A stretch of DNA of 64,000 bases from positions 1-64,000 of the forward strand of contig NZ_JOIU01000012.1 of NCBI RefSeq assembly GCF_000720135.1, written 5' to 3'. The stretch's first letter is position 1; each line of letters opens with the position of its first letter. Below the pieces are notes generated by a model that was given only the letters and a program-made list of their open reading frames with translations, was not told the origin of the DNA and made no database searches. The translations under genes and the position numbers were made by a program. This DNA is from Streptomyces sp. NRRL S-1022 (GTDB lineage: Bacteria > Actinomycetota > Actinomycetes > Streptomycetales > Streptomycetaceae). This document shows, piece after piece, positions 1-64,000 of this stretch.

Positions 1-125
1 ACATATCTGGCGTTGATTTTTGGCACGCTGTTGAGTTCTCAAGGAACGGTCGCTTCCTTTGTACTCACCCTCTCGGGCTTTCCTCCGGGCGCTTCCCTTT
101 CGGTGTTTCAAACTCTATCAGGGTT
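1..125 (-). other. Leader of an rRNA operon whose 16S gene lies beyond the left edge
   Basis: Read on the minus strand, this stretch is the conserved Streptomyces pre-16S leader. It includes the run CTTGAGAACTCAACAGCG at about 20-40, followed by the box that ends AACGCCAGATATGT at position 1. A promoter-like pair is visible on the same strand: -10 TAGAGT at 112-117 and -35-like GTCAGA at 136-141, 18 bases apart. From memory of Streptomyces rrn operons, 16S should begin one to two hundred bases left of the window. No rRNA gene itself is inside the window. The identity of the leader is recognised, and the promoter assignment is inference. Confidence 0.75.
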
Positions 126-293
126 TTTCCGTCTCTCTGACCACCCTCCTGCGAACATGCAGAAGGAGATCCAGAGAAAGGATCTGACAAGTTTGGGTGC
201 TGCCGGAGCAAGGGCCCTGTCGCACACCTCGTCGCCCCCAGCAGGAGTACGACTGTACACGGGGCCTTGAAGGCGGTGCAAATCCGTTGGGCT

Positions 294-309
294 GGTGGTC
301 TAGACCACT
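294..309. promoter_or_regulatory. DasR operator (dre) upstream of crr
   Basis: The 16-mer GGTGGTCTAGACCACT contains the perfect 14-bp palindrome GTGGTCTAGACCAC and matches the DasR consensus TGGTCTAGACCA at all 12 core positions. DasR is the GntR-family repressor that responds to glucosamine-6-phosphate and is known to control crr, ptsI and nagE2 in S. coelicolor. The site lies 119 bases before the crr start codon. I see no convincing -10/-35 pair around it, so the transcription start is not assigned. Confidence 0.85.
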
Positions 310-427
310 AGGTGGTAGCTTCCGTACGGAACGGCCGCTTCACATGCCATACGCTGCTGCTCAGAGCGCCGTCCGGGACTGCCAGTGGCGGCCCATAATT
401 CAGCTCCACTTCCTTGGGAGGCTTCCC

Positions 428-877
428 ATGACCACCGTGACGTCCCCTCTTGCCGGGCGTGCCATCGGACTGGCCGCAGTGCCGGATCCGGTCTTCTCCG
501 GGGCCATGGTCGGCCCGGGAACCGCGATCGACCCCGTGCGTGAGGTCTCCGAGGCCGTGGCGCCCGTGGACGGCGTCATCGTCTCCCTGCACCCGCACGC
601 GTTCGTCGTGGTCGACGAGAGCGGCCACGGTGTGCTCACCCACCTCGGCATCGACACGGTTCAGCTCAACGGCGAGGGCTTCGAGCTGCTCGTCAACAAG
701 GGCGACACCGTGACGCGCGGCCAGGCCGTCGTGCGCTGGAACCCCGCCGCCGTGGAGGCCGCTGGCAAGTCCCCGGTGTGCCCGGTCGTCGCGCTGGAGG
801 CCACCGCCGAGGCTCTCGCCGACCTCCGTGACAGCGGTGACGTGAAGGCCGGCGACAGCCTCTTCTCCTGGAACTGA
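428..877 (+). CDS. crr: PTS glucose-type enzyme IIA component (EIIA-Crr)
   Basis: This 149-residue cytoplasmic protein carries phosphate from HPr to sugar-specific EIIB domains. It is all one EIIA-Glc (PTS_EIIA_1) domain. The two active-site histidines are visible: His57 in HPHAF and the phosphorylated His72 in THLGIDTV. The ATG at 428 is chosen because GGGAGG lies five bases upstream and the length equals the family norm; a longer open frame back to 197 has no such support. In Streptomyces, Crr serves N-acetylglucosamine and fructose uptake rather than glucose. The dre site upstream makes DasR repression likely. ptsI follows after 77 bases on the same strand, so the two are probably co-transcribed. 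Confidence 0.96.
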   Translation: MTTVTSPLAGRAIGLAAVPDPVFSGAMVGPGTAIDPVREVSEAVAPVDGVIVSLHPHAFVVVDESGHGVLTHLGIDTVQLNGEGFELLVNKGDTVTRGQAVVRWNPAAVEAAGKSPVCPVVALEATAEALADLRDSGDVKAGDSLFSWN

Positions 878-954
878 CGGCAGTGCCGTCGTAAGACGGT
901 GAACAGGACAACCATCGCGGCGGCGGGACCCGCCGCACTATCGGAGACGGTGAG

Positions 955-2625
955 ATGGAGACAACGCTGCGAGGCGTCGGCGTGAGCCATGGCGTGGCGA
1001 TCGGCGAGGTACGGCACATGGGTACGGCGGTGCTGGAGCCGCCGGCGAAGCAGATCCCCGCCGAGGACGCGGAGCGGGAGCAGGGGCGTGCCCGCCAGGC
1101 CGTGGACGCCGTTGCCGCCGACCTGATGGCGCGCGGCAACCTGGCGGGGGGCGAGGCCCAGGCCGTGCTGGAAGCGCAGGCCATGATGGCCCAGGACCCG
1201 GAGCTGATGGCGGACGTGGACCGGCGGATCGCCGTCGGCAGCACCGCCGAGCGTGCCGTGTACGACGCCTTCGCGGCGTACCGGGAGCTGCTGGCCGGTG
1301 CCGGAGAGTACCTCGCTGGGCGCGTGGCCGACCTGGATGACGTGCGGAATCGTATCGTCGCCCGGCTGCTGGGCGTTCCGATGCCGGGTGTGCCGGACAG
1401 CGACCAGCCCTACGTTCTCGTGGCCCGCGACCTGGCTCCGGCCGACACGGCGCTGCTGGACCCGTCTCTGGTCCTCGGTTTCGTGACCGAGGAGGGCGGT
1501 CCCACCAGTCACAGTGCCATCCTGGCGCGGGCGCTCGGTGTGCCCGCGGTGGTGGCCCTGCCCGGTGCCGGTGAGCTGGCCGAGGGCACGGTGATCGCTG
1601 TCGACGGCAGCACCGGTGACGTGTTCGTGAACCCCACCGAGGAGAAGAAGGCGGAGCTGGAGGCCGCGGCTGCCGAGCGCAAGGCCGCGCTGGCCGCTTC
1701 GACGGGCCCCGGTGCGACCGCGGACGGGCACAAGGTTCCGCTGCTCGCCAACGTGGGCGGGCCGGCGGACGTACCGGCGGCCGTGGAGGCCGGGGCCGAG
1801 GGTGTCGGTCTGTTCCGTACCGAGTTCCTGTTCCTGGACGACAGCAAGAACGCTCCTTCCGAGGAGAAGCAGGTGGAGGCCTACCGGCAGGTGCTGGAGG
1901 CGTTCCCCGAAGGCCGGGTGGTCGTGCGTGTGCTCGACGCGGGCGCGGACAAGCCGCTGGACTTCCTGACGCCGGCTGACGAGCCGAACCCGGCGCTGGG
2001 CGTGCGGGGGCTGCGGACGCTGCTCGACCACCCCGAGGTTCTGCGCACCCAGCTGACGGCGCTGGCTAGGGCTGCCGAGGGGCTGCCCGTCTACCTTGAG
2101 GTCATGGCGCCGATGGTGGCGGACCGCAGCGACGCGAAGGCCTTCGCGGACGCCTGCCGGGAGGCGGGGCTGCGGGCGAAGTTCGGTGCCATGGTCGAGA
2201 TCCCGTCGGCCGCGCTGCGGGCGCGTTCGATCCTGCAGGAGGTCGAGTTCCTGTCGCTGGGGACCAATGACCTCGCGCAGTACACGTTCGCCGCGGACCG
2301 GCAGGTGGGTGCGGTGTCACGCCTGCAGGACCCGTGGCAGCCGGCGCTGCTGGACCTGGTGGCGCTGTCCGCCGAGGCGGCCAAGGCCGAGGGCAAGAGC
2401 TGCGGGGTGTGCGGCGAGGCCGCGTCCGATCCCCTGCTGGCCTGTGTGCTGACCGGTCTGGGTGTCACCTCCCTGTCCATGGGTTCGGCGTCGATTCCTT
2501 ATGTGCGTGCCACGCTGGCGAAGTACACGCTGGCGCAGTGCGAGCGGGCGGCGGCCGCGGCGCGTGCGACGGACAGCGCCGGGGAGGCGCGCAGTGCGGC
2601 GCAGGCGGTGCTGTCGGGCGAGTAG
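955..2625 (+). CDS. ptsI: PTS enzyme I, phosphoenolpyruvate-protein phosphotransferase
   Basis: Enzyme I (556 residues) takes phosphate from phosphoenolpyruvate and passes it to HPr, the first step of the PTS. The N-terminal HPr-binding region is followed by the swivelling phosphohistidine domain with active His186 in GGPTSHSAI. The C-terminal PEP-binding barrel shows EGVGLFRTEFLF and SLGTNDLAQYTFAADR, and the CGVCGE motif is near the end. Length is slightly short of the 570-575 of E. coli but normal for actinobacteria. A GGAGA box precedes the ATG. With crr it forms the general PTS unit; HPr (ptsH) is not in this window. A strong hairpin follows the stop. Confidence 0.96.
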   Translation: METTLRGVGVSHGVAIGEVRHMGTAVLEPPAKQIPAEDAEREQGRARQAVDAVAADLMARGNLAGGEAQAVLEAQAMMAQDPELMADVDRRIAVGSTAERAVYDAFAAYRELLAGAGEYLAGRVADLDDVRNRIVARLLGVPMPGVPDSDQPYVLVARDLAPADTALLDPSLVLGFVTEEGGPTSHSAILARALGVPAVVALPGAGELAEGTVIAVDGSTGDVFVNPTEEKKAELEAAAAERKAALAASTGPGATADGHKVPLLANVGGPADVPAAVEAGAEGVGLFRTEFLFLDDSKNAPSEEKQVEAYRQVLEAFPEGRVVVRVLDAGADKPLDFLTPADEPNPALGVRGLRTLLDHPEVLRTQLTALARAAEGLPVYLEVMAPMVADRSDAKAFADACREAGLRAKFGAMVEIPSAALRARSILQEVEFLSLGTNDLAQYTFAADRQVGAVSRLQDPWQPALLDLVALSAEAAKAEGKSCGVCGEAASDPLLACVLTGLGVTSLSMGSASIPYVRATLAKYTLAQCERAAAAARATDSAGEARSAAQAVLSGE

Positions 2626-2655
2626 TCCGTAGCGGCGCCTCGGGTGTGCCGGTTC

Positions 2656-2687
2656 AGGGGCGTCCTGCCTTCGGGCGGGACGCCCCT
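2656..2687 (+). terminator. Hairpin terminator after ptsI
   Basis: A 13-base stem (AGGGGCGTCCTGCC against GGCGGGACGCCCCT, one G-U pair) closes on a TTCG loop. A short T-run (GTTTTC) follows. It lies between the convergent ptsI and the minus-strand gene at 2712, so it may serve both. Confidence 0.8.
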
Positions 2688-2711
2688 GGCGTTTTCGTAT
2701 CCGACCCGCCC

Positions 2712-3605
2712 TCAGTGGCGGTGGCCGGGTGCCGTGTTCTCCTCTCCGAGGGCGGGGGGCTCGCGGTAGTCGACGCCGGACTCGGGCGGGATGGGGTCGC
2801 CGGTTTCGACGTCGGTGCAGTAGGCGTCGAACACTTCGGACGCCGTCAGCGGTTCGAGGGCGCCGCCACGCAGTCGCCAGCCGTAGACGCGGTCGGCGGT
2901 GCCGGCCGTGCTGGTGCGCATGACGAGTCCGCCGGGGCTGCGGGTCGCGAGGCCGAGGGCGAGGACGCTGGTGAATTCCAGGGCTTCGGCCTCGTCCAGG
3001 CGGGTCGCGCCGTGGGGGTCCTGGTCGCCGTGCAGGACGGAGACGAGGGTGTCCGGTGGTCCGGAGACGGTGCAGACGAGGTGGCGGTCGCCGGGCGGTG
3101 CGGTGTCGAGGATGCGGACCAGGAGTTCGGAGGCGCGGGTGAAGGCGGCCCTGCCGATGTCCTCGCCGCAGGTCGGGCAGGGGCCGAGGCGGGTCAGGAG
3201 CGTGGTGGCGTACTCCCAGGTGGCCTGGCGGACGGCTTCGTCGACGAGGGCGGGCAGGAGGTCGGCGAGCGGGCGGCCGTCGTAGGGGACGGTGGGGCCG
3301 CTGGCGGCGAGTTCCGCGGTGAACCGGCTGCGGCTGGCCGGGGCGTCGGGGTCGAGGCCGGTGTCGGCGCAGTAGGCGGCGTAGTCCTCGGGGTCGAACA
3401 GGGCGAGTGTGGTGTGGGCGCCCTGGGCGGCCCGGGCCTTGAGTACGGCCTCCAGTTGCCGGAGGTAGGTCGTGTGGTCGTCGAAGGTGAAGCTGCGGTA
3501 GCGCCGCATGGCGCGGAAGTCGTGGTCGTCGGTGAGTACGCCGACGGTGCCGGCGATCTCGCGGCGCAGGACGCGTCGCATGGTCTGGTGGTCGGTGTGC
3601 GCCAT
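2712..3605 (-). CDS. Conserved hypothetical protein with a CxxC pair
   Basis: I do not recognise a family for this 297-residue soluble protein. It has no signal peptide or membrane segment. The N-terminal third is rich in Arg and Asp. The middle carries a single CPTCG motif (GPCPTCGEDIGRAAF), which could hold half of a metal site. The C-terminus is acidic and Pro-rich and ends in HRH. The ATG at 3605 is preferred because GGGGGA sits just upstream; an in-frame GTG at 3638 would add 11 residues but lacks a ribosome site. Codon bias is typical of the window, so the gene is real. It is transcribed toward ptsI and away from acetoacetyl-CoA synthetase's 3' end. Confidence 0.75.
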   Translation of the reverse strand: MAHTDHQTMRRVLRREIAGTVGVLTDDHDFRAMRRYRSFTFDDHTTYLRQLEAVLKARAAQGAHTTLALFDPEDYAAYCADTGLDPDAPASRSRFTAELAASGPTVPYDGRPLADLLPALVDEAVRQATWEYATTLLTRLGPCPTCGEDIGRAAFTRASELLVRILDTAPPGDRHLVCTVSGPPDTLVSVLHGDQDPHGATRLDEAEALEFTSVLALGLATRSPGGLVMRTSTAGTADRVYGWRLRGGALEPLTASEVFDAYCTDVETGDPIPPESGVDYREPPALGEENTAPGHRH

Positions 3606-3771
3606 GATTCCCCCAATGCGCAGTCGATCAGTGCTCACTCACCGTAACCGGCGGCACTGACAATGGCCGCGCCGCCGGTGGTCGTGGATCGAGCGGCGGG
3701 GGTGTTTGTGCAGGTCACCGCCGATGCTGCAGTTCGGGGAGGTGGGTGCGGACGGTGATCGTCCGCTCGGC

Positions 3772-5748
3772 TCAGGCGCGTTTGCGGGCGAGTTCCTCGT
3801 AGAAGCCCAGCAGGGCGAGGTTGTCGATGGAACCGGGGTTGACGGCCTTGTCCAGGGGGGTGCCCTGGAGCAGGCGCTTGACCGGGACCTCGATGCGCTT
3901 GCCGGTGAGGGTGTGCGGGATGCCGGGCACCTCGATGATCTCGTCGGGGATGTGGCGCGGTGAGAGCTGTGTGCGGATGGCCTGCTTGACGCGGTCCAGG
4001 AGTGGCTCGTCCAGGACGGCGCCGGGCGCCAGGTGCACGAACAGCGGCATCCAGTAGCCGCCGTCGGGCTGTTCGATGCCGATGACGAGGGATTCCCTGA
4101 TCTCGGGCAGGCGCTCGACGACCTCGTAGATGTCGGCGGAGCCCATGCGGACACCCTGCCGGTTGAGGGTGGAGTCGGAGCGACCGTGGATGACGACGGT
4201 GCCCCGTGAGGTGACGGTGATCCAGTCGCCGTGGCGCCAGACGCCGGGATAGGTGTCGAAGTAGCTGTCGTGGTAGCGGCGGCCGTCGGGATCGTTCCAG
4301 AAGTGGACGGGCATGGACGGCATGGGGTTGGTGACGACCAGCTCGCCCACCTCGTCGACGAGGGGCTTGCCGCTCGGGTCCCAGGACTGCAGGTCGGTGC
4401 CGAGGCCGGGGGCCTGGAGCTCGCCGGTGTACACCGGGAGGGTGGGTACGGCGCCGGCGAAGCAGGAGCAGACGTCCGTGCCGCCGCTGACGGAGGCGAT
4501 CCACAGGGCGGCCCCCCTCTCGGCGAACTCGTCGTGCAGCCAGCGGAAGCCGTCGGGCGGCAGCGGGGAGCCGGTGGTGGCGACGCACTTCACCGTGGAC
4601 AGGTCGTAGTCCCGGGCGGGGTGGACGCCGGCCTTGCGGCAGGCCATGACGTAGGCGGCGGAGGTGCCGTAGAGGGTGGCTCGGGTGCGTTCGGCGACCC
4701 GCCACTGGGCCCCGGTGTCCGGGTAGCCGGGGCTGCCGTCGTACAGGACGATCGTGGTCCCCGTGAGCAGTCCGGAGACCAGGAAGTTCCACATCATCCA
4801 GCCGGTCGAGGTGTACCAGAAGAAACGGTCCTCGGGGCCGAGGTCGCAGTGCAGGCCGAGCTGCTTGAGGTGTTCGACCAGGATGCCGCCCTGCGACTGG
4901 ACGATGGCCTTGGGCAGGCCGGTCGTGCCCGAGGAGTACAGCACCCACAGCGGGTGGTCGAACGGGACCTGTTCGAAGACCGGCTCGGTGTCCCCCGCCG
5001 TCAGCGCCGACCACTCCAGGGCGCCCTCGGGGGTCTCGGTGCCCAGCAGCGGGATGTGGACGACGGCGCGCAGGGTGGGCAGCTCGCGGCGCAGCTCGGC
5101 GACGGTCTCGCGGCGGTCGTGCTCCTTGCCGCCGTAGCGGTAGCCGTCGACGGTGAACAGGACGACGGGTTCGACCTGCTGGAAGCGGTCGAGGACGCTG
5201 CGGGCGCCGAAGTCGGGGGCGCACGAGGTCCAGACGGCGCCCACGGCGGCCGAGGCCAGGAGGGCGACGACGGCCTGGGGGATGTTCGGGAGATAGCCGC
5301 TGACGCGGTCGCCGGGGCGTACGCCGAGGGCGCGGAGCTCGGCGGCGAGGGAGCCCACCTGGCGGCGCAGTTCGGACCAGGTCACCGGACGCGGTTCGTG
5401 CGTCTCGTCCACGTGGAGGAGGGCGGGTTCGTGGGCACGGTCGGCCGCGGCGCGCAGGGCGTGTTCGGCGTAGTTGAGGGTGGCTCCGGGGAACCACTGG
5501 GCGCCGGGCATGGCGCGGTCGCCGAGCACGCGCGCGTAGGGCGTCGAGAACCGCACGTCGAACCACTCGGTGAGGGCCTTCCAGAAGGTCTCCAGCTGGT
5601 CCACGGACCACCGGTGCAGGGCCGGGTACCCGCCCTCGGCCGGGGCGCCGTGGTGTTCGGCGGCCCACGCCTGGAACCGGGTGATGCGGGCCTGGGCGAT
5701 CCGCTGGGGATCGGGCTGCCAGAGCGGCTGGGGGTTCGCGGTCGACAT
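3772..5748 (-). CDS. Acetoacetate-CoA ligase (acetoacetyl-CoA synthetase)
   Basis: This 658-residue adenylate-forming enzyme activates acetoacetate to acetoacetyl-CoA with ATP, feeding ketone bodies or polyhydroxybutyrate breakdown products into central metabolism. The AACS-type N-terminal cap (QAWAAEHHG) is followed by the core with P-loop-like LYSSGTTGLPKAIVQS. The C-terminal lid carries the conserved Lys in LTGKRIEVPVKRLL. Length matches the AACS family. The ATG at 5748 has GGGAGC eight bases upstream; frame open further upstream has no support. It is divergent from the GH31 gene across about 215 bases. Acetyl- or propionyl-CoA synthetase is less likely because the ALGVRPGDRVSGYLPNI region and the size fit AACS. 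Confidence 0.92.
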   Translation of the reverse strand: MSTANPQPLWQPDPQRIAQARITRFQAWAAEHHGAPAEGGYPALHRWSVDQLETFWKALTEWFDVRFSTPYARVLGDRAMPGAQWFPGATLNYAEHALRAAADRAHEPALLHVDETHEPRPVTWSELRRQVGSLAAELRALGVRPGDRVSGYLPNIPQAVVALLASAAVGAVWTSCAPDFGARSVLDRFQQVEPVVLFTVDGYRYGGKEHDRRETVAELRRELPTLRAVVHIPLLGTETPEGALEWSALTAGDTEPVFEQVPFDHPLWVLYSSGTTGLPKAIVQSQGGILVEHLKQLGLHCDLGPEDRFFWYTSTGWMMWNFLVSGLLTGTTIVLYDGSPGYPDTGAQWRVAERTRATLYGTSAAYVMACRKAGVHPARDYDLSTVKCVATTGSPLPPDGFRWLHDEFAERGAALWIASVSGGTDVCSCFAGAVPTLPVYTGELQAPGLGTDLQSWDPSGKPLVDEVGELVVTNPMPSMPVHFWNDPDGRRYHDSYFDTYPGVWRHGDWITVTSRGTVVIHGRSDSTLNRQGVRMGSADIYEVVERLPEIRESLVIGIEQPDGGYWMPLFVHLAPGAVLDEPLLDRVKQAIRTQLSPRHIPDEIIEVPGIPHTLTGKRIEVPVKRLLQGTPLDKAVNPGSIDNLALLGFYEELARKRA

Positions 5749-5963
5749 TGGTGCGGCTCCCGGGCTGTGCGCGTCGTGTGCGTCGGTCCGCGCACGGGCT
5801 GGGGTGTGCGCGTGACGCGGCTGACAGGGACGATGCCATGTGATCGACTTCTGCACCAGGGTGCGCCCCACATAGTCCGTGTCATGAAGATGTGGCGCAG
5901 GCACGGGTGAACGGCAGTTGAACGACACGCGCGCGTGGGGCGCTCAATGGCAGGGTGAGCAGC

Positions 5964-8324
5964 ATGGACGGTCGTGACCTGGTGCGTTCGGTGAGTGTGG
6001 TCGGTTCGGGGCGGGCGGCTCGGGGGTTGCGGACCGTGCGGGCGGCCTGGCGCCGGAGGCGTATCGACGCCGCCGGGCTGCCACGGCGGAGACCCGAGCG
6101 GGCCCGTGTGCCGGGGCAGGTGCGGGAAGTGGAGCCGGCTCCCGGGGGCGGTCTGATCCGGTTCGGCCGCTCCGAGCTGCGGATCGTCGTGGCGGCGAAC
6201 GGGGCGGTCTTCTGGGGGTGGGACGGGGCGGGCCCGCAGCCGTCGTACGCGCTCGCGGGGAGCGGTCCGGAGCCGGACCCGCGGGCGGTGCTGGAGCCGG
6301 ACAAGGACGGCGGCTGGCGGGTGGTGGCGGAGCGCGTGACGGTCGTCGTGTCGCGGCACGGCGCGGTCGAGGTGTGCACGCCGGGCGGGGTGACGCTGCG
6401 GCGGGAGCATCCGCCGCGCTGGTGGGAGCCGGTCGGCGGGGGTGCGGCGCGGTGGATGCAGCGGTCGGAGGTGCCGGCGGACGCCCGGTTCTTCGGGCTG
6501 GGCGGGCGTGCGTCCGGTCCCCGGCTGCGGAACGGCGGGTACCGGCTGTGGAACACCGATCCCGGCCGTGCGTTCGGGCCCGGCGAGGATCCGCTGTACC
6601 TGACGATGCCGGTGCAGCTGGTGGTGGCGGATGCCGGTACGCACCTGGTGTTCCACGACACCACCTGGGACGGCACGGTCGTCCTGCGGGAGGGTGAGGA
6701 GGGTGCCGGGTCCGGGCACGACCGGACGGGCGCTTGCGAGGTGCGGATGGACGGCGGTCCGCTGCGCTGCTGGGTGATGGTGGGGACTCCCGCGCGCGTA
6801 CTGCTCACATGGGCCGCGCTGACCGGCGCGCCCGCGCTGCCGCCGGCGTGGGCGCTGGGCCATCATCACGCGCGGTGGGGATTCGGCAGCGAGCAGGAGG
6901 TGCGCCGGATCGTCGCGGGCTATCAGGAGCACGGGCTGCCGCTGGACGCCGTGCACCTCGACATCGATCACTACGACGACCACCAGGTGTTCACGGTCGA
7001 CCAGGAGCGTTTCCCGAAGCTGCCGGTGCTGGCGGAGGAACTGCGCCGGGACGGGATCCGGCTGGTGTCGATCGTCGATCCGGCGGTGCGGGCGGAACCG
7101 GGCGGCGCGGTGTACGAGAGCGGTGCGGCGGTGGACGCGTTCGTGCGGGACGGGCAGGGCCGCACGGTAGAGGGTGTCGGGTGGGCCGGTGAGGCGGTGT
7201 TCCCGGATTTCACGCACCCGCGCGTGCGTGCGTGGTGGGGCGGGTTGTACGAGGAGCGGCTGGCGCAGGGCTTCGCGGGGTTCTGGCACGACATGAACGA
7301 GCCGACGTCGTTCAGCGCCTTCGGCGAGCCGACGCTGCCGCGTTCGGCGCGGCACGCCCTGGAGGGGCGCGGCGGCGACCACCGGGAAGCGCACAACGTG
7401 TACGCCCTGTGCATGGCCCGGGCCGCCTACGAGGGGCTGCGCGAGCTGGCGCCCCAGGAGCGGCCCTTCCTGTTCTCCCGCTCGGGCTGGGCGGGGCTGC
7501 AGCGGTACGGGGGCACGTGGTCGGGGGACGTGGCCACGGGCTGGCCGGGGTTGCGGGCGTCGCTGTCGCTGGTGCTGGGGCTCGGGCTGTGCGGGGTGCC
7601 GTACTCGGGTCCGGATGTGGGCGGTTTCGACGGCAGTCCGTCGCCGGAGCTGTATCTGCGGTGGTTCCAGCTGGGCGCGTACCTGCCGCTGTTCCGCACC
7701 CACGCGGGTCTGCGGGCGGGGCGCCGGGAGCCCTGGGAGTTCGGTGCCGAGGTGCTGGAGCACGCGCGCGGGGCGCTGCTGGAACGCCGTCGGCTGCTGC
7801 CGTACTTCCTGACGCTGGCGCATCTGGCCCGGCGGACCGGTGCGCCCTATGTCCGGCCGCTGTGGTGGGGGGCGCCGGAGGACCGGGCGCTGCGCGACTG
7901 CGAGGACACGTTTCTGCTGGGCGACGGGCTCCTGGTGGCCCCGGTGCTGGACCCGGGTGCCGAGCGGCGCGCGGTGCGCCTGCCGCGGGGCCGCTGGTAC
8001 GACACGGTGACCGAGGAGGCCTACGAGGGGCCGGCCCAGGTCCTTCTGGACGCTCCCCTGTCCCGGATACCGGTGCTCGCGCGCGCGGGAGCGGTGATCC
8101 CGGTGCGGGGTGCCGGCGGCGGCCTGGAGCTGGAGGTGTGGGCGCCCGCGCGCGGGCGCACCGGGGGCGGCATCGTGGTGCCGGACGCGGGCGACGGCTG
8201 GGACGAGCCGGAGATCGAACGTTACGTCGCGCGTCGGCACGGCGGCCGGGTGGTGGTCACCCGGGACCGGGAGGACGGTGTGGCCGAACCGCCCTACCCG
8301 GTGCGCGTGCGGGGGCTGGGCTGA
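5964..8324 (+). CDS. GH31 family alpha-glucosidase
   Basis: This 786-residue glycoside hydrolase is predicted to release terminal alpha-linked glucose. The N-terminal beta-sandwich leads into the GH31 barrel. The nucleophile motif FWHDMNEPTSFSAFG is intact, the general acid/base region reads TWSGDVATGWPGL, and the downstream block GVPYSGPDVGGFDG is typical. C-terminal beta domains follow. There is no signal peptide, so it is probably cytoplasmic. I chose ATG 5964 because AGGGTGAG precedes it at a good distance; GTG 5955 is an alternative with a ribosome site too close. The Arg-rich first 60 residues are unusual for the family. It ends 10 bases from the convergent NUDIX gene. Confidence 0.92.
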   Translation: MDGRDLVRSVSVVGSGRAARGLRTVRAAWRRRRIDAAGLPRRRPERARVPGQVREVEPAPGGGLIRFGRSELRIVVAANGAVFWGWDGAGPQPSYALAGSGPEPDPRAVLEPDKDGGWRVVAERVTVVVSRHGAVEVCTPGGVTLRREHPPRWWEPVGGGAARWMQRSEVPADARFFGLGGRASGPRLRNGGYRLWNTDPGRAFGPGEDPLYLTMPVQLVVADAGTHLVFHDTTWDGTVVLREGEEGAGSGHDRTGACEVRMDGGPLRCWVMVGTPARVLLTWAALTGAPALPPAWALGHHHARWGFGSEQEVRRIVAGYQEHGLPLDAVHLDIDHYDDHQVFTVDQERFPKLPVLAEELRRDGIRLVSIVDPAVRAEPGGAVYESGAAVDAFVRDGQGRTVEGVGWAGEAVFPDFTHPRVRAWWGGLYEERLAQGFAGFWHDMNEPTSFSAFGEPTLPRSARHALEGRGGDHREAHNVYALCMARAAYEGLRELAPQERPFLFSRSGWAGLQRYGGTWSGDVATGWPGLRASLSLVLGLGLCGVPYSGPDVGGFDGSPSPELYLRWFQLGAYLPLFRTHAGLRAGRREPWEFGAEVLEHARGALLERRRLLPYFLTLAHLARRTGAPYVRPLWWGAPEDRALRDCEDTFLLGDGLLVAPVLDPGAERRAVRLPRGRWYDTVTEEAYEGPAQVLLDAPLSRIPVLARAGAVIPVRGAGGGLELEVWAPARGRTGGGIVVPDAGDGWDEPEIERYVARRHGGRVVVTRDREDGVAEPPYPVRVRGLG

Positions 8325-8334
8325 AGCGCCCGGT

Positions 8335-8871
8335 TCACACGTAGCGGCCCTCGAACCATGCCCTGACGGCCACGGTGTGCAGCGGGAAGGCGAGTTCCTC
8401 GGGCCTGCGCAGCAGCCGCCAGCCCTCGGTCTCGTCCGTGGGGGCGGAGGACGGCAGTGCGTCGGCCGGGCGTTCCGGGAGCAGTCCGAACAGCAGCAGG
8501 TGTCCGTCGGGTGAGCTCATGGCGTCCACGAGCCGCACGTCGCGGGCGGCCGCGTCGATGCCGGTCTCTTCCTCGAGTTCGCGTACGACGGCCTGCTTCC
8601 AGTCCTCGCGGTCGTCGATGTAACCGCCGGGCAGGGCGGTGCCCCCGCGCGCGGGGGCGACGGTCCGGGTGATGACGACCAGGGCCGTGCCCTTGGTGTC
8701 GTACACGGGCTGGAGTGCGATCGCGACCGGCAGCGGGTTGCGGTAGGCGACGGTGCCGCAGGACGGACAGGCGCGCGGCCATCCGGAAACGCCCTCCCCA
8801 TAGGGCGCTCCGCAGCTCGAACAGTGGGAGTCCGGCGCGGAATTGGCAGTGGGGTGCTGAGTTTCGGACAC
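8335..8871 (-). CDS. NUDIX hydrolase with N-terminal zinc ribbon
   Basis: This 178-residue protein begins with a four-cysteine zinc ribbon (C17, C20, C35, C38), followed by a NUDIX fold. The NUDIX box is complete: GGYIDDREDWKQAVV then RELEEETGI, giving the Gly, Arg and Glu cluster that binds magnesium and cleaves nucleoside-diphosphate-linked substrates. The ribbon-NUDIX layout resembles NudC-like NAD(H) or NADH-cap hydrolases, but the SQPWPFPxS signature of true NudC is absent, so the substrate is open. The start is GTG at 8871 and its ribosome site is weak. It is convergent with the GH31 gene and divergent from the DUF35 gene. Confidence 0.85.
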   Translation of the reverse strand: MSETQHPTANSAPDSHCSSCGAPYGEGVSGWPRACPSCGTVAYRNPLPVAIALQPVYDTKGTALVVITRTVAPARGGTALPGGYIDDREDWKQAVVRELEEETGIDAAARDVRLVDAMSSPDGHLLLFGLLPERPADALPSSAPTDETEGWRLLRRPEELAFPLHTVAVRAWFEGRYV

Positions 8872-9095
8872 GCGCGGACTGTATCCGATCAGAAGAGGAA
8901 CGTGTTCCGGCTGTGACCTGCCAGGAACGGGCGAATCGGGAAGGGGCGGCCGGAATCACCCCCGTCGATCCCGGCCACCCCTCCTGTATCACGACGCCGT
9001 TCGGGGCCGTTCGGTTCACAGAATCGCCCTGCCCATTTCCGGGGGCCCGTGACACACTTCTGACGATCCGTCAGACACCTTAGTCGGGAGGAACG

Positions 9096-9548
9096 TTGCC
9101 GTACACACACAGGCCGGCGATCGCCGGATGGTTCACCGGTGAGGGTGATGACTTCCGGCTCCTGGGCACTCGCTGCACGGCGTGCGCCACGGTGTTCTTC
9201 CCGCGCGAGGACGTCCGCTGCCGCAACCCGAACTGTCCTGGCGGCGCCCTGGAGGAGACTCCCCTGTCACGAAGGGGGCGGATCTGGTCGTACACCGACA
9301 CCCGGTACCGTCCACCGTCACCCTATGTGAGCAACCGGGAACTTCCGTGGGAGCCGTACGCGTTGATCGCGGTGGAGCTGGAGGCCGAGCGGGTCGTGGT
9401 GCTGGGGCAGGCTGCTCTCGGGGTCACCGTCGCCGATCTGACGGTGGGCATGGAGGTACAGGTCGTCCCGGGGGTGCTGCACGAGGACGAGGACACGGAG
9501 ACGGCCTGGACGATCTGGCACTGGCGGCCGACGGGGGTGGCGGCATGA
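9096..9548 (+). CDS. DUF35 / OB-fold nucleic-acid-type acyl-CoA-associated protein
   Basis: This 150-residue partner protein has an N-terminal rubredoxin-like zinc ribbon (CTACATVFFPR with C27 and C30, then CRNPNC with C42 and C47) and a C-terminal OB fold. Such proteins pair with thiolase-like enzymes and are thought to bind or channel acyl-CoA. The start codon is an unusual TTG at 9096, supported by GGGAGG six bases upstream. The stop overlaps the next start (ATGA at 9545), so it is translationally coupled to the thiolase-like gene, which is the usual genomic partner. Confidence 0.88.
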   Translation: MPYTHRPAIAGWFTGEGDDFRLLGTRCTACATVFFPREDVRCRNPNCPGGALEETPLSRRGRIWSYTDTRYRPPSPYVSNRELPWEPYALIAVELEAERVVVLGQAALGVTVADLTVGMEVQVVPGVLHEDEDTETAWTIWHWRPTGVAA

Positions 9549-10735
9549 CGAAGGACGTGGCGGTGCTCGGCGCGGGCATGCACCCGTGGGGCAAGTGGGG
9601 CCGCGGCTTCGTGGAGTACGGGACGGCGGCGGCCCGCGCGGCGCTCGTGGACGCCGGCCTCGACTGGCGGGACGTCGGTTCCGTGGTGGGCGCGGACACG
9701 GTGCGCGGCGGGTATCCGGGGCATGTCGCGGGGGCCACGTTCGCCAAGGCCCTGGGCTGGCAGGGAGCCACGGTGACCAGCGTGTACGCGGCGTGCGCGT
9801 CCGGGGCCCAGGCCGTTGCCGCGGCGCGCGCGCAGATCCTCGCCGGTCTCGCGGACGTCGTGCTCGTGGTCGGTGCGGACGCCGCGCCCAAGGGATTCTT
9901 CCGGCCCGCGGGCGGGGACCGGCCCGACGATCCGGACTGGCTGCGTTTTCGCCTGCTGGGCGCGACGAACCCGGCTTACTTCGGGCTGTACGCGCGACGG
10001 CGGATGGCGGTCCACGGAGACACCCCGGAGGATTTCGCGCGGGTCAAGGTGAAGAACGCCGCGCTGGGGGCGCTCAACCCGTACGCCCGGTACCGCAAGC
10101 GGGTCACCGCCGAGGAGGTGGCCGCCTCCGCCGTGGTCGCGGATCCGCTGCGGCTGCTGGACATCTGCGCCACCTCCGACGGCGGGGCCGCCCTGGTGCT
10201 GTCCAGCCTTGATTTCGCGCACCGGCACGGTGTCGCCAGGCCGGTGCGGATCCGGGCGGTGTCGACGGTCACCCCCCGCTTCCCGAACACGGTGCTGGAC
10301 CTGCCGGACATCGCCACGGACTCCGCGGTGGCGGTGGCGCCCCCAGAAGGGACCTTCCGGGCGTCCATCGCCGAGTCCGCGTACGAGGAGGCGGGCATCG
10401 GCCCCGAGGACCTGTCCCTGGCAGAGGTGTACGACCTGTCCACCGCACTGGAGTTGCAGTGGTACGAGGATCTGGGGCTGTGCGGCGAGGGCGAGGGTGC
10501 CAAGCTGCTCCGAGAAGGCGCGACCGCCCCGGGCGGCCGGATACCCGTGAACACCAGCGGCGGGCTGGCCTCCTTCGGTGAGGCGGTGCCGGCCCAGGCC
10601 ATCGCCCAGGTGTGCGAGCTGACCTGGCAGTTGAGAGGCGTGGCGGGTGATCGTCAGGTCGCCGGGGCGCGGGTGGGCATCACCGCCAACCAAGGGCTGT
10701 TCGGACACGGTTCCTCGGTGGTCGCCGTGCGGTGA
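9545..10735 (+). CDS. Thiolase-like / SCP-x type lipid-transfer protein
   Basis: This 396-residue thiolase-fold protein is coupled by a 4-base overlap to the DUF35 gene. The conserved N-terminal Cys block is visible as SVYAACASGAQAVAAA. The C-terminal SGGLASFGEAVPAQAIAQ region and GHGSSVVAV ending are typical of the sterol-carrier-protein-x and lipid-transfer branch rather than ketothiolases such as AtoB. By family knowledge, pairs like this act in thiolytic or retro-aldol cleavage of steroid or branched acyl-CoA side chains, or simply bind acyl-CoA. The substrate here is unknown. No other steroid catabolic genes are adjacent. Confidence 0.88.
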   Translation: MTKDVAVLGAGMHPWGKWGRGFVEYGTAAARAALVDAGLDWRDVGSVVGADTVRGGYPGHVAGATFAKALGWQGATVTSVYAACASGAQAVAAARAQILAGLADVVLVVGADAAPKGFFRPAGGDRPDDPDWLRFRLLGATNPAYFGLYARRRMAVHGDTPEDFARVKVKNAALGALNPYARYRKRVTAEEVAASAVVADPLRLLDICATSDGGAALVLSSLDFAHRHGVARPVRIRAVSTVTPRFPNTVLDLPDIATDSAVAVAPPEGTFRASIAESAYEEAGIGPEDLSLAEVYDLSTALELQWYEDLGLCGEGEGAKLLREGATAPGGRIPVNTSGGLASFGEAVPAQAIAQVCELTWQLRGVAGDRQVAGARVGITANQGLFGHGSSVVAVR

Positions 10736-10840
10736 GGGCAGCCGGGCGGGGCCGTGTGCGCCGCGAGGGATGCGCAAGGCTTTCACGCTGGGTGAGCACC
10801 CGGGAATCCTGTGTGAACGTCTCATGAACTGGGCCTGGGC

Positions 10841-12520
10841 GTGGGCGGGCAGCGCAATCATGCTCCCGTGCAGTCCTGGACGGATACTCTCCGCTTCGCC
10901 TTCCAGCCGGTGGTCAACCTGAGGACGGGCGCGGTCGCCGCACTGGAGACACTCGCCCGCCCGGAGACCGGCGACGTCCTGGCCGAAGCCCGCCGGGATC
11001 CCGAGCTGGACGCCCGGCTGGCCGTGCTGGCGCTCCGGGCGGCGGCCCGCAAGGAGACGCTGCTGCCGCTGCACCTGAACGTGTTCGCGGCCACGCTCGC
11101 CGACCTCGGCGGCCTCACACCACTGCACGACGCCGTGCGCGCGGCGGGGCGCATGGCCTGGGAGGTGACGCTCGACATCGTGCCGCCCTACACGCACGTG
11201 CCCCAGCGGGCCCTGCTGGAGGCGGTGGCCACGCTGCGCGAGCAGGGCTTCCGGATCAGCGCGGACGGCATCGGCGACGGCGACGTACCGCTCAGGCTGC
11301 TCACCGACCTCTCCCCCGACCTGGTCAAGCTCGACGCCTCGCTGCTGGCCCGGCCGGCCGCGGTGCGGGCGATGCGGACCCTGTGCGAGGAACTGGGCGC
11401 CCTGCTCGTGGTGGAGGGCGTGGAGACGGAACTCCAGTGTGCGGCGGCCGTGTCGGCCGGCGCGCAGCTGGCCCAGGGCGAGCTGCTCGCGCCCCCGGCC
11501 CGGATCCCCGCGGCGGACGTATACGTTCCGCCGCTGGTCCCCGATGTCGTCGCCGCGCCCCGCTCCGGGCCCTCGGTGCGGGAGTTCGTGCGGCCCGCCG
11601 CCCTGCTGCCGCGGACCGCCTCCGCAGGGCAGGTCCGGGCACTGCTGACCGGTTCCCCGGACGTCTCGGGGGTGCTCCTGGTGGACGCGTCCGGCCGGCC
11701 CGTCCGGTCGGTGCACCGCTCCCGCTTCCTGCTGTCGATGTCGGGCCGCTACGGACACGCCCTGTACGCCGACCGGCCGGCCTTCAAGCTGGGCGACGCG
11801 CCCCGCACGGTCGGTGTCGACGCGACGGCCTGGGAGGTGCTGGACGTCGTGGCGGTCGGGGGCCGGGACCGCACCTCGGACGACGTGGCGGTGGTCGACG
11901 CACACGGCCGGTGCGTGGGGGTCGTACGGCTGGCGGATCTGGTGCGGGCACTGGCCGAGAGCCGGGTCGAGGAGGCCGCGGGGCTCAACCCGCTGACCCG
12001 GCTGCCCGGTTCGGACGCGATCCTGGGTGAGGTGGACCGGCGGATCTCCGAGGGGCGGCCGTTCGCCCTCAGCTGGCTGGACATCGATCACTTCAAGCAG
12101 GTCAACGACGGTGCCGGATTCGCCGCGGGCGACGAGCTGATCCGCGCGGTGGGCCGCGCCCTCCAGCAGGCGGTCGCGGGGCACGCGCGCGTGGGGCACA
12201 TCGGCGGTGACGACTTCCTGGTCCTGGCCGACGAGGAGGCGCTCGGTCCGCTTGCGGCCGCCGTGCTGGACGTTGCTTGGGCGGCGGGCGGGCGACCGGT
12301 GACCCTCTCCCTGGCGACCGTCGTCTGCGGCCCCGGCAGCGTGGGCGACCATCACCAGGCCGCCGCCCAGCTCGCTCCGCTCAAGAAGGCCGCCAAGGCG
12401 CTCGACGGCGCGAGCTGGGTCCTCGGGCGCGCCGGGGCACCGGGCCACGAGGTCCTGCGCGGCGGCTCCGGCCAGACCTCGGCGCGGGCCGGATACGTGG
12501 CCGCCGAGCCACGGTGGTGA
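10841..12520 (+). CDS. EAL-CBS-GGDEF signalling protein with degenerate motifs
   Basis: This 559-residue soluble protein combines an N-terminal EAL-type domain (about 16-230), a CBS-like pair (about 250-385) and a C-terminal GGDEF domain (about 395-545), all linked to cyclic-di-GMP. The EAL motif reads ETL (E35-L37). The DDFG metal site reads ADGIG (141-145), and the downstream KLD and VEGVET blocks remain. The GGDEF motif is GGDDF (455-459) and no RxxD inhibitory site precedes it. Hydrolase activity is therefore doubtful, while cyclase or sensor activity is possible. Start is uncertain: GTG 10841 or GTG 10868, neither with a good ribosome site. From memory this corresponds to the S. coelicolor gene SCO1397. 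Confidence 0.88.
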   Translation: MGGQRNHAPVQSWTDTLRFAFQPVVNLRTGAVAALETLARPETGDVLAEARRDPELDARLAVLALRAAARKETLLPLHLNVFAATLADLGGLTPLHDAVRAAGRMAWEVTLDIVPPYTHVPQRALLEAVATLREQGFRISADGIGDGDVPLRLLTDLSPDLVKLDASLLARPAAVRAMRTLCEELGALLVVEGVETELQCAAAVSAGAQLAQGELLAPPARIPAADVYVPPLVPDVVAAPRSGPSVREFVRPAALLPRTASAGQVRALLTGSPDVSGVLLVDASGRPVRSVHRSRFLLSMSGRYGHALYADRPAFKLGDAPRTVGVDATAWEVLDVVAVGGRDRTSDDVAVVDAHGRCVGVVRLADLVRALAESRVEEAAGLNPLTRLPGSDAILGEVDRRISEGRPFALSWLDIDHFKQVNDGAGFAAGDELIRAVGRALQQAVAGHARVGHIGGDDFLVLADEEALGPLAAAVLDVAWAAGGRPVTLSLATVVCGPGSVGDHHQAAAQLAPLKKAAKALDGASWVLGRAGAPGHEVLRGGSGQTSARAGYVAAEPRW

Positions 12521-12865
12521 ACGGCCCCCTAGCAGGCGCCCCTTGCGGCGGATCCGTTGGCGCCCGAGCCGGGGAACACCCGGTGTCACCGTCGTCGCCG
12601 ACAGCCTTGACGCCCCCTCGGAGCCGGTGAACACTTCCCGGTGGCAGCCGACATCGCCGTACATTCTCGGCGTTATCAGGCACAGCGGAACAGGTCTGTC
12701 CTGCTCCACGGCCCGGCCTCCCAGGGCGATCCGGCTGCGACGGCACGCTCGTCACGGACGCCGGGCGGGGCGCGGGGCCCTCCCTGCCTTCGGCTGAAGT
12801 CGCCAAGGGAACCGTCCTGCAAGGGCCGGGGCCGGTCGCCCCGTACCGGCGCCAAGGGAGCCGCC
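12521..12865. other. Intergenic region upstream of glpF
   Basis: About 345 bases without a credible gene. It should contain the promoter of the glpF-glpK operon, but I see no clear -35/-10 pair or strong palindrome. A frame open from 12641 into glpF is only read-through of non-coding DNA; the aquaporin family begins at 12866. Confidence 0.5.
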
Positions 12866-13615
12866 ATGAGCAACGGAGACATCTTCGTCGGCGAGGTCAT
12901 CGGTACCGCGATCCTGATCCTGTTCGGCGCCGGCGTCTGCGCCGCCGTCACCCTCAGGCACTCCAAGGCGCGGGCCTCGGGGTGGATCGTGATCGCCTTC
13001 GGCTGGGGCTTCGGCGTGCTCGCGGGCGCGTACACCGCCGCTCCCCTCTCCGGCGGTCAGCTCAATCCTGCGGTCACCATCGGCATCGCCGTGGACACCG
13101 GCAAGTGGGGCAAGGTCTGGGTGTACCTGCTCGGACAGATCGTCGGCGCGATGCTCGGCGCCGTGCTGGCGTATCTGGTGTACCTCGCCCAGTTCCAGGC
13201 CAACGTCCGCACGGAAGGCACCACCGACGGCACCGCCGGCGGACCCGTGCCGACGCTGGGCGTCTTCTCCACCATCCCGGAGATCCGGAACCCCGTCGCC
13301 AATCTCGTCACCGAGGTCATCGCGACCGTCGCGCTGGTCCTGCCGGTCCTCGCCTTCGGTCTGACCAAGGGGCTCGGTGAATCCGGCATCACCGTCCTGA
13401 TCGTCTCCCTGCTCGTCGTCGGCATCGGCCTCTCCCTCGGCGGCCCCACCGGCTATGCCATCAACCCGGCCCGCGACCTCGGCCCGCGCCTCGTGCACGC
13501 CTTCCTGCCGATCCCCAACAAGGGCGGCTCCGACTGGGGTTACGCCTGGATACCGGTCGTCGGCCCGCTCATCGGCGGAGCACTGGCCGGCCTGGTCTAC
13601 AACGTGGCCTTCTGA
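12866..13615 (+). CDS. glpF: Glycerol uptake facilitator (aquaglyceroporin)
   Basis: This 249-residue channel protein of the MIP family lets glycerol cross the membrane by facilitated diffusion. Six membrane helices are evident and both pore-lining half-helix motifs are intact: LNPAVT near residue 70 and [10 protein letters not shown] near 205. The Asp after NPAR is the mark of glycerol rather than water channels. GGGAG lies seven bases before the ATG at 12866. A loop with Thr/Gly-rich sequence (residues about 113-128) is longer than in E. coli GlpF. glpK follows after 63 bases, giving a two-gene glycerol operon. No glpD or GylR-type regulator is in the window, so this may be a second glycerol locus. 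Confidence 0.95.
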
Positions 13616-13678
13616 TCCACCGGCTCCCGATCCCCGCACGGCCTTCCAGCGATCCGACCCAGCGACCCAGGGGCAGCC

Positions 13679-15208
13679 ATGACGGACACCGCCGGCACGT
13701 ATGTCGCCGCCATCGACCAGGGCACCACGTCCAGCCGCTGCATCGTGTTCGACCACGGCGGCGCGATCGTCGCCGTCGACCAGCGCGAGCACCGGCAGAT
13801 CTTCCCCAAGCCCGGCTGGGTGGAGCACGACGCCACCGAGATCTGGTCCAAGGTGCAGGCCGTGGTGGCCGGGGCGCTCGCCAAGGCCGGGCTGCGCGCC
13901 GACCAGCTGAGCGCCCTCGGGATCACCAACCAGCGGGAGACCACGGTCCTGTGGGACCGCGCCACCGGCAAGCCCGTGCACAACGCGATCGTCTGGCAGG
14001 ACACCCGTACGGCGGCCCTGTGCGGCGAACTGGGCGGCACGGACGGCCAGGACCGCTTCCGCGAACGGACCGGGCTGCCGCTGGCCAGCTACTTCTCCGG
14101 GCCCAAGGCGGCCTGGCTGCTGGACCACGTGCCCGGCCTGCGGCAGCGGGCCGAACGCGGTGAGATCGCGTTCGGAACCATCGACGCCTGGCTGATCTGG
14201 AACCTCACGGGCGGCACCGACGGCGGCCGTCACGTCACCGACGTCACCAACGCCGGCCGCACCATGCTGATGAACCTGGACACCCTCCAGTGGGACCCCT
14301 CCATCCTGTCGGCGATGAACGTGCCGGAGGCCGTGCTCCCCGAGATCCGGTCCTCCGCCGAGGTGTACGGCACCGCGGTCGGGCAGCTGTCCGGAGTGCC
14401 CGTGGCCTCGGCGCTGGGCGACCAGCAGGCCGCCCTGTTCGGGCAGGCCTGCTACGACGTCGGCACCGCGAAGAACACCTACGGCACCGGCAGCTTCCTG
14501 CTCCTGAACACCGGCCACCGGCCGGTGGCGTCCAAGAGCGGGCTGCTGACGACGATGGGCTACAAGATCGGCGGGGAGGCGCCGGTGTACTGCCTGGAGG
14601 GGTCCATAGCGATAACGGGCGCGCTGGTCCAGTGGTTCCGCGATCAGCTCGGGATCATCCGGAACGCCGACGAGATCGAGACGCTGGCGGCGAGCGTCGA
14701 CGACAACGGCGGCGCCTACATCGTGCCGGCGTTCTCGGGCCTGTTCGCGCCGTACTGGCGTTCCGACGCGCGCGGGGTCGTCACCGGCCTCACCCGGTAC
14801 GTCACGAAGGCGCACCTCGCGCGCGCGGTGCTGGAGGCGACGAGCTGGCAGACCCGCGAGGTCGTGGACGCGATGCACCAGGACTCCGGGGTGCGGATCA
14901 CCACCTTGAAGGTGGACGGCGGCATGACCAGGAACGACCTGCTCATGCAGCACCAGGCGGACGTTCTCGGCGTGCCGGTGATCCGGCCGCGCGTGTCGGA
15001 GACGACCTGTCTGGGCGCCGCCTACGCCGCCGGGCTGGCCACGGGGGTGTGGAACGGCCTGGACGAGCTGAAGTCGCACTGGCAGAAGGACGCCGAATGG
15101 ACGCCCGCCATGGCGGCGCCCGTCCGCGACCGCGAGTACCGCAACTGGCGCAGGGCCGTGGAGAAGAGCTTCGGCTGGCTGGCGCAGGACGGGGACTCGG
15201 AGGTGTAG
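13679..15208 (+). CDS. glpK: Glycerol kinase
   Basis: Glycerol kinase (509 residues) phosphorylates glycerol to glycerol-3-phosphate, trapping what GlpF lets in. The FGGY-type actin fold is complete: IDQGTTSSR phosphate loop at the N-terminus, [21 protein letters not shown], the ADP-binding block [12 protein letters not shown], and C-terminal [14 protein letters not shown]. Length is the family norm. The ATG at 13679 has AGGGGC upstream. It is co-directional with glpF and is closed by a perfect 12-base hairpin at 15250. In many bacteria activity is modulated by PTS components. Finding it in the same window as crr-ptsI is suggestive only. Confidence 0.96.
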
Positions 15209-15249
15209 GAGCAGGCGCACGCGCGGGTGGGTGCTGCGCACAAGCGCGC

Positions 15250-15281
15250 GGCCCGTACCCCGGTCGGCGGGGGTACGGGCC
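15250..15281. terminator. Bidirectional hairpin between glpK and cvnD
   Basis: Perfect 12-base arms, GGCCCGTACCCC and GGGGTACGGGCC, enclose an 8-base loop. It lies between two convergent stops (15208 and 15290), so it can end transcription from both sides. There is no T-run, as is usual in this group. Confidence 0.8.
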
Positions 15282-15289
15282 GTGCCCGG

Positions 15290-15875
15290 TCAGCCGAGCA
15301 CGGCCTGGCGGCGGTCGGCCGCGTACTCCATCGCGTGCTGGACGACGCCGATGAGTACATCCTTGACCGACTCCCGGTCGCGGGCGTCACACAGCAGGAC
15401 GGGCGCGTCGTCGTCCAGGTCGAGTGCCTGCCGGACGGACTCGACGGGGTAACGGGCCGCTCCCTCGAAGCAGTTGACCGCCACGAGGAAGGGGATGGAT
15501 CGCCGTTCGAAGTAGTCGACGGCGGCGAAGCAGTCCTCCAGGCGGCGCGTGTCGGCGAGCACGACGGCGCCGAGCGCCCCCTCGGACAGCTCGTCCCACA
15601 TGAACCAGAACCGTTCCTGCCCGGGCGTGCCGAAGAGGTAGAGCACCAGGTCCTCGCGCAGGGTGATGCGGCCGAAGTCCATGGCCACCGTGGTGGTGTG
15701 CTTGCCCTCCACACCGCTGGTGTCGTCGACGGGTCGCCCGGCCTCGGTGAGCAGTTCCTCGGTGCGCAACGGCCTGATCTCGCTGACCGCGCCGACGAGG
15801 GTCGTCTTGCCCACGCCGAAGCCGCCGGCCACCAGGATCTTGAGCGTGACGGGCTCGACCGGAGGCTTGCCGCGC

Positions 15876-15895
<20 letters not shown>
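15290..15895 (-). CDS. cvnD: Conservon GTP-binding protein CvnD
   Basis: This 201-residue Ras-like ATP/GTP-binding protein is the last member of a conservon. The P-loop GGFGVGKTT lies near residue 25, the switch region reads [10 protein letters not shown], and [13 protein letters not shown] supplies the DxxG-equivalent. The base-specificity loop reads AVNCF. CvnD proteins are thought to be signal transducers coupled to the CvnA kinase-like protein. The start at ATG 15895 has AGGAG upstream and overlaps the 3' end of the oxoprolinase gene by 20 bases; a longer frame to 15952 has less support. It normally follows cvnC directly, but here it is 3.7 kb away from it. Confidence 0.92.
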
Positions 15896-19550
<3,655 letters not shown>

Positions 19551-19574
19551 GTCACTACCCCGCTTCCGCGCCGG

Positions 19575-19970
19575 TCACAGCGCCCGGAGGCCGTTGATCA
19601 CGTCGCGCAGAATACTCTCGTCCGGGAGCTCGGCCGGGGGGACCGGCCGCGTCACATGGACGAGTTCCGCGTGCACCAGGTCGCCGATGAGGACGCGGAC
19701 CACGCCGATCGGCAGGTCGAGTTCCGCGGCGAGTTCGGCGACCGACTGCGGGGCGTCCCGGCACAGCCCGACGATCTCCACGTGTTCCGGGGACAGTGTC
19801 GGGTCCGACTCCGGGTCGCCGGTGCCGGGCTCCGCGACCACCACCGCGATCAGGTCGAGGCGGTGCTGGCCCGCACTCGTGGTGCGGCCCCGCGTCATGG
19901 CGTACGGACGGACGACCGGCCCGGCTTCGTCGTCGAACCAGTGGTTTCTTGTCTGACCGTCTGCGCTCAT
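19575..19970 (-). CDS. cvnC: Conservon protein CvnC (DUF742)
   Basis: This 131-residue DUF742 protein has a variable N-terminus followed by the typical VRPYAMTRGRT segment and a winged-helix-like block (SVAELAAELDLPIGVVRVLIGDLV). It ends ILRDVINGLRAL. It lies in the cvnA-B-C order, nine bases after cvnB, and starts at ATG 19970 behind GGGAT. CvnC proteins form a membrane-associated complex with CvnA, B and D in S. coelicolor conservons. Usually cvnD overlaps its stop; here the oxoprolinase gene follows instead. Confidence 0.93.
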   Translation of the reverse strand: MSADGQTRNHWFDDEAGPVVRPYAMTRGRTTSAGQHRLDLIAVVVAEPGTGDPESDPTLSPEHVEIVGLCRDAPQSVAELAAELDLPIGVVRVLIGDLVHAELVHVTRPVPPAELPDESILRDVINGLRAL

Positions 19971-19979
19971 GCCATCCCA

Positions 19980-20414
19980 CTACCCGCCTGCGGGCAGATC
20001 GGTGCGCGGGGCGGTGCCCAGATGCACGCCGACCCGCTTGACCAGGAGCGTCATCTCGTAGGCGACCTGTCCGACGTCGGAGTCTGCGTCCGAGAGGACG
20101 GCGAGGCAGCTGCCGTCCCCGGCGGCGGTGACGAAGAGGAAGGCGTCGTCCAGTTCGACCACCGTCTGGCGGACGCTGCCCGCCTCGAAATGGCGGCCCA
20201 CACCCTTGGCCAGGCTGTGGAAGCCGGACGCCACTGCGGCCAGATGCTCGCTGTCCTCCCTGGTCAGGTCCTTGGACACCCCCGTCGGCAGTCCGTCGCC
20301 GGACAGGATGACGGCCTTGCGGATGCTGGCGACCCGGTCGACCAGGTCGTCCAGGAGCCAGTTCAGCTCGCCGTTGTTCGTCGCCGTGTGGCCGGTCGCC
20401 TTCGGTGCGGTCAT
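19980..20414 (-). CDS. cvnB: Conservon roadblock/LC7-domain protein CvnB
   Basis: This 144-residue protein consists of a roadblock/LC7 fold (LNWLLDDLVDRVASIRKAVILSGDGLPTG through ...EMTLLVKRVGVHLG). Proteins of this fold act as scaffolds or activators for small GTPases such as CvnD. The start at 20414 overlaps the cvnA stop by four bases (ATGA), so translation is coupled. Length and position are typical of cvnB. Confidence 0.94.
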   Translation of the reverse strand: MTAPKATGHTATNNGELNWLLDDLVDRVASIRKAVILSGDGLPTGVSKDLTREDSEHLAAVASGFHSLAKGVGRHFEAGSVRQTVVELDDAFLFVTAAGDGSCLAVLSDADSDVGQVAYEMTLLVKRVGVHLGTAPRTDLPAGG

Positions 20415-23218
20415 CGACCGTCCCCCTTAGTCGTTCCTCGTGCTGTGCCGTTACGGGCCCCGTCGCCCTCGGCGTTCTCCTCCCGGCCGCGCTGCCAGCC
20501 GCGCTGGAGCGAGGCCATCCGGCTGCGGACCTCCTCGGCATCGCGGTCGGCGGGCGTCTCCGCTCGCCCGGCGCGCCGGGCGTTGTCCTGCTTGAGCTGG
20601 GGGGCCAGGTTCGCCTGGCGTACCCGCCGGGGCAGCGGCCCGACGCCCGGTTCGGGGGCGTCACCGGCAGGTGCCGTGGTGTCGCCGCGAGGCATGTCCG
20701 CCGGACCGGTGGCGTCGGGCGCCCCGGGACGGGTGCGCCTGGGCAGTACCGGCGTCCCGGGTGCCGCCCCGGCGCTCTCCACCGGGGTCGCGGCGCGGTC
20801 CTCGGCCCGGTCGGTGCGTTCGGTGGGACGCCGGGAGGCGCCCCCGCGACGGCGGGCGGGCAGCGGGGCCAGTCCGCCCGGGTCGGAGCGGCGCGGTCCG
20901 GCGGAGGGGCCGGGGTCCGGTTCGCCGCGGCGGGGCCGCTGGTCGCTGACGGGCTTGCCGTGCGAGCTGACCAGCTTGGGCGTCTGCCGCCGCGGCAGGG
21001 ATACGGGTCCGAGGTCGCCGGTCCCTTCGCGCGACAGCCGGTCGGCCGCCCCGGTGGCTTCCTGTCCCTCGTCCTCCGGCTGGGGCCGGCGGGGGCGGAA
21101 CAGACCGCCCCGCTCGCTGTCCTCGTCCGGGAGGGCGCCGGGGAAGCCGTCCAGCGCGTCGAGGTCGACGGGCGCCTCCAGCTCGACCGGGCCGTCCAGC
21201 AGGGAGGTAGGCACGCCGGGCAGCTGCAGCGGTGCCGGGGACCGTCCGCCGGCGCGGCCCACGGTCTCGGTGCCCTTCGCCGAGCGGTCCCGGTCGAGCC
21301 GGAAGCCGATGCCGTTGGTGTCCGGGACGTCGTCGGTCAGCAGCGCGTCGGGGATGAACACCACGGCGGTGGTGCCGCCGTACGGCGACGGCTGGAGGGA
21401 CACCCGCACGTTCTGGCGCTGGGCGAGACGGCTGACCACGAACAGACCGAGCCGGTCGGTGTCGGAGAGTTCGAACTCGGGGGTCTCGGCGAGGCGCAGG
21501 TTGGCGTCGAGGAGAGCCTCGGCCGTCATGCCGAGACCCCGGTCGTGGATCTCCAGGGTGAAGCCGTTGGCCACGCGCTCGCCGAGGACCTGGACGGCGG
21601 TGTGCGGCGGCGAGAAGACGGTGGCGTTCTCAAGGAGTTCGGCCACGAGATGGGTCAGGTCGGCGACGGCGGGCCCGGTGACGGCGACCCGCGGCAGACG
21701 CCGGACCTCGATGCGCTCGTAGTCCTCGACCTCGGCGACGGCGGCGCGGACGATGTCCATCAACTGCACGGGCCGGCGCCACTGCCGGGAGGGCGCGGCA
21801 CCGGAGAGGATCACCAGGCCCTCCGCGTGCCGGCGCATACGGGTGGTGAGGTGGTCCAGGCGGAACAGGTCGGCGAGTTCGTCGGTGTCCTCGGTGCGGC
21901 GCTCCATGCTGTCCAGCAGCGTCAGCTGCTTGTGCAGCAGGACCTGGCTGCGGCGGGCGAGGTTGACGAAGACCTCGGAGACACCGGCGCGCAGCTCGGC
22001 CTGCTTGACGGCGGCCTCGACCGCGGCGCGCTGGAGGGTGTTGAGGGCCTGCCCGACCTCGCCGATCTCGTTCTTGTCGTACTCCAGGCGCGGTACCTCG
22101 GTCTCGACGTCGACCTGTTCCCCCGCGGACAGCCGGCGCATCACGCTGGGCAGCCGGACGCCGGACGCCTCGTGGGCCTCCAGCCGCAGCTGGCGCAGGT
22201 CGCGGATCAGGGTGCGGCCGACCCGGATGGAGAGCACGACGGACAGCAGCAGCGCGACCAGTCCGAGGACGCCCGCGACGGCGGCCTCCGCGATGACCTC
22301 CACGGCGACGGGACGCATGTGGTCCTGGAAACGGTCGCCCACCTGGTCGTCCAGGGTGCCGAGTTCCTTCAGGACGGACGCCGCGGCGGAGTCCCAGCTC
22401 TGCGCGGTGACACCGCGGGGCGTGCCGGACTCCCACGAGGTGACGGAGCGTTCGGCCACCCGCAGCGGCGCCGTGGTGGCGTTCTTCCAGAAGTGGTCGT
22501 AGCGTTCGCGCTCCCCCGCGGGCAGCAGCGGCAGGCTGATGTCGTACAGCAGGGTGCGCTGGGCGACGAGGTCGGAGATCTCGCGGGTCTCGTCGCGGGT
22601 GAGCCGGCCGACGACGAGGGAGGAGCCGAGCAGGGCGTCCTCGCGCGAGAGCAGCTCGCGGGCACGGGTGATGCTGACCAGGGCGCGGGCCTGCTTGTCG
22701 ATCTCGACGTCGTCGATACCGTCGAGGGACGCGAGGAGCGCGAAGCAGGGGTCGACGAGGCGGTTGTACTGGTAGAACGCCTGGGCCCGGGTGACGGTGC
22801 CCTGCTCGACGCCGCGGCGCAGCGAGTCGAGGCCGCCGAGGGCGTCCAGCACGGCGGTCAGGTGCTCGTTGTCGTCCCCGTCCATGCCCGACCGGAGGTC
22901 ACCGTCCTTGGCGTTCGCGCGGAAGGCGGTGATCGCCCGGTCGGTGGCGGTGCGGGTGCGGTGCAGTGCCGAGAGGGCCTCGGAGGCCCGCCGGTCGGCG
23001 AGGTAGACGAGGGTCTGCCTGCGCTCCTGCTGCAGGACGCGGACGGTATCCTCGGCCGGGTAGCCGATGTCCTGGACCACGTCGGTCACGCGGAACAGCC
23101 GGGCGACCTCGCGGCCCGTGAGCACCGTGGCGAAGCCCCAGACAGCGGTCAGGGACACCAGCGGCACGAGAAGCAGCGCCACGATCTTCCGGCGGATCGA
23201 CTTCCCGCGAAAGCGCAT
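20411..23218 (-). CDS. cvnA: Conservon sensor histidine kinase-like protein CvnA
   Basis: This is a 935-residue membrane sensor. A first helix at about 10-30 (IVALLLVPLVSLTAVWGFA) and a second near 305-325 (AVAGVLGLVALLLSVVLSI) bracket a large extracytoplasmic NIT-type domain rich in Arg and Asp. A HAMP region and dimerisation helices follow, then an HATPase domain with VAELLENATVFSPP (N box), DRGLGM (G1) and SDTDRLGLFVVSRLA. The last 300 residues are Pro/Arg/Asp-rich and look disordered. The conserved phospho-acceptor His of ordinary kinases is not obvious, as in other CvnA proteins. It heads the operon, and about 420 bases upstream should hold the promoter. Confidence 0.94.
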   Translation of the reverse strand: MRFRGKSIRRKIVALLLVPLVSLTAVWGFATVLTGREVARLFRVTDVVQDIGYPAEDTVRVLQQERRQTLVYLADRRASEALSALHRTRTATDRAITAFRANAKDGDLRSGMDGDDNEHLTAVLDALGGLDSLRRGVEQGTVTRAQAFYQYNRLVDPCFALLASLDGIDDVEIDKQARALVSITRARELLSREDALLGSSLVVGRLTRDETREISDLVAQRTLLYDISLPLLPAGERERYDHFWKNATTAPLRVAERSVTSWESGTPRGVTAQSWDSAAASVLKELGTLDDQVGDRFQDHMRPVAVEVIAEAAVAGVLGLVALLLSVVLSIRVGRTLIRDLRQLRLEAHEASGVRLPSVMRRLSAGEQVDVETEVPRLEYDKNEIGEVGQALNTLQRAAVEAAVKQAELRAGVSEVFVNLARRSQVLLHKQLTLLDSMERRTEDTDELADLFRLDHLTTRMRRHAEGLVILSGAAPSRQWRRPVQLMDIVRAAVAEVEDYERIEVRRLPRVAVTGPAVADLTHLVAELLENATVFSPPHTAVQVLGERVANGFTLEIHDRGLGMTAEALLDANLRLAETPEFELSDTDRLGLFVVSRLAQRQNVRVSLQPSPYGGTTAVVFIPDALLTDDVPDTNGIGFRLDRDRSAKGTETVGRAGGRSPAPLQLPGVPTSLLDGPVELEAPVDLDALDGFPGALPDEDSERGGLFRPRRPQPEDEGQEATGAADRLSREGTGDLGPVSLPRRQTPKLVSSHGKPVSDQRPRRGEPDPGPSAGPRRSDPGGLAPLPARRRGGASRRPTERTDRAEDRAATPVESAGAAPGTPVLPRRTRPGAPDATGPADMPRGDTTAPAGDAPEPGVGPLPRRVRQANLAPQLKQDNARRAGRAETPADRDAEEVRSRMASLQRGWQRGREENAEGDGARNGTARGTTKGDGR

Positions 23219-23635
23219 GGCCTCCCCCAGCTCGACCCCCGCCGGCCGGGGGTGCTCATGTCCGTCTACAAACGGCGCGAGCCTACTACCGCCTCACAGT
23301 TAACTCGAAGACATGTCCGGAGGGCGAACTTCCGCTCTGACGGCGAGACATGGCGAGTTGTCCGGCCATTGCGGGAGATTGCCACCGCGATACGGACAGC
23401 CGTACCCGGCACGACGGTGACGTCACAGACAGCGGATGGCTGGAAATTTTCGCCGGTTGGGAATCTTTGCCGGCTCCCGTGCGTCCTTCTCTACGGGAAA
23501 TGGGGGCGGAACGGGCCACAGGAGCCGTATCCCGCACCCCGGCGGCGTAAAGCAGCGCAAGCCGGGCAGCCACTGGGGAGACGGGGTCTTCGGATGCCGG
23601 GGGCGAGCGGTCTGCTGGCGGTGGGGAGTGACACG
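23219..23635. other. Divergent intergenic region between cvnA and a membrane-protein gene
   Basis: This 417-base region serves two divergent transcripts. It contains the perfect 10-bp palindrome GTGACGTCAC at 23417-23426. An ECF-sigma-like pair follows on the plus strand: GGAAT at 23460-23464, 18 bases, then GTC at 23483. No gene or RNA structure is otherwise recognised. Confidence 0.45.
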
Positions 23636-24172
23636 GTGATGGGCACGGCGGAGCGGCGCAAGGCGCCCGAGGAGAGCGTGGCGGAACGCTCGCAGGCGGG
23701 GCGGGGCCGGAGGGCGCCGGATCACGACATTCCGGTGCACAGGCACAGGGGGATGTCCGTCGGTGACGAACAGCGGCAGGACTACCAGCCGTTGTGGGTG
23801 GAAGAGCCCGCGCGGCGGCACCCGATGCCCGATCCGGTGCGTACAGCGGCGGTGCGGGCGGTCCTTGTCATAGCGGTGACGCTGATCCAGGCGATGGTCG
23901 CGTTCCTGTGCACGCTGGCCGGGTCCTGGCTGGCGTTCCCCATGGTGATCAGCAGCGTGGCGAGCACGGTGGCGGCCACCTGGGCCGTGGTCGACGTGTG
24001 GGTGACCCGCCAGGTGTGGAGCCAGCGGTACGGCGTGGTCTCCGAGCCGAGCAGCACGGCCCGGGCCCTCCGCCGGGAGCGGCGGGCCCGTCGGCGGCAG
24101 GACCGGGCGAGCGTGCGGGAACAGGAGCGGATACGCCGCAGGGGCGGCGCCGGTCAGCTGTCGCACTCCTGA
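23636..24172 (+). CDS. Small two-helix membrane protein of unknown function
   Basis: This 178-residue protein has a charged N-terminal half (about 90 residues) and two adjacent membrane helices (AVRAVLVIAVTLIQAMVAFL, then FPMVISSVASTVAATWAVVDV). The tail is very basic (RALRRERRARRRQDRAS...). I do not recognise a family. GTG 23636 is chosen because GGGGAG lies seven bases upstream; the internal ATG at MSVGDEQRQ is a weaker option because its G-run abuts the codon. It is divergent from cvnA and convergent with the condensin-like operon. Lipid- or DNA-binding through the basic tail is only a guess. Confidence 0.7.
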   Translation: MMGTAERRKAPEESVAERSQAGRGRRAPDHDIPVHRHRGMSVGDEQRQDYQPLWVEEPARRHPMPDPVRTAAVRAVLVIAVTLIQAMVAFLCTLAGSWLAFPMVISSVASTVAATWAVVDVWVTRQVWSQRYGVVSEPSSTARALRRERRARRRQDRASVREQERIRRRGGAGQLSHS

Positions 24173-24289
24173 CCCCGACCTGCCTCCGGCCCGACCCTGG
24201 CCGGCCGCCGCCGGTCACGGACGCTCCGGCGCGTCACGGCACCGCCGGCGTCACCCTCCTGACGGCCATCCGCAGGAGAGGCCCGGGAA

Positions 24290-27200
24290 CTACGCCGGCT
24301 TCTTGTACATCCTCGTCGCCGTGATCTCGCTGTGCACCGTCTCTCCGGCCCGGGGCGGCTGGGGCAGTCCGGGCCTGAGGTGTTCCTCCACGCTGATGTA
24401 CTTCAGGCCCGCCCGCAGGTCGGCGTCGTTGCGCAGGCGGATGACCAGCGGGAACTCGGCGAGGGCGGTGGTGTCGAACAGGCCGGTGGTGTACAGCAGC
24501 TGGACGCCCAGCGCGTCGGAGACGGCCCGCTGGAGTTCCAGCAGGTAGGTCGCGTTGGCGCGGCCGATCGGGTTGTCCAGGAACAGCGTGCCGGCGTACC
24601 GGTGCTTGTCCCGCCCCCGGTCGTTCGAGCGCAGCGAGGCCATCGTGCAGTACAGGGCGATGGCGGCGGTGAGCAGCTGACCGCCAGAGAACACATCGCC
24701 CATCTGCCCGACGGGCACACGCTCGGCCCGCAGGACGGCGTCGGGCTTGAGGATCTCGACGGCCACGCCCTTCGGCTGCAGGGCCGCCGCGACGCCCCGC
24801 AGCAGCAGGGACATGCCGTCGCGGCGCAGGTCGGAGTTCTTCTTGACGGCCGCGCGCGTGGCCTCGTCGATGACCTCGCCGAGCCGTTCGGTCAGCGTGG
24901 CCTGGTCGGGCTCCTCGAAGCGGATGCGCAGGAACTCCTGCCCGGACCACTCGCCGAGCCCCTCGGGCAGCCGGGAGAGCCGCTGGGCGGAGCGCAGGGT
25001 GGCGAGCGCCGACTCCACGAGTCCGCGCAGCCGGTCCACGATCGAGTCGCGGTTGCGCTCCAGCTGGGCCAGCTCGTCGGTCAGGACCCGCAGCCGGGGC
25101 GCGAACGCGTCCGCCCACTTCTGGGCGTGCTCGGGCAGCGCGGAGGCGGGCAGTTCGCGGATCTGCTGCCGGGCCGGGGTGCGCACCTGCTCGTAGCGCG
25201 TGGAGTTGGCGTGCCGGACCAGGACGTCGCTCGCCTCGCGTACGGCCGTCTCGGCGGCGGACAGGTCGGCGGCGCAGCCGCGCAGCGAGCGGCGGGCCTC
25301 GGCGGCGGAGTGCCGGGCCTCCTCCAGGGTGCCCGGGTACGGCTCCGTCTCCTCCTGCTCCTCCTCGGCGGTGTGTTCGCGCAGCAGGTCGCGGAGCATC
25401 GCGGCGATCTCGTCGAAGCCGCCGGCCGCTTCCTCGGCCGCGCGGTGGGCGTCCAGCAGTTCGGCGTGCGCCTCGCGGGCCTCGGCCAGCGCCTCGGTGC
25501 GGGCGGTGAGTTCGGCCGTGGCGGTGCGCAGCAGCGCCTGGGCGTGCTCGGCGTCGCGCGGGACGAGGTCCTCGGACAGCTCGGTGTGGGCCTCGCCGTC
25601 CTCGGGCGCGTGCCGCTCGGCCTCGCCGCGCAGCCGGCCGAGCTGCTCGCTCGCGGTCGACACCCGGGTCTCCAGGAGCTGCACCAGCTCCTCCGCGCGC
25701 GCGGCGGCGGCCTGCCGGGAAGGCCCGTCGGAGCCGTCGGGCGACTGGAGCAGCTGCTCGGCGCGGGTGCGGACCTTGTTGCTGAGCCGGTCCAGTTCGG
25801 CGCGGGCGGCGCTCTCGTCGCTCTCCGCGCGGGCCTGCTCGGCGCGCAGGTCGGCGCCGACACCGACCTTCTCGTACACCTGGGAGGCGGCCCGGTATGC
25901 CTCGCGGAGGGCGGGCAGGGACGCCTTCGGGGCGTCGTCGGCGGCGGGTACGTCGTCGGGGGCGCCGGCGATCTCGGCGCGCTCGGCGCGCAGGGCCCGG
26001 GCGGTGCGGCGGGCGTCGTCGGCGGCGCGCTGGGCGGCGCGGCGGTCCTCGTCGGCGGCGCGGGCGCGTTCCAGGCAGGTCTGGGCGCGGGCCTCGGACT
26101 CGGCGGCCTCGTCGGCGAGTTCGCGGAGCTTCACCTGCCAGGCGGCGCGCTCGCGCAGCCGGAAGGCGAGGCCGGCGAGGGCGTCGGCGGCGCGCCGGGC
26201 CTTCTGCGCGGTCTCCTGCCGTTCGTCGCGGATCTGCGTGGCCTCGGCGGCGGCCTCGTCGGTCTCCACGCGCGTGGTGCGGGCCTCGGCGAGTTCCGCC
26301 TCGGCCTCCTGGGCGAAGACGCGGGCCTCCTCGGCGGCCCGGGCCAGCTCGGTGAGGCGGCCGGCGGGGCAGCCGGTGCGCCAGGAGGTGAGCCGTGCGG
26401 CGAGTTCGCGGTCCTTGCCGAGGCGGGCGGCGAGGGCGCGGATCTCGTCGTCGCGCTCGGTGGCCCGCGCGCGCAGCGCCTGGCGTTCCTCGTCGGCGGC
26501 GTGCTCGTCGTGCATGGCCGGGTTCGGCGGCACCAGGAACACGTCACCGGCGGCGGTGCCCGCGGCCGGGGGCGGGGCGAGCAGCGCCGCGGCGGTGCCG
26601 ACGGCGACGGCGGAACGGGGCAGCAGGGCGGCGTCACCGAGGGCCTCGCGGGCCCGCGCGTGTGTGTCCGGGTCGGTGATGATCACACCGTCGACCAGTT
26701 CGGGGCGGGCCGCGAGCACGCGCGCGTGGTCGGCGGGGTCGACGGCCTGCGCGAGGTAGCGCCAGCCGGGCAGGGCCGGGATGCCGTGCTCGCCGAGGAA
26801 CTCGACGGTGGCCAGCACGTCCGGGCCGGGCGGCAGCAGTCCGCCGTCACCGAGGGCGCCGAGGATGCGGGCGTCGTCGGCGGCGGCCGTCCGCAGGTCG
26901 AACAGGTGCCGTTCGGCGCTCGACACGGCCGCGTCGAGGAGTTCGCGCAACTCGTCGGCGAAGCGGTCGAGTTCCTCGGAGGTGAGGACGCCCTGGGCGC
27001 TGCCGGAGGCCGGTGCGCGCGTGCCGTCGGACCCTTCCGTCCGGGGCGCGGGCACCCGTGCCGTGCCGGGCGCGCCCGGCAGGCTGAGCAGCTCCGCGAG
27101 CCGTTCCTCGGCGGCCAGCGACTCCGCGAGGCGCCGCTCGGCCTCGTGGGCGCGCTCGGCGGCGGTCGCCGCGTCCGCGGCGCGGGCCGCGGTCAGTTCC

Positions 27201-28918
27201 GCGCGGGACTCGGCGGAGGCCGCCTCGCGCGCGTGCTCGGTGGCCTTGCGGGCGGCCTCGCGGGCCGCGTCCCAGGCGGCGACGGCGGTCTTCTCGGCGT
27301 CGCTGGCGGCGAGCGCGGCCCGCGCCGGGTCGGCGTCCGGGGCGCTGTCGTCCAGCCAGCCCGCGCGGACGGCCTCGGCGGTCTCCTGCTCGACCTCGGC
27401 CAGCCGCTGGCGCAGGTGCCCGGCCTCGCTGCGGGCCCGCTGCGCCTCGGTGGCGGCGGCGGTGGAGTCGCGGTAGGCGGAGTCGCTGACCTCCTGGAGG
27501 GCGGCGGAGCGCTCCTCCTCCTCGTTGGCGAGGGACTCGGCACTGCCCGCGGCGGCGTGCAGGGCCCGTACGAGGTCCACGGCGGCCTTGGCGCGGGCGG
27601 CGAGCGCGGGCGCCGCGTCCCGTTCGGCCTCCTGGATGGCGGCGGACACGCGCGCGACGCGGTCGGCGGCGGCGCGGTGGCGCAGCACGGCCTCGGCGGC
27701 CTGCCAGGCGGAGTGCAGGGTGCGGGCGTCGGCCAGCTCGCGCTTCTGCGCGGCGGCGGACTTCTCGGCGGCGGCGAGCGCGAGGGAGGCGTGCCGGTAG
27801 GCGAGTTCGGCGGCGATGAGGGAGCTGCGCTCGCGGGCGCCCTCGGAGTGCGTGACGGCGTACGCGGCGGCCGTCACGCGCTGGGCGAGGTCGGCGGCCC
27901 GGATCCGCTCCCGCACGGCCCGCGCGGACAGCCGCCGGGCCAGCGTGCGGGTGCGGCGCTCGGCGCCCGCGTGGATGTCACGCGCGCGTGCACGCGCTTC
28001 GGCGGCCTCCACGATGCGGCCGAGCAGGTCGACGGAGCCGGCGGTGAAGTCCCGTTCGGCGATCAGCTCGGCGCGCCGGCCGAGTTTGCTGCCGAAGCCG
28101 CTGACGAGGTCGGCGAGGCCGTCGGTGTCGCGGGTGTCGGTGACCGCGCGCAGCAGCAGGTCGGTGAAGTCGGAGTCCTTCTTGACCGCGAAGAGGCCGG
28201 CCGCCTCGCCCTCGTCGGCGTTCATCTCGCGCTGGTAGCGGAAGAGTTCGGGGTCGAGGCCGAGGTCGCCGAGGTGCTCGGTCCAGCGCTCGTGGATCTC
28301 CTCCCAGTGCACCTCCAGGTGCGGGTAGGCCTTGCCGGCCTCCATGAGGGCGTCGCGGAAGCCCTTCATGGTGCGGCGGCGGCCCTGCGCGCCCGAGGAG
28401 CCCTCGACGGGCGGCCGTACGGCGGTGGACTCGGCGACGGGCAGGTTGTCCAGGCTGAGGCCGGGGCCGGGGCGGAAGGAGTACCAGGCCTCGGCGAACT
28501 TGCGCGGGTCGTTGGAGACCTGCCGTCCGCGCCACTCGCTGACCTTGCCGACGACGACGCACTCGCCGGTCAGCACGTGCTGCCATTCCAGGGCCACGTG
28601 GCCGCAGTCGTCGGCGAGCAGGAACTTGCGCAGCACGCCGGAGCTGGCGCCGCCGAGGGTGTTGCGGTGGCCCGGCAGCATCACCGAGAAGATCAGCTTG
28701 AGCAGGACGGACTTGCCGCCGCCGTTCTCCAGGAACAGCACGCCCGCGGGCGCGGGCCGGCGCGGCGGACCGGACGGCTCGTCCTCGAAGAACTCCGCCT
28801 GCGTGGGCGCCGGGTCGGGCACGGGCTGGCCGACTCCCCGCAGGTCCAGCACGGTGTCGGCGTAGCGCGCACCGGCGGGACCGATGGAGTAGAGGCGGAC
28901 CCGGGACAGCTCGTACAT
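24290..28918 (-). CDS. Giant SMC/MukB/JetC-like coiled-coil ATPase
   Basis: This 1542-residue protein has the build of an SMC-type condensin ATPase. The Walker A motif FLENGGGKSVLL is at 62-73. Long Ala/Glu/Arg coiled coils span roughly 300-660 and 800-1330 around a globular hinge-like insert (about 680-790, ILGALGDGGLLPPG...). The C-terminal head has signature FSGGQ (1410-1414) and Walker B GTLFLDNP with Asp1448. Position 1449, normally the catalytic Glu, is Asn. It is last in an operon after kite-like and kleisin-like genes, as in MukBEF, MksBEF and Wadjet sets. No JetD/MksG nuclease gene follows; the next gene is convergent. Function, chromosome organisation or plasmid restriction, is inference. 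Confidence 0.85.
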   Translation of the reverse strand: MYELSRVRLYSIGPAGARYADTVLDLRGVGQPVPDPAPTQAEFFEDEPSGPPRRPAPAGVLFLENGGGKSVLLKLIFSVMLPGHRNTLGGASSGVLRKFLLADDCGHVALEWQHVLTGECVVVGKVSEWRGRQVSNDPRKFAEAWYSFRPGPGLSLDNLPVAESTAVRPPVEGSSGAQGRRRTMKGFRDALMEAGKAYPHLEVHWEEIHERWTEHLGDLGLDPELFRYQREMNADEGEAAGLFAVKKDSDFTDLLLRAVTDTRDTDGLADLVSGFGSKLGRRAELIAERDFTAGSVDLLGRIVEAAEARARARDIHAGAERRTRTLARRLSARAVRERIRAADLAQRVTAAAYAVTHSEGARERSSLIAAELAYRHASLALAAAEKSAAAQKRELADARTLHSAWQAAEAVLRHRAAADRVARVSAAIQEAERDAAPALAARAKAAVDLVRALHAAAGSAESLANEEEERSAALQEVSDSAYRDSTAAATEAQRARSEAGHLRQRLAEVEQETAEAVRAGWLDDSAPDADPARAALAASDAEKTAVAAWDAAREAARKATEHAREAASAESRAELTAARAADAATAAERAHEAERRLAESLAAEERLAELLSLPGAPGTARVPAPRTEGSDGTRAPASGSAQGVLTSEELDRFADELRELLDAAVSSAERHLFDLRTAAADDARILGALGDGGLLPPGPDVLATVEFLGEHGIPALPGWRYLAQAVDPADHARVLAARPELVDGVIITDPDTHARAREALGDAALLPRSAVAVGTAAALLAPPPAAGTAAGDVFLVPPNPAMHDEHAADEERQALRARATERDDEIRALAARLGKDRELAARLTSWRTGCPAGRLTELARAAEEARVFAQEAEAELAEARTTRVETDEAAAEATQIRDERQETAQKARRAADALAGLAFRLRERAAWQVKLRELADEAAESEARAQTCLERARAADEDRRAAQRAADDARRTARALRAERAEIAGAPDDVPAADDAPKASLPALREAYRAASQVYEKVGVGADLRAEQARAESDESAARAELDRLSNKVRTRAEQLLQSPDGSDGPSRQAAAARAEELVQLLETRVSTASEQLGRLRGEAERHAPEDGEAHTELSEDLVPRDAEHAQALLRTATAELTARTEALAEAREAHAELLDAHRAAEEAAGGFDEIAAMLRDLLREHTAEEEQEETEPYPGTLEEARHSAAEARRSLRGCAADLSAAETAVREASDVLVRHANSTRYEQVRTPARQQIRELPASALPEHAQKWADAFAPRLRVLTDELAQLERNRDSIVDRLRGLVESALATLRSAQRLSRLPEGLGEWSGQEFLRIRFEEPDQATLTERLGEVIDEATRAAVKKNSDLRRDGMSLLLRGVAAALQPKGVAVEILKPDAVLRAERVPVGQMGDVFSGGQLLTAAIALYCTMASLRSNDRGRDKHRYAGTLFLDNPIGRANATYLLELQRAVSDALGVQLLYTTGLFDTTALAEFPLVIRLRNDADLRAGLKYISVEEHLRPGLPQPPRAGETVHSEITATRMYKKPA

Positions 28919-28988
28919 GGCGGACTCTCGTAAGTCTGGTGAAAAGTGCGGTGGTTCAGGGGTTCCTGGAGCTGCGGGGCTCCAGGCG

Positions 28989-29867
28989 TCAGGAGTGGAA
29001 CGGCAGCCCGGCGTCGGCCACCAGGTCCAGGTCGTCGGTGTCCTCGGCGGGCAGCAGGGTGGCCGTGCCGTCGGTGACCGGGACGACGCCCAGCTCCAGC
29101 AGCTCGGCCAGGGCGGCGCTGCCGGCCATGTCGCGGACCTGGAGCTGGTAGCGGGCGGTGGTGCGGTACGTGCCGCCGCTGTCGTCGCCGGTGCGCTGCA
29201 GGAAGCCGGAGTCGGTGAGGAAGGCGAGGGCCTTCGCCACGATGCCGGTGGTGGAGGCGGCCGGCCGGCGGGCGTCCTTGGTGGCGCCGGTGGCGCTGCG
29301 TCTGGCCCAGATCCGCCAGGCGGCCTCCAGGCCGGGCGCGTCGGTCGCCGGGTCGGTGTTCTCGCCCTGTTCCTCGGCGCGCTCCTCCAGGCGGCGGCAG
29401 GCCTGCCGCACGAAGGCGTCGACGCCGTTGACGGTGACCCGGCCGATGTAGGAGTCGTCGGCGAGGTCCTCGGGGCGCGGGAACGCCAGCGCGGCGACCG
29501 CCAGATGAGCCAGTCCGTGCAGGAAGCGGTCGGCGGAGTCGGCGGCGGTGCGACGCGCGTAGTCCCCCATACGGACCGCGAAGACGGAGTCCTCGGCCGC
29601 GGTCACGGCCATGCCCGCGCGGGGGGACACCTCCAGCACGACGAGCCCGAGGCCGGCGGCGACGGCGTCCGCGAGCCGGGCGAACGCCGGGTTCTCGCGG
29701 TAGCGGCGCAGCAGTTCGGTGTACTCCTGGTCGCGCGCGGGCGCCAGCTTGGGCTGGAGTCCGAAGGCGACGAGCCGCGCCGCGTCGGCGGCGTCGGCGG
29801 GGGTGACGGCGGAGCCCGCCGGCGCGGCGGCAGGCTCGGGTTCACTCCGGTCGACGTGCTCGGTCAC
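28989..29867 (-). CDS. MukE/MksE/JetB-like (kite) subunit of the condensin operon
   Basis: This 292-residue acidic protein is predicted to be the winged-helix kite partner of the SMC-like ATPase. Helical and winged-helix-like blocks are visible: YTELLRRYRENPAFARLADAVA early, and IVAKALAFLTDSGFLQR followed by a beta hairpin (GGTYRTTARYQLQVRDMAG) late. The call rests mainly on position and size between a kleisin-like and an SMC-like gene, which is the universal order in MukF-E-B and JetA-B-C. GTG 29867 has AAGGAG eight bases upstream. It lies 31 bases after the kleisin-like gene and 70 bases before the ATPase gene. Confidence 0.7.
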   Translation of the reverse strand: MTEHVDRSEPEPAAAPAGSAVTPADAADAARLVAFGLQPKLAPARDQEYTELLRRYRENPAFARLADAVAAGLGLVVLEVSPRAGMAVTAAEDSVFAVRMGDYARRTAADSADRFLHGLAHLAVAALAFPRPEDLADDSYIGRVTVNGVDAFVRQACRRLEERAEEQGENTDPATDAPGLEAAWRIWARRSATGATKDARRPAASTTGIVAKALAFLTDSGFLQRTGDDSGGTYRTTARYQLQVRDMAGSAALAELLELGVVPVTDGTATLLPAEDTDDLDLVADAGLPFHS

Positions 29868-29898
29868 GGGCTGGGCTCCTTGTCGTGCTGTGGTCCAC

Positions 29899-31428
29899 TC
29901 ATGCTGCTTCCGTCCGGTCCGCGGCCATGCCGGCCGCGTCCAGCAGGGCGGTCCCCACGATCAGGTCCGCCCCGCCGAACTCGGGATCGTCCAGTTCGGT
30001 GCCGTCGTCCACGGCGAACAGCAGCTTCCCCTCGCCCTGCCGGTAGGCGGTGCCGACGGCCGGGCTGGCCGCGTGGACGGCCAGCAGCGCCACCAGGTAC
30101 GCCAGGTCCGGGTCACCGGTCCGCCGGGCCTCGGCGAGCAGCCCGGACAGTCTGCGCGGGGCGTCAGCCGGCAGGTCGAGCAGCTCCGTCGCGGCGGCCA
30201 GCTGCTCCTCGCTGAACCGGCTGTCGTCCGGCGTGGCGATCAGGTCGGGTTCGGGCATCTCGGCGCCCAGGTGCTCGCGCTCGACGGGCGGGGTCAGCAG
30301 GATGTCGACGAGGTCCCCGACCCGGACGGACACCGGTGTGCGCAGTCCCGTGCCGCGCGCGAAGAAGGCGTCCGTCACCCGGATCGCCTGCTCCAGGGGC
30401 AGCGGCAGGACGGGGGCGACGAGATGGCCGTAGAGGTCTATCCCGGAGGTGGTCGCGGGTGTGGCGAAGGCCTGCCGGTCCTGCTCGGCGCGGAACAGCG
30501 GGCCGGCCTCCAGCAGGCGGGACTGGAGCTGGGTGTGGCGCCGGATGCAGTCCTTGACGATGTCGACCAGTTCGGCGGCGCGGCGCTTGTGCTCGGGCTC
30601 CTCGGTCTCGTCGCGGGCCTTGCGGATGTTGGTGAGGATGGCGTTCTCGTGGCGGTACCGCTCGGCGACGTGGTCCAGGGCCTCGGCGATCATGTCGGGG
30701 ACGGCGTTGAGCCAGTCGACCGCGCGGACGTTGCGCCGGGTGGCGTCCAGGGCGCGGCGGAGCGTCTCGGAGTACTGCACCGTGCGGTAGCGGGCCTGCT
30801 CGGCGGCGAGCTGGGCGTCGGCGAGCCGGCCGCGGCTGATCAGCACCTCCAGCTTGACCTCGGCGGCGATCTGGGCGCTGGTGACGTCGGTGTCCAGGGC
30901 GCCGACCAGGACGTTGACCGCCTCGTCGGTCGTGCGCAGGTACACCGTGCCGCCGGGGCCGGGTACCTCCTCGATCAGCTTGAAGTCGTAGTCACGGCGG
31001 ACGTAGGTGCCGTCCGGCGCGAAGGTGCCGTACACCGCGCGGAAGCCGCGGTCCACGCTGCCGACGTTGATGAGGTTCTCCAGGACCCAGCGGGCCACCC
31101 GCTCGTGTTCGGCGGTGGGCCGGTGCGGGGCCTGGGCGGCGATGCGCGGGATCAGCCGGGCCACGATCTGCTCGTGGTCGGCGCCGGTGTCGAAGTCCAT
31201 GTTCAGCGTGACCAGGTCGATGGCGGCCAGCGCCACCTCGGCCATCCCGTACACCGAGTACTCGCCGGCCAGGTTGGCCTTGCGGGCGTCCAGGTCGTGC
31301 AGCGGCGCGGTGCAGGCGAGCGCGCGCAGCCGGCGCGCCAGCCCCTCGTCGGCGGCCGGACCCGGAGCCGGGCGCGGCCCCGCGCTGAGCTGGGGCGGAA
31401 CGCGGTCCGTCGATGCAGGCGAAGTCAC
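29899..31428 (-). CDS. MukF/MksF/JetA-like (kleisin) subunit of the condensin operon
   Basis: This protein of about 509 residues opens the condensin-like operon. It has a helical N-terminal region (GMAEVALAAIDLVTLNMDF), long central helices with Arg/Glu heptads (IAEALDHVAERYRHENAIL, then HKRRAAELVDIVKDCIRRHT), and a C-terminal region (VSVRVGDLVDILLTPPVERE). This is consistent with a kleisin that bridges SMC heads, but I cannot align it to a named family. Start choice is uncertain: GTG 31428 has TAGTCT seven bases upstream, which would suit a leaderless transcript. GTG 31491 and ATG 31458 are longer in-frame options without good ribosome sites. A GntR gene ends 132 bases upstream on the same strand. 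Confidence 0.7.
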   Translation of the reverse strand: MTSPASTDRVPPQLSAGPRPAPGPAADEGLARRLRALACTAPLHDLDARKANLAGEYSVYGMAEVALAAIDLVTLNMDFDTGADHEQIVARLIPRIAAQAPHRPTAEHERVARWVLENLINVGSVDRGFRAVYGTFAPDGTYVRRDYDFKLIEEVPGPGGTVYLRTTDEAVNVLVGALDTDVTSAQIAAEVKLEVLISRGRLADAQLAAEQARYRTVQYSETLRRALDATRRNVRAVDWLNAVPDMIAEALDHVAERYRHENAILTNIRKARDETEEPEHKRRAAELVDIVKDCIRRHTQLQSRLLEAGPLFRAEQDRQAFATPATTSGIDLYGHLVAPVLPLPLEQAIRVTDAFFARGTGLRTPVSVRVGDLVDILLTPPVEREHLGAEMPEPDLIATPDDSRFSEEQLAAATELLDLPADAPRRLSGLLAEARRTGDPDLAYLVALLAVHAASPAVGTAYRQGEGKLLFAVDDGTELDDPEFGGADLIVGTALLDAAGMAADRTEAA

Positions 31429-31510
31429 GGTGCACAGACTAGGTCCTGGGTCTGACATCGGCCCAAACGGCTCAGAAGCGACGGCCGTCACAGAAGCTCT
31501 AGAGGTGCCC

Positions 31511-31568
31511 GCCGAAGCTCACAGGAGGCGCCGCCGAAGCGCAGGAGGCCCCGCCGAAGCTCAGGAGG
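31511..31568. repeat. Three short tandem repeats, about 20-22 bp
   Basis: The pattern GCCGAAGC followed by AGGAGG recurs at 31511-31528, 31533-31548 and 31553-31568. The third copy overlaps the GntR stop codon at 31561-31563. The repeats lie just upstream of the condensin-like operon. Confidence 0.7.
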
Positions 31569-32268
31569 TGCCCGCCGGATCCTCGCCGACCCGGCGCCGG
31601 TACACCTCGACGACCCGCTCCAGGGAGTCCGTGAGGTACGTCTCCAGCTGCCGTTCCGCGCCGCGCCGGTCGCCCGCCTGCAGGGCCTGCAGGATCCGGG
31701 CGTTGCGGGCGAGGTAGGGCTCGTGCAGGCGGCGCGGGTCGTCCACGACGTGGAAGGCGAGGCGCAGCTCGGCGAAGACGCTGCGCATCAGCTCGTCGGT
31801 GCGCTCGCTGCCGGCCAGGGCCACCAGTTCCCGGTGGAAGTGGATGTTGGCCGTACCCAGCTCTTTCCAGTCGTTCTCCGCGGCCGCCGTCCGCCCGTCC
31901 TCGACCGCGGCGACCAGTCCGCCGAGCCGGTACGGCGGTGCGCCCAGCCCGCGTACGACGGCGCACTCGACCAGGGAGCGTGTGCGGTAGATGTCCTCCA
32001 CGTCCTCGACGGTCAGGACCCGCACGAACACCCCGCGGTTGAGCTCGTGGACCAGCAGGCGCTCGTGGGTGAGCAGCCGGAACGCCTCGCGCAGCGTGTT
32101 GCGGGAGACACCGAGCGCCCCTCCGATGCCGTCCTCCGACAGCCGGGTGCCGGGCGGGAAGTAGCCCTCGGAGATGCGGCTCCTGAGGATGTCCGAAACC
32201 CGTTCCGCGGTGCTCGTACGGCCCAGGAGGACACGGTCGCCGGCCAGTCCCGTCAGCTGCTCTGCCAT
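31561..32268 (-). CDS. GntR/FadR-family (FCD) transcriptional regulator
   Basis: This 235-residue regulator has an N-terminal winged helix (RISEGYFPPGTRLSEDGIGGALGVSRNTLREAFRLLTHERLL) and a C-terminal all-helical FCD ligand domain. The FCD metal-binding residues are suggested by the HFHRELVALAGS and NARILQAL segments. It starts at ATG 32268 and is divergent from the MFS-pxpABC operon across 127 bases that hold a perfect palindrome. It is thus the likely local repressor of 5-oxoproline uptake and cleavage, with an organic acid as ligand. The FCD subfamily commonly controls carboxylate catabolism, which fits. Confidence 0.92.
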   Translation of the reverse strand: MAEQLTGLAGDRVLLGRTSTAERVSDILRSRISEGYFPPGTRLSEDGIGGALGVSRNTLREAFRLLTHERLLVHELNRGVFVRVLTVEDVEDIYRTRSLVECAVVRGLGAPPYRLGGLVAAVEDGRTAAAENDWKELGTANIHFHRELVALAGSERTDELMRSVFAELRLAFHVVDDPRRLHEPYLARNARILQALQAGDRRGAERQLETYLTDSLERVVEVYRRRVGEDPAGTS

Positions 32269-32317
32269 GCCCGGAATTCAATCGCAGACCCCGGAACGAG
32301 ACAACGTGGGTATTGAG

Positions 32318-32334
32318 GGATCGTTGAACGATCC
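32318..32334. promoter_or_regulatory. Candidate GntR operator between the regulator and the oxoproline operon
   Basis: GGATCGTTGAACGATCC is a perfect inverted repeat with 8-base arms and a single central base. It sits midway in the short divergent space (32269-32395). Size and form suit a FadR-subfamily dimer. No other palindrome of this quality occurs in the space. Confidence 0.65.
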
Positions 32335-32395
32335 TCTACGGTGCTCCGCACGGCTCACTTCTCCGCACCCTCCGTCTTCCTTCTGCGAGGTGCCC

Positions 32396-33724
32396 ATGAG
32401 CACGACCCCACCGCCCCGCTCGCCCTCCGCGCCCTCCACCGCCGCACACCCGTCGCCGGCCGAACGCACCGACGAGGACGGCGCGTTCGACTGGCTGCGC
32501 GCCCTCGGCCCGAGCGGCCGGCGCGCCTTCGCCGGCGCTTTCGGCGGCTATGCCCTGGATTCCTATGACTACTTCACCCTGCCCCTCAGCATGGTGGCGC
32601 TCGCGGCGTACTTCGGTCTCGACAGCGGCCAGACCGGCCTGTTCACCACGATCACGCTGGTGGTCTCGGCGGTCGGCGGCGCGGCGGCGGGCGTCCTCGC
32701 GGACCGGCTGGGCCGGGTCCGGGCCCTGATGATCACGGTGATCACCTACGCCGTCTTCACGGTCGCCTGCGGCTTCGCGCCCACCTACGAGACGCTGCTG
32801 GTCTTCCGCGCCCTCCAGGGCCTCGGCTTCGGCGGCGAGTGGGCGGTGGGCGCGATCCTGGTCGCCGAGTACGCGGGCGCCCGCCACCGGGGCCGTACGC
32901 TCGGCGCGGTCCAGAGTTCCTGGGCGATCGGCTGGGGCCTGGCGGCGGCCGTCTACACGCTGGTCTTCTCCTTCGCCGGCGACGACCTGGCCTGGCGGGT
33001 GATGTTCTGGACCGGCGCGCTGCCGGCGCTGCTCGTGGTGTGGCTGCGCCGCGGGGTGCACGACGCGCCCACGGCGACGGCGGCCCGCGAACAGGACCCG
33101 CGGCGGGGCTCGTTCACGGCGATCTTCCGGCCCGGCCGGGACGGCGCCCCGGGCCTGCTGCGCACCACGGTCTTCGCGTGCCTGCTGTCCACCGGCGTGC
33201 AGGGCGGCTACTACACGCTGGCGACCTGGGTGCCGACGTACCTGAAGTCCGAGCGGGGTCTGTCGGTCGTCGGCACCGGCGGCTACCTGACGTTCCTGAT
33301 CTCCGGCGCCTTCCTCGGCTACCTGACGGGTGGCCGGCTCACCGACCGGCTCGGCCGGCGGAACAACATCTGGCTGTTCGCGCTGCTGTCGGCGCTGTGC
33401 ATCGTGGCGTACGCGAACATCCCGCACGGCGCCGGCACCCTGCTGCTGGTGCTCGGTTTCCCGCTCGGCTTCTGCATGTCGGCCATCTTCAGCGGCTTCG
33501 GTTCCTACCTGAGCGAGCTGTACCCGACCGCGGTGCGCGGCACCGGGCAGGGCTTCACGTACAACACGGGCCGCGCGGTGGGCGCGGTGTTCCCGACCCT
33601 GGTGGGCTTCCTCGCGGACAGCTGGGGCGTGGGCGGTGCGCTGGTCTTCGGCGCGATCGGCTACGGCCTCGCCGCGCTGGCGCTGCTCGGGCTGCCGGAG
33701 ACCCGCGGGAGGGAGCTGGCGTGA
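32396..33724 (+). CDS. MFS metabolite:proton symporter, probable oxoproline importer
   Basis: This 442-residue major facilitator protein has twelve predicted helices and the usual loop signature (GVLADRLGRVRALM between helices 2 and 3, GRLTDRLGRRNNIW in the second half). FRALQGLGFGGEWAVGAILVAEY in helix 4-5 is typical of the metabolite/aromatic acid:H+ and NanT-like symporters. The first 50 residues are Pro/Ser-rich and cytoplasmic. ATG 32396 follows GAGG. It leads the pxpABC genes, so uptake of 5-oxoproline or a related acid is inferred from context only; sialic acid or aromatic acids are alternatives on sequence alone. Confidence 0.88.
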   Translation: MSTTPPPRSPSAPSTAAHPSPAERTDEDGAFDWLRALGPSGRRAFAGAFGGYALDSYDYFTLPLSMVALAAYFGLDSGQTGLFTTITLVVSAVGGAAAGVLADRLGRVRALMITVITYAVFTVACGFAPTYETLLVFRALQGLGFGGEWAVGAILVAEYAGARHRGRTLGAVQSSWAIGWGLAAAVYTLVFSFAGDDLAWRVMFWTGALPALLVVWLRRGVHDAPTATAAREQDPRRGSFTAIFRPGRDGAPGLLRTTVFACLLSTGVQGGYYTLATWVPTYLKSERGLSVVGTGGYLTFLISGAFLGYLTGGRLTDRLGRRNNIWLFALLSALCIVAYANIPHGAGTLLLVLGFPLGFCMSAIFSGFGSYLSELYPTAVRGTGQGFTYNTGRAVGAVFPTLVGFLADSWGVGGALVFGAIGYGLAALALLGLPETRGRELA

Positions 33725-33902
33725 CGCGGGTGAAGCGTAGCGGGGTCCGTCCCGTCGTCACGGCCGGCCCGCACGCGCACGCGTGGCGTCCGACAGCGGC
33801 GCGGGCCCGTTTCCCGCGGCCGCCGTGCGCGAGCTCGTACACGCCGGACCGGAACCCGCGTCACAGACAAGACTCCACGACGACCGGAGACACGAGAACA
33901 CC

Positions 33903-34715
33903 ATGACCGCGAGCACCAAGACCGCGAGCACTTTGACCGCGAGCACCAAGACCGCGAGCGCCACGATCGATCTGAACGCCGACCTCGGCGAGGGCTTCGG
34001 CCGCTGGCGGCTGACCGATGACGAACAGCTGCTGTCCGTCGTCACCAGCGCCAACGTGGCCTGCGGCTTCCACGCCGGGGACGCGGCCACCATGCGCCGG
34101 GTGTGCGAACAGGCGGCCGAGCGCGGGGTGACGATCGGCGCGCAGGTCTCCTACCGGGACCTGGCCGGTTTCGGGCGGCGCGCGATGGAGGTGCCGCCCG
34201 CCGAGCTGGCGGCCGAAGTGGCCTACCAGATCGGCGCCCTGGAGGTGTTCGCGCGGGCCGCGGGGTCACGCGTGGCGTACGTCAAGCCGCACGGCGCGCT
34301 CTACAACCGGGTCGTGCACGACGAGGAGCAGGCCCGGGCGGTGATCGACGGCGTGCGGCTGGCGGACGCCTCGCTGCCGGTGCTGGGCCTGCCCGGCTCC
34401 CGGCTGCTGGCCCTGGCCGCCGAGGCGGGGCTGCCGGCGGTCACGGAGGCCTTCGCGGACCGCGCGTACACCGACGAGGGCACGCTGGTGCCGCGCGGCC
34501 GGGACGGCGCCGTGGTGACCGACCCGGACGCCGTCGTGGAGCGCTCGGTGAGCCTGGCACTCTCCGGCGCGGTGATCGCGCACTCCGGCGCACGGATCGG
34601 GGTGCGCGCCCGTTCGCTGTGCCTGCACGGCGACACGCCCGGTGCGGTCGGCCTGGCCCGGCGGGTGCGGGAGCGGCTGGTGGCCGCGGGGGTGCGGCTG
34701 AAGGCGTTCGCGTGA
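33903..34715 (+). CDS. pxpA: 5-oxoprolinase subunit PxpA (LamB/YcsF family)
   Basis: The 270-residue PxpA subunit of the prokaryotic ATP-dependent 5-oxoprolinase acts with PxpB and PxpC to turn 5-oxoproline into glutamate. The family core starts at IDLNADLGEGFG and contains VTSANVACGFHAGDA and VKPHGALYNRV, both diagnostic. The first 20 residues are made of four copies of a TAST[K/L]-type pentapeptide, coded by 15-bp DNA repeats, which the family normally lacks. The ATG at 33903 is the only reasonable start before the core. The stop overlaps the pxpB start (GTGA), so translation is coupled. Confidence 0.95.
   Translation: MTASTKTASTLTASTKTASATIDLNADLGEGFGRWRLTDDEQLLSVVTSANVACGFHAGDAATMRRVCEQAAERGVTIGAQVSYRDLAGFGRRAMEVPPAELAAEVAYQIGALEVFARAAGSRVAYVKPHGALYNRVVHDEEQARAVIDGVRLADASLPVLGLPGSRLLALAAEAGLPAVTEAFADRAYTDEGTLVPRGRDGAVVTDPDAVVERSVSLALSGAVIAHSGARIGVRARSLCLHGDTPGAVGLARRVRERLVAAGVRLKAFA
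33906..33965 (+). repeat. Four tandem 15-bp repeats inside the 5' end of pxpA
   Basis: ACCGCGAGCACCAAG, ACCGCGAGCACTTTG, ACCGCGAGCACCAAG and a fourth diverged copy follow each other directly after the ATG. They can also be read as two 30-bp units. They keep the reading frame and encode TASTK, TASTL, TASTK, TASAT. Confidence 0.9.
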
Positions 34716-35329
34716 GGACGCTTCCCGTCGGCGACGACGCGCTGCTCGTCGAGGTGTCCTCCGGGGAGGAGGCGCAGGCCCTGCACGCGGAGCTGCTGCG
34801 GCGCCGCGCGGAGGGCACGCTGCGCGTCCGCGAGATCGTCCCGGCGGCCCGTACGGTGCTGCTCGACGGACTGGCCGAGCCGGCCCGCTGGGCGGCGGAG
34901 CTGGCCACCGCGCGGGTACCGGCCGTGGCCGCCCACGCGCGCGAGCCGATCGCACTGCCCGTGCGCTACGACGGCCCGGACCTGGCGGCGGTCGCCGAGC
35001 GCTGGGGGGTGAGTGCGCGCGAGGCGGCCCGCGTCCACGCGGGCACCGAGTTCACGGTGGCCTTCTGCGGTTTCGCCCCCGGCTTCGGTTACCTCACCGG
35101 GCTCCCGGACCGCTACCACGTCCCGCGCCACGCGACCCCGCGCACGTCCGTCCCGGCCGGTGCGGTGGCGCTGGCCGGGCCGTACACGGGCGTGTACCCG
35201 CGTTCCTCACCGGGCGGCTGGCAGCTGATAGGGACGACGGACGCGGTGCTGTGGGACCACACGCGGGTACCGGCCGCGCTGCTGGCCCCGGGGACGCGCG
35301 TGCGGTTCGTACCGGTGGAGGGGGCATGA
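34712..35329 (+). CDS. pxpB: 5-oxoprolinase subunit PxpB (KipI family)
   Basis: PxpB (205 residues) belongs to the KipI / allophanate hydrolase subunit 1 family and supplies one half of the ATP-dependent phosphorylation unit of 5-oxoprolinase. FCGFAPGFGYLTGLP and the Arg-containing VPRHATPRTSVPAG, then GVYPRSSPGGWQLIG, are the family's signature blocks. It starts at GTG 34712 inside the pxpA stop and ends inside the pxpC start (ATGA at 35326), so the three subunits are made in step. Confidence 0.95.
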   Translation: MRTLPVGDDALLVEVSSGEEAQALHAELLRRRAEGTLRVREIVPAARTVLLDGLAEPARWAAELATARVPAVAAHAREPIALPVRYDGPDLAAVAERWGVSAREAARVHAGTEFTVAFCGFAPGFGYLTGLPDRYHVPRHATPRTSVPAGAVALAGPYTGVYPRSSPGGWQLIGTTDAVLWDHTRVPAALLAPGTRVRFVPVEGA

Positions 35330-36195
35330 GCGACCGTGCGCTCGTCGTGGTGCGCGCCGGGGCGCTGACCACCGTGCAGGACCGCGGGCGGCCGGGACAC
35401 GCACACCTCGGCGTGCCCCGTTCCGGCGCGCTCGACCCGGCCGCGGCGGCGCTGGGGAACCGGCTCGTCGGCAATCCGCCGGACGCCGCCGTCCTGGAGA
35501 CCACCCTCGACGGCTGTGCGCTGCGCGCGCGTTCGACCGTCACGGTGGCGGTCGCGGGCGCGCCGTGCCCGGTGGCGGTGGGCGGCCGTCCGGCCGCGTG
35601 GGGTGCGCCGGTCGTGGTGCCGGCGGGCACGCTGCTGGAGGTGGGCGCGGCCACGGCCGGTGTCCGCAGCTACCTCGCGGTCGGCGGCGGGATCGCCGTG
35701 GAGCCGGTCCTCGGCAGCCGCGCCACCGACCTTCTGTCCGGACTGGGTCCGGCCCCGCTGGCGGACGGCGCGGTACTGCCGCTGGGCGCCCCGGCCGGCG
35801 CTCCCGCGCGCGTGGACGGCGCGCCGCAGCCGGCGCCGCCGGCCGAGCTCGTGCTCCGGGTGACCCCTGGGCCACGCGCGGACTGGTTCACGGCGCGGGC
35901 GGTGCGGGACCTGACCACGCGCGCGTACCGGGTGTCCGCGGCGAGCAACCGCATCGGCCTGCGCACCGAGGGGCCCGCGCTGGAGCGGGCCCGGACCGGT
36001 GAACTGCCCAGCGAGGGCATGGTCCTCGGCGCGGTGCAGGTCCCGCCGGACGGGCGCCCGGTGGTCTTCCTCGCGGACCATCCGACCACCGGGGGCTACC
36101 CGGTGATCGCGGTGGTCCGCGCCGCCGATCTGCCGGCCGCCGCGCAGGCGCTGCCGGGCACCCCGGTCCGGTTCCTGTCGGTGCGGCGCCGCTGA
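35326..36195 (+). CDS. pxpC: 5-oxoprolinase subunit PxpC (KipA family)
   Basis: PxpC (289 residues) belongs to the KipA / allophanate hydrolase subunit 2 (biotin-dependent carboxyltransferase-like) family. Diagnostic segments are VQDRGRPGHAHLGVPRSGALD, SYLAVGGGI, NRIGLRTEGPAL, LPSEGMVLGAVQVPPDG and ADHPTTGGYPVIAVV. It is the last gene of the oxoproline operon and is coupled to pxpB. The next gene is convergent and starts its stop 109 bases on. Slightly shorter than Bacillus KipA but complete. Confidence 0.95.
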   Translation: MSDRALVVVRAGALTTVQDRGRPGHAHLGVPRSGALDPAAAALGNRLVGNPPDAAVLETTLDGCALRARSTVTVAVAGAPCPVAVGGRPAAWGAPVVVPAGTLLEVGAATAGVRSYLAVGGGIAVEPVLGSRATDLLSGLGPAPLADGAVLPLGAPAGAPARVDGAPQPAPPAELVLRVTPGPRADWFTARAVRDLTTRAYRVSAASNRIGLRTEGPALERARTGELPSEGMVLGAVQVPPDGRPVVFLADHPTTGGYPVIAVVRAADLPAAAQALPGTPVRFLSVRRR

Positions 36196-36304
36196 GCACG
36201 GGCGGCCCCGGCGTCCACGGCCGTCCCGGGCCCGGGTACGGCGCCTTCGGCCTGGCCGCCGTGCAGCCGCCGGTCGGGGCCGCTGCACTGCCGTGCGGCG
36301 GCCG

Positions 36305-37480
36305 TCATGCCACGCCCTGCGGCACGGCGGGCCGGGGGCCGGGGCGACCAAGGACCTCGGCGTCGTGGGCCGCCAGGAATGCCTCCACGGCCGCTCCCCA
36401 GCCGAAGCACTCCGCACGCGCGCGTGCCGCGTCGCGCCGCTCGCGCTCGCCGCGCTCCAGGAGCAGTTCCACGGCGTCCGCGAAGGTCTCCGCCCCGCCG
36501 GCGGCGGTGGCCCCGGCGGACCCGATGATCTCCGGCAGCGCCGACGCCGCGCTCGCCACCACCGGGGTGCCGCACGCCATGGCCTCCAGCGCGGCGAGGC
36601 CGAAGGTCTCCGCGGGCCCGGGCGCGAGGCACACGTCGGCGCAGGCCTGGAGCGCGCCGAGGGCGGCCCGGTCGCGGACGTGCCCGAGGAAGCTCACCGG
36701 CAGTCCACGGTCCCGCGCGCGCTGCTCCAGCCGGGCCCGCAGCGGCCCGTCCCCGGCGACCACGAGAGCCGCCCGCCGCCCGCGCCGCAGCAGCGCCTCC
36801 AGGGTGTCCAGGGCCGCGCCGGGACGTTTCTCCACGGACAGCCGGGAGGCCATCACGAGCAGCACCTCGTCCCCGCGCGCGTAGTGGGCACGCAGCCCGG
36901 GGTCGCGCAGCGCGGGGTGTCGCTCCATCAGGTCGACGCCCAGCGGGGCGCGTACGACGTTGCGCGCGCCGATGCGCACGAACTCGCGCTCGGCGAATGC
37001 GGTGGTGCACACCACGCGCGCGTAGGCATGCGCGGTCCGGGTGTTGAGGGAGTCGGCGGCGCGCCGGGCGAGGTGCTCGGGCAGGCCCCAGGTGCGCAGC
37101 ACGCCGTCGGCGGTCTCGTGGGAGACCATCACCGCCGGCACGCGCGCGCGACGGGCCCAGCGGCCGGTCCAGCGCAAGGTGGTGCGGTCGGAGACCTCCA
37201 GGCGGTCCGGGGCCAGCTCCGCCAGGAGGGCGGCCACCCGCCGCCGGTCGGTGAGGACGCGGTAGCCGCCGGTGCCGGGCAGCAGCGGGCCGGGCAGGGT
37301 GACGACCCGGCCCTGTTCGGTGTCTCGGTCGGTGTGCCGTTCGCCCGGCACGATCAGGACCGGCTCGTGGCCCGCGGCCCGGAAACCCCTGCCGAGTTCC
37401 CGCAGGGCGGTGCGCAGGCCGCCGGAGGCGGGGGTGACGAAGTTGGCGAGGCGGACGATGCGCAGGGGCTGACCGGTCAT
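36305..37480 (-). CDS. GT4 family glycosyltransferase
   Basis: This 391-residue retaining glycosyltransferase has the GT-B fold. The N-terminal Gly-rich loop reads TPASGGLRTALREL. The C-terminal nucleotide-sugar site contains MASRLSVEKRPG and the E-x7-E block PAETFGLAALEAMACGTPVVAS. By resemblance to mycobacterial PimB/MgtA-type enzymes it is likely a GDP-mannose-dependent mannosyltransferase acting on a lipid acceptor at the inner membrane face, but the sugar is not proven. Its ATG overlaps the stop of the neighbouring GT4 gene (ATGA at 37477-37480), so the two work as a pair. Confidence 0.9.
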   Translation of the reverse strand: MTGQPLRIVRLANFVTPASGGLRTALRELGRGFRAAGHEPVLIVPGERHTDRDTEQGRVVTLPGPLLPGTGGYRVLTDRRRVAALLAELAPDRLEVSDRTTLRWTGRWARRARVPAVMVSHETADGVLRTWGLPEHLARRAADSLNTRTAHAYARVVCTTAFAEREFVRIGARNVVRAPLGVDLMERHPALRDPGLRAHYARGDEVLLVMASRLSVEKRPGAALDTLEALLRRGRRAALVVAGDGPLRARLEQRARDRGLPVSFLGHVRDRAALGALQACADVCLAPGPAETFGLAALEAMACGTPVVASAASALPEIIGSAGATAAGGAETFADAVELLLERGERERRDAARARAECFGWGAAVEAFLAAHDAEVLGRPGPRPAVPQGVA

Positions 37481-38604
37481 GCCGCCACCGCCGTTCTCCG
37501 GGCCGCGAGGACGGCGTCGTAGTGGGCGAGCAGCTGGTCGCCGACGGCGGCCCAGGTGCGGCCCTCGACGGTCGCGCGGGCGGCGGCGCCGTACGCGGCC
37601 CGCCGCGCGGGCTCCGCGGCCAAGGCACGCACGGCCTCCTGTACGGCGCCGGCGTCGCGCGGCGGGACCAGCAGGCCGGTACGGCCGTGGTCGACCAGGT
37701 CGAGCGGGCCGCCGGCGGCGGGCGCGACGACCGGGACACCGCTGGCCATGGCCTCCTGGACGGTCTGGCAGAACGTCTCGAAGGGGCCGGTGTGCACGAA
37801 CACGTCCAGGGAGGCGAAGATCCGGGCCAGGTCGTCGCCGGTGCGGCGGCCCAGGAAGACGGCGCCGGGCAGGGCCTCGGTCAGGTGTTCCCGGCTGGGC
37901 CCGTCACCGACGACCACGACCCGCACGCCGGTGTGCCCGCAGACGCCGGAGAGGAGTTCGACGTGCTTCTCGGGGGCGAGCCGGCCGACGTAACCGACGA
38001 TCGGTTCGCCGTTCGGGGCGAGGGCGCGGCGCAGCGCCTCGTCACGGTGCTGTGGCCGAAAACGTATGGTGTCCACGCCGCGCGGCCACAGCCGCACCCG
38101 CGGTACGCCGTGCTCCTCCAGGGCGGCCTGTGCGGCGCTGGACGGGGCCAGGGTGCGGTCGGCGGCGGCGTGCACGGAACGGATCCGCCGCCAGGCGGCG
38201 GTCTCTCCGGCACCCAGGTAGGTACGGGCGTACCCGGCGAGGTCGGTCTGGTAGACGGCGACGGCGGGGACACCGAGCCGGACGGCGGCGGCCATGCCGC
38301 GGACGCCGAGGATGAACGGGCCGGCCAGGTGGACCACGTCGGGGCGGTGGGCGGCCAGGGCGGCGGCAGGACGCCGGCTGGGCAGGGCGACGCGGACCTC
38401 GGGGTAGCCGGGGAGCGGCAGGGAGGGGACCCGGACGACCGGGCACGGGGCGTCCCGGTCCGGGTCGCTGCCGGGGGCGGGGGCAGGGGCGACGACGAGC
38501 GGGCGGTGACCGCGATCCACGAGGTGCCGGGCGGTCTGGAACGCGCTGTGGGCCACGCCGTTCACATCGGGGGGAAAGGATTCGGTCACGATGACGACAC
38601 GCAT
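37477..38604 (-). CDS. GT4 family mannosyltransferase, MgtA-like
   Basis: This 375-residue GT-B enzyme begins MRVVIVTESFPPDVNGVA, the start shared by GDP-mannose-dependent alpha-mannosyltransferases of actinobacteria (MgtA/PimB'). Donor-site residues are GYVGRLAPEKHVELL and GPFETFCQTVQEAMASGVPVVAP. These enzymes mannosylate phosphatidylinositol or glucuronosyl-diacylglycerol lipids in cell-envelope lipoglycan synthesis. Its product is probably extended by the coupled GT4 gene. Upstream on the same strand lie a set of tandem repeats and then the terminator of the HEAT gene, so a promoter must be in 38605-38790. Confidence 0.9.
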   Translation of the reverse strand: MRVVIVTESFPPDVNGVAHSAFQTARHLVDRGHRPLVVAPAPAPGSDPDRDAPCPVVRVPSLPLPGYPEVRVALPSRRPAAALAAHRPDVVHLAGPFILGVRGMAAAVRLGVPAVAVYQTDLAGYARTYLGAGETAAWRRIRSVHAAADRTLAPSSAAQAALEEHGVPRVRLWPRGVDTIRFRPQHRDEALRRALAPNGEPIVGYVGRLAPEKHVELLSGVCGHTGVRVVVVGDGPSREHLTEALPGAVFLGRRTGDDLARIFASLDVFVHTGPFETFCQTVQEAMASGVPVVAPAAGGPLDLVDHGRTGLLVPPRDAGAVQEAVRALAAEPARRAAYGAAARATVEGRTWAAVGDQLLAHYDAVLAARRTAVAA

Positions 38605-38672
38605 ACGGGTGTTGTCGCCCCGCTGGACGTGGCCGCGTCAACTTCGATCTTTCGGCGCGGGGAACGTCCCAT

Positions 38673-38788
38673 GAGCGTTGGGCGGTGCACCCGAACGAGC
38701 ATTGGGCGGTGCATCCGCGTGGCCTTGGGCGTGCATCCGCGTGAGCCTCGGGGCGTACCCGAGTGCGCCTTGGCAGGCGCACCCGAGC
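38673..38788. repeat. Five degenerate tandem repeats of 22-24 bp
   Basis: Units start at 38673, 38697, 38721, 38743 and 38765. Unit 1 begins GAGCGTTGGGCGGTGCACCC, and unit 2 differs from it at only a few positions. Units 3 to 5 are shorter or more diverged but keep the [C/T]TTGGGC-GTGCA-CC core. The array lies 70 bases upstream of the mannosyltransferase start on the minus strand and encodes no credible protein. Confidence 0.8.
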
Positions 38789-38793
38789 GGGTC

Positions 38794-38814
38794 AGGCGGC
38801 CGTCACGGCCGCCT
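38794..38814. other. Perfect inverted repeat beside the tandem array
   Basis: AGGCGGCCGT and ACGGCCGCCT are exact inverted repeats around a single base. It directly abuts the last tandem unit and precedes a second, larger hairpin at 38834. It may be a second terminator of the HEAT-repeat transcript or a binding site. Confidence 0.6.
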
Positions 38815-38833
38815 GGCCCGCGGGTCATCCGGT

Positions 38834-38867
38834 GTTCACCCGGCGGGCGCTCGTCCGCCGGGTGAAC
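38834..38867 (-). terminator. Hairpin terminator after the HEAT-repeat gene
   Basis: Perfect 13-base arms (GTTCACCCGGCGG and CCGCCGGGTGAAC) enclose an 8-base loop. It begins 28 bases past the stop codon of the minus-strand HEAT gene. No U-run follows, as is common in Streptomyces. Confidence 0.8.
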
Positions 38868-38895
38868 AGGCCCCGGTGGGGTGGGCCGACGGGGC

Positions 38896-40314
38896 TCAGC
38901 CGAGGGTCGCGTCCGGGCCGAAGCGGCTGCGCACCGCGGTCTGCACCTCGGCCTCCTCGGCCGGATCGGCGGCCAGGCGGCGCAGGCGCTCCACGACCCG
39001 GGTGTCGCCGGTCTCGGCGTGCCGGGCGGCGAGTTCGCGGGTGGTCTCCTCGCAGTCCCACAGGCATTCGACGGCGAAACCGGTGGCGAAGGAGGGGTCG
39101 GTGGCGGCCAGCGCACGGGCGGCGCGGCCGCGCAGGTGCGAGGAGGCGGTCTCGCGGTACACGTGGCGCAGGACGGGGGCCGCGCAGGCGATGCCGAGGC
39201 GTCCGGCGCCGTCGACGAGGGTCCCCAGGGCGGGCGTGTCCGGTCCCTCGCCGCGCACGGCCTCGCGGAGGGCGCCGAGGACGAGGTCGCGGTCCCGGGT
39301 GCCGCCGCGGGCGGCGAGCATGCGGCCGGCGGCGGCGCCGAGCGCGTCGGGGCGCTGGGCCCAGCGGCGCGCGCGGTCGACGGCGGCGACGCTGCGCATC
39401 CGTTCGAAGGCGTCGACGGCGGCCTCCACGACGAGCGCCGTCCCGTCGGTGACCGCGCCCTCGATCAGATCGAGCGCGTCCCGGTCGTTGCCGTCGGCGA
39501 GGTAGCGCAGTGCCGTGCAGCGCGCTCCGTCGGTGCCGGTCCGGGCGGCCTGGACGATCTCGGGCCGGTCCTCGGGGCCGGCCACGGCGACCAGGCAGCG
39601 GGCGGCGGGCACATGGAGGGCGGCGCCGCGGTCCATGCCCTGCTGGGCCCACTCGAAGACGGCGCGCACGCTCCACCCCGGGCGGGGCCCGGTGGGGCGC
39701 ATCTGCCGCTGCCAGCGGTCGAAGCAGCCGGCCTCGTGGGCGGAACGCACGCGCGTGGCGATCGATGCGCGCGGATCCTCGGCCCACAGCCGCCAGGGCC
39801 GCGGCTCGAAGGCGTCGCGTACGGCGGCGGCCAGCTCGGCCTCGCCCTCGGCATCGGTGCCGAAGCGGGCCAGGACGGGGGCGGCGAGGGCGCGCAGGCC
39901 CGCGTCGTCGTCCCGGAGGGCCAGCTCGTCCAGGGCCCAGGCCCAGTTGGAGCCGTGTGCGGCGTACCTGCGCAGCAGTTCCAGGGCGTCCCGCCGGCCG
40001 TAGGAGGCGAGGTGGCCGAGGACGGCCAGGGCCAGGCCGGTGCGGGACTCGTCGGTGTCGAGCACGTCCTCGGCCTCGAAGAGGTGTGTCTCCACGGCGT
40101 CCAGCTCGCCGTTCAGGTCGAGGAAGAGCCGGGCGTAGTACAGGGAGCGGTTCTCCAGCTGCCAGTCGTGGCGGGGGTCGCGCAGGACACAGTGGTTCAG
40201 GGCCGCGAGCGCTTCGGGGCGCGGGGCCGTGAGCGCGTGCAGCGTGCCGTCGCCACGGCCGCGCTGGAGCAGCCCGAGCAGCGTACCGCTGGGCGCTATG
40301 ACCGGATCGAACAT
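38896..40314 (-). CDS. HEAT-repeat protein of unknown function
   Basis: This 472-residue soluble alpha-helical protein is made of repeated helix pairs rich in Ala, Leu and Arg (for example ALRYLADGNDRDALDLIEGAV and RGRAARALAATDPSFATGFAVE). This fits HEAT/armadillo-type solenoids that act as protein-binding scaffolds. ATG 40314 (MFDPVIAPSG) is chosen because GAGG precedes it and the upstream frame is unlike protein. It has no catalytic motif. It is probably monocistronic: a hairpin closes it, and 298 bases separate it from the ankyrin gene. A near-palindrome at 40506-40521 lies in that space. Confidence 0.8.
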   Translation of the reverse strand: MFDPVIAPSGTLLGLLQRGRGDGTLHALTAPRPEALAALNHCVLRDPRHDWQLENRSLYYARLFLDLNGELDAVETHLFEAEDVLDTDESRTGLALAVLGHLASYGRRDALELLRRYAAHGSNWAWALDELALRDDDAGLRALAAPVLARFGTDAEGEAELAAAVRDAFEPRPWRLWAEDPRASIATRVRSAHEAGCFDRWQRQMRPTGPRPGWSVRAVFEWAQQGMDRGAALHVPAARCLVAVAGPEDRPEIVQAARTGTDGARCTALRYLADGNDRDALDLIEGAVTDGTALVVEAAVDAFERMRSVAAVDRARRWAQRPDALGAAAGRMLAARGGTRDRDLVLGALREAVRGEGPDTPALGTLVDGAGRLGIACAAPVLRHVYRETASSHLRGRAARALAATDPSFATGFAVECLWDCEETTRELAARHAETGDTRVVERLRRLAADPAEEAEVQTAVRSRFGPDATLG

Positions 40315-40612
40315 GGGAAACAGCCTCACATCAAGCGTCGACGCAACCGGGGAACACGCATTACCTGGCCACGTGACACAACGTCGGAGCGCCCGCCGTC
40401 TCTTGCTTGCTGTAGACCATCTCTCTGCCTCTCGTCGGTGGCCCATGCGGACCGCATCACGGCCCGCGCGGTGCGGCAACACCTGCCCAGCCATCGCGTC
40501 CGTGAATCACGACGTCATGATGACCCGCGGTGTGTGCTGCCGCGACCGTATTTCCGGCGGCCCTGTACCGCCTCCCCCGTTTTCCGTGTCGTACCTGGTC
40601 AGTGCGTCGACG

Positions 40613-41005
40613 TCAGTGGACGCCGAACAGTTCCAGCAGCTCCGTCCTGGCGAACATCCGGGCCGTGTCGACGGCCGACGGCGTGCCTGCGGAAGGGTCG
40701 GCTCCGCCCTCCAGGAGGGCTTTGATCACGTCCGTCTCCCCCTTGAAGACGGCACCGGCGAGCGGGGTCTGGCCCCGGTCGTTGATCTGGTCCGCCGCCG
40801 CGCCGCGGGCGAGCAGCGCGCGCACCGCGTCGGCGTGGCCGTGGTAGGCGGCGAGCATCACGAGGGAGTCGCCGCGGTCGTTGGTGAGGTTGGCCGGAAC
40901 ACCCGCGTCGACGTACGCCACGAGCGCCTCGGTCTGCCCCTGCCGGGCCAGATCGAAGATCTTGGTCGCCAGCTCCACGACCTCGGGGTCGGGGGCTTCG
41001 CTCAT
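40613..41005 (-). CDS. Small ankyrin-repeat protein
   Basis: This 130-residue protein contains three to four ankyrin repeats: NDRGDSLVMLAAYHGHADAVRALLARGA, NDRGQTPLAGAVFKGETDVIKALLEGGA and flanking halves. Such proteins mediate protein-protein contacts. ATG 41005 is used because GGAGAGG precedes it; an upstream in-frame start would add an unlikely 45 residues. It is divergent from smeA. The downstream region (40315-40612) shows no clear terminator. Confidence 0.88.
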   Translation of the reverse strand: MSEAPDPEVVELATKIFDLARQGQTEALVAYVDAGVPANLTNDRGDSLVMLAAYHGHADAVRALLARGAAADQINDRGQTPLAGAVFKGETDVIKALLEGGADPSAGTPSAVDTARMFARTELLELFGVH

Positions 41006-41288
41006 CGGCCGGACCACCTCTCCTTGCTGATGCGGGGACTGCTTCGTACGAGTGAATCGCCAGCGTACTGGCTCGCGCGGCACATGACCCGATGTGCCCG
41101 AGGTAAAGATCAGCAGCAGCAGCCGTCCCGGGCGATCCACCTGGGCAACCGGGCGCCGACAGGCTCCTCCGAGTGGGGTAAATCAACCGATTTTCATCCA
41201 GTTGCACCTTTAATCGTATGGATACATCCTGTGATCCTGGAAGAACTCATGGTGACTGTCCCCCACCTTCGACACCAGGAGGCCCCAA

Positions 41289-41483
41289 ATGATCCTCTCG
41301 CTCTCAGGCGTGCTGCTGCTCGGCGTCGTCGTTTTCCTGTTCTTCCGCAAGGACGGCCTGAAGGGCTCGCACGCCACGGTGTCGGCCCTGTTCGGCTTCT
41401 ACCTGTCGACCACGGGCATCGCCCCGAGCATCAAAGCCGGAGGAGAGAGCCTGGCCAGCCTCCTGGGCGGCATCAAGTTCTGA
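41289..41483 (+). CDS. smeA: Small sporulation membrane protein SmeA
   Basis: This 64-residue membrane protein has one strong hydrophobic helix at the N-terminus (LSLSGVLLLGVVVFLFF) and a second weaker one (VSALFGFYLSTTGIA). It lies 40 bases before an FtsK/SpoIIIE-like gene, which is exactly the smeA-sffA layout known from S. coelicolor, where SmeA brings SffA to sporulation septa. AGGAGG precedes the ATG. A GACAC sequence, the core of the WhiA motif, sits at 41271-41275 beside the ribosome site, but WhiA control is inference. Confidence 0.85.
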   Translation: MILSLSGVLLLGVVVFLFFRKDGLKGSHATVSALFGFYLSTTGIAPSIKAGGESLASLLGGIKF

Positions 41484-41523
41484 CCCTGCCCGTCCCGCCC
41501 GTACGCACCCACAGGAGTCAGCA

Positions 41524-43128
41524 GTGGCCCGGCGCCCCCTCCCCCGCATCCTGAGCAAGGACAGCGCCCAGATCGCCCGGACGCAGATCGCCCGGAGCAG
41601 GGAGCTGGCCCGGACGGCGGCCGACAGCGCCACCGACATCCTCCACCCGCTGATCACCGTCACGCGCGGACTGCGCCTGCTGGCCTCGGCCGGCGGGCGC
41701 AGGTGGACGGACACGCCCAAGGACAAGCGCGGGCCACTGCTGTTCTTCGTGGCGTCCCTGGTCATGCTCGTCGCGCTGATGCCGTACGGTCCGCTGCTCG
41801 CCGTCATCGCCGTGATGGCGGCAGCGGCCTGGCACGGCCGGGACCGCACGCCACCGGCGCCCGAAGGGCCCGACGAGTCGCAGGCCCAGCGTCTCCAGTC
41901 GCTGTACGAGGCCCTGGTGCCCTACTTCTCCGGGGCGGACGACCCGGCGCCGCTGTACGCGCACGGCGGCGAGTGGGAGAAGGCCTTCGCCCTGCACGAG
42001 TTCGACGACGCCGGGCGCGTCGCCCACCTCGTGATCCGCTACCCCGCCTACTTCCCGGACGGGGAGGCCGAGGCCCGCGCGCGGATCGAGCAGCTGCTAA
42101 CCGCGAAGGCCGGGCGCAGCCGCGAGTACCACTTCGGGTGGGACGAGGCGGGCAACCAGCTCACCGTCACCGCCCTCGCCCCGCTGCCCGCCGACGTCCC
42201 CGCCCAGCGGTTCGTCACCGCGCCGGGCGAGACCGTGCTCGGCTTCACCGACCCCAGCGAAGTCCCGCGCACACTCCCCCTCTCCTACGGCGAAGAGAAG
42301 ATCGACATCCCGCCGGTCGTCTGGCGCACCGGCATCCGCTCCACCGAGCCGCACCTGCTGGCCCTCGGCCACCCCGGCAGCGGTACGTCCACCCTGCTGC
42401 GGTCCGTCGTCCTGCAGACCCTCCAGTACGGCGACGTGCTGATCGTCGACGGCGGCGGCACCGGCGAGTACGCCTGCCTGACCGGGCGGGCCGGGGTGCT
42501 GGCCGTGGAGTGCGCACTGCCCGGGGCACTGGCCAGCCTGGAGTGGGCCGCGCAGGAGACCGAGCGGCGGCTCATCGCGATCAACCTGGCGCGGCAGGCG
42601 GGCGACCCGCCGCCCGCGGACACCCGGCGCCCGCTGTGGATCGTGCTGGACCGGCCGAGCGTCTTCGCGCACCTCGCCGCGGCGGACGGCCGCAAGGACC
42701 CACAGGCGCTGCTCTCCGTGCCCCTGCGGCACGGGCGCGCGGCGAACGTGACCGTGGTGGTGGCTGAGCAGTTCGACAGCGCGGAGGCGCTGACGGACGC
42801 GGTACGGCAGCACACGCGCGCGCGTGTCGTGCTCGGGCCGGCCGCGCCGGAGCAGGTGGAGGCGGTGCTCGGGGTGCCGCCGCACACCACGCCGATGGCG
42901 CAGGTGCCGCCCGGGCGGGGGTACGCCCGGCTGGGGGCCGGTCCGGTGCACCGGCTCCAGGTGCCGCGTACGCCCGACCCGTACGACGACGCCACGAGCG
43001 ACGCCGACCGGCAGGCGGTGCTGGACCTGCTGCCGCCCCGGGGCACCGCCGTGGAGGCGGAGCCGCCGGACCTCACGAAGCCCGACGCACACACGGTGGC
43101 CGCGGAGGCCGTGGCGGCCGAGAGCTGA
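41524..43128 (+). CDS. sffA: SpoIIIE/FtsK-like sporulation septum protein SffA
   Basis: This 534-residue protein follows smeA with AGGAG before its GTG start. Two hydrophobic segments near residues 77-100 (LLFFVASLVMLVALMPYGPLL) anchor it. The C-terminal half resembles FtsK/SpoIIIE DNA translocases. The Walker A loop reads GHPGSGTS with Thr288 where Lys is expected. The Walker B-like strand reads DVLIVDGGG. Members help chromosome segregation at sporulation septa in S. coelicolor. Loss of the P-loop Lys raises doubt about ATP hydrolysis. The 3' end lies in a duplicated stretch shared with the convergent MocR gene. Confidence 0.88.
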   Translation: MARRPLPRILSKDSAQIARTQIARSRELARTAADSATDILHPLITVTRGLRLLASAGGRRWTDTPKDKRGPLLFFVASLVMLVALMPYGPLLAVIAVMAAAAWHGRDRTPPAPEGPDESQAQRLQSLYEALVPYFSGADDPAPLYAHGGEWEKAFALHEFDDAGRVAHLVIRYPAYFPDGEAEARARIEQLLTAKAGRSREYHFGWDEAGNQLTVTALAPLPADVPAQRFVTAPGETVLGFTDPSEVPRTLPLSYGEEKIDIPPVVWRTGIRSTEPHLLALGHPGSGTSTLLRSVVLQTLQYGDVLIVDGGGTGEYACLTGRAGVLAVECALPGALASLEWAAQETERRLIAINLARQAGDPPPADTRRPLWIVLDRPSVFAHLAAADGRKDPQALLSVPLRHGRAANVTVVVAEQFDSAEALTDAVRQHTRARVVLGPAAPEQVEAVLGVPPHTTPMAQVPPGRGYARLGAGPVHRLQVPRTPDPYDDATSDADRQAVLDLLPPRGTAVEAEPPDLTKPDAHTVAAEAVAAES

Positions 43129-43394
43129 CCGGCCGCCCCGCGCCGCAGCCCAGTGAGACACCCGCCGGCACGCCGCAGCGGTGCCGGCTGCGCACCCAGC
43201 CCGCGCCGCCCCAGCGGCACGACTGCCCGCAGCCGCACGGGAACCCGGCCCAAGCCACCACCGTGCGCGAAGCCTCGTGCTGCCCGACGCACACACGGTG
43301 ACCGTGGCTGCCGAGAGCTGACACAGCCGCCCCGCGCTGCACACCCAGCCAGGATCCGGCCTAGGCCACGAACGTGCGCGGGGCCTCCGTGCTG
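43081..43394. repeat. Diverged tandem duplication of the sffA-mocR convergent junction
   Basis: Copy 1 (43081-43282) starts CCCGACGCACACACGGTG inside the end of sffA and ends with CGTGCTG. Copy 2 (43283-43394) starts with the same 18 bases, repeats CCGAGAGCTGAC and GCCGCCCCGCG, and ends in the true 3' end of mocR, GTGCTG. A further CCCGACGC follows at 43395. Copy 2 has lost roughly 90 bases from its middle. So the space between the two stops contains a fossil sffA end and a fossil mocR end. Confidence 0.75.
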
Positions 43395-44869
43395 CCCGAC
43401 GCTCCGGATTCCACCAGCCGGGCCGCGGCGGCGAGCCGGGCCGCCGCCTCGTCCGCGACCGCTCCCCCGACGGTGAACGGGAGCCGTACGTACCCCTCGA
43501 AGGCGCCGTCGACGCCGAAGCGGGGCCCGGACGGCACCCGGACGCCGGTCCGCTCGCCGGCCTCCGCGAGACGGGAGCCGGAGAGGCCGCCGGCGCGGAC
43601 CCAGAGGGTCAGCCCGCCGCGCGGAACCTCGAACTCCCAGTCGGGCAGTTCCCGGCGCACCGCCGCCACCAGGGCGTCCCGGTTCTCCCTGGCCTGGACC
43701 CGGCGCAGCTCGACCGCCTGCGCCCAGCCACCGGTGCTGAACAGCCAGTTCACGGCCAGCTGCTCCAGCACCGGCGTGCCCAGGTCGGCGTACGCCCGCG
43801 CGGCGACCAGGCTGCGGATGACGTCCGGCGCCGCCCGCACCCAGCCGATGCGCATCCCCGCCCAGAACGCCTTGCTGGCCGAGCCGACCGTGATCACCGT
43901 GGAGCCGGCCGGATCGAACCCGCACACCGGCCGGGGCATGCCGCCGTCCCGGAACTCCTCGTCGAGCCACAGCTCGGACATCGTCTCGTCGGCCACGAGC
44001 ACCGTGCCGGCCGAGCGGGCCGCGTCCACCAGCCGGCGCCGCTGGTCCTCGTCGGCGAGCGCCCCGGTGGGGTTGTGGAAGTCGGCGACCACATAGGCGA
44101 TCCGCGGCGCGGCCTCGCGCAGGACCTGCCGCCAGCGGTCCATGTCCCAGCCGGACAGGCCCTCGGCCATGGCGACGGGGACCAGCCGGGCGCCCGTCTC
44201 GCGCATCAGCTGGAGGATGTTGGCGTAGGACGGCGACTCCACGGCGATCCGCTCGCCGCGGCCGGCGAAGAGATGGCAGATCGCGTCGATGGCGCCCATC
44301 GCCCCGGTCGTCACCATGATCTGCTCCGGCATGGTGGGGATCCCGCGCGCGGTGTAGCGCTCGGCGATCATCGAGCGCAGGGCGGGCAGCCCGGCCGGGT
44401 AGTCGCCGTGGGTGTGGGCGTACGGCGGCAGCTCCTCCAGGGCGCCGCGCACGGCCCGGGTGAGCCAGGGCTCGGGCGCCGGGAGCGAGGCGCAGCCCAG
44501 GTCGATGACGGAGCCGAGGGACTCGGGAGGCAGGGGTTCGAGGCCGCGGGCCGGGATCGGGTTGCCGGCCGGTACCGCGGTCCAGCTGCCCGCTCCGCGC
44601 CGGGACTCCAGGAAGCCCTCGCCGCGCAGCGCCTCGTAGGCGGCGGCGACGGTGGTGCGGCTGACGGAGAGGGCCATGGCCAGTTCGCGTTCCGCGGGCA
44701 GCCGCGCGGCCACCGGTACGCGGCCCTCCAGCACGAGCAGCCGGATGCCGTCGGCGAGGGCGCGGTAGGCGGGCGGGCGGCGGGTGCCGGGGCCGGCCGG
44801 GCGGTCCTGCTGAGAGTTGAGGAGCCGGGCGAGCTGCGCGGCCCCCACCGCCGAGGTCCACTGCGCCAT
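43361..44869 (-). CDS. MocR-family (GntR-aminotransferase) regulator, YczR-like
   Basis: This 502-residue regulator joins an N-terminal GntR winged helix (RLPAERELAMALSVSRTTVAAAYEALRGEGFLESRRGAGSW) to a fold-type-I PLP aminotransferase-like domain. The Schiff-base Lys is in VGSASKAFWAGMRIGW, and the PLP-contact blocks VADFHNPTGAL and LVADETMSELW are present. It is divergent from a YczE-family membrane gene, the standard YczR-YczE arrangement, so it probably controls that gene with PLP or an amino compound as effector. ATG 44869 has GGAAGGTGG upstream. Its 3' end lies in a duplicated region. Confidence 0.9.
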   Translation of the reverse strand: MAQWTSAVGAAQLARLLNSQQDRPAGPGTRRPPAYRALADGIRLLVLEGRVPVAARLPAERELAMALSVSRTTVAAAYEALRGEGFLESRRGAGSWTAVPAGNPIPARGLEPLPPESLGSVIDLGCASLPAPEPWLTRAVRGALEELPPYAHTHGDYPAGLPALRSMIAERYTARGIPTMPEQIMVTTGAMGAIDAICHLFAGRGERIAVESPSYANILQLMRETGARLVPVAMAEGLSGWDMDRWRQVLREAAPRIAYVVADFHNPTGALADEDQRRRLVDAARSAGTVLVADETMSELWLDEEFRDGGMPRPVCGFDPAGSTVITVGSASKAFWAGMRIGWVRAAPDVIRSLVAARAYADLGTPVLEQLAVNWLFSTGGWAQAVELRRVQARENRDALVAAVRRELPDWEFEVPRGGLTLWVRAGGLSGSRLAEAGERTGVRVPSGPRFGVDGAFEGYVRLPFTVGGAVADEAAARLAAAARLVESGASGSTEAPRTFVA

Positions 44870-44893
44870 GAAGATCAGTCCACCTTCCCCGGA

Positions 44894-44920
44894 TTGGCCA
44901 TGGATGGCGATCCATCCCAA
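44894..44920. promoter_or_regulatory. Candidate MocR operator in the divergent space
   Basis: GGATGG at 44902-44907 and CCATCC at 44912-44917 form a perfect inverted repeat around CGAT. Flanking TTGG (44894-44897) and CCAA (44917-44920) extend the symmetry. It is the only strong palindrome in the 102 bases between the MocR and YczE starts. Confidence 0.6.
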
Positions 44921-44971
44921 GCCACAGAGTGTCATGCGTCAGGCCACATTCACCACCCAGGGGGTACTCCC

Positions 44972-45658
44972 GTGTCCACTGCCGGCACCACCACACCAGG
45001 CCCGGCCGCACGCGGCCGCCACCTCGGCCTCCGGCTGGTCCAGCTGTACTGCGGGCTCGCGCTCTACGGCGCGAGTTCCGCGCTGCTGGTCGCGGCGGGG
45101 CTGGGCCTGGAGCCGTGGAACGTGCTGCACCAGGGGCTCGCGGAGCTGACCGGCCTGAGCATCGGGGTGGTTTCGATCATCGTGGGCGCGGCCGTGCTGC
45201 TCCTGTGGATCCCGCTGCGCCAGCGGCCCGGGCTCGGCACGGTGTCCAACGTCTTCGTGGTCGGTCTGGCGATGGACGGCACGCTCGCCCTGCTCCCGGA
45301 CGCCCGTTCCCTCGCCGTGCGCGTCCCGCTGCTCCTCGCGGGCATCGTGCTGAACGGCGCGGCGACCGGCCTGTACATCGCGGCGCGCTTCGGGCCGGGG
45401 CCGCGCGACGGGCTGATGACGGGCCTGCACCGGCGCACCGGCCGGTCGATCCGGCTGATGCGCACGGCCGTCGAGGTGGCGGTGGTGGTCACCGGGTTCC
45501 TGCTGGGCGGCACCATCGGGGTGGGCACCGTGCTGTACGCCGTGTCCATCGGCCCGCTGGCGCAGGCGTTCCTGCGGGTGTTCGCCCTCCCGTCGGCACC
45601 GTCGGGCAGCACGGTCGTTGCCGGCACGACACCCGGGCGCGCGATACTGCGTCCGTGA
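44972..45658 (+). CDS. YczE/YyaS/YitT-type integral membrane protein
   Basis: This 228-residue protein has five to six membrane helices (LGLRLVQLYCGLALYGASSALLV first, then SIGVVSIIVGAAVLLLW and others). The conserved LGLEPWNVLHQGLAE and FGPGPRDGLMTGL motifs are those of the YczE family. The family is of unknown transport function but is consistently linked to a divergent MocR regulator, as here. GTG 44972 has GGGGGT upstream. Its stop overlaps the start of the phosphodiesterase gene by four bases (GTGA), so the two are coupled. Confidence 0.88.
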   Translation: MSTAGTTTPGPAARGRHLGLRLVQLYCGLALYGASSALLVAAGLGLEPWNVLHQGLAELTGLSIGVVSIIVGAAVLLLWIPLRQRPGLGTVSNVFVVGLAMDGTLALLPDARSLAVRVPLLLAGIVLNGAATGLYIAARFGPGPRDGLMTGLHRRTGRSIRLMRTAVEVAVVVTGFLLGGTIGVGTVLYAVSIGPLAQAFLRVFALPSAPSGSTVVAGTTPGRAILRP

Positions 45659-46431
45659 CCCTCGCGACGCCGCCTCTGCGCCACCCGTACCTGGACCACC
45701 CGGGGCCGATCCCGTTCGCCCACCGGGGCGGGGCGGCCGACGGCCTGGAGAACACCGTGGCGCAGTTCCGGCGCGCGGTGGAGCTGGGCTACCGGTACAT
45801 CGAGACCGATGTCCACGCCACGGCGGACGGCCGGCTGGTCGCCTTCCACGACACGAAACTGGACCGGGTCACCGACGGCGCGGGCCGGATCGCCGACCTG
45901 CCCTGGGCGGAGATACGGCACGCGCGCGTGGGCGGCCGTGAACCGGTGCCGCTCTTCGAGGAGCTGCTGGAGACCTTCCCCGAGGTGCGCTGGAACGTCG
46001 ACATCAAGGCGGAGCCCGCGCTGCGGCCCCTGCTGGAGCTGATCGAGCGCACGAACGCCTGGGACCGGGTCTGCGCGGGTTCCTTCTCCGAGGCGCGCGT
46101 GCTGCGTGCCCAGCGGCTGGCCGGGCCCCGGCTGGCCACCTCGTTCGGCACCCGCGGGGTGCTGAGCCTGCGGCTGCGCTCCTGGGGGCTGCCGGCCGCG
46201 GTGCGCCGGTCGGCCGTGGCCGCGCAGGTGCCGGAGGCCCAGTCGGGCGTTCCCGTGGTCGACCACCGCTTCGTCCGCGCCGCCCACGCGCGCGGGCTGC
46301 AGGTGCACGTGTGGACCGTCAACCGGCCGGAGCGGATGCACCGGCTCCTGGACCTGGGTGTCGATGGCATCATGACCGACCACATCGACATGTTGCGCAA
46401 GGTCATGGAGGACCGCGGCGTCTGGGCCTGA
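45655..46431 (+). CDS. Glycerophosphodiester phosphodiesterase
   Basis: This 258-residue GDPD-fold enzyme is predicted to release glycerol-3-phosphate from deacylated phospholipids. The metal and catalytic residues are present: FAHRGGAADGLENTVAQF (His and Glu), ETDVHATADGRLVAFHD (Glu, Asp, His) and the C-terminal VWTVNRPERMHRLLDLGVDGIMTD. No signal peptide is seen, so it is cytoplasmic. It starts at GTG 45655 in the yczE stop. The product could feed the glycerol-3-phosphate pool also served by glpK. Confidence 0.93.
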   Translation: MTLATPPLRHPYLDHPGPIPFAHRGGAADGLENTVAQFRRAVELGYRYIETDVHATADGRLVAFHDTKLDRVTDGAGRIADLPWAEIRHARVGGREPVPLFEELLETFPEVRWNVDIKAEPALRPLLELIERTNAWDRVCAGSFSEARVLRAQRLAGPRLATSFGTRGVLSLRLRSWGLPAAVRRSAVAAQVPEAQSGVPVVDHRFVRAAHARGLQVHVWTVNRPERMHRLLDLGVDGIMTDHIDMLRKVMEDRGVWA

Positions 46432-46486
46432 CCGCCCGCCGCACCGGCCCGAGCCTTCGCAGGAGCACGGGGAAGCGAGGGCACGG

Positions 46487-47830
46487 GTGAGCACCGACAC
46501 CGTGCGGACGGCGGAGGACGAGACCGCCGGCCTCCAGCGCGAGCAGCGCGGCTGGTACGTCTACGACTGGGCGTGCTCGGTCTATTCGACGAGCGTCCTG
46601 ACGGTGTTCCTGGGCCCCTACCTCACCTCGGTCGCCGAGCGGGCCGCGGACGGCGACGGCTATGTGCACCCGCTGGGCCTGCCGGTCCGCGCGGGCTCCT
46701 TCTTCGCCTACTCGGTCTCCCTGTCGGTGATCGTGGCGGTGGTCCTGATGCCGCTGGTGGGCAGCGCCGCCGACCGCACGGGCCGCAAGAAGCCGCTGCT
46801 CGCGGCGGCGGCCTACACCGGCGCGGCGGCCACCACCGGGATGTTCCTCCTGGACGGCGACCGGTACCTGCTCGGCGGGGTGCTGCTGATCGTGGCCAAC
46901 GCGGCCCAGTCCGTCGGGATGATGCTCTACAACTCCTACCTGCCGCAGATCGCGCCGCCGGACCAGCGGGACGCGGTCTCCTCCCGGGGCTGGGCCTTCG
47001 GCTACGCGGCGGGCTCCCTGGTCCTCGTCGGGAACCTGGTGCTCTACTCGGCGCACGGCTCCTTCGGCCTGTCCGAGACGGCCGCGGTCCGCGTCTGCCT
47101 GGCCTCGGCCGGGCTCTGGTGGGGGGCGTTCACGCTCGTGCCACTGCGCAGGCTGCGCGACCGGCACGCGCGCGTGGCGAACGCCACGGCACCGGGGCCG
47201 CGGCAGCTCGCGGCGACGGTCCGGGACATGCGCCGGCATCCGCTGACCCTGGCGTTCCTGCTGGCGTACCTCGTCTACAACGACGGCATCCAGACGGTGA
47301 TCACCCAGGCTTCGGTGTACGGCTCGGAGGAGCTGGGGCTCGGCCAGTCGACGCTCATCGTGGCCGTGCTGCTGGTGCAGGTGCTGGCCGTGGCGGGCGC
47401 GCTGGCGATGGGCCGGCTGGCCCGGACGTACGGCGCGCAGCGCACGATCCTCGGCTCGCTGGTGGCGTGGACGCTCACCCTCGCGGCGGGCTGGTTCCTG
47501 CCCGCGCGGGCACCGGTGTGGTTCTTCGTGCTGGCCGCCGGGATCGGCCTGGTCCTCGGCGGCAGCCAGGCGCTGTCCCGGTCGCTGTTCTCCCATCTGG
47601 TGCCGCCGGGCAAGGAGGCCGAGTACTTCTCCGCGTACGAGATGAGCGACCGCGGGATGAGCTGGCTCGGCCCGCTGCTGTTCGGCATGACCTACCAGCT
47701 GACCGGAAGCTACCGGTCGGCGATCTTCTCGCTGGTGGCCTTCTTCGTGGTGGGTTTCGTCCTGCTCGCGCGGGTACCGGTGCGCCGGGCGATCCGCGAG
47801 GCGGGCAACCCGGTTCCGGAGAAGATCTAG
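46487..47830 (+). CDS. Atg22/UMF1-like MFS transporter
   Basis: This 447-residue major facilitator protein begins with GWYVYDWACSVYSTSVLTVFLGPYL, the helix-1 signature of the Atg22-like/UMF1 family. Twelve helices are predicted, and the GSAADRTGRKKPLL loop follows helix 2-3. Eukaryotic Atg22 exports amino acids from the vacuole; the bacterial substrate is unknown. GTG 46487 follows GAGGG. It is co-directional with the phosphodiesterase gene after 55 bases. A weak 6-base hairpin (47831-47850) follows the stop directly. Confidence 0.88.
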   Translation: MSTDTVRTAEDETAGLQREQRGWYVYDWACSVYSTSVLTVFLGPYLTSVAERAADGDGYVHPLGLPVRAGSFFAYSVSLSVIVAVVLMPLVGSAADRTGRKKPLLAAAAYTGAAATTGMFLLDGDRYLLGGVLLIVANAAQSVGMMLYNSYLPQIAPPDQRDAVSSRGWAFGYAAGSLVLVGNLVLYSAHGSFGLSETAAVRVCLASAGLWWGAFTLVPLRRLRDRHARVANATAPGPRQLAATVRDMRRHPLTLAFLLAYLVYNDGIQTVITQASVYGSEELGLGQSTLIVAVLLVQVLAVAGALAMGRLARTYGAQRTILGSLVAWTLTLAAGWFLPARAPVWFFVLAAGIGLVLGGSQALSRSLFSHLVPPGKEAEYFSAYEMSDRGMSWLGPLLFGMTYQLTGSYRSAIFSLVAFFVVGFVLLARVPVRRAIREAGNPVPEKI

Positions 47831-47927
47831 CGCCGATTTAGCACTCGGCGTGAAAGGGCGGTAGTGTACGCGTTTGGCCTGCCAGGCGTACCGTTACTGC
47901 GCGTCAAAGATGCCGAAACGCTGGGTG

Positions 47928-47945
47928 ACATCTGCTAGCAGATGT
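47928..47945. promoter_or_regulatory. Perfect 18-bp palindrome upstream of rbpA
   Basis: ACATCTGCTAGCAGATGT is its own reverse complement over all 18 bases, flanked by TG and GA in a direct TGACA/TGACA context (GTGACATCTG and GATGTGACAA). As RNA it would form a 7-base stem with a CUAG loop. It lies about 75 bases upstream of the sigma-R promoter and 163 bases before rbpA. Confidence 0.6.
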
Positions 47946-48021
47946 GACAAACCGGGCGCCTGTGGGTAGAACAAGGGGCGGCTACGACGGCGACGCATGA
48001 CCCGGAACGGGACCCGGAACG

Positions 48022-48047
48022 GGAATCTTTACCGCCGACCGGACGTT
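48022..48047 (+). promoter_or_regulatory. Sigma-R (disulfide stress) promoter of rbpA
   Basis: GGAAT at 48022-48026 and GTT at 48045-48047 are separated by exactly 18 bases, the S. coelicolor sigma-R consensus. rbpA is a known sigma-R target. A 12-bp direct repeat CCCGGAACGGGA (48001-48012 and 48013-48024) runs into the -35 element. Confidence 0.85.
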
Positions 48048-48108
48048 GACCGGATGACGACGACAGCGACACCTGTCCTGTGGGCGACAAGCCCGGGAGG
48101 CACGATTC

Positions 48109-48483
48109 ATGAGTGAGCGAGCTCTTCGCGGTACGCGCCTCGTGGTGACCAGCTACGAGACGGACCGCGGTATCGACCTGGCCCCGCGCCAGGCCGTGGA
48201 GTACGCATGCGAGAAGGGGCATCGTTTCGAGATGCCCTTCTCGGTCGAGGCGGAGATCCCGCCGGAGTGGGAGTGCAAGGTCTGCGGAGCCCAGGCACTC
48301 CTGGTCGACGGCGACGGCCCTGAGGAGAAGAAGGCCAAGCCCGCGCGTACCCATTGGGACATGCTGATGGAGCGGCGCACCCGTGAGGAGCTCGAAGAGG
48401 TCCTTGAGGAGCGCCTGGCGGTTCTGCGTTCGGGGGCGATGAACATCGCGGTTCACCCCCGGGACAGCCGCAAGAGCGCCTAG
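48109..48483 (+). CDS. rbpA: RNA polymerase-binding protein RbpA
   Basis: RbpA (124 residues) is an actinobacterial general transcription activator that binds the principal sigma factor and stabilises the open complex; it also affects rifampicin tolerance. The N-terminal tail (GTRLVVTSYETDRG), the zinc-binding core (YACEKGHRFEMPFSVEAEIPPEWECKVCG with Cys34, His38, Cys56 and Cys59) and the C-terminal sigma-interaction domain (THWDMLMERRTREELEEVLEERL) are complete. GGGAGG precedes the ATG. It has its own sigma-R promoter and ends at an 18-base hairpin. Confidence 0.97.
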   Translation: MSERALRGTRLVVTSYETDRGIDLAPRQAVEYACEKGHRFEMPFSVEAEIPPEWECKVCGAQALLVDGDGPEEKKAKPARTHWDMLMERRTREELEEVLEERLAVLRSGAMNIAVHPRDSRKSA

Positions 48484-48527
48484 TCCCCGCCGGGACTCGG
48501 CTGCTTCGAACAGCGCAACGCAACCGA

Positions 48528-48567
48528 CCGCGGGCGCCGTACGTGATTCCACGTACGGCGCCCGCGG
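48528..48567. terminator. Strong hairpin between rbpA and fxsA
   Basis: Perfect 18-base arms (CCGCGGGCGCCGTACGTG and its complement) enclose an ATTC loop. The two flanking genes are convergent (stops at 48483 and 48589), so it can act in both directions. Confidence 0.9.
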
Positions 48568-48588
48568 CCGTTGTGCGGGTGCGGGCGC

Positions 48589-49143
48589 TCAGCGCGTCAG
48601 CGGCGGGCGGGGCTCCTGCGGGGCGTGGGACGGGTCGTCGGTCGTGATGACCTCGCCCTGGACCACCCTGCCGTCGGGCCGGTGCATGCGGACCTGCTGG
48701 AAGGCGTCGCCCAGGGTGCCCGGGGCGGCCTTGCGCAGTCCCCGCTCCAGGGCGTTCTCCGCCAGGCGGCTCACCGCCTTCTGGACCGGCGGGAGCAGCA
48801 GGAGCAGTCCGGCCGCGTCCGAGAGCAGGCCGGGGATGATCAGCAGCAGGCCGCCGAGCATCATCAGGCCGTTGCCGCCGCCGCGCGCCGGGGAGCCGCC
48901 CTCGCGCAGGGCCTCGTTCAGGTTCCGGAAGGCGCGGCGGCCCGCCCGCTTGATGACCACGGAGCCGGCCACGGATCCCGCGACGAGCAGCAGGAACACG
49001 GTGAGCCCGCCGGCCGCGCCGGCGACCAGGGTCAGCAGCCAGATCTCCAGCACCAGCCACGCGGCGAGACCCAGCGGCAGATACCTGCGCAGCCGGGAGG
49101 GCCGGCGGCGGGTGTACGGGGAGGTCGGAGTGCCAGTCGTCAT
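48589..49143 (-). CDS. fxsA: FxsA family membrane protein
   Basis: This 184-residue membrane protein has three to four helices (YLPLGLAAWLVLEIWLLTLVAG, GLTVFLLLVAGSVAGSVVI and GLMMLGGLLLIIPGLLSDAAGLLLLLPPV). The last segment is the FxsA family hallmark. E. coli FxsA moderates phage T7 exclusion by F; its role in actinobacteria is unknown. The cytoplasmic tail of about 60 residues is longer than in E. coli. ATG 49143 has GGGAG upstream. Confidence 0.88.
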   Translation of the reverse strand: MTTGTPTSPYTRRRPSRLRRYLPLGLAAWLVLEIWLLTLVAGAAGGLTVFLLLVAGSVAGSVVIKRAGRRAFRNLNEALREGGSPARGGGNGLMMLGGLLLIIPGLLSDAAGLLLLLPPVQKAVSRLAENALERGLRKAAPGTLGDAFQQVRMHRPDGRVVQGEVITTDDPSHAPQEPRPPLTR

Positions 49144-49269
49144 GCTCCCAGTGTGCCTGGGCGCGGCTCAGCACCGGATAAGGGAGTGATCGCGGGACCG
49201 GAAACCGGTGTGCCGGGCCTTTCGCCCGGATCAGGGCCCGCGAGCCCGGCATGACCCGAACGACAGGCC

Positions 49270-50064
49270 CTACGCCTGCTTGTCCTTGCCGGTGAGCTTG
49301 CCCAGGCGGTCGCCGACGCCCCAGGCGGTGACCCGCCACAGCGCCTCGACCACGATGTCCCGGCTCATCTTGGAGTCGCCCAGCGCGCGCTCGACGAAGG
49401 TGATGGGGACCTCGACGACGTGGTAGCCGGCCTTCACGGCGCGGCGGGCCAGGTCGACCTGGAAGCAGTAGCCCTGCGAGGCGACCTCGCCGAGGCCGAG
49501 GCCCTCCAGGGTCGCGCGGCGGAAGGCCCGGAAGCCGCCGGTGACGTCCCGGATCGGCACGTCGAGCATGAGCCGCGAGTAGGTGGAGCCGCCCCGCGAG
49601 AGGAACTCCCGGGACTTGGGCCAGTTCACCACCCGGCCGCCCGGCACCCAGCGGGAGCCGAGGACCAGGTCGGCGCCCTTGAGGGCGGTCAGCAGCCGGG
49701 GCAGTTCCTCGGGCTGGTGGGAGCCGTCGGCGTCCATCTCGATCAGCACGCCGTAGTCCCGCTCCAGGCCCCAGCGGAAGCCCGCGAGGTAGGCGGCGCC
49801 GAGGCCCTCCTTGCCCTTGCGGTGCAGGACGTGGACGTGGTCGTCGTCGGCAGCGAGCTCGTCGGCGAGCTTGCCGGTGCCGTCGGGACTGTTGTCGTCC
49901 GCGATCAGTACGTGCGCCTCGGGGACGGCCTTGCGCACCCGGCCGACGATGGACTTGATGTTCTCCGCCTCGTTGTAGGTCGGAATGATCACCAAGGCCG
50001 TGCCGAGCGGGCCGAACTGCCTCCCCTGGGCCTTGGCCGCGAGGGTCCCGTCGCCGTCGTTCAC
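49270..50064 (-). CDS. ppm1: Polyprenol-phosphate mannose synthase
   Basis: This 264-residue GT2 enzyme transfers mannose from GDP-mannose to polyprenyl phosphate, giving the donor for protein O-mannosylation and envelope glycolipids. Key blocks are VIIPTYNEAENI, IADDNSPDGTG, the metal-binding MDADGSHQPEEL and GSRWVPGGRVVNWP, and DVTGGFRAFRR. No membrane domain follows, as in the short Streptomyces enzymes. GTG 50064 is preferred because AAGGGG lies six bases upstream; the frame continues open to 50781 without protein-like sequence. From memory it matches the S. coelicolor ppm1 gene needed for phage phiC31 infection. Confidence 0.92.
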   Translation of the reverse strand: MNDGDGTLAAKAQGRQFGPLGTALVIIPTYNEAENIKSIVGRVRKAVPEAHVLIADDNSPDGTGKLADELAADDDHVHVLHRKGKEGLGAAYLAGFRWGLERDYGVLIEMDADGSHQPEELPRLLTALKGADLVLGSRWVPGGRVVNWPKSREFLSRGGSTYSRLMLDVPIRDVTGGFRAFRRATLEGLGLGEVASQGYCFQVDLARRAVKAGYHVVEVPITFVERALGDSKMSRDIVVEALWRVTAWGVGDRLGKLTGKDKQA

Positions 50065-50599
50065 TGCTGCCCCTTCATGTTGTACGCAGAGGTCCACCAT
50101 AGTGGGCAGGGCCTGCGAAGACGTGCCGACGCGTGCCTGTCGTGGTGTCGATTCCACAAGAACGGGGTAAGACTGATCTTTTTCGGCCGCCCTGTCTCGG
50201 CGGATGGGGGCCCGGCGCCCTTCGGGCCGACCTGGGACCCGCTGGCTGCGGATCGACCGAAAGCCGTTGTCTACTGAACGCCCGGGCCCCACCCGGGTCA
50301 CACCTGGCCGACCAGCTTGAACGTTCCCTCGTCGGCGCGGGCGCTGAGCCTGGCTCCCAGCGACGGTGCCCCGGTGCGGCACACCGTCCCTGACCCAGCG
50401 GCGCTGCGGCGAGTCGGCTGAACGTCCCCCGATCGGGCGTCCGGTGGTGGACTCGGACGAACCTACCGGCCCCTGGCCGCCGACTGTCAACAGTCGCCTG
50501 AGCTGGGAAGACAGTCTCCTCGTCGCGGCCGGTGGGGAGGATGCGCAGGTCGGGCGGCGGGGCCGCGGCGGCCACCGGCCGCCGCGCCACCCCGGGAGA
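50065..50599. other. Long non-coding stretch upstream of ppm1
   Basis: There are 535 bases between the ppm1 start and the amidohydrolase stop, both on the minus strand, without a credible gene. The minus strand has one promoter-like pair (described separately) and several short GC hairpins, such as GGGGCCCGGGCG near 50280. A leader of nearly 400 bases would result if that promoter drives ppm1. Confidence 0.5.
50460..50496 (-). promoter_or_regulatory. Promoter-like element with a palindrome over its -35 box
   Basis: On the minus strand TTGACA (50485-50490) and TAGGTT (50460-50465) are 19 bases apart. The -35 box is embedded in the inverted repeat CGACTGT-CA-ACAGTCG at 50481-50496, which could hold a repressor. 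It would read toward ppm1. Confidence 0.5.
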
Positions 50600-52207
50600 T
50601 CACTCGCCCGGCCGTACGAACACCGTCCGCCCGCCCACCACCGTGCGCAGGCAGACCGGCAGGTCGCGGCCGGGGGTGAGATCGGGCAGGCCGGGGGTGC
50701 CGGAGCGCGGGTCGGTGGACCAGCGGGCGACCCGGTCGTCGGGGGCCTGGACGACCAGCTCGTCGGTGCGCCAGACGGCATAGTCGGCGGGCGCGCCCGG
50801 GACCAGGACGCCCGCGTCGTCGCGCCCGACGGCGCGCCAGCCGCCGCGCGTGTGCGCGGTGAAAGCGGCGCGGACGGAGATCCGGTGCTCGGGCGTGCGG
50901 TGGAAGGCGGCGGCGCGGACCGTGCCCCACGGGTCGAGCGGGGTGACCGGGCTGTCGGAGCCGAACGCGAGCGGCACCCCGGCGCGCAGCAGCGCGGCGA
51001 ACGGGTTGAGGGTGCGGGCCCGCGCCACGCCCAGCCGCCGGGCGTACATGCCGTCCTCGCCGCCCCACAGCGCGTCGAAGGCGGGCTGGACGGAGGCGAT
51101 CAGACCCAGCTCGGCGAAGCCGGCGACGGTCTCGGGGGTGAGCATCTCGGCGTGCTCGACGCGGTGCCGGGCGGCGCGGACGCGGGCGAGGCCGAGCTTG
51201 TCGGCGGCGGCGCGGACGCCCTCGACCACCGCGGTCACGGCGGCGTCCCCGATGGCGTGGAAGCCGGCCTGCAGGCCCGCCTCGGTGCAGGCCGCGACGT
51301 GGGCGGCGACGGCGTCGGCGTCCAGGTAGGCGGTGCCGGTGTGGCCGGCGTCGGCGTACGGCTCGTGCAGGCAGGCGGTGTGCGAACCGAGGGCGCCGTC
51401 GGCGAAGAGGTCGCCCGCGGCGCCGGCCGCGCCGAGGTCGCGGGCCTTCGCGGTGTCCGCCTCCGCCCAGTAGCCGACCACGCGGGGGCCCGGCAGCCCG
51501 GCGGCGAGCCGCAGCAGGCCGGTGAAGTCGTCCTCGGAGGAGATCTGCGGGCCGCCGCACTCGTGCAGGGTGCCGATACCGAGGGAGGCGGCGTGCGCCA
51601 GGGCGGTGCGCTGGGCCTCGGCGCGCTGGGCGGGCGTGACGGCGGCGAAGGCGGCCTCGCGGACGGCGTGGTGGGCGTCCCCGGTGAGCGGGGCGTCCGC
51701 GCGCGGGACGTCGGCGGCCACGAGGTCGAGCAGGGCGGTGGTGACGACCGCGGAGTGCACGTCGATGCGGCTCAGGTACAGGGGCCGTCCGCCGGTGGCC
51801 GCGTCCAGTTCCGCGCGGGTGGGGGGCCGGCCGCCGGGCCAGCGGGCGGCGTCCCAGCCGTGGCCCAGCAGCACCCGGTCGTCGGGGCGGGCGGCGGCGA
51901 ACTCGCGGATGCGGACGAGGGCCGCCTCCAGGGAGGGGGTGCCGGACAGGTCGAGGCCGGTCAGGGCGAGGCCGGTGGCGGTGGTGTGCACATGGGCGTC
52001 GGTGAAGGCCGGGGTGACCAGGGCGCCGTCGAGGTCGACCACCTCGTCCACGCCGTCGGCGAAGGCGTCGGCGGCACCCTCGGAGCCGACCCAGGCGACC
52101 TGGCCGCGCTCCACGACCATCGCGGTGGCGAAGGGGTCCGCGGGGCTGTGCACCTCGCCGCGGCGGAGCAGGACGGTCTTGGGGGGCTCGGTGCTGCTGT
52201 TGCTCAT
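50600..52207 (-). CDS. Amidohydrolase family protein (YtcJ-like)
   Basis: This 535-residue metal-dependent hydrolase has the amidohydrolase barrel with the first metal ligands in TDAHVHTTATG, a later His in FHAIGDAA and RHRVEHAEML, and the catalytic Asp in FGSDSPVTPLDPW. The layout is that of the YtcJ/N-substituted formamide deformylase-like branch (amidohydrolase 3). The substrate is unknown. ATG 52207 is preceded by GGGAGA at a long spacing. An Lrp regulator lies 90 bases upstream on the same strand. Confidence 0.88.
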   Translation of the reverse strand: MSNSSTEPPKTVLLRRGEVHSPADPFATAMVVERGQVAWVGSEGAADAFADGVDEVVDLDGALVTPAFTDAHVHTTATGLALTGLDLSGTPSLEAALVRIREFAAARPDDRVLLGHGWDAARWPGGRPPTRAELDAATGGRPLYLSRIDVHSAVVTTALLDLVAADVPRADAPLTGDAHHAVREAAFAAVTPAQRAEAQRTALAHAASLGIGTLHECGGPQISSEDDFTGLLRLAAGLPGPRVVGYWAEADTAKARDLGAAGAAGDLFADGALGSHTACLHEPYADAGHTGTAYLDADAVAAHVAACTEAGLQAGFHAIGDAAVTAVVEGVRAAADKLGLARVRAARHRVEHAEMLTPETVAGFAELGLIASVQPAFDALWGGEDGMYARRLGVARARTLNPFAALLRAGVPLAFGSDSPVTPLDPWGTVRAAAFHRTPEHRISVRAAFTAHTRGGWRAVGRDDAGVLVPGAPADYAVWRTDELVVQAPDDRVARWSTDPRSGTPGLPDLTPGRDLPVCLRTVVGGRTVFVRPGE

Positions 52208-52297
52208 GGCCGACAGTTTCTCCCGGCGCCGGGCGGGAGGTGCACCTGGGGCGCCTCGGATGAGCCCCTGTGGCGGGCGGCGGGCGTCCGGCGGCTG

Positions 52298-52738
52298 TCA
52301 GATCTTCGGCGGCCGGGCCTCGTACGGGGTCGAGAGGACCACCGTCGTGCGCGTCGAGACCCCTGCCAGCGAGCGCAGCCGGGCCAGGAGTTCCTCCAGT
52401 TCGTGCGGCGTGGAGACGCGGACCTTGAGGATGTAGTTCTCGTCACCGGCCACGCTGTGGCAGGCCTCGATCTCGGGGACGCCGGCGAGGCGCTCCGCGA
52501 TGTCGTCGGGGGCGCTGGGGTCGAACGGTTTCACCGAGATGAAGGCGGTCAGCGGCAGCCCGACGGCCTCGGGGTCGACGACCGCGGCGTAGCCGCGGAT
52601 GACGCCACGCTGTTCGAGCCGGCGCACCCGCTGGTGCACGGCCGACGTGGACAGGCCCGTGGCCTTGCCCAGGTCTGTGTAGCTCATCCGCCCGTCCTCG
52701 ACGAGCAGCTGCACGATCTGACGGTCCAGCTCCTCCAT
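52298..52738 (-). CDS. Lrp/AsnC family transcriptional regulator
   Basis: This 146-residue regulator has an N-terminal helix-turn-helix (LVEDGRMSYTDLGKATGLSTSAVHQRVRRLEQRGVIRGY) and the C-terminal RAM effector domain (ACHSVAGDENYILKVRVSTPHELEELL). Members sense amino acids. ATG 52738 is the family-consistent start; an in-frame GTG at 52771 would add 11 residues. TAGGTT, a possible -10 box, lies nine bases upstream, so the message may have a very short leader. Confidence 0.9.
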   Translation of the reverse strand: MEELDRQIVQLLVEDGRMSYTDLGKATGLSTSAVHQRVRRLEQRGVIRGYAAVVDPEAVGLPLTAFISVKPFDPSAPDDIAERLAGVPEIEACHSVAGDENYILKVRVSTPHELEELLARLRSLAGVSTRTTVVLSTPYEARPPKI

Positions 52739-52973
52739 GCCGCCACAACCTACAGGGCGCATGATCTCCACGGATACCTTGAGAGACGCAGGTCATTCCC
52801 TGTTCGGCAGAAAAACCACCGGCACGGGCACCTGCTCGCGGCATGTGACGAACGCCACACAGCTCGAACAGGCTCCGTGATGTTCTCGTGATTACCGCCG
52901 AGACCGGACGGGAAGTGCTTGCTGTGGTCGAGGCCGCAGCGCCTTCACGGCCCAGCCTTAGGGGGAGAATCCC

Positions 52974-53408
52974 ATGCAGAGTACCCACCGCCCTGGTCGG
53001 TCCACGTCCACGCACCGGCAGCCGGTCGCCGAGCCCGAGCCGGAGGGCGTCGAACCCGACGCCTTCGACGAGGAACTGGACGCCTACGACACCTTCGAGA
53101 TGTACCGGGTGATCTGCCCGGACTGCGCGCAGCCGATCGCACTGCTGGCGGACGAGGAGGTCCTGCCGGAGCACGCGCTGTGCGCCTCGCCGTGGAACCC
53201 CTTCGGGCTCACGGTGTGCGCGGGTACGGGCCGTTCGGCGGCCGACGCCCGCCCCGCGGACGAGTCCTTCGAACCGCAGGAGCAGGACACGGCCCTGCTG
53301 CTGACGCTCCCCCAGGGTCTGGACTGGCGGACGCAGCCGTTCTCGCACGTCGGCGGCCCGGGTTCGCGCCCGATGCGCGTGCCGGCGATGCGCCGCCAGG
53401 CCGCCTGA
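52974..53408 (+). CDS. Conserved hypothetical protein with cysteine motif
   Basis: This 144-residue acidic protein has no recognised family. An Asp/Glu-rich N-terminus precedes a likely zinc-binding region with CPDCAQP near 48-51 and a later LCASPW/TVCAG pair, four cysteines in all. It is divergent from the Lrp gene. GGGGGAGA lies six bases before the ATG, a strong ribosome site. It ends five bases from the convergent phosphotransferase-like gene. Confidence 0.72.
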   Translation: MQSTHRPGRSTSTHRQPVAEPEPEGVEPDAFDEELDAYDTFEMYRVICPDCAQPIALLADEEVLPEHALCASPWNPFGLTVCAGTGRSAADARPADESFEPQEQDTALLLTLPQGLDWRTQPFSHVGGPGSRPMRVPAMRRQAA

Positions 53409-53413
53409 GCCGC

Positions 53414-54511
53414 TCACCGCTTCCCGTACGTGCCCTGCACCATGGCGCGCAGACTGCCGTGGTGCAGGATCAGCGTGTCCGGGTCCGCGGGGACGGCGGC
53501 CTCCCCGAAGTGCACCCGGCGGTAGGCGATGCGCAGCATGACGATCGCGTGCCGCAGGGCGGCGTACAGGAGATGGAAGTCCATGTCCCGCGGGGTGTGC
53601 CCGGTCAGCCGCGCGTAGCGGGCCTCGACCCGGTCGCGGCGCAGCAGTCCGGGCAGCCCGGGCCGGCCCGAGCCGGTCGCGAGGTCCTGGAAGAACCGGT
53701 GCAGGTAGATCGTCCAGCCGAGGTCGACCTCGCGCGGGGCGGGCGCCGCCATCTCCCAGTCCAGCACGGCGACGGGTGCGAAGCCGTCGTAGACGACGTT
53801 CCCGATGCGGGCGTCCCCCCAGCTGAGGACGGGGTCGCCGGGCTCGCCCGGCCACAGCTCGGCCAGCCGGTCGAACGCGGCCTCGATGAGGGGTGAGCGG
53901 GCGCGGCCGTCGACCACCCAGGCGTAATAGGCGCGTTGGGCCGCCACGTGCCGGTGCAGCGCGTCCCCCTGCCCGGGCAGGGCGAGGAACGGGGCCGCGG
54001 ACAGGGGTGCTTGGTCGTGCAGCCGGGCCAGCAGCCCGATCGTGGCCGCTTCCAGGCGCTCGCGTTCGGCGTCGCTCGCCGCGTGCAGCCAACTACCCTC
54101 GTAGGTGTACGGCATGACGTCCGGCGGCACGCGCCCGGTCACCCGTTCCATGACGAAGAACGGCGCCCCGAGCGGGGCCGGGTCCTCCTCCAGCCACAGG
54201 ACGCGGGGCACGGGCACGTCCGTGTGCTCGGCCACGAGCTTGAGGGTGCGGTACTGCCGGGCCATGTCGTACTCCGGGAAGACGGTGTACGCCGCCGGGT
54301 CGGCGGCCATCCGCAGCGCGCAGGAGCGCACCGGGGGCCGCGGGTGGCCGATGTCGAACAGCAACGTCTCGCTGGACATGCCGTTGGAGGCCGGGACGGA
54401 GACGCCGGTGGCCGTGGCGCCCGGGAGCCGGGTACCGAGCCAGGCGGTGAGGCGCCGGGTCAGTTCTGCGGGGTCCCGGGTGGTGGTGCGGGGACGAGGT
54501 GCCGTGGCCAT
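53414..54511 (-). CDS. Aminoglycoside phosphotransferase-family (APH) protein
   Basis: This 365-residue kinase-like protein shows the APH catalytic loop LSWGDARIGNVVYDG and the metal-binding VLDWEMAAPAPREVDLGW. SNGMSSETLLFDI marks the nucleotide-binding start. The subfamily is that linked to acyl-CoA dehydrogenases (ACAD10-like N-terminal kinases) rather than to drug resistance, which fits the acyl-CoA dehydrogenase gene nearby. AAGGAGG precedes ATG 54511. It lies 14 bases after the AttH-like gene, so the two form one operon. Confidence 0.87.
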   Translation of the reverse strand: MATAPRPRTTTRDPAELTRRLTAWLGTRLPGATATGVSVPASNGMSSETLLFDIGHPRPPVRSCALRMAADPAAYTVFPEYDMARQYRTLKLVAEHTDVPVPRVLWLEEDPAPLGAPFFVMERVTGRVPPDVMPYTYEGSWLHAASDAERERLEAATIGLLARLHDQAPLSAAPFLALPGQGDALHRHVAAQRAYYAWVVDGRARSPLIEAAFDRLAELWPGEPGDPVLSWGDARIGNVVYDGFAPVAVLDWEMAAPAPREVDLGWTIYLHRFFQDLATGSGRPGLPGLLRRDRVEARYARLTGHTPRDMDFHLLYAALRHAIVMLRIAYRRVHFGEAAVPADPDTLILHHGSLRAMVQGTYGKR

Positions 54512-54525
54512 GGGCGAAGCCCTCC

Positions 54526-55626
54526 TTACGGCGCTGTGGAGGTGAAGTCGGTGAACCCGCTCGGGTCGTGCCGGCCGAACGAGCCGTGCTCGAAGATGCC
54601 GTACCCGGTCCGCCCGTCCATGCGGAAGCGCGCGGAGTGGTCGGTGACGCCGTACGCGGCGAGCGGGTGCGGTGCCGACATGTCGTAGGTGCGGCGGTCC
54701 ACCCAGCCGGCGCCCCGCCAGGTGCCGTGCTGCCAGTCCTCGGCCGGCGGGTAGCCGGCGCCGACGGCCAGCGGTGAGGAGGCGAGGATCTCCACCTTCA
54801 GGTCCTGCGGCTTGCGCGCGTCGCCGAGGCGGACGACGGCGCGCTCGGGGTGCCGGGTGCCGGAGCGGTAGCCGATCTCGGCCTGCGGCCAGCCGAGTTG
54901 GCGGTCGCGGTGGCCGGGCCGGACCAGGGTGGCGTCGTTCAGGGAGCGGTAGCCGTCGGCGTCCTCCTGGACGACGACCATCAGGAAGCGGTCCGCGAAG
55001 CGGACCGGGCACCAGATCCAGTGGAAGCCCTCGGTGGGGTGGTCGGCGGCGAGCCGGCCGCCGTCCTCGCCGGGCAGCGGGCGCACGCCCCAGCTGCGGT
55101 CCCGGGTGCCGGTCCAGTCCTCCGCCGAGACCGCGAACTCCGTCCCGGCCGCCCGGATCACGCCCTCGGCCCGCCCCGCCTGGACGAAGCGGCGGCCCTC
55201 CAGGGTGAGCCGGTCGCCCCGGCGCTGGAGGTGGTGCGGTTCCCACAGGGCCGGGAAGGCGGCGGTCCAGGTGAGGTCGTACGCCAGGTGGTCGTCGGTG
55301 CAGACCAGGCGGAGACGCTGGAGCGGCCGTACCACCTCGATGCGCAGCGGGCCGACGGCGAGCCGCGTCCGGTCCTCGCCGAGGGCGTCGCAGGCGCGCA
55401 CGGCGTACAGCGTGTCGCCGGTGCGCAAAGTGGCGTAGGCGTCGGTGACGCCCAGGTTGGGGTAGACGCCGAGGCCCAGGATGAGCAGGGCGCGGCCGGT
55501 GTGGTCGAAGACGTGGAAGATGCAGCGGTCGTAGGCGTTCCGGTCGCCGGTGGCCACGTGCTTCATGGAGAGCGGCACCTGGTGCACGGGGTACTCGTCG
55601 AGCGGTACGGGACGGTCGTCGGCCAC
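54526..55626 (-). CDS. AttH/CrtC-like lipocalin-type protein of unknown function
   Basis: This protein of about 366 residues resembles the AttH/hydroxyneurosporene synthase-like double-lipocalin fold. The blocks NAYDRCIFHVFDHTGRALLILGLGVYP, the DRSWGVRP motif and FHWIWCPVRFADRFLMVVVQED recur in that group. Function is unknown; binding or hydration of a lipid is a guess. GTG 55626 has AGGGG at good spacing; GTG 55632 is an alternative with the box too close. It is followed by the phosphotransferase-like gene, and a palindrome lies 24 bases upstream. Confidence 0.72.
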   Translation of the reverse strand: MADDRPVPLDEYPVHQVPLSMKHVATGDRNAYDRCIFHVFDHTGRALLILGLGVYPNLGVTDAYATLRTGDTLYAVRACDALGEDRTRLAVGPLRIEVVRPLQRLRLVCTDDHLAYDLTWTAAFPALWEPHHLQRRGDRLTLEGRRFVQAGRAEGVIRAAGTEFAVSAEDWTGTRDRSWGVRPLPGEDGGRLAADHPTEGFHWIWCPVRFADRFLMVVVQEDADGYRSLNDATLVRPGHRDRQLGWPQAEIGYRSGTRHPERAVVRLGDARKPQDLKVEILASSPLAVGAGYPPAEDWQHGTWRGAGWVDRRTYDMSAPHPLAAYGVTDHSARFRMDGRTGYGIFEHGSFGRHDPSGFTDFTSTAP

Positions 55627-55649
55627 GGACACCCCCTGGGCGATGGTCA

Positions 55650-55666
55650 GCTGACGGTACGTCAGC
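55650..55666. promoter_or_regulatory. Palindromic operator-like site upstream of the AttH-like operon
   Basis: GCTGACGGTACGTCAGC has perfect 7-base arms around three central bases, the form bound by TetR-type dimers. It lies directly upstream of the AttH-like start. The regulator is not identified; the TetR gene at 58725 is one candidate. Confidence 0.6.
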
Positions 55667-55763
55667 CGACTGCGGGAGACCAGAGGGTGAACCGGGCGGG
55701 CCGTGAACTGACGCTCGATTGCGCCGGGCGTGACCTGCCCGCCCGTCGCCGCGTTGCCCGGGT

Positions 55764-56006
55764 ATGACCCCCACGTACACGACGGCCGGGCGTCAGCGCC
55801 GCATGTTCGTCCCCCTCCCGGCGGGATCGGTTCCGCCGCCTTCGCCGCCGGACCCGCCCATCTACCGCGACCTGCTGCGGACCTGGGCCGACCGGGGCCG
55901 CACCCTGCCGGGCCGCCACGACCCGGAGTGGGTCAGGCTGGCGGCCCCCACGGTCCGCACGGGCCAGTTCAGCGGCCTTCCGGGCCCGCCAGGTGACGGG
56001 CGATGA
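55764..56006 (+). CDS. Small hypothetical protein overlapping the acyl-CoA dehydrogenase end
   Basis: This 80-residue frame encodes a Pro-rich start and a more protein-like second half (PIYRDLLRTWADRGRTLPGRHDPEWVRLAAP). It shows the third-position GC bias of real genes and overlaps the convergent acyl-CoA dehydrogenase gene by 38 bases. The ribosome site is weak (CCCGGGT). I recognise no family, and it may be a small conserved Streptomyces protein. Confidence 0.45.
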   Translation: MTPTYTTAGRQRRMFVPLPAGSVPPPSPPDPPIYRDLLRTWADRGRTLPGRHDPEWVRLAAPTVRTGQFSGLPGPPGDGR

Positions 56007-57141
56007 CCATCCGCTGGATCTGGTTGGTGCCCTCGACGATCTGCAGGACCTTGGCCTCGCGCATGTAGCGCTCGGCCGGGAAGTCGGCGGTGTAGCCGTA
56101 GCCGCCCAGTATCTGCACCGCGTCCGTGGTGACCTTCATGGCCGCGTCGGTGCAGTGCAGCTTGGCCATGGCCGCCTGCTTGGCGAACGGCCGGCCTGCG
56201 TCGCGCAGCCGGGCCGCGGCGAGGTACAGCGCGCGGCCCGCCTCGATCTGGGTGGCCATGTCGGCGAGCATGAAGCGCAGCCCCTGGAAGTCGGCGATGG
56301 CCCGGCCGAACTGGCGGCGCTGGGTCGCGTAGCGGACCGCCTCGTCCAGCGCGGCCTGGGCGAGGCCGACGGCGCAGGCGGCGATGCCGAGCCGGCCGGA
56401 GTCGAGCGCCGCCAGGGCGATGGAGAAGCCCTGGCCCTCCTCGCCGATGCGCCGGTCGTCCGGGACGCGGACGCCGTCGAGGTGCACCTGGGCGGTGGGC
56501 GAGCCCTTCATGCCCATCTTCTTCTCGGGGGCCGCACCGCTCAGGCCGGGCGCGTCGCCGGGCACCAGGAAGGCGGTGATCCCGCGCGGGCCGTCCTCGC
56601 CGGTGCGGGCCATCACGGTGTAGAAGTCGGCGATCCCGCCGTGCGTGATCCAGGCCTTGGTCCCGTTGATCACCCAGGAGTCGCCGTCCCGGACGGCCCT
56701 GGTGCGCAGGGAGGCCGCGTCGGAGCCGGAGGACGGCTCGGACAGGCAGTAGGCGCCGAGCAGGCCGCCGCCCAGCATCGCGGGCAGGTGCTCGACCTGC
56801 TGCTGCTTGGTGCCGTAGGTGGCGAGGGCATAGGAGGCGAGCGTGTGGACGCTGACCCCGAGGCCGACGGTGAGCCGGGCCGCGGCCAGCTCTTCGAGGA
56901 CCTGGAGATACACCTCGTACGGCTGGTCGCCGCCGCCGTACTCCGAGTCGTACGGCAGACCCAGCAGGCCTGACTCGGACAACAGGGTGAAGATCTCGCG
57001 CGGGAAGCGTCCCGCGTCCTCCTCCTCCGCGGCCCTCGGCGCGATCTCGCGCTGGGCGATGTCCCGGACGAGGGCGAGCAGATCCCTCGCCTCTTCCGTG
57101 GGCAGTTGACGCTCCACCGGCTGCGGGTCGCGGTCGGACAT
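55969..57141 (-). CDS. Acyl-CoA dehydrogenase
   Basis: This 390-residue FAD-dependent enzyme introduces the alpha-beta double bond in acyl-CoA esters. Signatures present: AYCLSEPSSGSDAASLRTRA (FAD and substrate contacts), ALDSGRLGIAACAVGLAQAALDEAVRYATQRRQFGRAI, GGYGYTADFPAERYMREAK and the catalytic Glu in QIVEGTNQIQR. Chain-length preference cannot be read. ATG 57141 follows GGGAGGAG; the frame extends upstream without similarity. It is divergent from the chitinase gene and near the AttH-like/APH pair, with which it may share a lipid pathway. Confidence 0.93.
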   Translation of the reverse strand: MSDRDPQPVERQLPTEEARDLLALVRDIAQREIAPRAAEEEDAGRFPREIFTLLSESGLLGLPYDSEYGGGDQPYEVYLQVLEELAAARLTVGLGVSVHTLASYALATYGTKQQQVEHLPAMLGGGLLGAYCLSEPSSGSDAASLRTRAVRDGDSWVINGTKAWITHGGIADFYTVMARTGEDGPRGITAFLVPGDAPGLSGAAPEKKMGMKGSPTAQVHLDGVRVPDDRRIGEEGQGFSIALAALDSGRLGIAACAVGLAQAALDEAVRYATQRRQFGRAIADFQGLRFMLADMATQIEAGRALYLAAARLRDAGRPFAKQAAMAKLHCTDAAMKVTTDAVQILGGYGYTADFPAERYMREAKVLQIVEGTNQIQRMVIARHLAGPEGR

Positions 57142-57360
57142 GGCGTCGGCTCCTCCCTGTTCGGGCACCGGCGGTCCGGCCCGGGGTTGGGGGGCGGCTC
57201 CGCCTGATCGTTGCGCTGGGCCGAAGGCGCCGGCTCCCGGGTCTCGGAAGCTGCTGACCTGCGGCATGCGCTGTGAGTATGCCCGATCGGCGACCTCCCG
57301 TCACCAGTTAACGACCGCTTACTTCAAGAGCCCGGGCGCCGGGTCCCGCCGGGCGGAGAC

Positions 57361-57401
57361 TGGTCCGAACCATTGACCAAATGGTCTAGTCCTCCTACTG
57401 T
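57361..57401 (+). promoter_or_regulatory. Chitinase promoter with 12-bp direct repeats and a DasR-like site
   Basis: TGGTCCGAACCA (57361-57372) and TGGTCTAGTCCT (57382-57393) are the pair of direct repeats found in Streptomyces chitinase promoters. TTGACC (57373-57378) and TACTGT (57396-57401), 17 bases apart, form the promoter. The second repeat, in the spacer, matches the DasR dre core TGGTCTAG-CC. Repression by DasR and activation by chitin breakdown products is therefore likely. Confidence 0.8.
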
Positions 57402-57472
57402 GCATGACCAACGCTTTACCGCGTTCATGCCAATCGGCGCGCGATCCCCTCTCCCCCACGAGGAGACACCCG

Positions 57473-58705
<1,233 letters not shown>

Positions 58706-58724
58706 CCCGGGCGGCCGGCCCCGG

Positions 58725-59378
58725 TCAGCCGTCCCGGCGGGCCGGCGGCGGGGCCGGGTGGGCGGGGTCCAGCTCCTCGACGGCGCGCAGGGCCCCGCCG
58801 AGCGTCTTCACCAGCAGCTGGCGCATGGTGTCGCGGGACAGCCGGGGGCGGTCGATCCAGTCCAGGGTGGCGCCCTCCACGCCGCACACCCAGGACAGCA
58901 GGCCCATCCGGGCCAGCGGGGAGATGTCACCGCGGCCGTAGGCCCCCTCGGCGATCGCGGTGACGATCGCCTCGCGCACGCCGTCCCGGATCGCGTGCAC
59001 CTCGGTGTCGAAGCCGACACCGCCGCTGACGATGGTGCGGTAGGCGGCCTGGTGGTGTTCGGCGTAGCGCAGATAGCCGTCGATCGTGCGGTGCACGCGG
59101 TCCACGGCGGGCAGCTGGAGGCTGCCCGCGGCGGAGGCGACCAGGTCCACGACGGAGTCCTGGATGATCGCCAAGTAGTAGCCGCGCTTGGACCCGAAGT
59201 AGTAGTAGATCAGTCCCTTGGCGACCCGCGCCTGGCGGGCGATGTCGTCCATGGACAGCGCGTCGTAGGACGTGTCGGCGAACAACTTCCGCCCGATGGC
59301 GATGAGTTCGGCGCGGCGCGCCATGGAGCGCTCGGTGCCGCGCACCCGGGTGGCGGCACGCTGCTGCGGCAAGTTCAC
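58725..59378 (-). CDS. TetR family transcriptional regulator
   Basis: This regulator of about 217 residues has a TetR DNA-binding domain (ELIAIGRKLFADTSYDALSMDDIARQARVAKGLIYYYFGSKRGYYLA) and a ligand-binding C-terminus. GTG 59378 has GGGGT upstream; ATG 59324 is a shorter option. It is convergent with the chitinase gene. An inverted repeat at 59405-59421 lies just upstream, which suggests self-control. Confidence 0.88.
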   Translation of the reverse strand: MNLPQQRAATRVRGTERSMARRAELIAIGRKLFADTSYDALSMDDIARQARVAKGLIYYYFGSKRGYYLAIIQDSVVDLVASAAGSLQLPAVDRVHRTIDGYLRYAEHHQAAYRTIVSGGVGFDTEVHAIRDGVREAIVTAIAEGAYGRGDISPLARMGLLSWVCGVEGATLDWIDRPRLSRDTMRQLLVKTLGGALRAVEELDPAHPAPPPARRDG

Positions 59379-59404
59379 GATCGACCCCGGACTAGGCGCG
59401 GCGG

Positions 59405-59421
59405 GACATCCGCAGTATGTC
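59405..59421. promoter_or_regulatory. Inverted repeat upstream of the TetR gene
   Basis: GACAT and ATGTC are separated by seven bases, on the scale of a TetR operator, 27 bases from the start codon of the TetR gene and beside the end of the small membrane-protein gene. Confidence 0.4.
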
Positions 59422-59450
59422 AGAACAAGCCGCACACGTGAGCGGTCGGT

Positions 59451-59591
59451 TCAGAGCAGGCCGAGCTGGGTCACGAGCATGGCGAACACCGCCACGAGGA
59501 CCCAGCCCAGGGCGTGTTCGAGGATCTTCGGCCCGTCTTCCCCGGGGCCTCCGGTGAGGGCGCGGGTGGCGGTGGCCTGGTGTGCGGTCAT
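59451..59591 (-). CDS. SCO1431-family small membrane protein
   Basis: This 46-residue protein has one membrane helix near the C-terminus (ALGWVLVAVFAMLVTQLGLL) after a short soluble segment (GGPGEDGPKILEH). Size, sequence and position between a TetR gene and a C39 peptidase gene match the SCO1431 family of Streptomyces, whose function is unknown. Start is ATG 59591 behind GCGAG; a much longer open frame through it is not coding. The gene is easily missed by size filters. Confidence 0.8.
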   Translation of the reverse strand: MTAHQATATRALTGGPGEDGPKILEHALGWVLVAVFAMLVTQLGLL

Positions 59592-59710
59592 GGTGGTACT
59601 CGCAGAGGTCGGACGTGTACGGCGGAATCCCCCACCCCTTTCGTCCACCATGCCACCCGCGCCCCGGTCCGCGGCGATGAGCTTGGTCACAGGCCGCGGG
59701 ACACCGGTCC

Positions 59711-61078
59711 TCAGTACACGCCGACGGCGGCGAGCGCCTTGCGCTGGTGCGGGGTCGGATGGGCCGGGAAGTAGAGGTAGCAGACCCCGCCGGTGCCGGA
59801 GACGACCTTGCCGGAGGCGTTGTACCGCTTGGTCCTGAGCCAGATGTTCTCCCACTCGCGCCGCTTGTAGACGCGCCGCACCGCATCGTCGTCCGGCGAG
59901 GCCGGGTCGCCCGCGATCACGTCCCCCTCGGCGGTGAAGCCGATGACGGTCATCAGGTGCCCGGAGGTGCCGTAACCGGCCCCCGTCAGCTCCTCCTTGC
60001 GGAACGACTGGGACGTTATGGCCGGGATGCCGGCCGCGATCAGCGTCTCCAGGTCGGTGAGCGAGGCGAGCCGGGTGACGACGCCCTGGAGGCCCTCGAA
60101 GGTGGCCGCGTAGGCGGCGTTGAAGGGCCAGTTGCCGCAGCCCTGGTACTGGTGGTCGTAGGTGGAGCGGGCCGCGTGGCACACCTGCGGGTCGGCGTAG
60201 GAGGGGTCCACCCAGGACAGCTGCTCGGGGGTGAGCCGGCCGCCCCAGTACTCGATGATCATCTGCGAGGAGGTGGGGCTGCACCAGGCCTCGCCACCGT
60301 TGTCGTACTCGGGGTACTGCCCCTTGTGGATCTCCTGCGAGTAACGCGGGACGGCCAGCTCCTGGGCGAGGCCGGGGGTGGAGGCCGGGACGGTGAAGCG
60401 GTCGGGGATGTCGGAGCCCATCGCGCCGAGCCGCCACACGGTCGGCGTGAGACGCGTGCCGGGCCGGCGGTACAGGGTCAGGCGCAGCCGGTACGACGTC
60501 AGGCGCAGGCCGGTGCTCGCGTCGTCGACGGCGAAGGTGTCGGTCCAGACGGTGCTCTTGCCGTCGGTCTGGCCGTCCACCGAGGTCCGCTTGATGTCCT
60601 GGTCGCCGGCCGCCCAGCGGCCCATCACGTACCAGGGCGTCTCGGTGCCGTCGGAGTACGTGCCGTGCAGCTCGACCTGGAGCCAGGTGCCGTCGGGGGT
60701 GTCCGCGTTCCAGGAGGCGACGGCCTCGGTCGCGGGCACGGTCAGCCGGTGCTCCGGGGAGGTCCAGGTCGCGTACTCCCAGGTGGCGGTGGTGCCGGTG
60801 TGCGGGTCGGTGTAGTCGGTACGGCCGGCGGGGGCGCCGATCACGACGCCGGGACGCCGGCCGGGCACCGCCCGGGCACCCTGGGCGGTGCCGCAGCGCC
60901 AGTCCCGGTACGTCGTCCAGGCGTGGTAGTCGATCGGGCGGCCCGGTGCCTGGCCGGGGTCGTCGGTGTCGGCGGCGGGGCGCGTTCCGGCGGCGGCGGG
61001 CGCCGCCGTGCCGGTCACCGCGGCGGCGACGGCCACGGCCAGAACGGTTCTGCGGGACGGCTGTCGGGCTCTGCTCAT
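59711..61078 (-). CDS. Tat-exported C39-family peptidase
   Basis: This 455-residue protein carries a twin-arginine signal (SRRTVLAVAVAAAVTG, cut near residue 30). A beta-rich N-terminal domain (about 45-240) is followed by a papain-like C39 domain. The catalytic Cys is in EAWCSPTSSQMIIEYWGG, the His in SGHLMTVIGF and the Asp in VIAGDPASPDDD. Family members cut peptides, but with no ABC-transporter domain here the role is outside the cell. ATG 61078 sits below a CATAGTT promoter-like stretch near 61130. It lies downstream of an APC permease on the same strand. Confidence 0.9.
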   Translation of the reverse strand: MSRARQPSRRTVLAVAVAAAVTGTAAPAAAGTRPAADTDDPGQAPGRPIDYHAWTTYRDWRCGTAQGARAVPGRRPGVVIGAPAGRTDYTDPHTGTTATWEYATWTSPEHRLTVPATEAVASWNADTPDGTWLQVELHGTYSDGTETPWYVMGRWAAGDQDIKRTSVDGQTDGKSTVWTDTFAVDDASTGLRLTSYRLRLTLYRRPGTRLTPTVWRLGAMGSDIPDRFTVPASTPGLAQELAVPRYSQEIHKGQYPEYDNGGEAWCSPTSSQMIIEYWGGRLTPEQLSWVDPSYADPQVCHAARSTYDHQYQGCGNWPFNAAYAATFEGLQGVVTRLASLTDLETLIAAGIPAITSQSFRKEELTGAGYGTSGHLMTVIGFTAEGDVIAGDPASPDDDAVRRVYKRREWENIWLRTKRYNASGKVVSGTGGVCYLYFPAHPTPHQRKALAAVGVY

Positions 61079-61251
61079 GGGCGCGATGACCCCCAGGGTG
61101 TCCGAGGCGGGCTGGTCCGGTGCGGTAACTATGAAGGAGGCCGGATGACGCTGCCAGCACTTCCGCACATGCCGCGCCAGGAATATTGGTCTGCGCCACT
61201 GGAAGGGGGCGCGCCCGCGCCCGGCCTCGACGCCCGGCCCGGACGGCCCTG

Positions 61252-62790
61252 TCAGACGAGGTCCATCGCGGCGACCTCGTCGGGGCGCCCGTAGCTGACC
61301 GGTCCCTGGAAGCGGCGGCGGGCCGTGGCGAACCACCACACCGTGGCCACCAGCAGGACCACGGCCAGCGCGATCGGCGCGTAGTTGAAGGAGTCGACGG
61401 TGATCGGCGAGGCCTGCGGCAGCATGAACAGGACACTGCTGAGCAGGATCCAGACCACCGCGAGCCAGCCGATCGGCCTGCCCCAGCGGCCCAGGTGCCA
61501 GGGCCCGGGCTGGAAGGCGTCACCGAGCCGCAGCCGCAGGAAGATCGGCACGGCGTAGGCAAGGAAGAGCCCGACCACGTTGACGCTGACGATGGCGGTG
61601 AACGCCGTGTGCGACCACCAGCCGGGCACCACCAGGGCCAGCGAGCAGGCGACCGCGAACCAGACGGCCTTCACCGGTGTGCGGGTGCGCGGCGAGACCG
61701 AGTGCCACCAGCGGGAGCCGGGCATGGCGCCGTCCCGGGAGAAGGCGAAGATCTGCCGGGTGTTGCTGGTGAGGTTGGCGAGGCCGCAGAAGAGCATCGC
61801 GCCGATGACGACGAGCAGCATCACCTTGGCGGTGCGCAGGCCGAGGCCGTCGATCAGGATCCGGACCGGCGGCGCGGGCGCACCGGCCACCCCGGCGTAG
61901 TCGCCGATGCTGTAGACCAGCGCCAGCATCAGGACCAGGCCGGCGACCGCGGACCAGCCGATGGCGCGGGTGATGCCCTTGGGGGCGCTGACCGTCGCGC
62001 GGACCGTTTCCTCGGACATGTGGAAGCTGCCGTCGAACCCGGTGAAGGTCCAGCTGGTCACCAGCAGGCCGAGCATGCCGCCGTAAAGGCCGCTCGTGAA
62101 GCCGGTGCTGTTCTCGAAATGCGTCACGAAGGACGCGGACCGGTGATGGTCGGGCATCACTACCAGTGCCCCCACGATCACGACGAGTCCGATCAGGAGC
62201 CACCACACGGAAATGCGGTTCAGCAGGGCGACGAGCTGCACGGTGTAGGTGTTGGCGAGTCCCTGGAGCACGATGACGAGGGCCGTGATGAGGACCGTCT
62301 GGTGCGCGGTCGGCCGGTAGGAGGGCCACTGCAGCTGCACGAACACCTGGATGAAGGTGGCGGCGGCGTAGCCGGTGGCGGCGGTGCCGCCGATCTGGCC
62401 CACGAAGTTCAGCCAGCCGGTGAACCACGACCAGGCGCCTTTGTGCCGCTTGGCGAGTTTGCCCGCGGAGAAATAGAGGGCACCGCTCGTCGGATAGGCG
62501 GAGGCGACTTCCGCCATGGACGCGCCGATGAGCAGCACCATGAGCGAGACGCCGATCCAGCCGAACACGAGAATGCGCGGGCCGCCGGCGTTCATACCGA
62601 ATCCGAACGACGAGAAAATACCCGAGAGGATATTGATGATGGTGAACGAGATAGCGAAGTTGTCGAACGCCTCGAAGCGCCGGGTCAGTTTTCGCGGATA
62701 ACCCATCGCGTGCAGGGTGGCGTCGTCGTCGAGCACGACGGGGTCCGCGGCACGGGCCCGCGACCGCGGAGTCGACATCCGTTCCGACAC
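61252..62790 (-). CDS. APC superfamily amino acid permease
   Basis: This 512-residue permease has twelve predicted helices. FAISFTIINILSGIFSSFGFGMNAGGP and ASAYPTSGALYFSAGKLA are typical of the amino acid/choline (ACT, GABA permease-like) branch. It imports an amino acid or polyamine by proton symport; the substrate is unknown. GTG 62790 has GAGAAAGG upstream. The gene upstream on the same strand ends 40 bases away, so the two may be co-transcribed. Confidence 0.92.
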   Translation of the reverse strand: MSERMSTPRSRARAADPVVLDDDATLHAMGYPRKLTRRFEAFDNFAISFTIINILSGIFSSFGFGMNAGGPRILVFGWIGVSLMVLLIGASMAEVASAYPTSGALYFSAGKLAKRHKGAWSWFTGWLNFVGQIGGTAATGYAAATFIQVFVQLQWPSYRPTAHQTVLITALVIVLQGLANTYTVQLVALLNRISVWWLLIGLVVIVGALVVMPDHHRSASFVTHFENSTGFTSGLYGGMLGLLVTSWTFTGFDGSFHMSEETVRATVSAPKGITRAIGWSAVAGLVLMLALVYSIGDYAGVAGAPAPPVRILIDGLGLRTAKVMLLVVIGAMLFCGLANLTSNTRQIFAFSRDGAMPGSRWWHSVSPRTRTPVKAVWFAVACSLALVVPGWWSHTAFTAIVSVNVVGLFLAYAVPIFLRLRLGDAFQPGPWHLGRWGRPIGWLAVVWILLSSVLFMLPQASPITVDSFNYAPIALAVVLLVATVWWFATARRRFQGPVSYGRPDEVAAMDLV

Positions 62791-62830
62791 AGATCGGCCT
62801 TTCTCTCGGTGGGGGGTGGGGACGAGCGGG

Positions 62831-63817
62831 TCAGGCGGGTCCCGGGACGGGCAGGCCGCAGGCGCGCCGGGCCCGGGAGAGCTGCTCGGCGGGGTCGCCG
62901 AAGGCGCTCCAGGGCATGCGGGAGGCGTACGGGCCCATCTCGGTGAAGACCGCACGGGCCTCGAACTCGCGCCGGCCCATGACCAGCGCGTGCGCGAGGT
63001 AGGCCAGGTCGAGCACCGGGGTGAAGCGGTATCCGGCCACCGCGGGCAGCCAGTGCTGGTAGATCGCCAGCGCGGTGGCGCGCCACTGGGGCTGTTCCCA
63101 GACCCGGTCGGCGAGCAGCTGGGTGGGGTTGTAGCTCTCCACCAGCGCCACCAGGGGCAGCAGCCGGAGGGCGGAGTCGGCGGGCGCCCGCTGGCTGAGG
63201 AAGGCGGCCACGTCCCAGGCCGCGGTCACCGAGCCGCCGTGCCGGGTGAAGAAGAAGGAAAGGAAGCGGTGGTGGGCCTCGCGGTGCCAGGGGTCGCGGG
63301 AGAGGATGTGCGCGAACAGCCGCCAGGGGCCGGGCGGAGCGGTGAGCAGGCCGTGCGGGGCGGGGTCGCGCAGCCGGTGCAGCCGGGCCATGGCGAGCCG
63401 GGCCACCCAGGGGGTGGGGTCCGCGGGGGCCGCCGCAGCGGCCCGGTCGCAGGCGGTCAGGGCGATCCGCTCCAGCGCCTCGGCGCGGTCGTCGCGCTCG
63501 TCGGCGGCTCGCAGCGCGCGCTGCACCGCGACCCGGGCCCACATCAGCGAGGCCTCGGGCGTGGGCTCCTCGGCCAGCCAGCGTTCCACCAGGTCGGTGC
63601 CGGCCGCCTCGGAGGCGAGGACCAGCGAGCGGTGGGCGCGCAGGGCGAAGTCGGAACGCGTCTCGGTGAGCGCCTCCTGGGCGTACCGGTAGCGGCCGGC
63701 GCGTACATCGACGCATACGCTCGCCAGCACGCGGTCGTCGGCCGCCGGATGCCATACATAGTGCCCGTCGAATAACTCCGCGGCCATGTCCCCCTGCCCC
63801 ATCCCCGTTCGACGCAT
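62831..63817 (-). CDS. Conserved hypothetical helical protein
   Basis: This protein of about 328 residues is soluble, helical and rich in Ala, Arg and Trp, with TPR-like helix pairs (YAQEALTETRSDFALRAHRSLVLASEA and similar) and a His-rich middle (RDPWHREAHHRFLSFFFTRHGG). No catalytic motif is recognised. The start is uncertain among ATG 63817, ATG 63802 and ATG 63787. It heads a possible operon with the permease. An 'unknown function' label is all the sequence supports. Confidence 0.7.
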   Translation of the reverse strand: MRRTGMGQGDMAAELFDGHYVWHPAADDRVLASVCVDVRAGRYRYAQEALTETRSDFALRAHRSLVLASEAAGTDLVERWLAEEPTPEASLMWARVAVQRALRAADERDDRAEALERIALTACDRAAAAAPADPTPWVARLAMARLHRLRDPAPHGLLTAPPGPWRLFAHILSRDPWHREAHHRFLSFFFTRHGGSVTAAWDVAAFLSQRAPADSALRLLPLVALVESYNPTQLLADRVWEQPQWRATALAIYQHWLPAVAGYRFTPVLDLAYLAHALVMGRREFEARAVFTEMGPYASRMPWSAFGDPAEQLSRARRACGLPVPGPA

Positions 63818-63820
63818 CAC

Positions 63821-64000
63821 GGTGCGCAGGAGGCACCTTACTCAGCGTCGGCCACATCAGGAACGCCGAATTCGACATATCGGTCAGGGGATTCGGAATG
63901 TTTATCGGGGCCATTGACTGGCCGCCAGCCGATGGTTCAAAGGGCGACTACTACTAGACTGTTTCACGGAAAACCCACACACCGCACCACAGGACCCACG
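63821..64000. other. Right-edge intergenic region
   Basis: These 180 bases precede the minus-strand unknown gene. They contain CATTGACTGG and TAGACT on the plus strand, which could be parts of a promoter for a gene beyond the window. No gene is complete here. Confidence 0.4.

Follow-up and report, generated by a model that had tools for sequence, protein, structure and literature searches.

The window, i.e., the whole stretch of 64,000 nucleotides from Streptomyces sp. NRRL S-1022 analysed here, harbours at positions 24290-31428 three ORFs oriented in the same direction on the minus strand. An ORF check of the window confirmed that they encode a kleisin-like, a kite-like and a 1542-residue SMC-like protein, in the order proposed by an earlier sequence-only reading. 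The first gene of the set (29899..31428, minus strand, GTG start) encodes the JetA3/MukF-like kleisin subunit of 509 aa and is separated by 31 bases from the gene of the predicted JetB/MukE-like kite subunit (28989..29867, minus strand, 292 aa), which is followed after 70 bases by the gene of the JetC3-like SMC ATPase (24290..28918, minus strand, 1542 aa). This kleisin-kite-SMC order on a single strand is present at 98 of the 99 loci examined, the exception (L094) being cut by the end of its contig.

The Walker A (LENGGGKS), signature (FSGGQ) and Walker B (LFLDNPIG) motifs of the SMC are intact, and all three are also kept in 12/12 congeners compared. Walker A and Walker B were found in all 70 named Streptomyces loci in which the SMC heads lie in one ORF (70 of the 71 named loci with both heads present); the search pattern used for the signature located the motif correctly in just 52 of these 70. 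The presence of LDN instead of LDE in the Walker B motif was considered as the mark of a dead ATPase and rejected, LDN being also present in the eight JetD-bearing relatives compared (8/8).

Upstream of the set lies a syntenic, codirectional gene encoding a GntR/FCD regulator (31561..32268, minus strand; Pfam FCD and GntR), at most a candidate member of the operon, and further upstream a divergent ORF, transporter-like as judged by eye, and a LamB/YcsF gene. Downstream, at the position where JetD would be expected, the sequence contains a small convergent gene (about 23756..24172, plus strand, start approximate) without any Pfam family, and beyond it a NIT-domain histidine-kinase-like gene. 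The product of the small gene had been described as a two-helix membrane protein; its convergent orientation is correct, and Kyte-Doolittle windows display one clear hydrophobic stretch and a second, weaker one. Relatives of this gene are located downstream of the SMC gene at 26 of 33 Streptomycetaceae loci.

Relationship to type III Wadjet and other condensins

The SMC matches the PADLOC type III Wadjet model JetC3 (PDLC00588) with 1415 bits, and the kleisin matches the corresponding model JetA3 (PDLC00567) with 626 bits. Judged by these profiles, both proteins belong to the type III Wadjet lineage, and the suggestion that the operon might represent an undescribed family can be abandoned for them. 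The kite has no PADLOC match by sequence; it shares 33-50% identity with the kites encoded at eight JetD-bearing loci, and its predicted fold is JetB/MukE-like, as for the JetB of a type III Wadjet. The assignments of the kleisin and the kite, initially based mostly on gene position, agree with their predicted structures: MukF and MukE are among the best Foldseek rows, with modest scores and no match at E < 0.001. No significant Pfam or NCBIfam family was detected for the kleisin, the kite or the SMC, and no Mks or Muk family was matched among the Pfam and NCBIfam profiles compared. Searches of solved-structure sequences with a kite profile, a kleisin profile and the SMC retrieved nothing meaningful.

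Canonical SMC and ScpA proteins are encoded on other contigs of the same genome, and none of the three proteins has a significant match to the Pfam families SMC_N or ScpA, which places the operon outside SMC-ScpAB. Since the kleisin-kite-SMC set coexists with canonical SMC and ScpA, it is a candidate for the second, accessory loop extruder that the sequence-only reading had proposed, and for which it had suggested chromosome folding during sporulation as one conceivable role.

Among known systems, the set resembles type III Wadjet (JetABCD) in its model matches, its gene order and the LDNP of its Walker B motif, but the Streptomyces set is devoid of JetD and is near-universal in its host family instead of patchy. 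It shares with MksBEF of Pseudomonas aeruginosa the composition of a nuclease-free kleisin-kite-SMC set encoded beside SMC-ScpAB (represented here by SMC and ScpA). According to excerpts of the two sources, MksBEF contributes to P. aeruginosa chromosome organisation and likely arose from JetABCD by loss of JetD (PMC10586767), and MksBEF and SMC both organise this chromosome and guide its segregation (PMC7485682). In contrast to MksBEF, the Streptomyces set falls in the actinobacterial type III lineage, and a chromosomal role would be assigned to it by analogy. The MksBEFG/EptABCD systems of Corynebacterium and Mycobacterium are also actinobacterial Wadjet-like operons, but they carry the MksG/JetD nuclease, described as their executing part in an excerpt of PMC10123090. 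Finally, the similarity to MukBEF concerns the predicted kleisin and kite folds, whereas no sequence similarity is detectable; moreover, MukBEF replaces SMC-ScpAB in enterobacteria, whereas both kinds occur here.

Occurrence of the set and of JetD

The claim that the operon has no JetD nuclease partner withstood all our searches, which were directed at JetD. The JetD_C and JetD3 models have no match in the genome carrying the window (0 for each), and JetD is absent from all 33 Streptomycetaceae loci (window included), at each of which the sequence covered extends 3.4 kb or more past the SMC gene. JetD is likewise absent from the best 80 of a larger number of named Streptomyces loci, of which 65 have full flanks and 71 have the C-terminal SMC head inside the sequence compared, and from loci in single-contig genomes (L048, L051-L053, L055-L058). 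Among the 99 loci, all examined with one profile set, a JetD profile built from 11 seeds detected JetD at 25 and at no others; a later profile was built from all 25, so that its recovery of these loci is no independent control. No JetD remnant was found at any of the JetD-less loci by tblastn with JetD proteins (E < 0.01). At one locus (L138), a 467-aa ORF without family assignment follows the SMC gene.

The set is near-universal in Streptomycetaceae and syntenic in named Streptomyces. A match to the JetC3 model is present in 147 of 150 Streptomyces genomes, and a match to the JetA3 model in 100 of 101 Streptomycetaceae genomes, covering 17/17 genera. At the level of the window kleisin, matches were obtained in 99 of these 101 genomes, three of them fragmentary or split (G663, G694 and G701); G641, the sole genome of its genus, contains only a distant JetD-bearing copy (L147), and G695 lacks any JetA3 match. 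In a class-wide draw, JetA3 matches were found in 61 of 394 genomes: 40 from the genus of the window, 19 from Frankiaceae, one from Pseudonocardiaceae (G509) and one weak match, the latter two families being recognised by the names of close proteins. The flanks of the set contain the GntR gene at all 65 named Streptomyces loci with full flanks, and the LamB/YcsF gene at 55 of them. In the 32 single-contig Streptomyces genomes with a match, several with rounded lengths, the locus lies at a median of 15.6% of the length from a chromosome end, and within 25% of an end in 28. Plasmids yielded five kleisin matches among 72,556 records, all less than 60% identical; in the four of these records that were read, JetD directly follows the SMC gene (4/4).

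JetD itself was recognised by either model in 22 of 150 Streptomyces genomes (JetD3 in 21, with more than 100 bits in 11 of these, and JetD_C in 18), and by neither in 128. A jetD in every host genome, which the sequence-only reading had named as evidence against its proposal, is therefore not what the survey found.

JetD history and selection on the genes

A tree was constructed from the kleisin, kite and SMC heads of 95 loci, four others (L047, L094, L105 and L148) being dropped for a short or broken kleisin or kite. The 31 JetD-less Streptomycetaceae loci included, among them the window, form one clade (SH-aLRT 100), the 12 JetD-less Frankiaceae loci form a separate clade, and the Pseudonocardiaceae are mixed. 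The distribution of JetD on this tree requires at least seven gains or losses, an estimate from a quickly built tree with a simple model and long branches, which makes the exact number uncertain. L102, whose contig ends in the SMC gene, was left out of this count, and the JetD states are less certain for L098, whose contig stops 94 bases past the SMC gene, and for the deep-branching L138, in which no JetD was found. A single clade grouping all JetD-less loci was rejected (p-AU 5.6e-42 with 69 rows and 1.7e-5 with 68 rows, without L136), in a test that excluded L102 and L138 both times, used the same kind of simple model on long branches and compared groups named after the tree had been seen.

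Two congeners illustrate the change at close range. L131, with JetD, and L136, without it, are 80-85% identical through most of JetABC and beyond, and their alignment is interrupted at the JetD interval, as it is at two other short stretches. The state of L136 is best read as a loss of JetD, since its neighbours in the tree, L141 and L130, carry the nuclease gene.

The kleisin, kite and SMC heads are under purifying selection. The dN/dS ratios between the window and four congeners range from 0.048 to 0.144 (16 comparisons, with the kleisin, the kite and two SMC-head segments), and among eight other pairs the three from the Streptomycetaceae clade gave 0.055-0.324; these low values indicate that the genes are kept and not decaying. 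Among the columns conserved in 17 JetD-bearing relatives, none is changed in the Streptomycetaceae set for the kleisin (0/94) and the kite (0/50), and five of 103 are changed in the SMC heads (4/47 and 1/56). We could thus not detect any clear signal of residues lost together with JetD in the kleisin, the kite or the SMC heads, and the sequences give no clear indication that a JetD interface has eroded.

A candidate accessory condensin

In Wadjet systems, JetABC extrudes DNA and JetD cuts once extrusion is complete. The explanation that we favour, and consider fairly probable, is that the locus encodes a JetABC of type III Wadjet descent, which has lost JetD and was retained as an accessory loop-extruding condensin. 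The loss probably took place before the Streptomycetaceae diversified. In the proposed mechanism, the two SMC heads would bind ATP and be bridged by the kleisin, a kite dimer would help to hold DNA, and the motor would extrude DNA loops. Without JetD, extrusion would not end in cleavage, so that the complex could work on the chromosome of its host alongside SMC-ScpAB, as MksBEF does in P. aeruginosa; by this analogy, the set is most likely an accessory condensin of the chromosome, which would be the substrate of loop extrusion. We would give roughly even chances to the full scenario of a domesticated immune machine, in which the nuclease was lost before the diversification of Streptomycetaceae, yielding a second, near-universal chromosome-folding condensin, with separate JetD losses in Frankiaceae and Pseudonocardiaceae.

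The type III Wadjet homology, the predicted folds, near-universal retention, synteny, purifying selection, the absence of JetD, the single Streptomycetaceae clade, the distance of the plasmid relatives and the MksBEF precedent all count for a condensin. Against it count the kleisin and kite, which keep every residue conserved with JetD-bearing relatives, the modest fold matches, and the JetA3 matches in 31 of 100 Pseudonocardiaceae and 19 of 35 Frankiaceae genomes, a distribution patchier than expected for a housekeeping function. The outer parts of the Streptomyces chromosome contain many dispensable genes, and the position of the locus there also counts against a condensin, as it would suit a dispensable or immune function.

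The main rival, which we regard as rather unlikely, is a nuclease-free anti-plasmid or anti-phage system that would extrude and compact small circular DNA, thereby silencing it or blocking its segregation. The homology to a plasmid-restricting family, the preserved kleisin and kite residues and the repeated loss of JetD with JetABC kept would all fit such a residual immune role, and an excerpt of PMC10586767 mentions an SMC complex that compacts circular DNA and so blocks viral gene expression. However, the set is near-universal and syntenic, unlike the patchy JetD-bearing copies (strong JetD3 matches in 11 of 150 genomes), and those of its neighbours that could be identified belong to metabolism and regulation.

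Much less probable is a plasmid sensor with an unlinked effector, the role suggested in the sequence-only reading, in which the effector, either JetD or some unrelated nuclease of the TOPRIM or another type, would be encoded elsewhere. The conserved kleisin and kite positions are compatible with such a partner, but our search, directed at JetD, found neither JetD_C nor JetD3 in the genome of the window or in the 128 Streptomyces genomes mentioned above. Moreover, in each of the 11 genomes that have a strong JetD3 match, JetD adjoins a second, divergent JetABC (L039-L046 and L103-L105), whose best SMC segment is just 26-39% identical to the SMC of the window, and a comparison of five locus neighbourhoods revealed no further gene common to Streptomyces and Frankiaceae. 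These results weaken the suggestion.

That the locus is a decaying Wadjet relic with no present function is very improbable: one defining gene is gone and the kleisin is split or fragmentary in a few genomes, but dN/dS is well below 1 in all segments, the Walker motifs are intact in 70/70 loci and retention is near-universal. Least credible of all is a nuclease missed through assembly gaps or extreme divergence. Many assemblies are drafts, JetD is divergent and L138 has its 467-aa ORF, but single-contig genomes agree, the 11-seed profile found the 25 loci and no other of the 99, tblastn detected no remnant and, by direct count, the convergent gene lies within 1.5 kb of the SMC gene at 21 of 33 Streptomycetaceae loci.

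The components are already recognised by PADLOC as type III Wadjet, and the conversion of such a system into a condensin by nuclease loss has been proposed in print for another lineage. The apparently new element is the JetD-less type III set in nearly all Streptomycetaceae, for which we found no printed description in the open literature: no report joining Streptomyces, MksB and Wadjet was found there, and none of a JetD-less JetABC in Streptomyces in the titles and abstract beginnings of the matches listed. Research on the folding of the Streptomyces chromosome centres on SMC, ParB and HupS. The available excerpts of two such papers (PMC8410768 and PMC13121528) contain no second Streptomyces condensin, one of the two citing mycobacterial MksB in its references. 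In an excerpt of PMC10482375, a paper that never uses the word JetD, Wadjet counts as a defence system with enrichment towards the ends of Streptomyces chromosomes. A tentative identification of the S. coelicolor genes as SCO1631-SCO1634 was dropped; in the source excerpts, SCO1631 is HelY, and SCO1632 and SCO1633 are tabulated among Tat genes.

Any tally of type III Wadjet genes across Streptomyces should keep JetD-less and JetD-bearing sets apart. If the condensin interpretation is true, Hi-C and smc-deletion studies would have an additional player to consider. The origin of condensins such as MksBEF from defence systems via nuclease loss would become directly testable, because nuclease-bearing and nuclease-free forms are closely related here, L131 and L136 even being congeners, and the natural pairs with and without JetD in Frankiaceae and Pseudonocardiaceae would show defence SMCs turning into chromosome organisers. 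In Streptomycetaceae, such a condensin would serve mycelial bacteria with linear chromosomes.

Neighbourhood of the operon in Streptomyces

Near the JetABC operon of the window, a NIT-domain histidine-kinase-like gene is followed by two small conserved genes (20411-23218), a group that appears to be a conservon. Such a kinase-like gene lies close to the operon in 38 of the 65 named Streptomyces loci with full flanks.

Matches to the TOPRIM nuclease JetD were observed towards the chromosome ends of other Streptomyces. One chromosome (G090) carries a JetD-bearing Wadjet close to both ends, at C1:11107-16697 and C1:9222617-9228027 (L045); the two copies are arranged as in a terminal inverted repeat, although one has an almost complete JetD match and the other a shorter one. 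Two further chromosomes, G049 and G129, each present a match to the JetD_C model near both ends of contig C1, at a distance of roughly 34 kb, here too as if the paired matches lay in terminal repeats.

Loci with and without JetD

Two congeneric loci, L131 (G583), which encodes JetD, and L136 (G615), which lacks it, align in the sequence flanking the JetD interval on either side and not across it, and form a natural with/without pair for this nuclease. At the deep-branching JetABC locus L138 of Pseudonocardiaceae (G538, C7:9800-23500), a search for JetD found none, and the SMC gene is followed by a 467-aa ORF.

A putative housekeeping gene downstream in Pseudonocardiaceae

Of 32 Pseudonocardiaceae loci, 17 show, on visual inspection, the N-terminal motif of GAPDH at 0.2-5.1 kb beyond the SMC gene on its downstream side. 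They include L101, L111, L112, L121, L124, L132 and L133; one of the 17, L124, also encodes JetD. The JetABC set is therefore located beside a housekeeping site in this family too.
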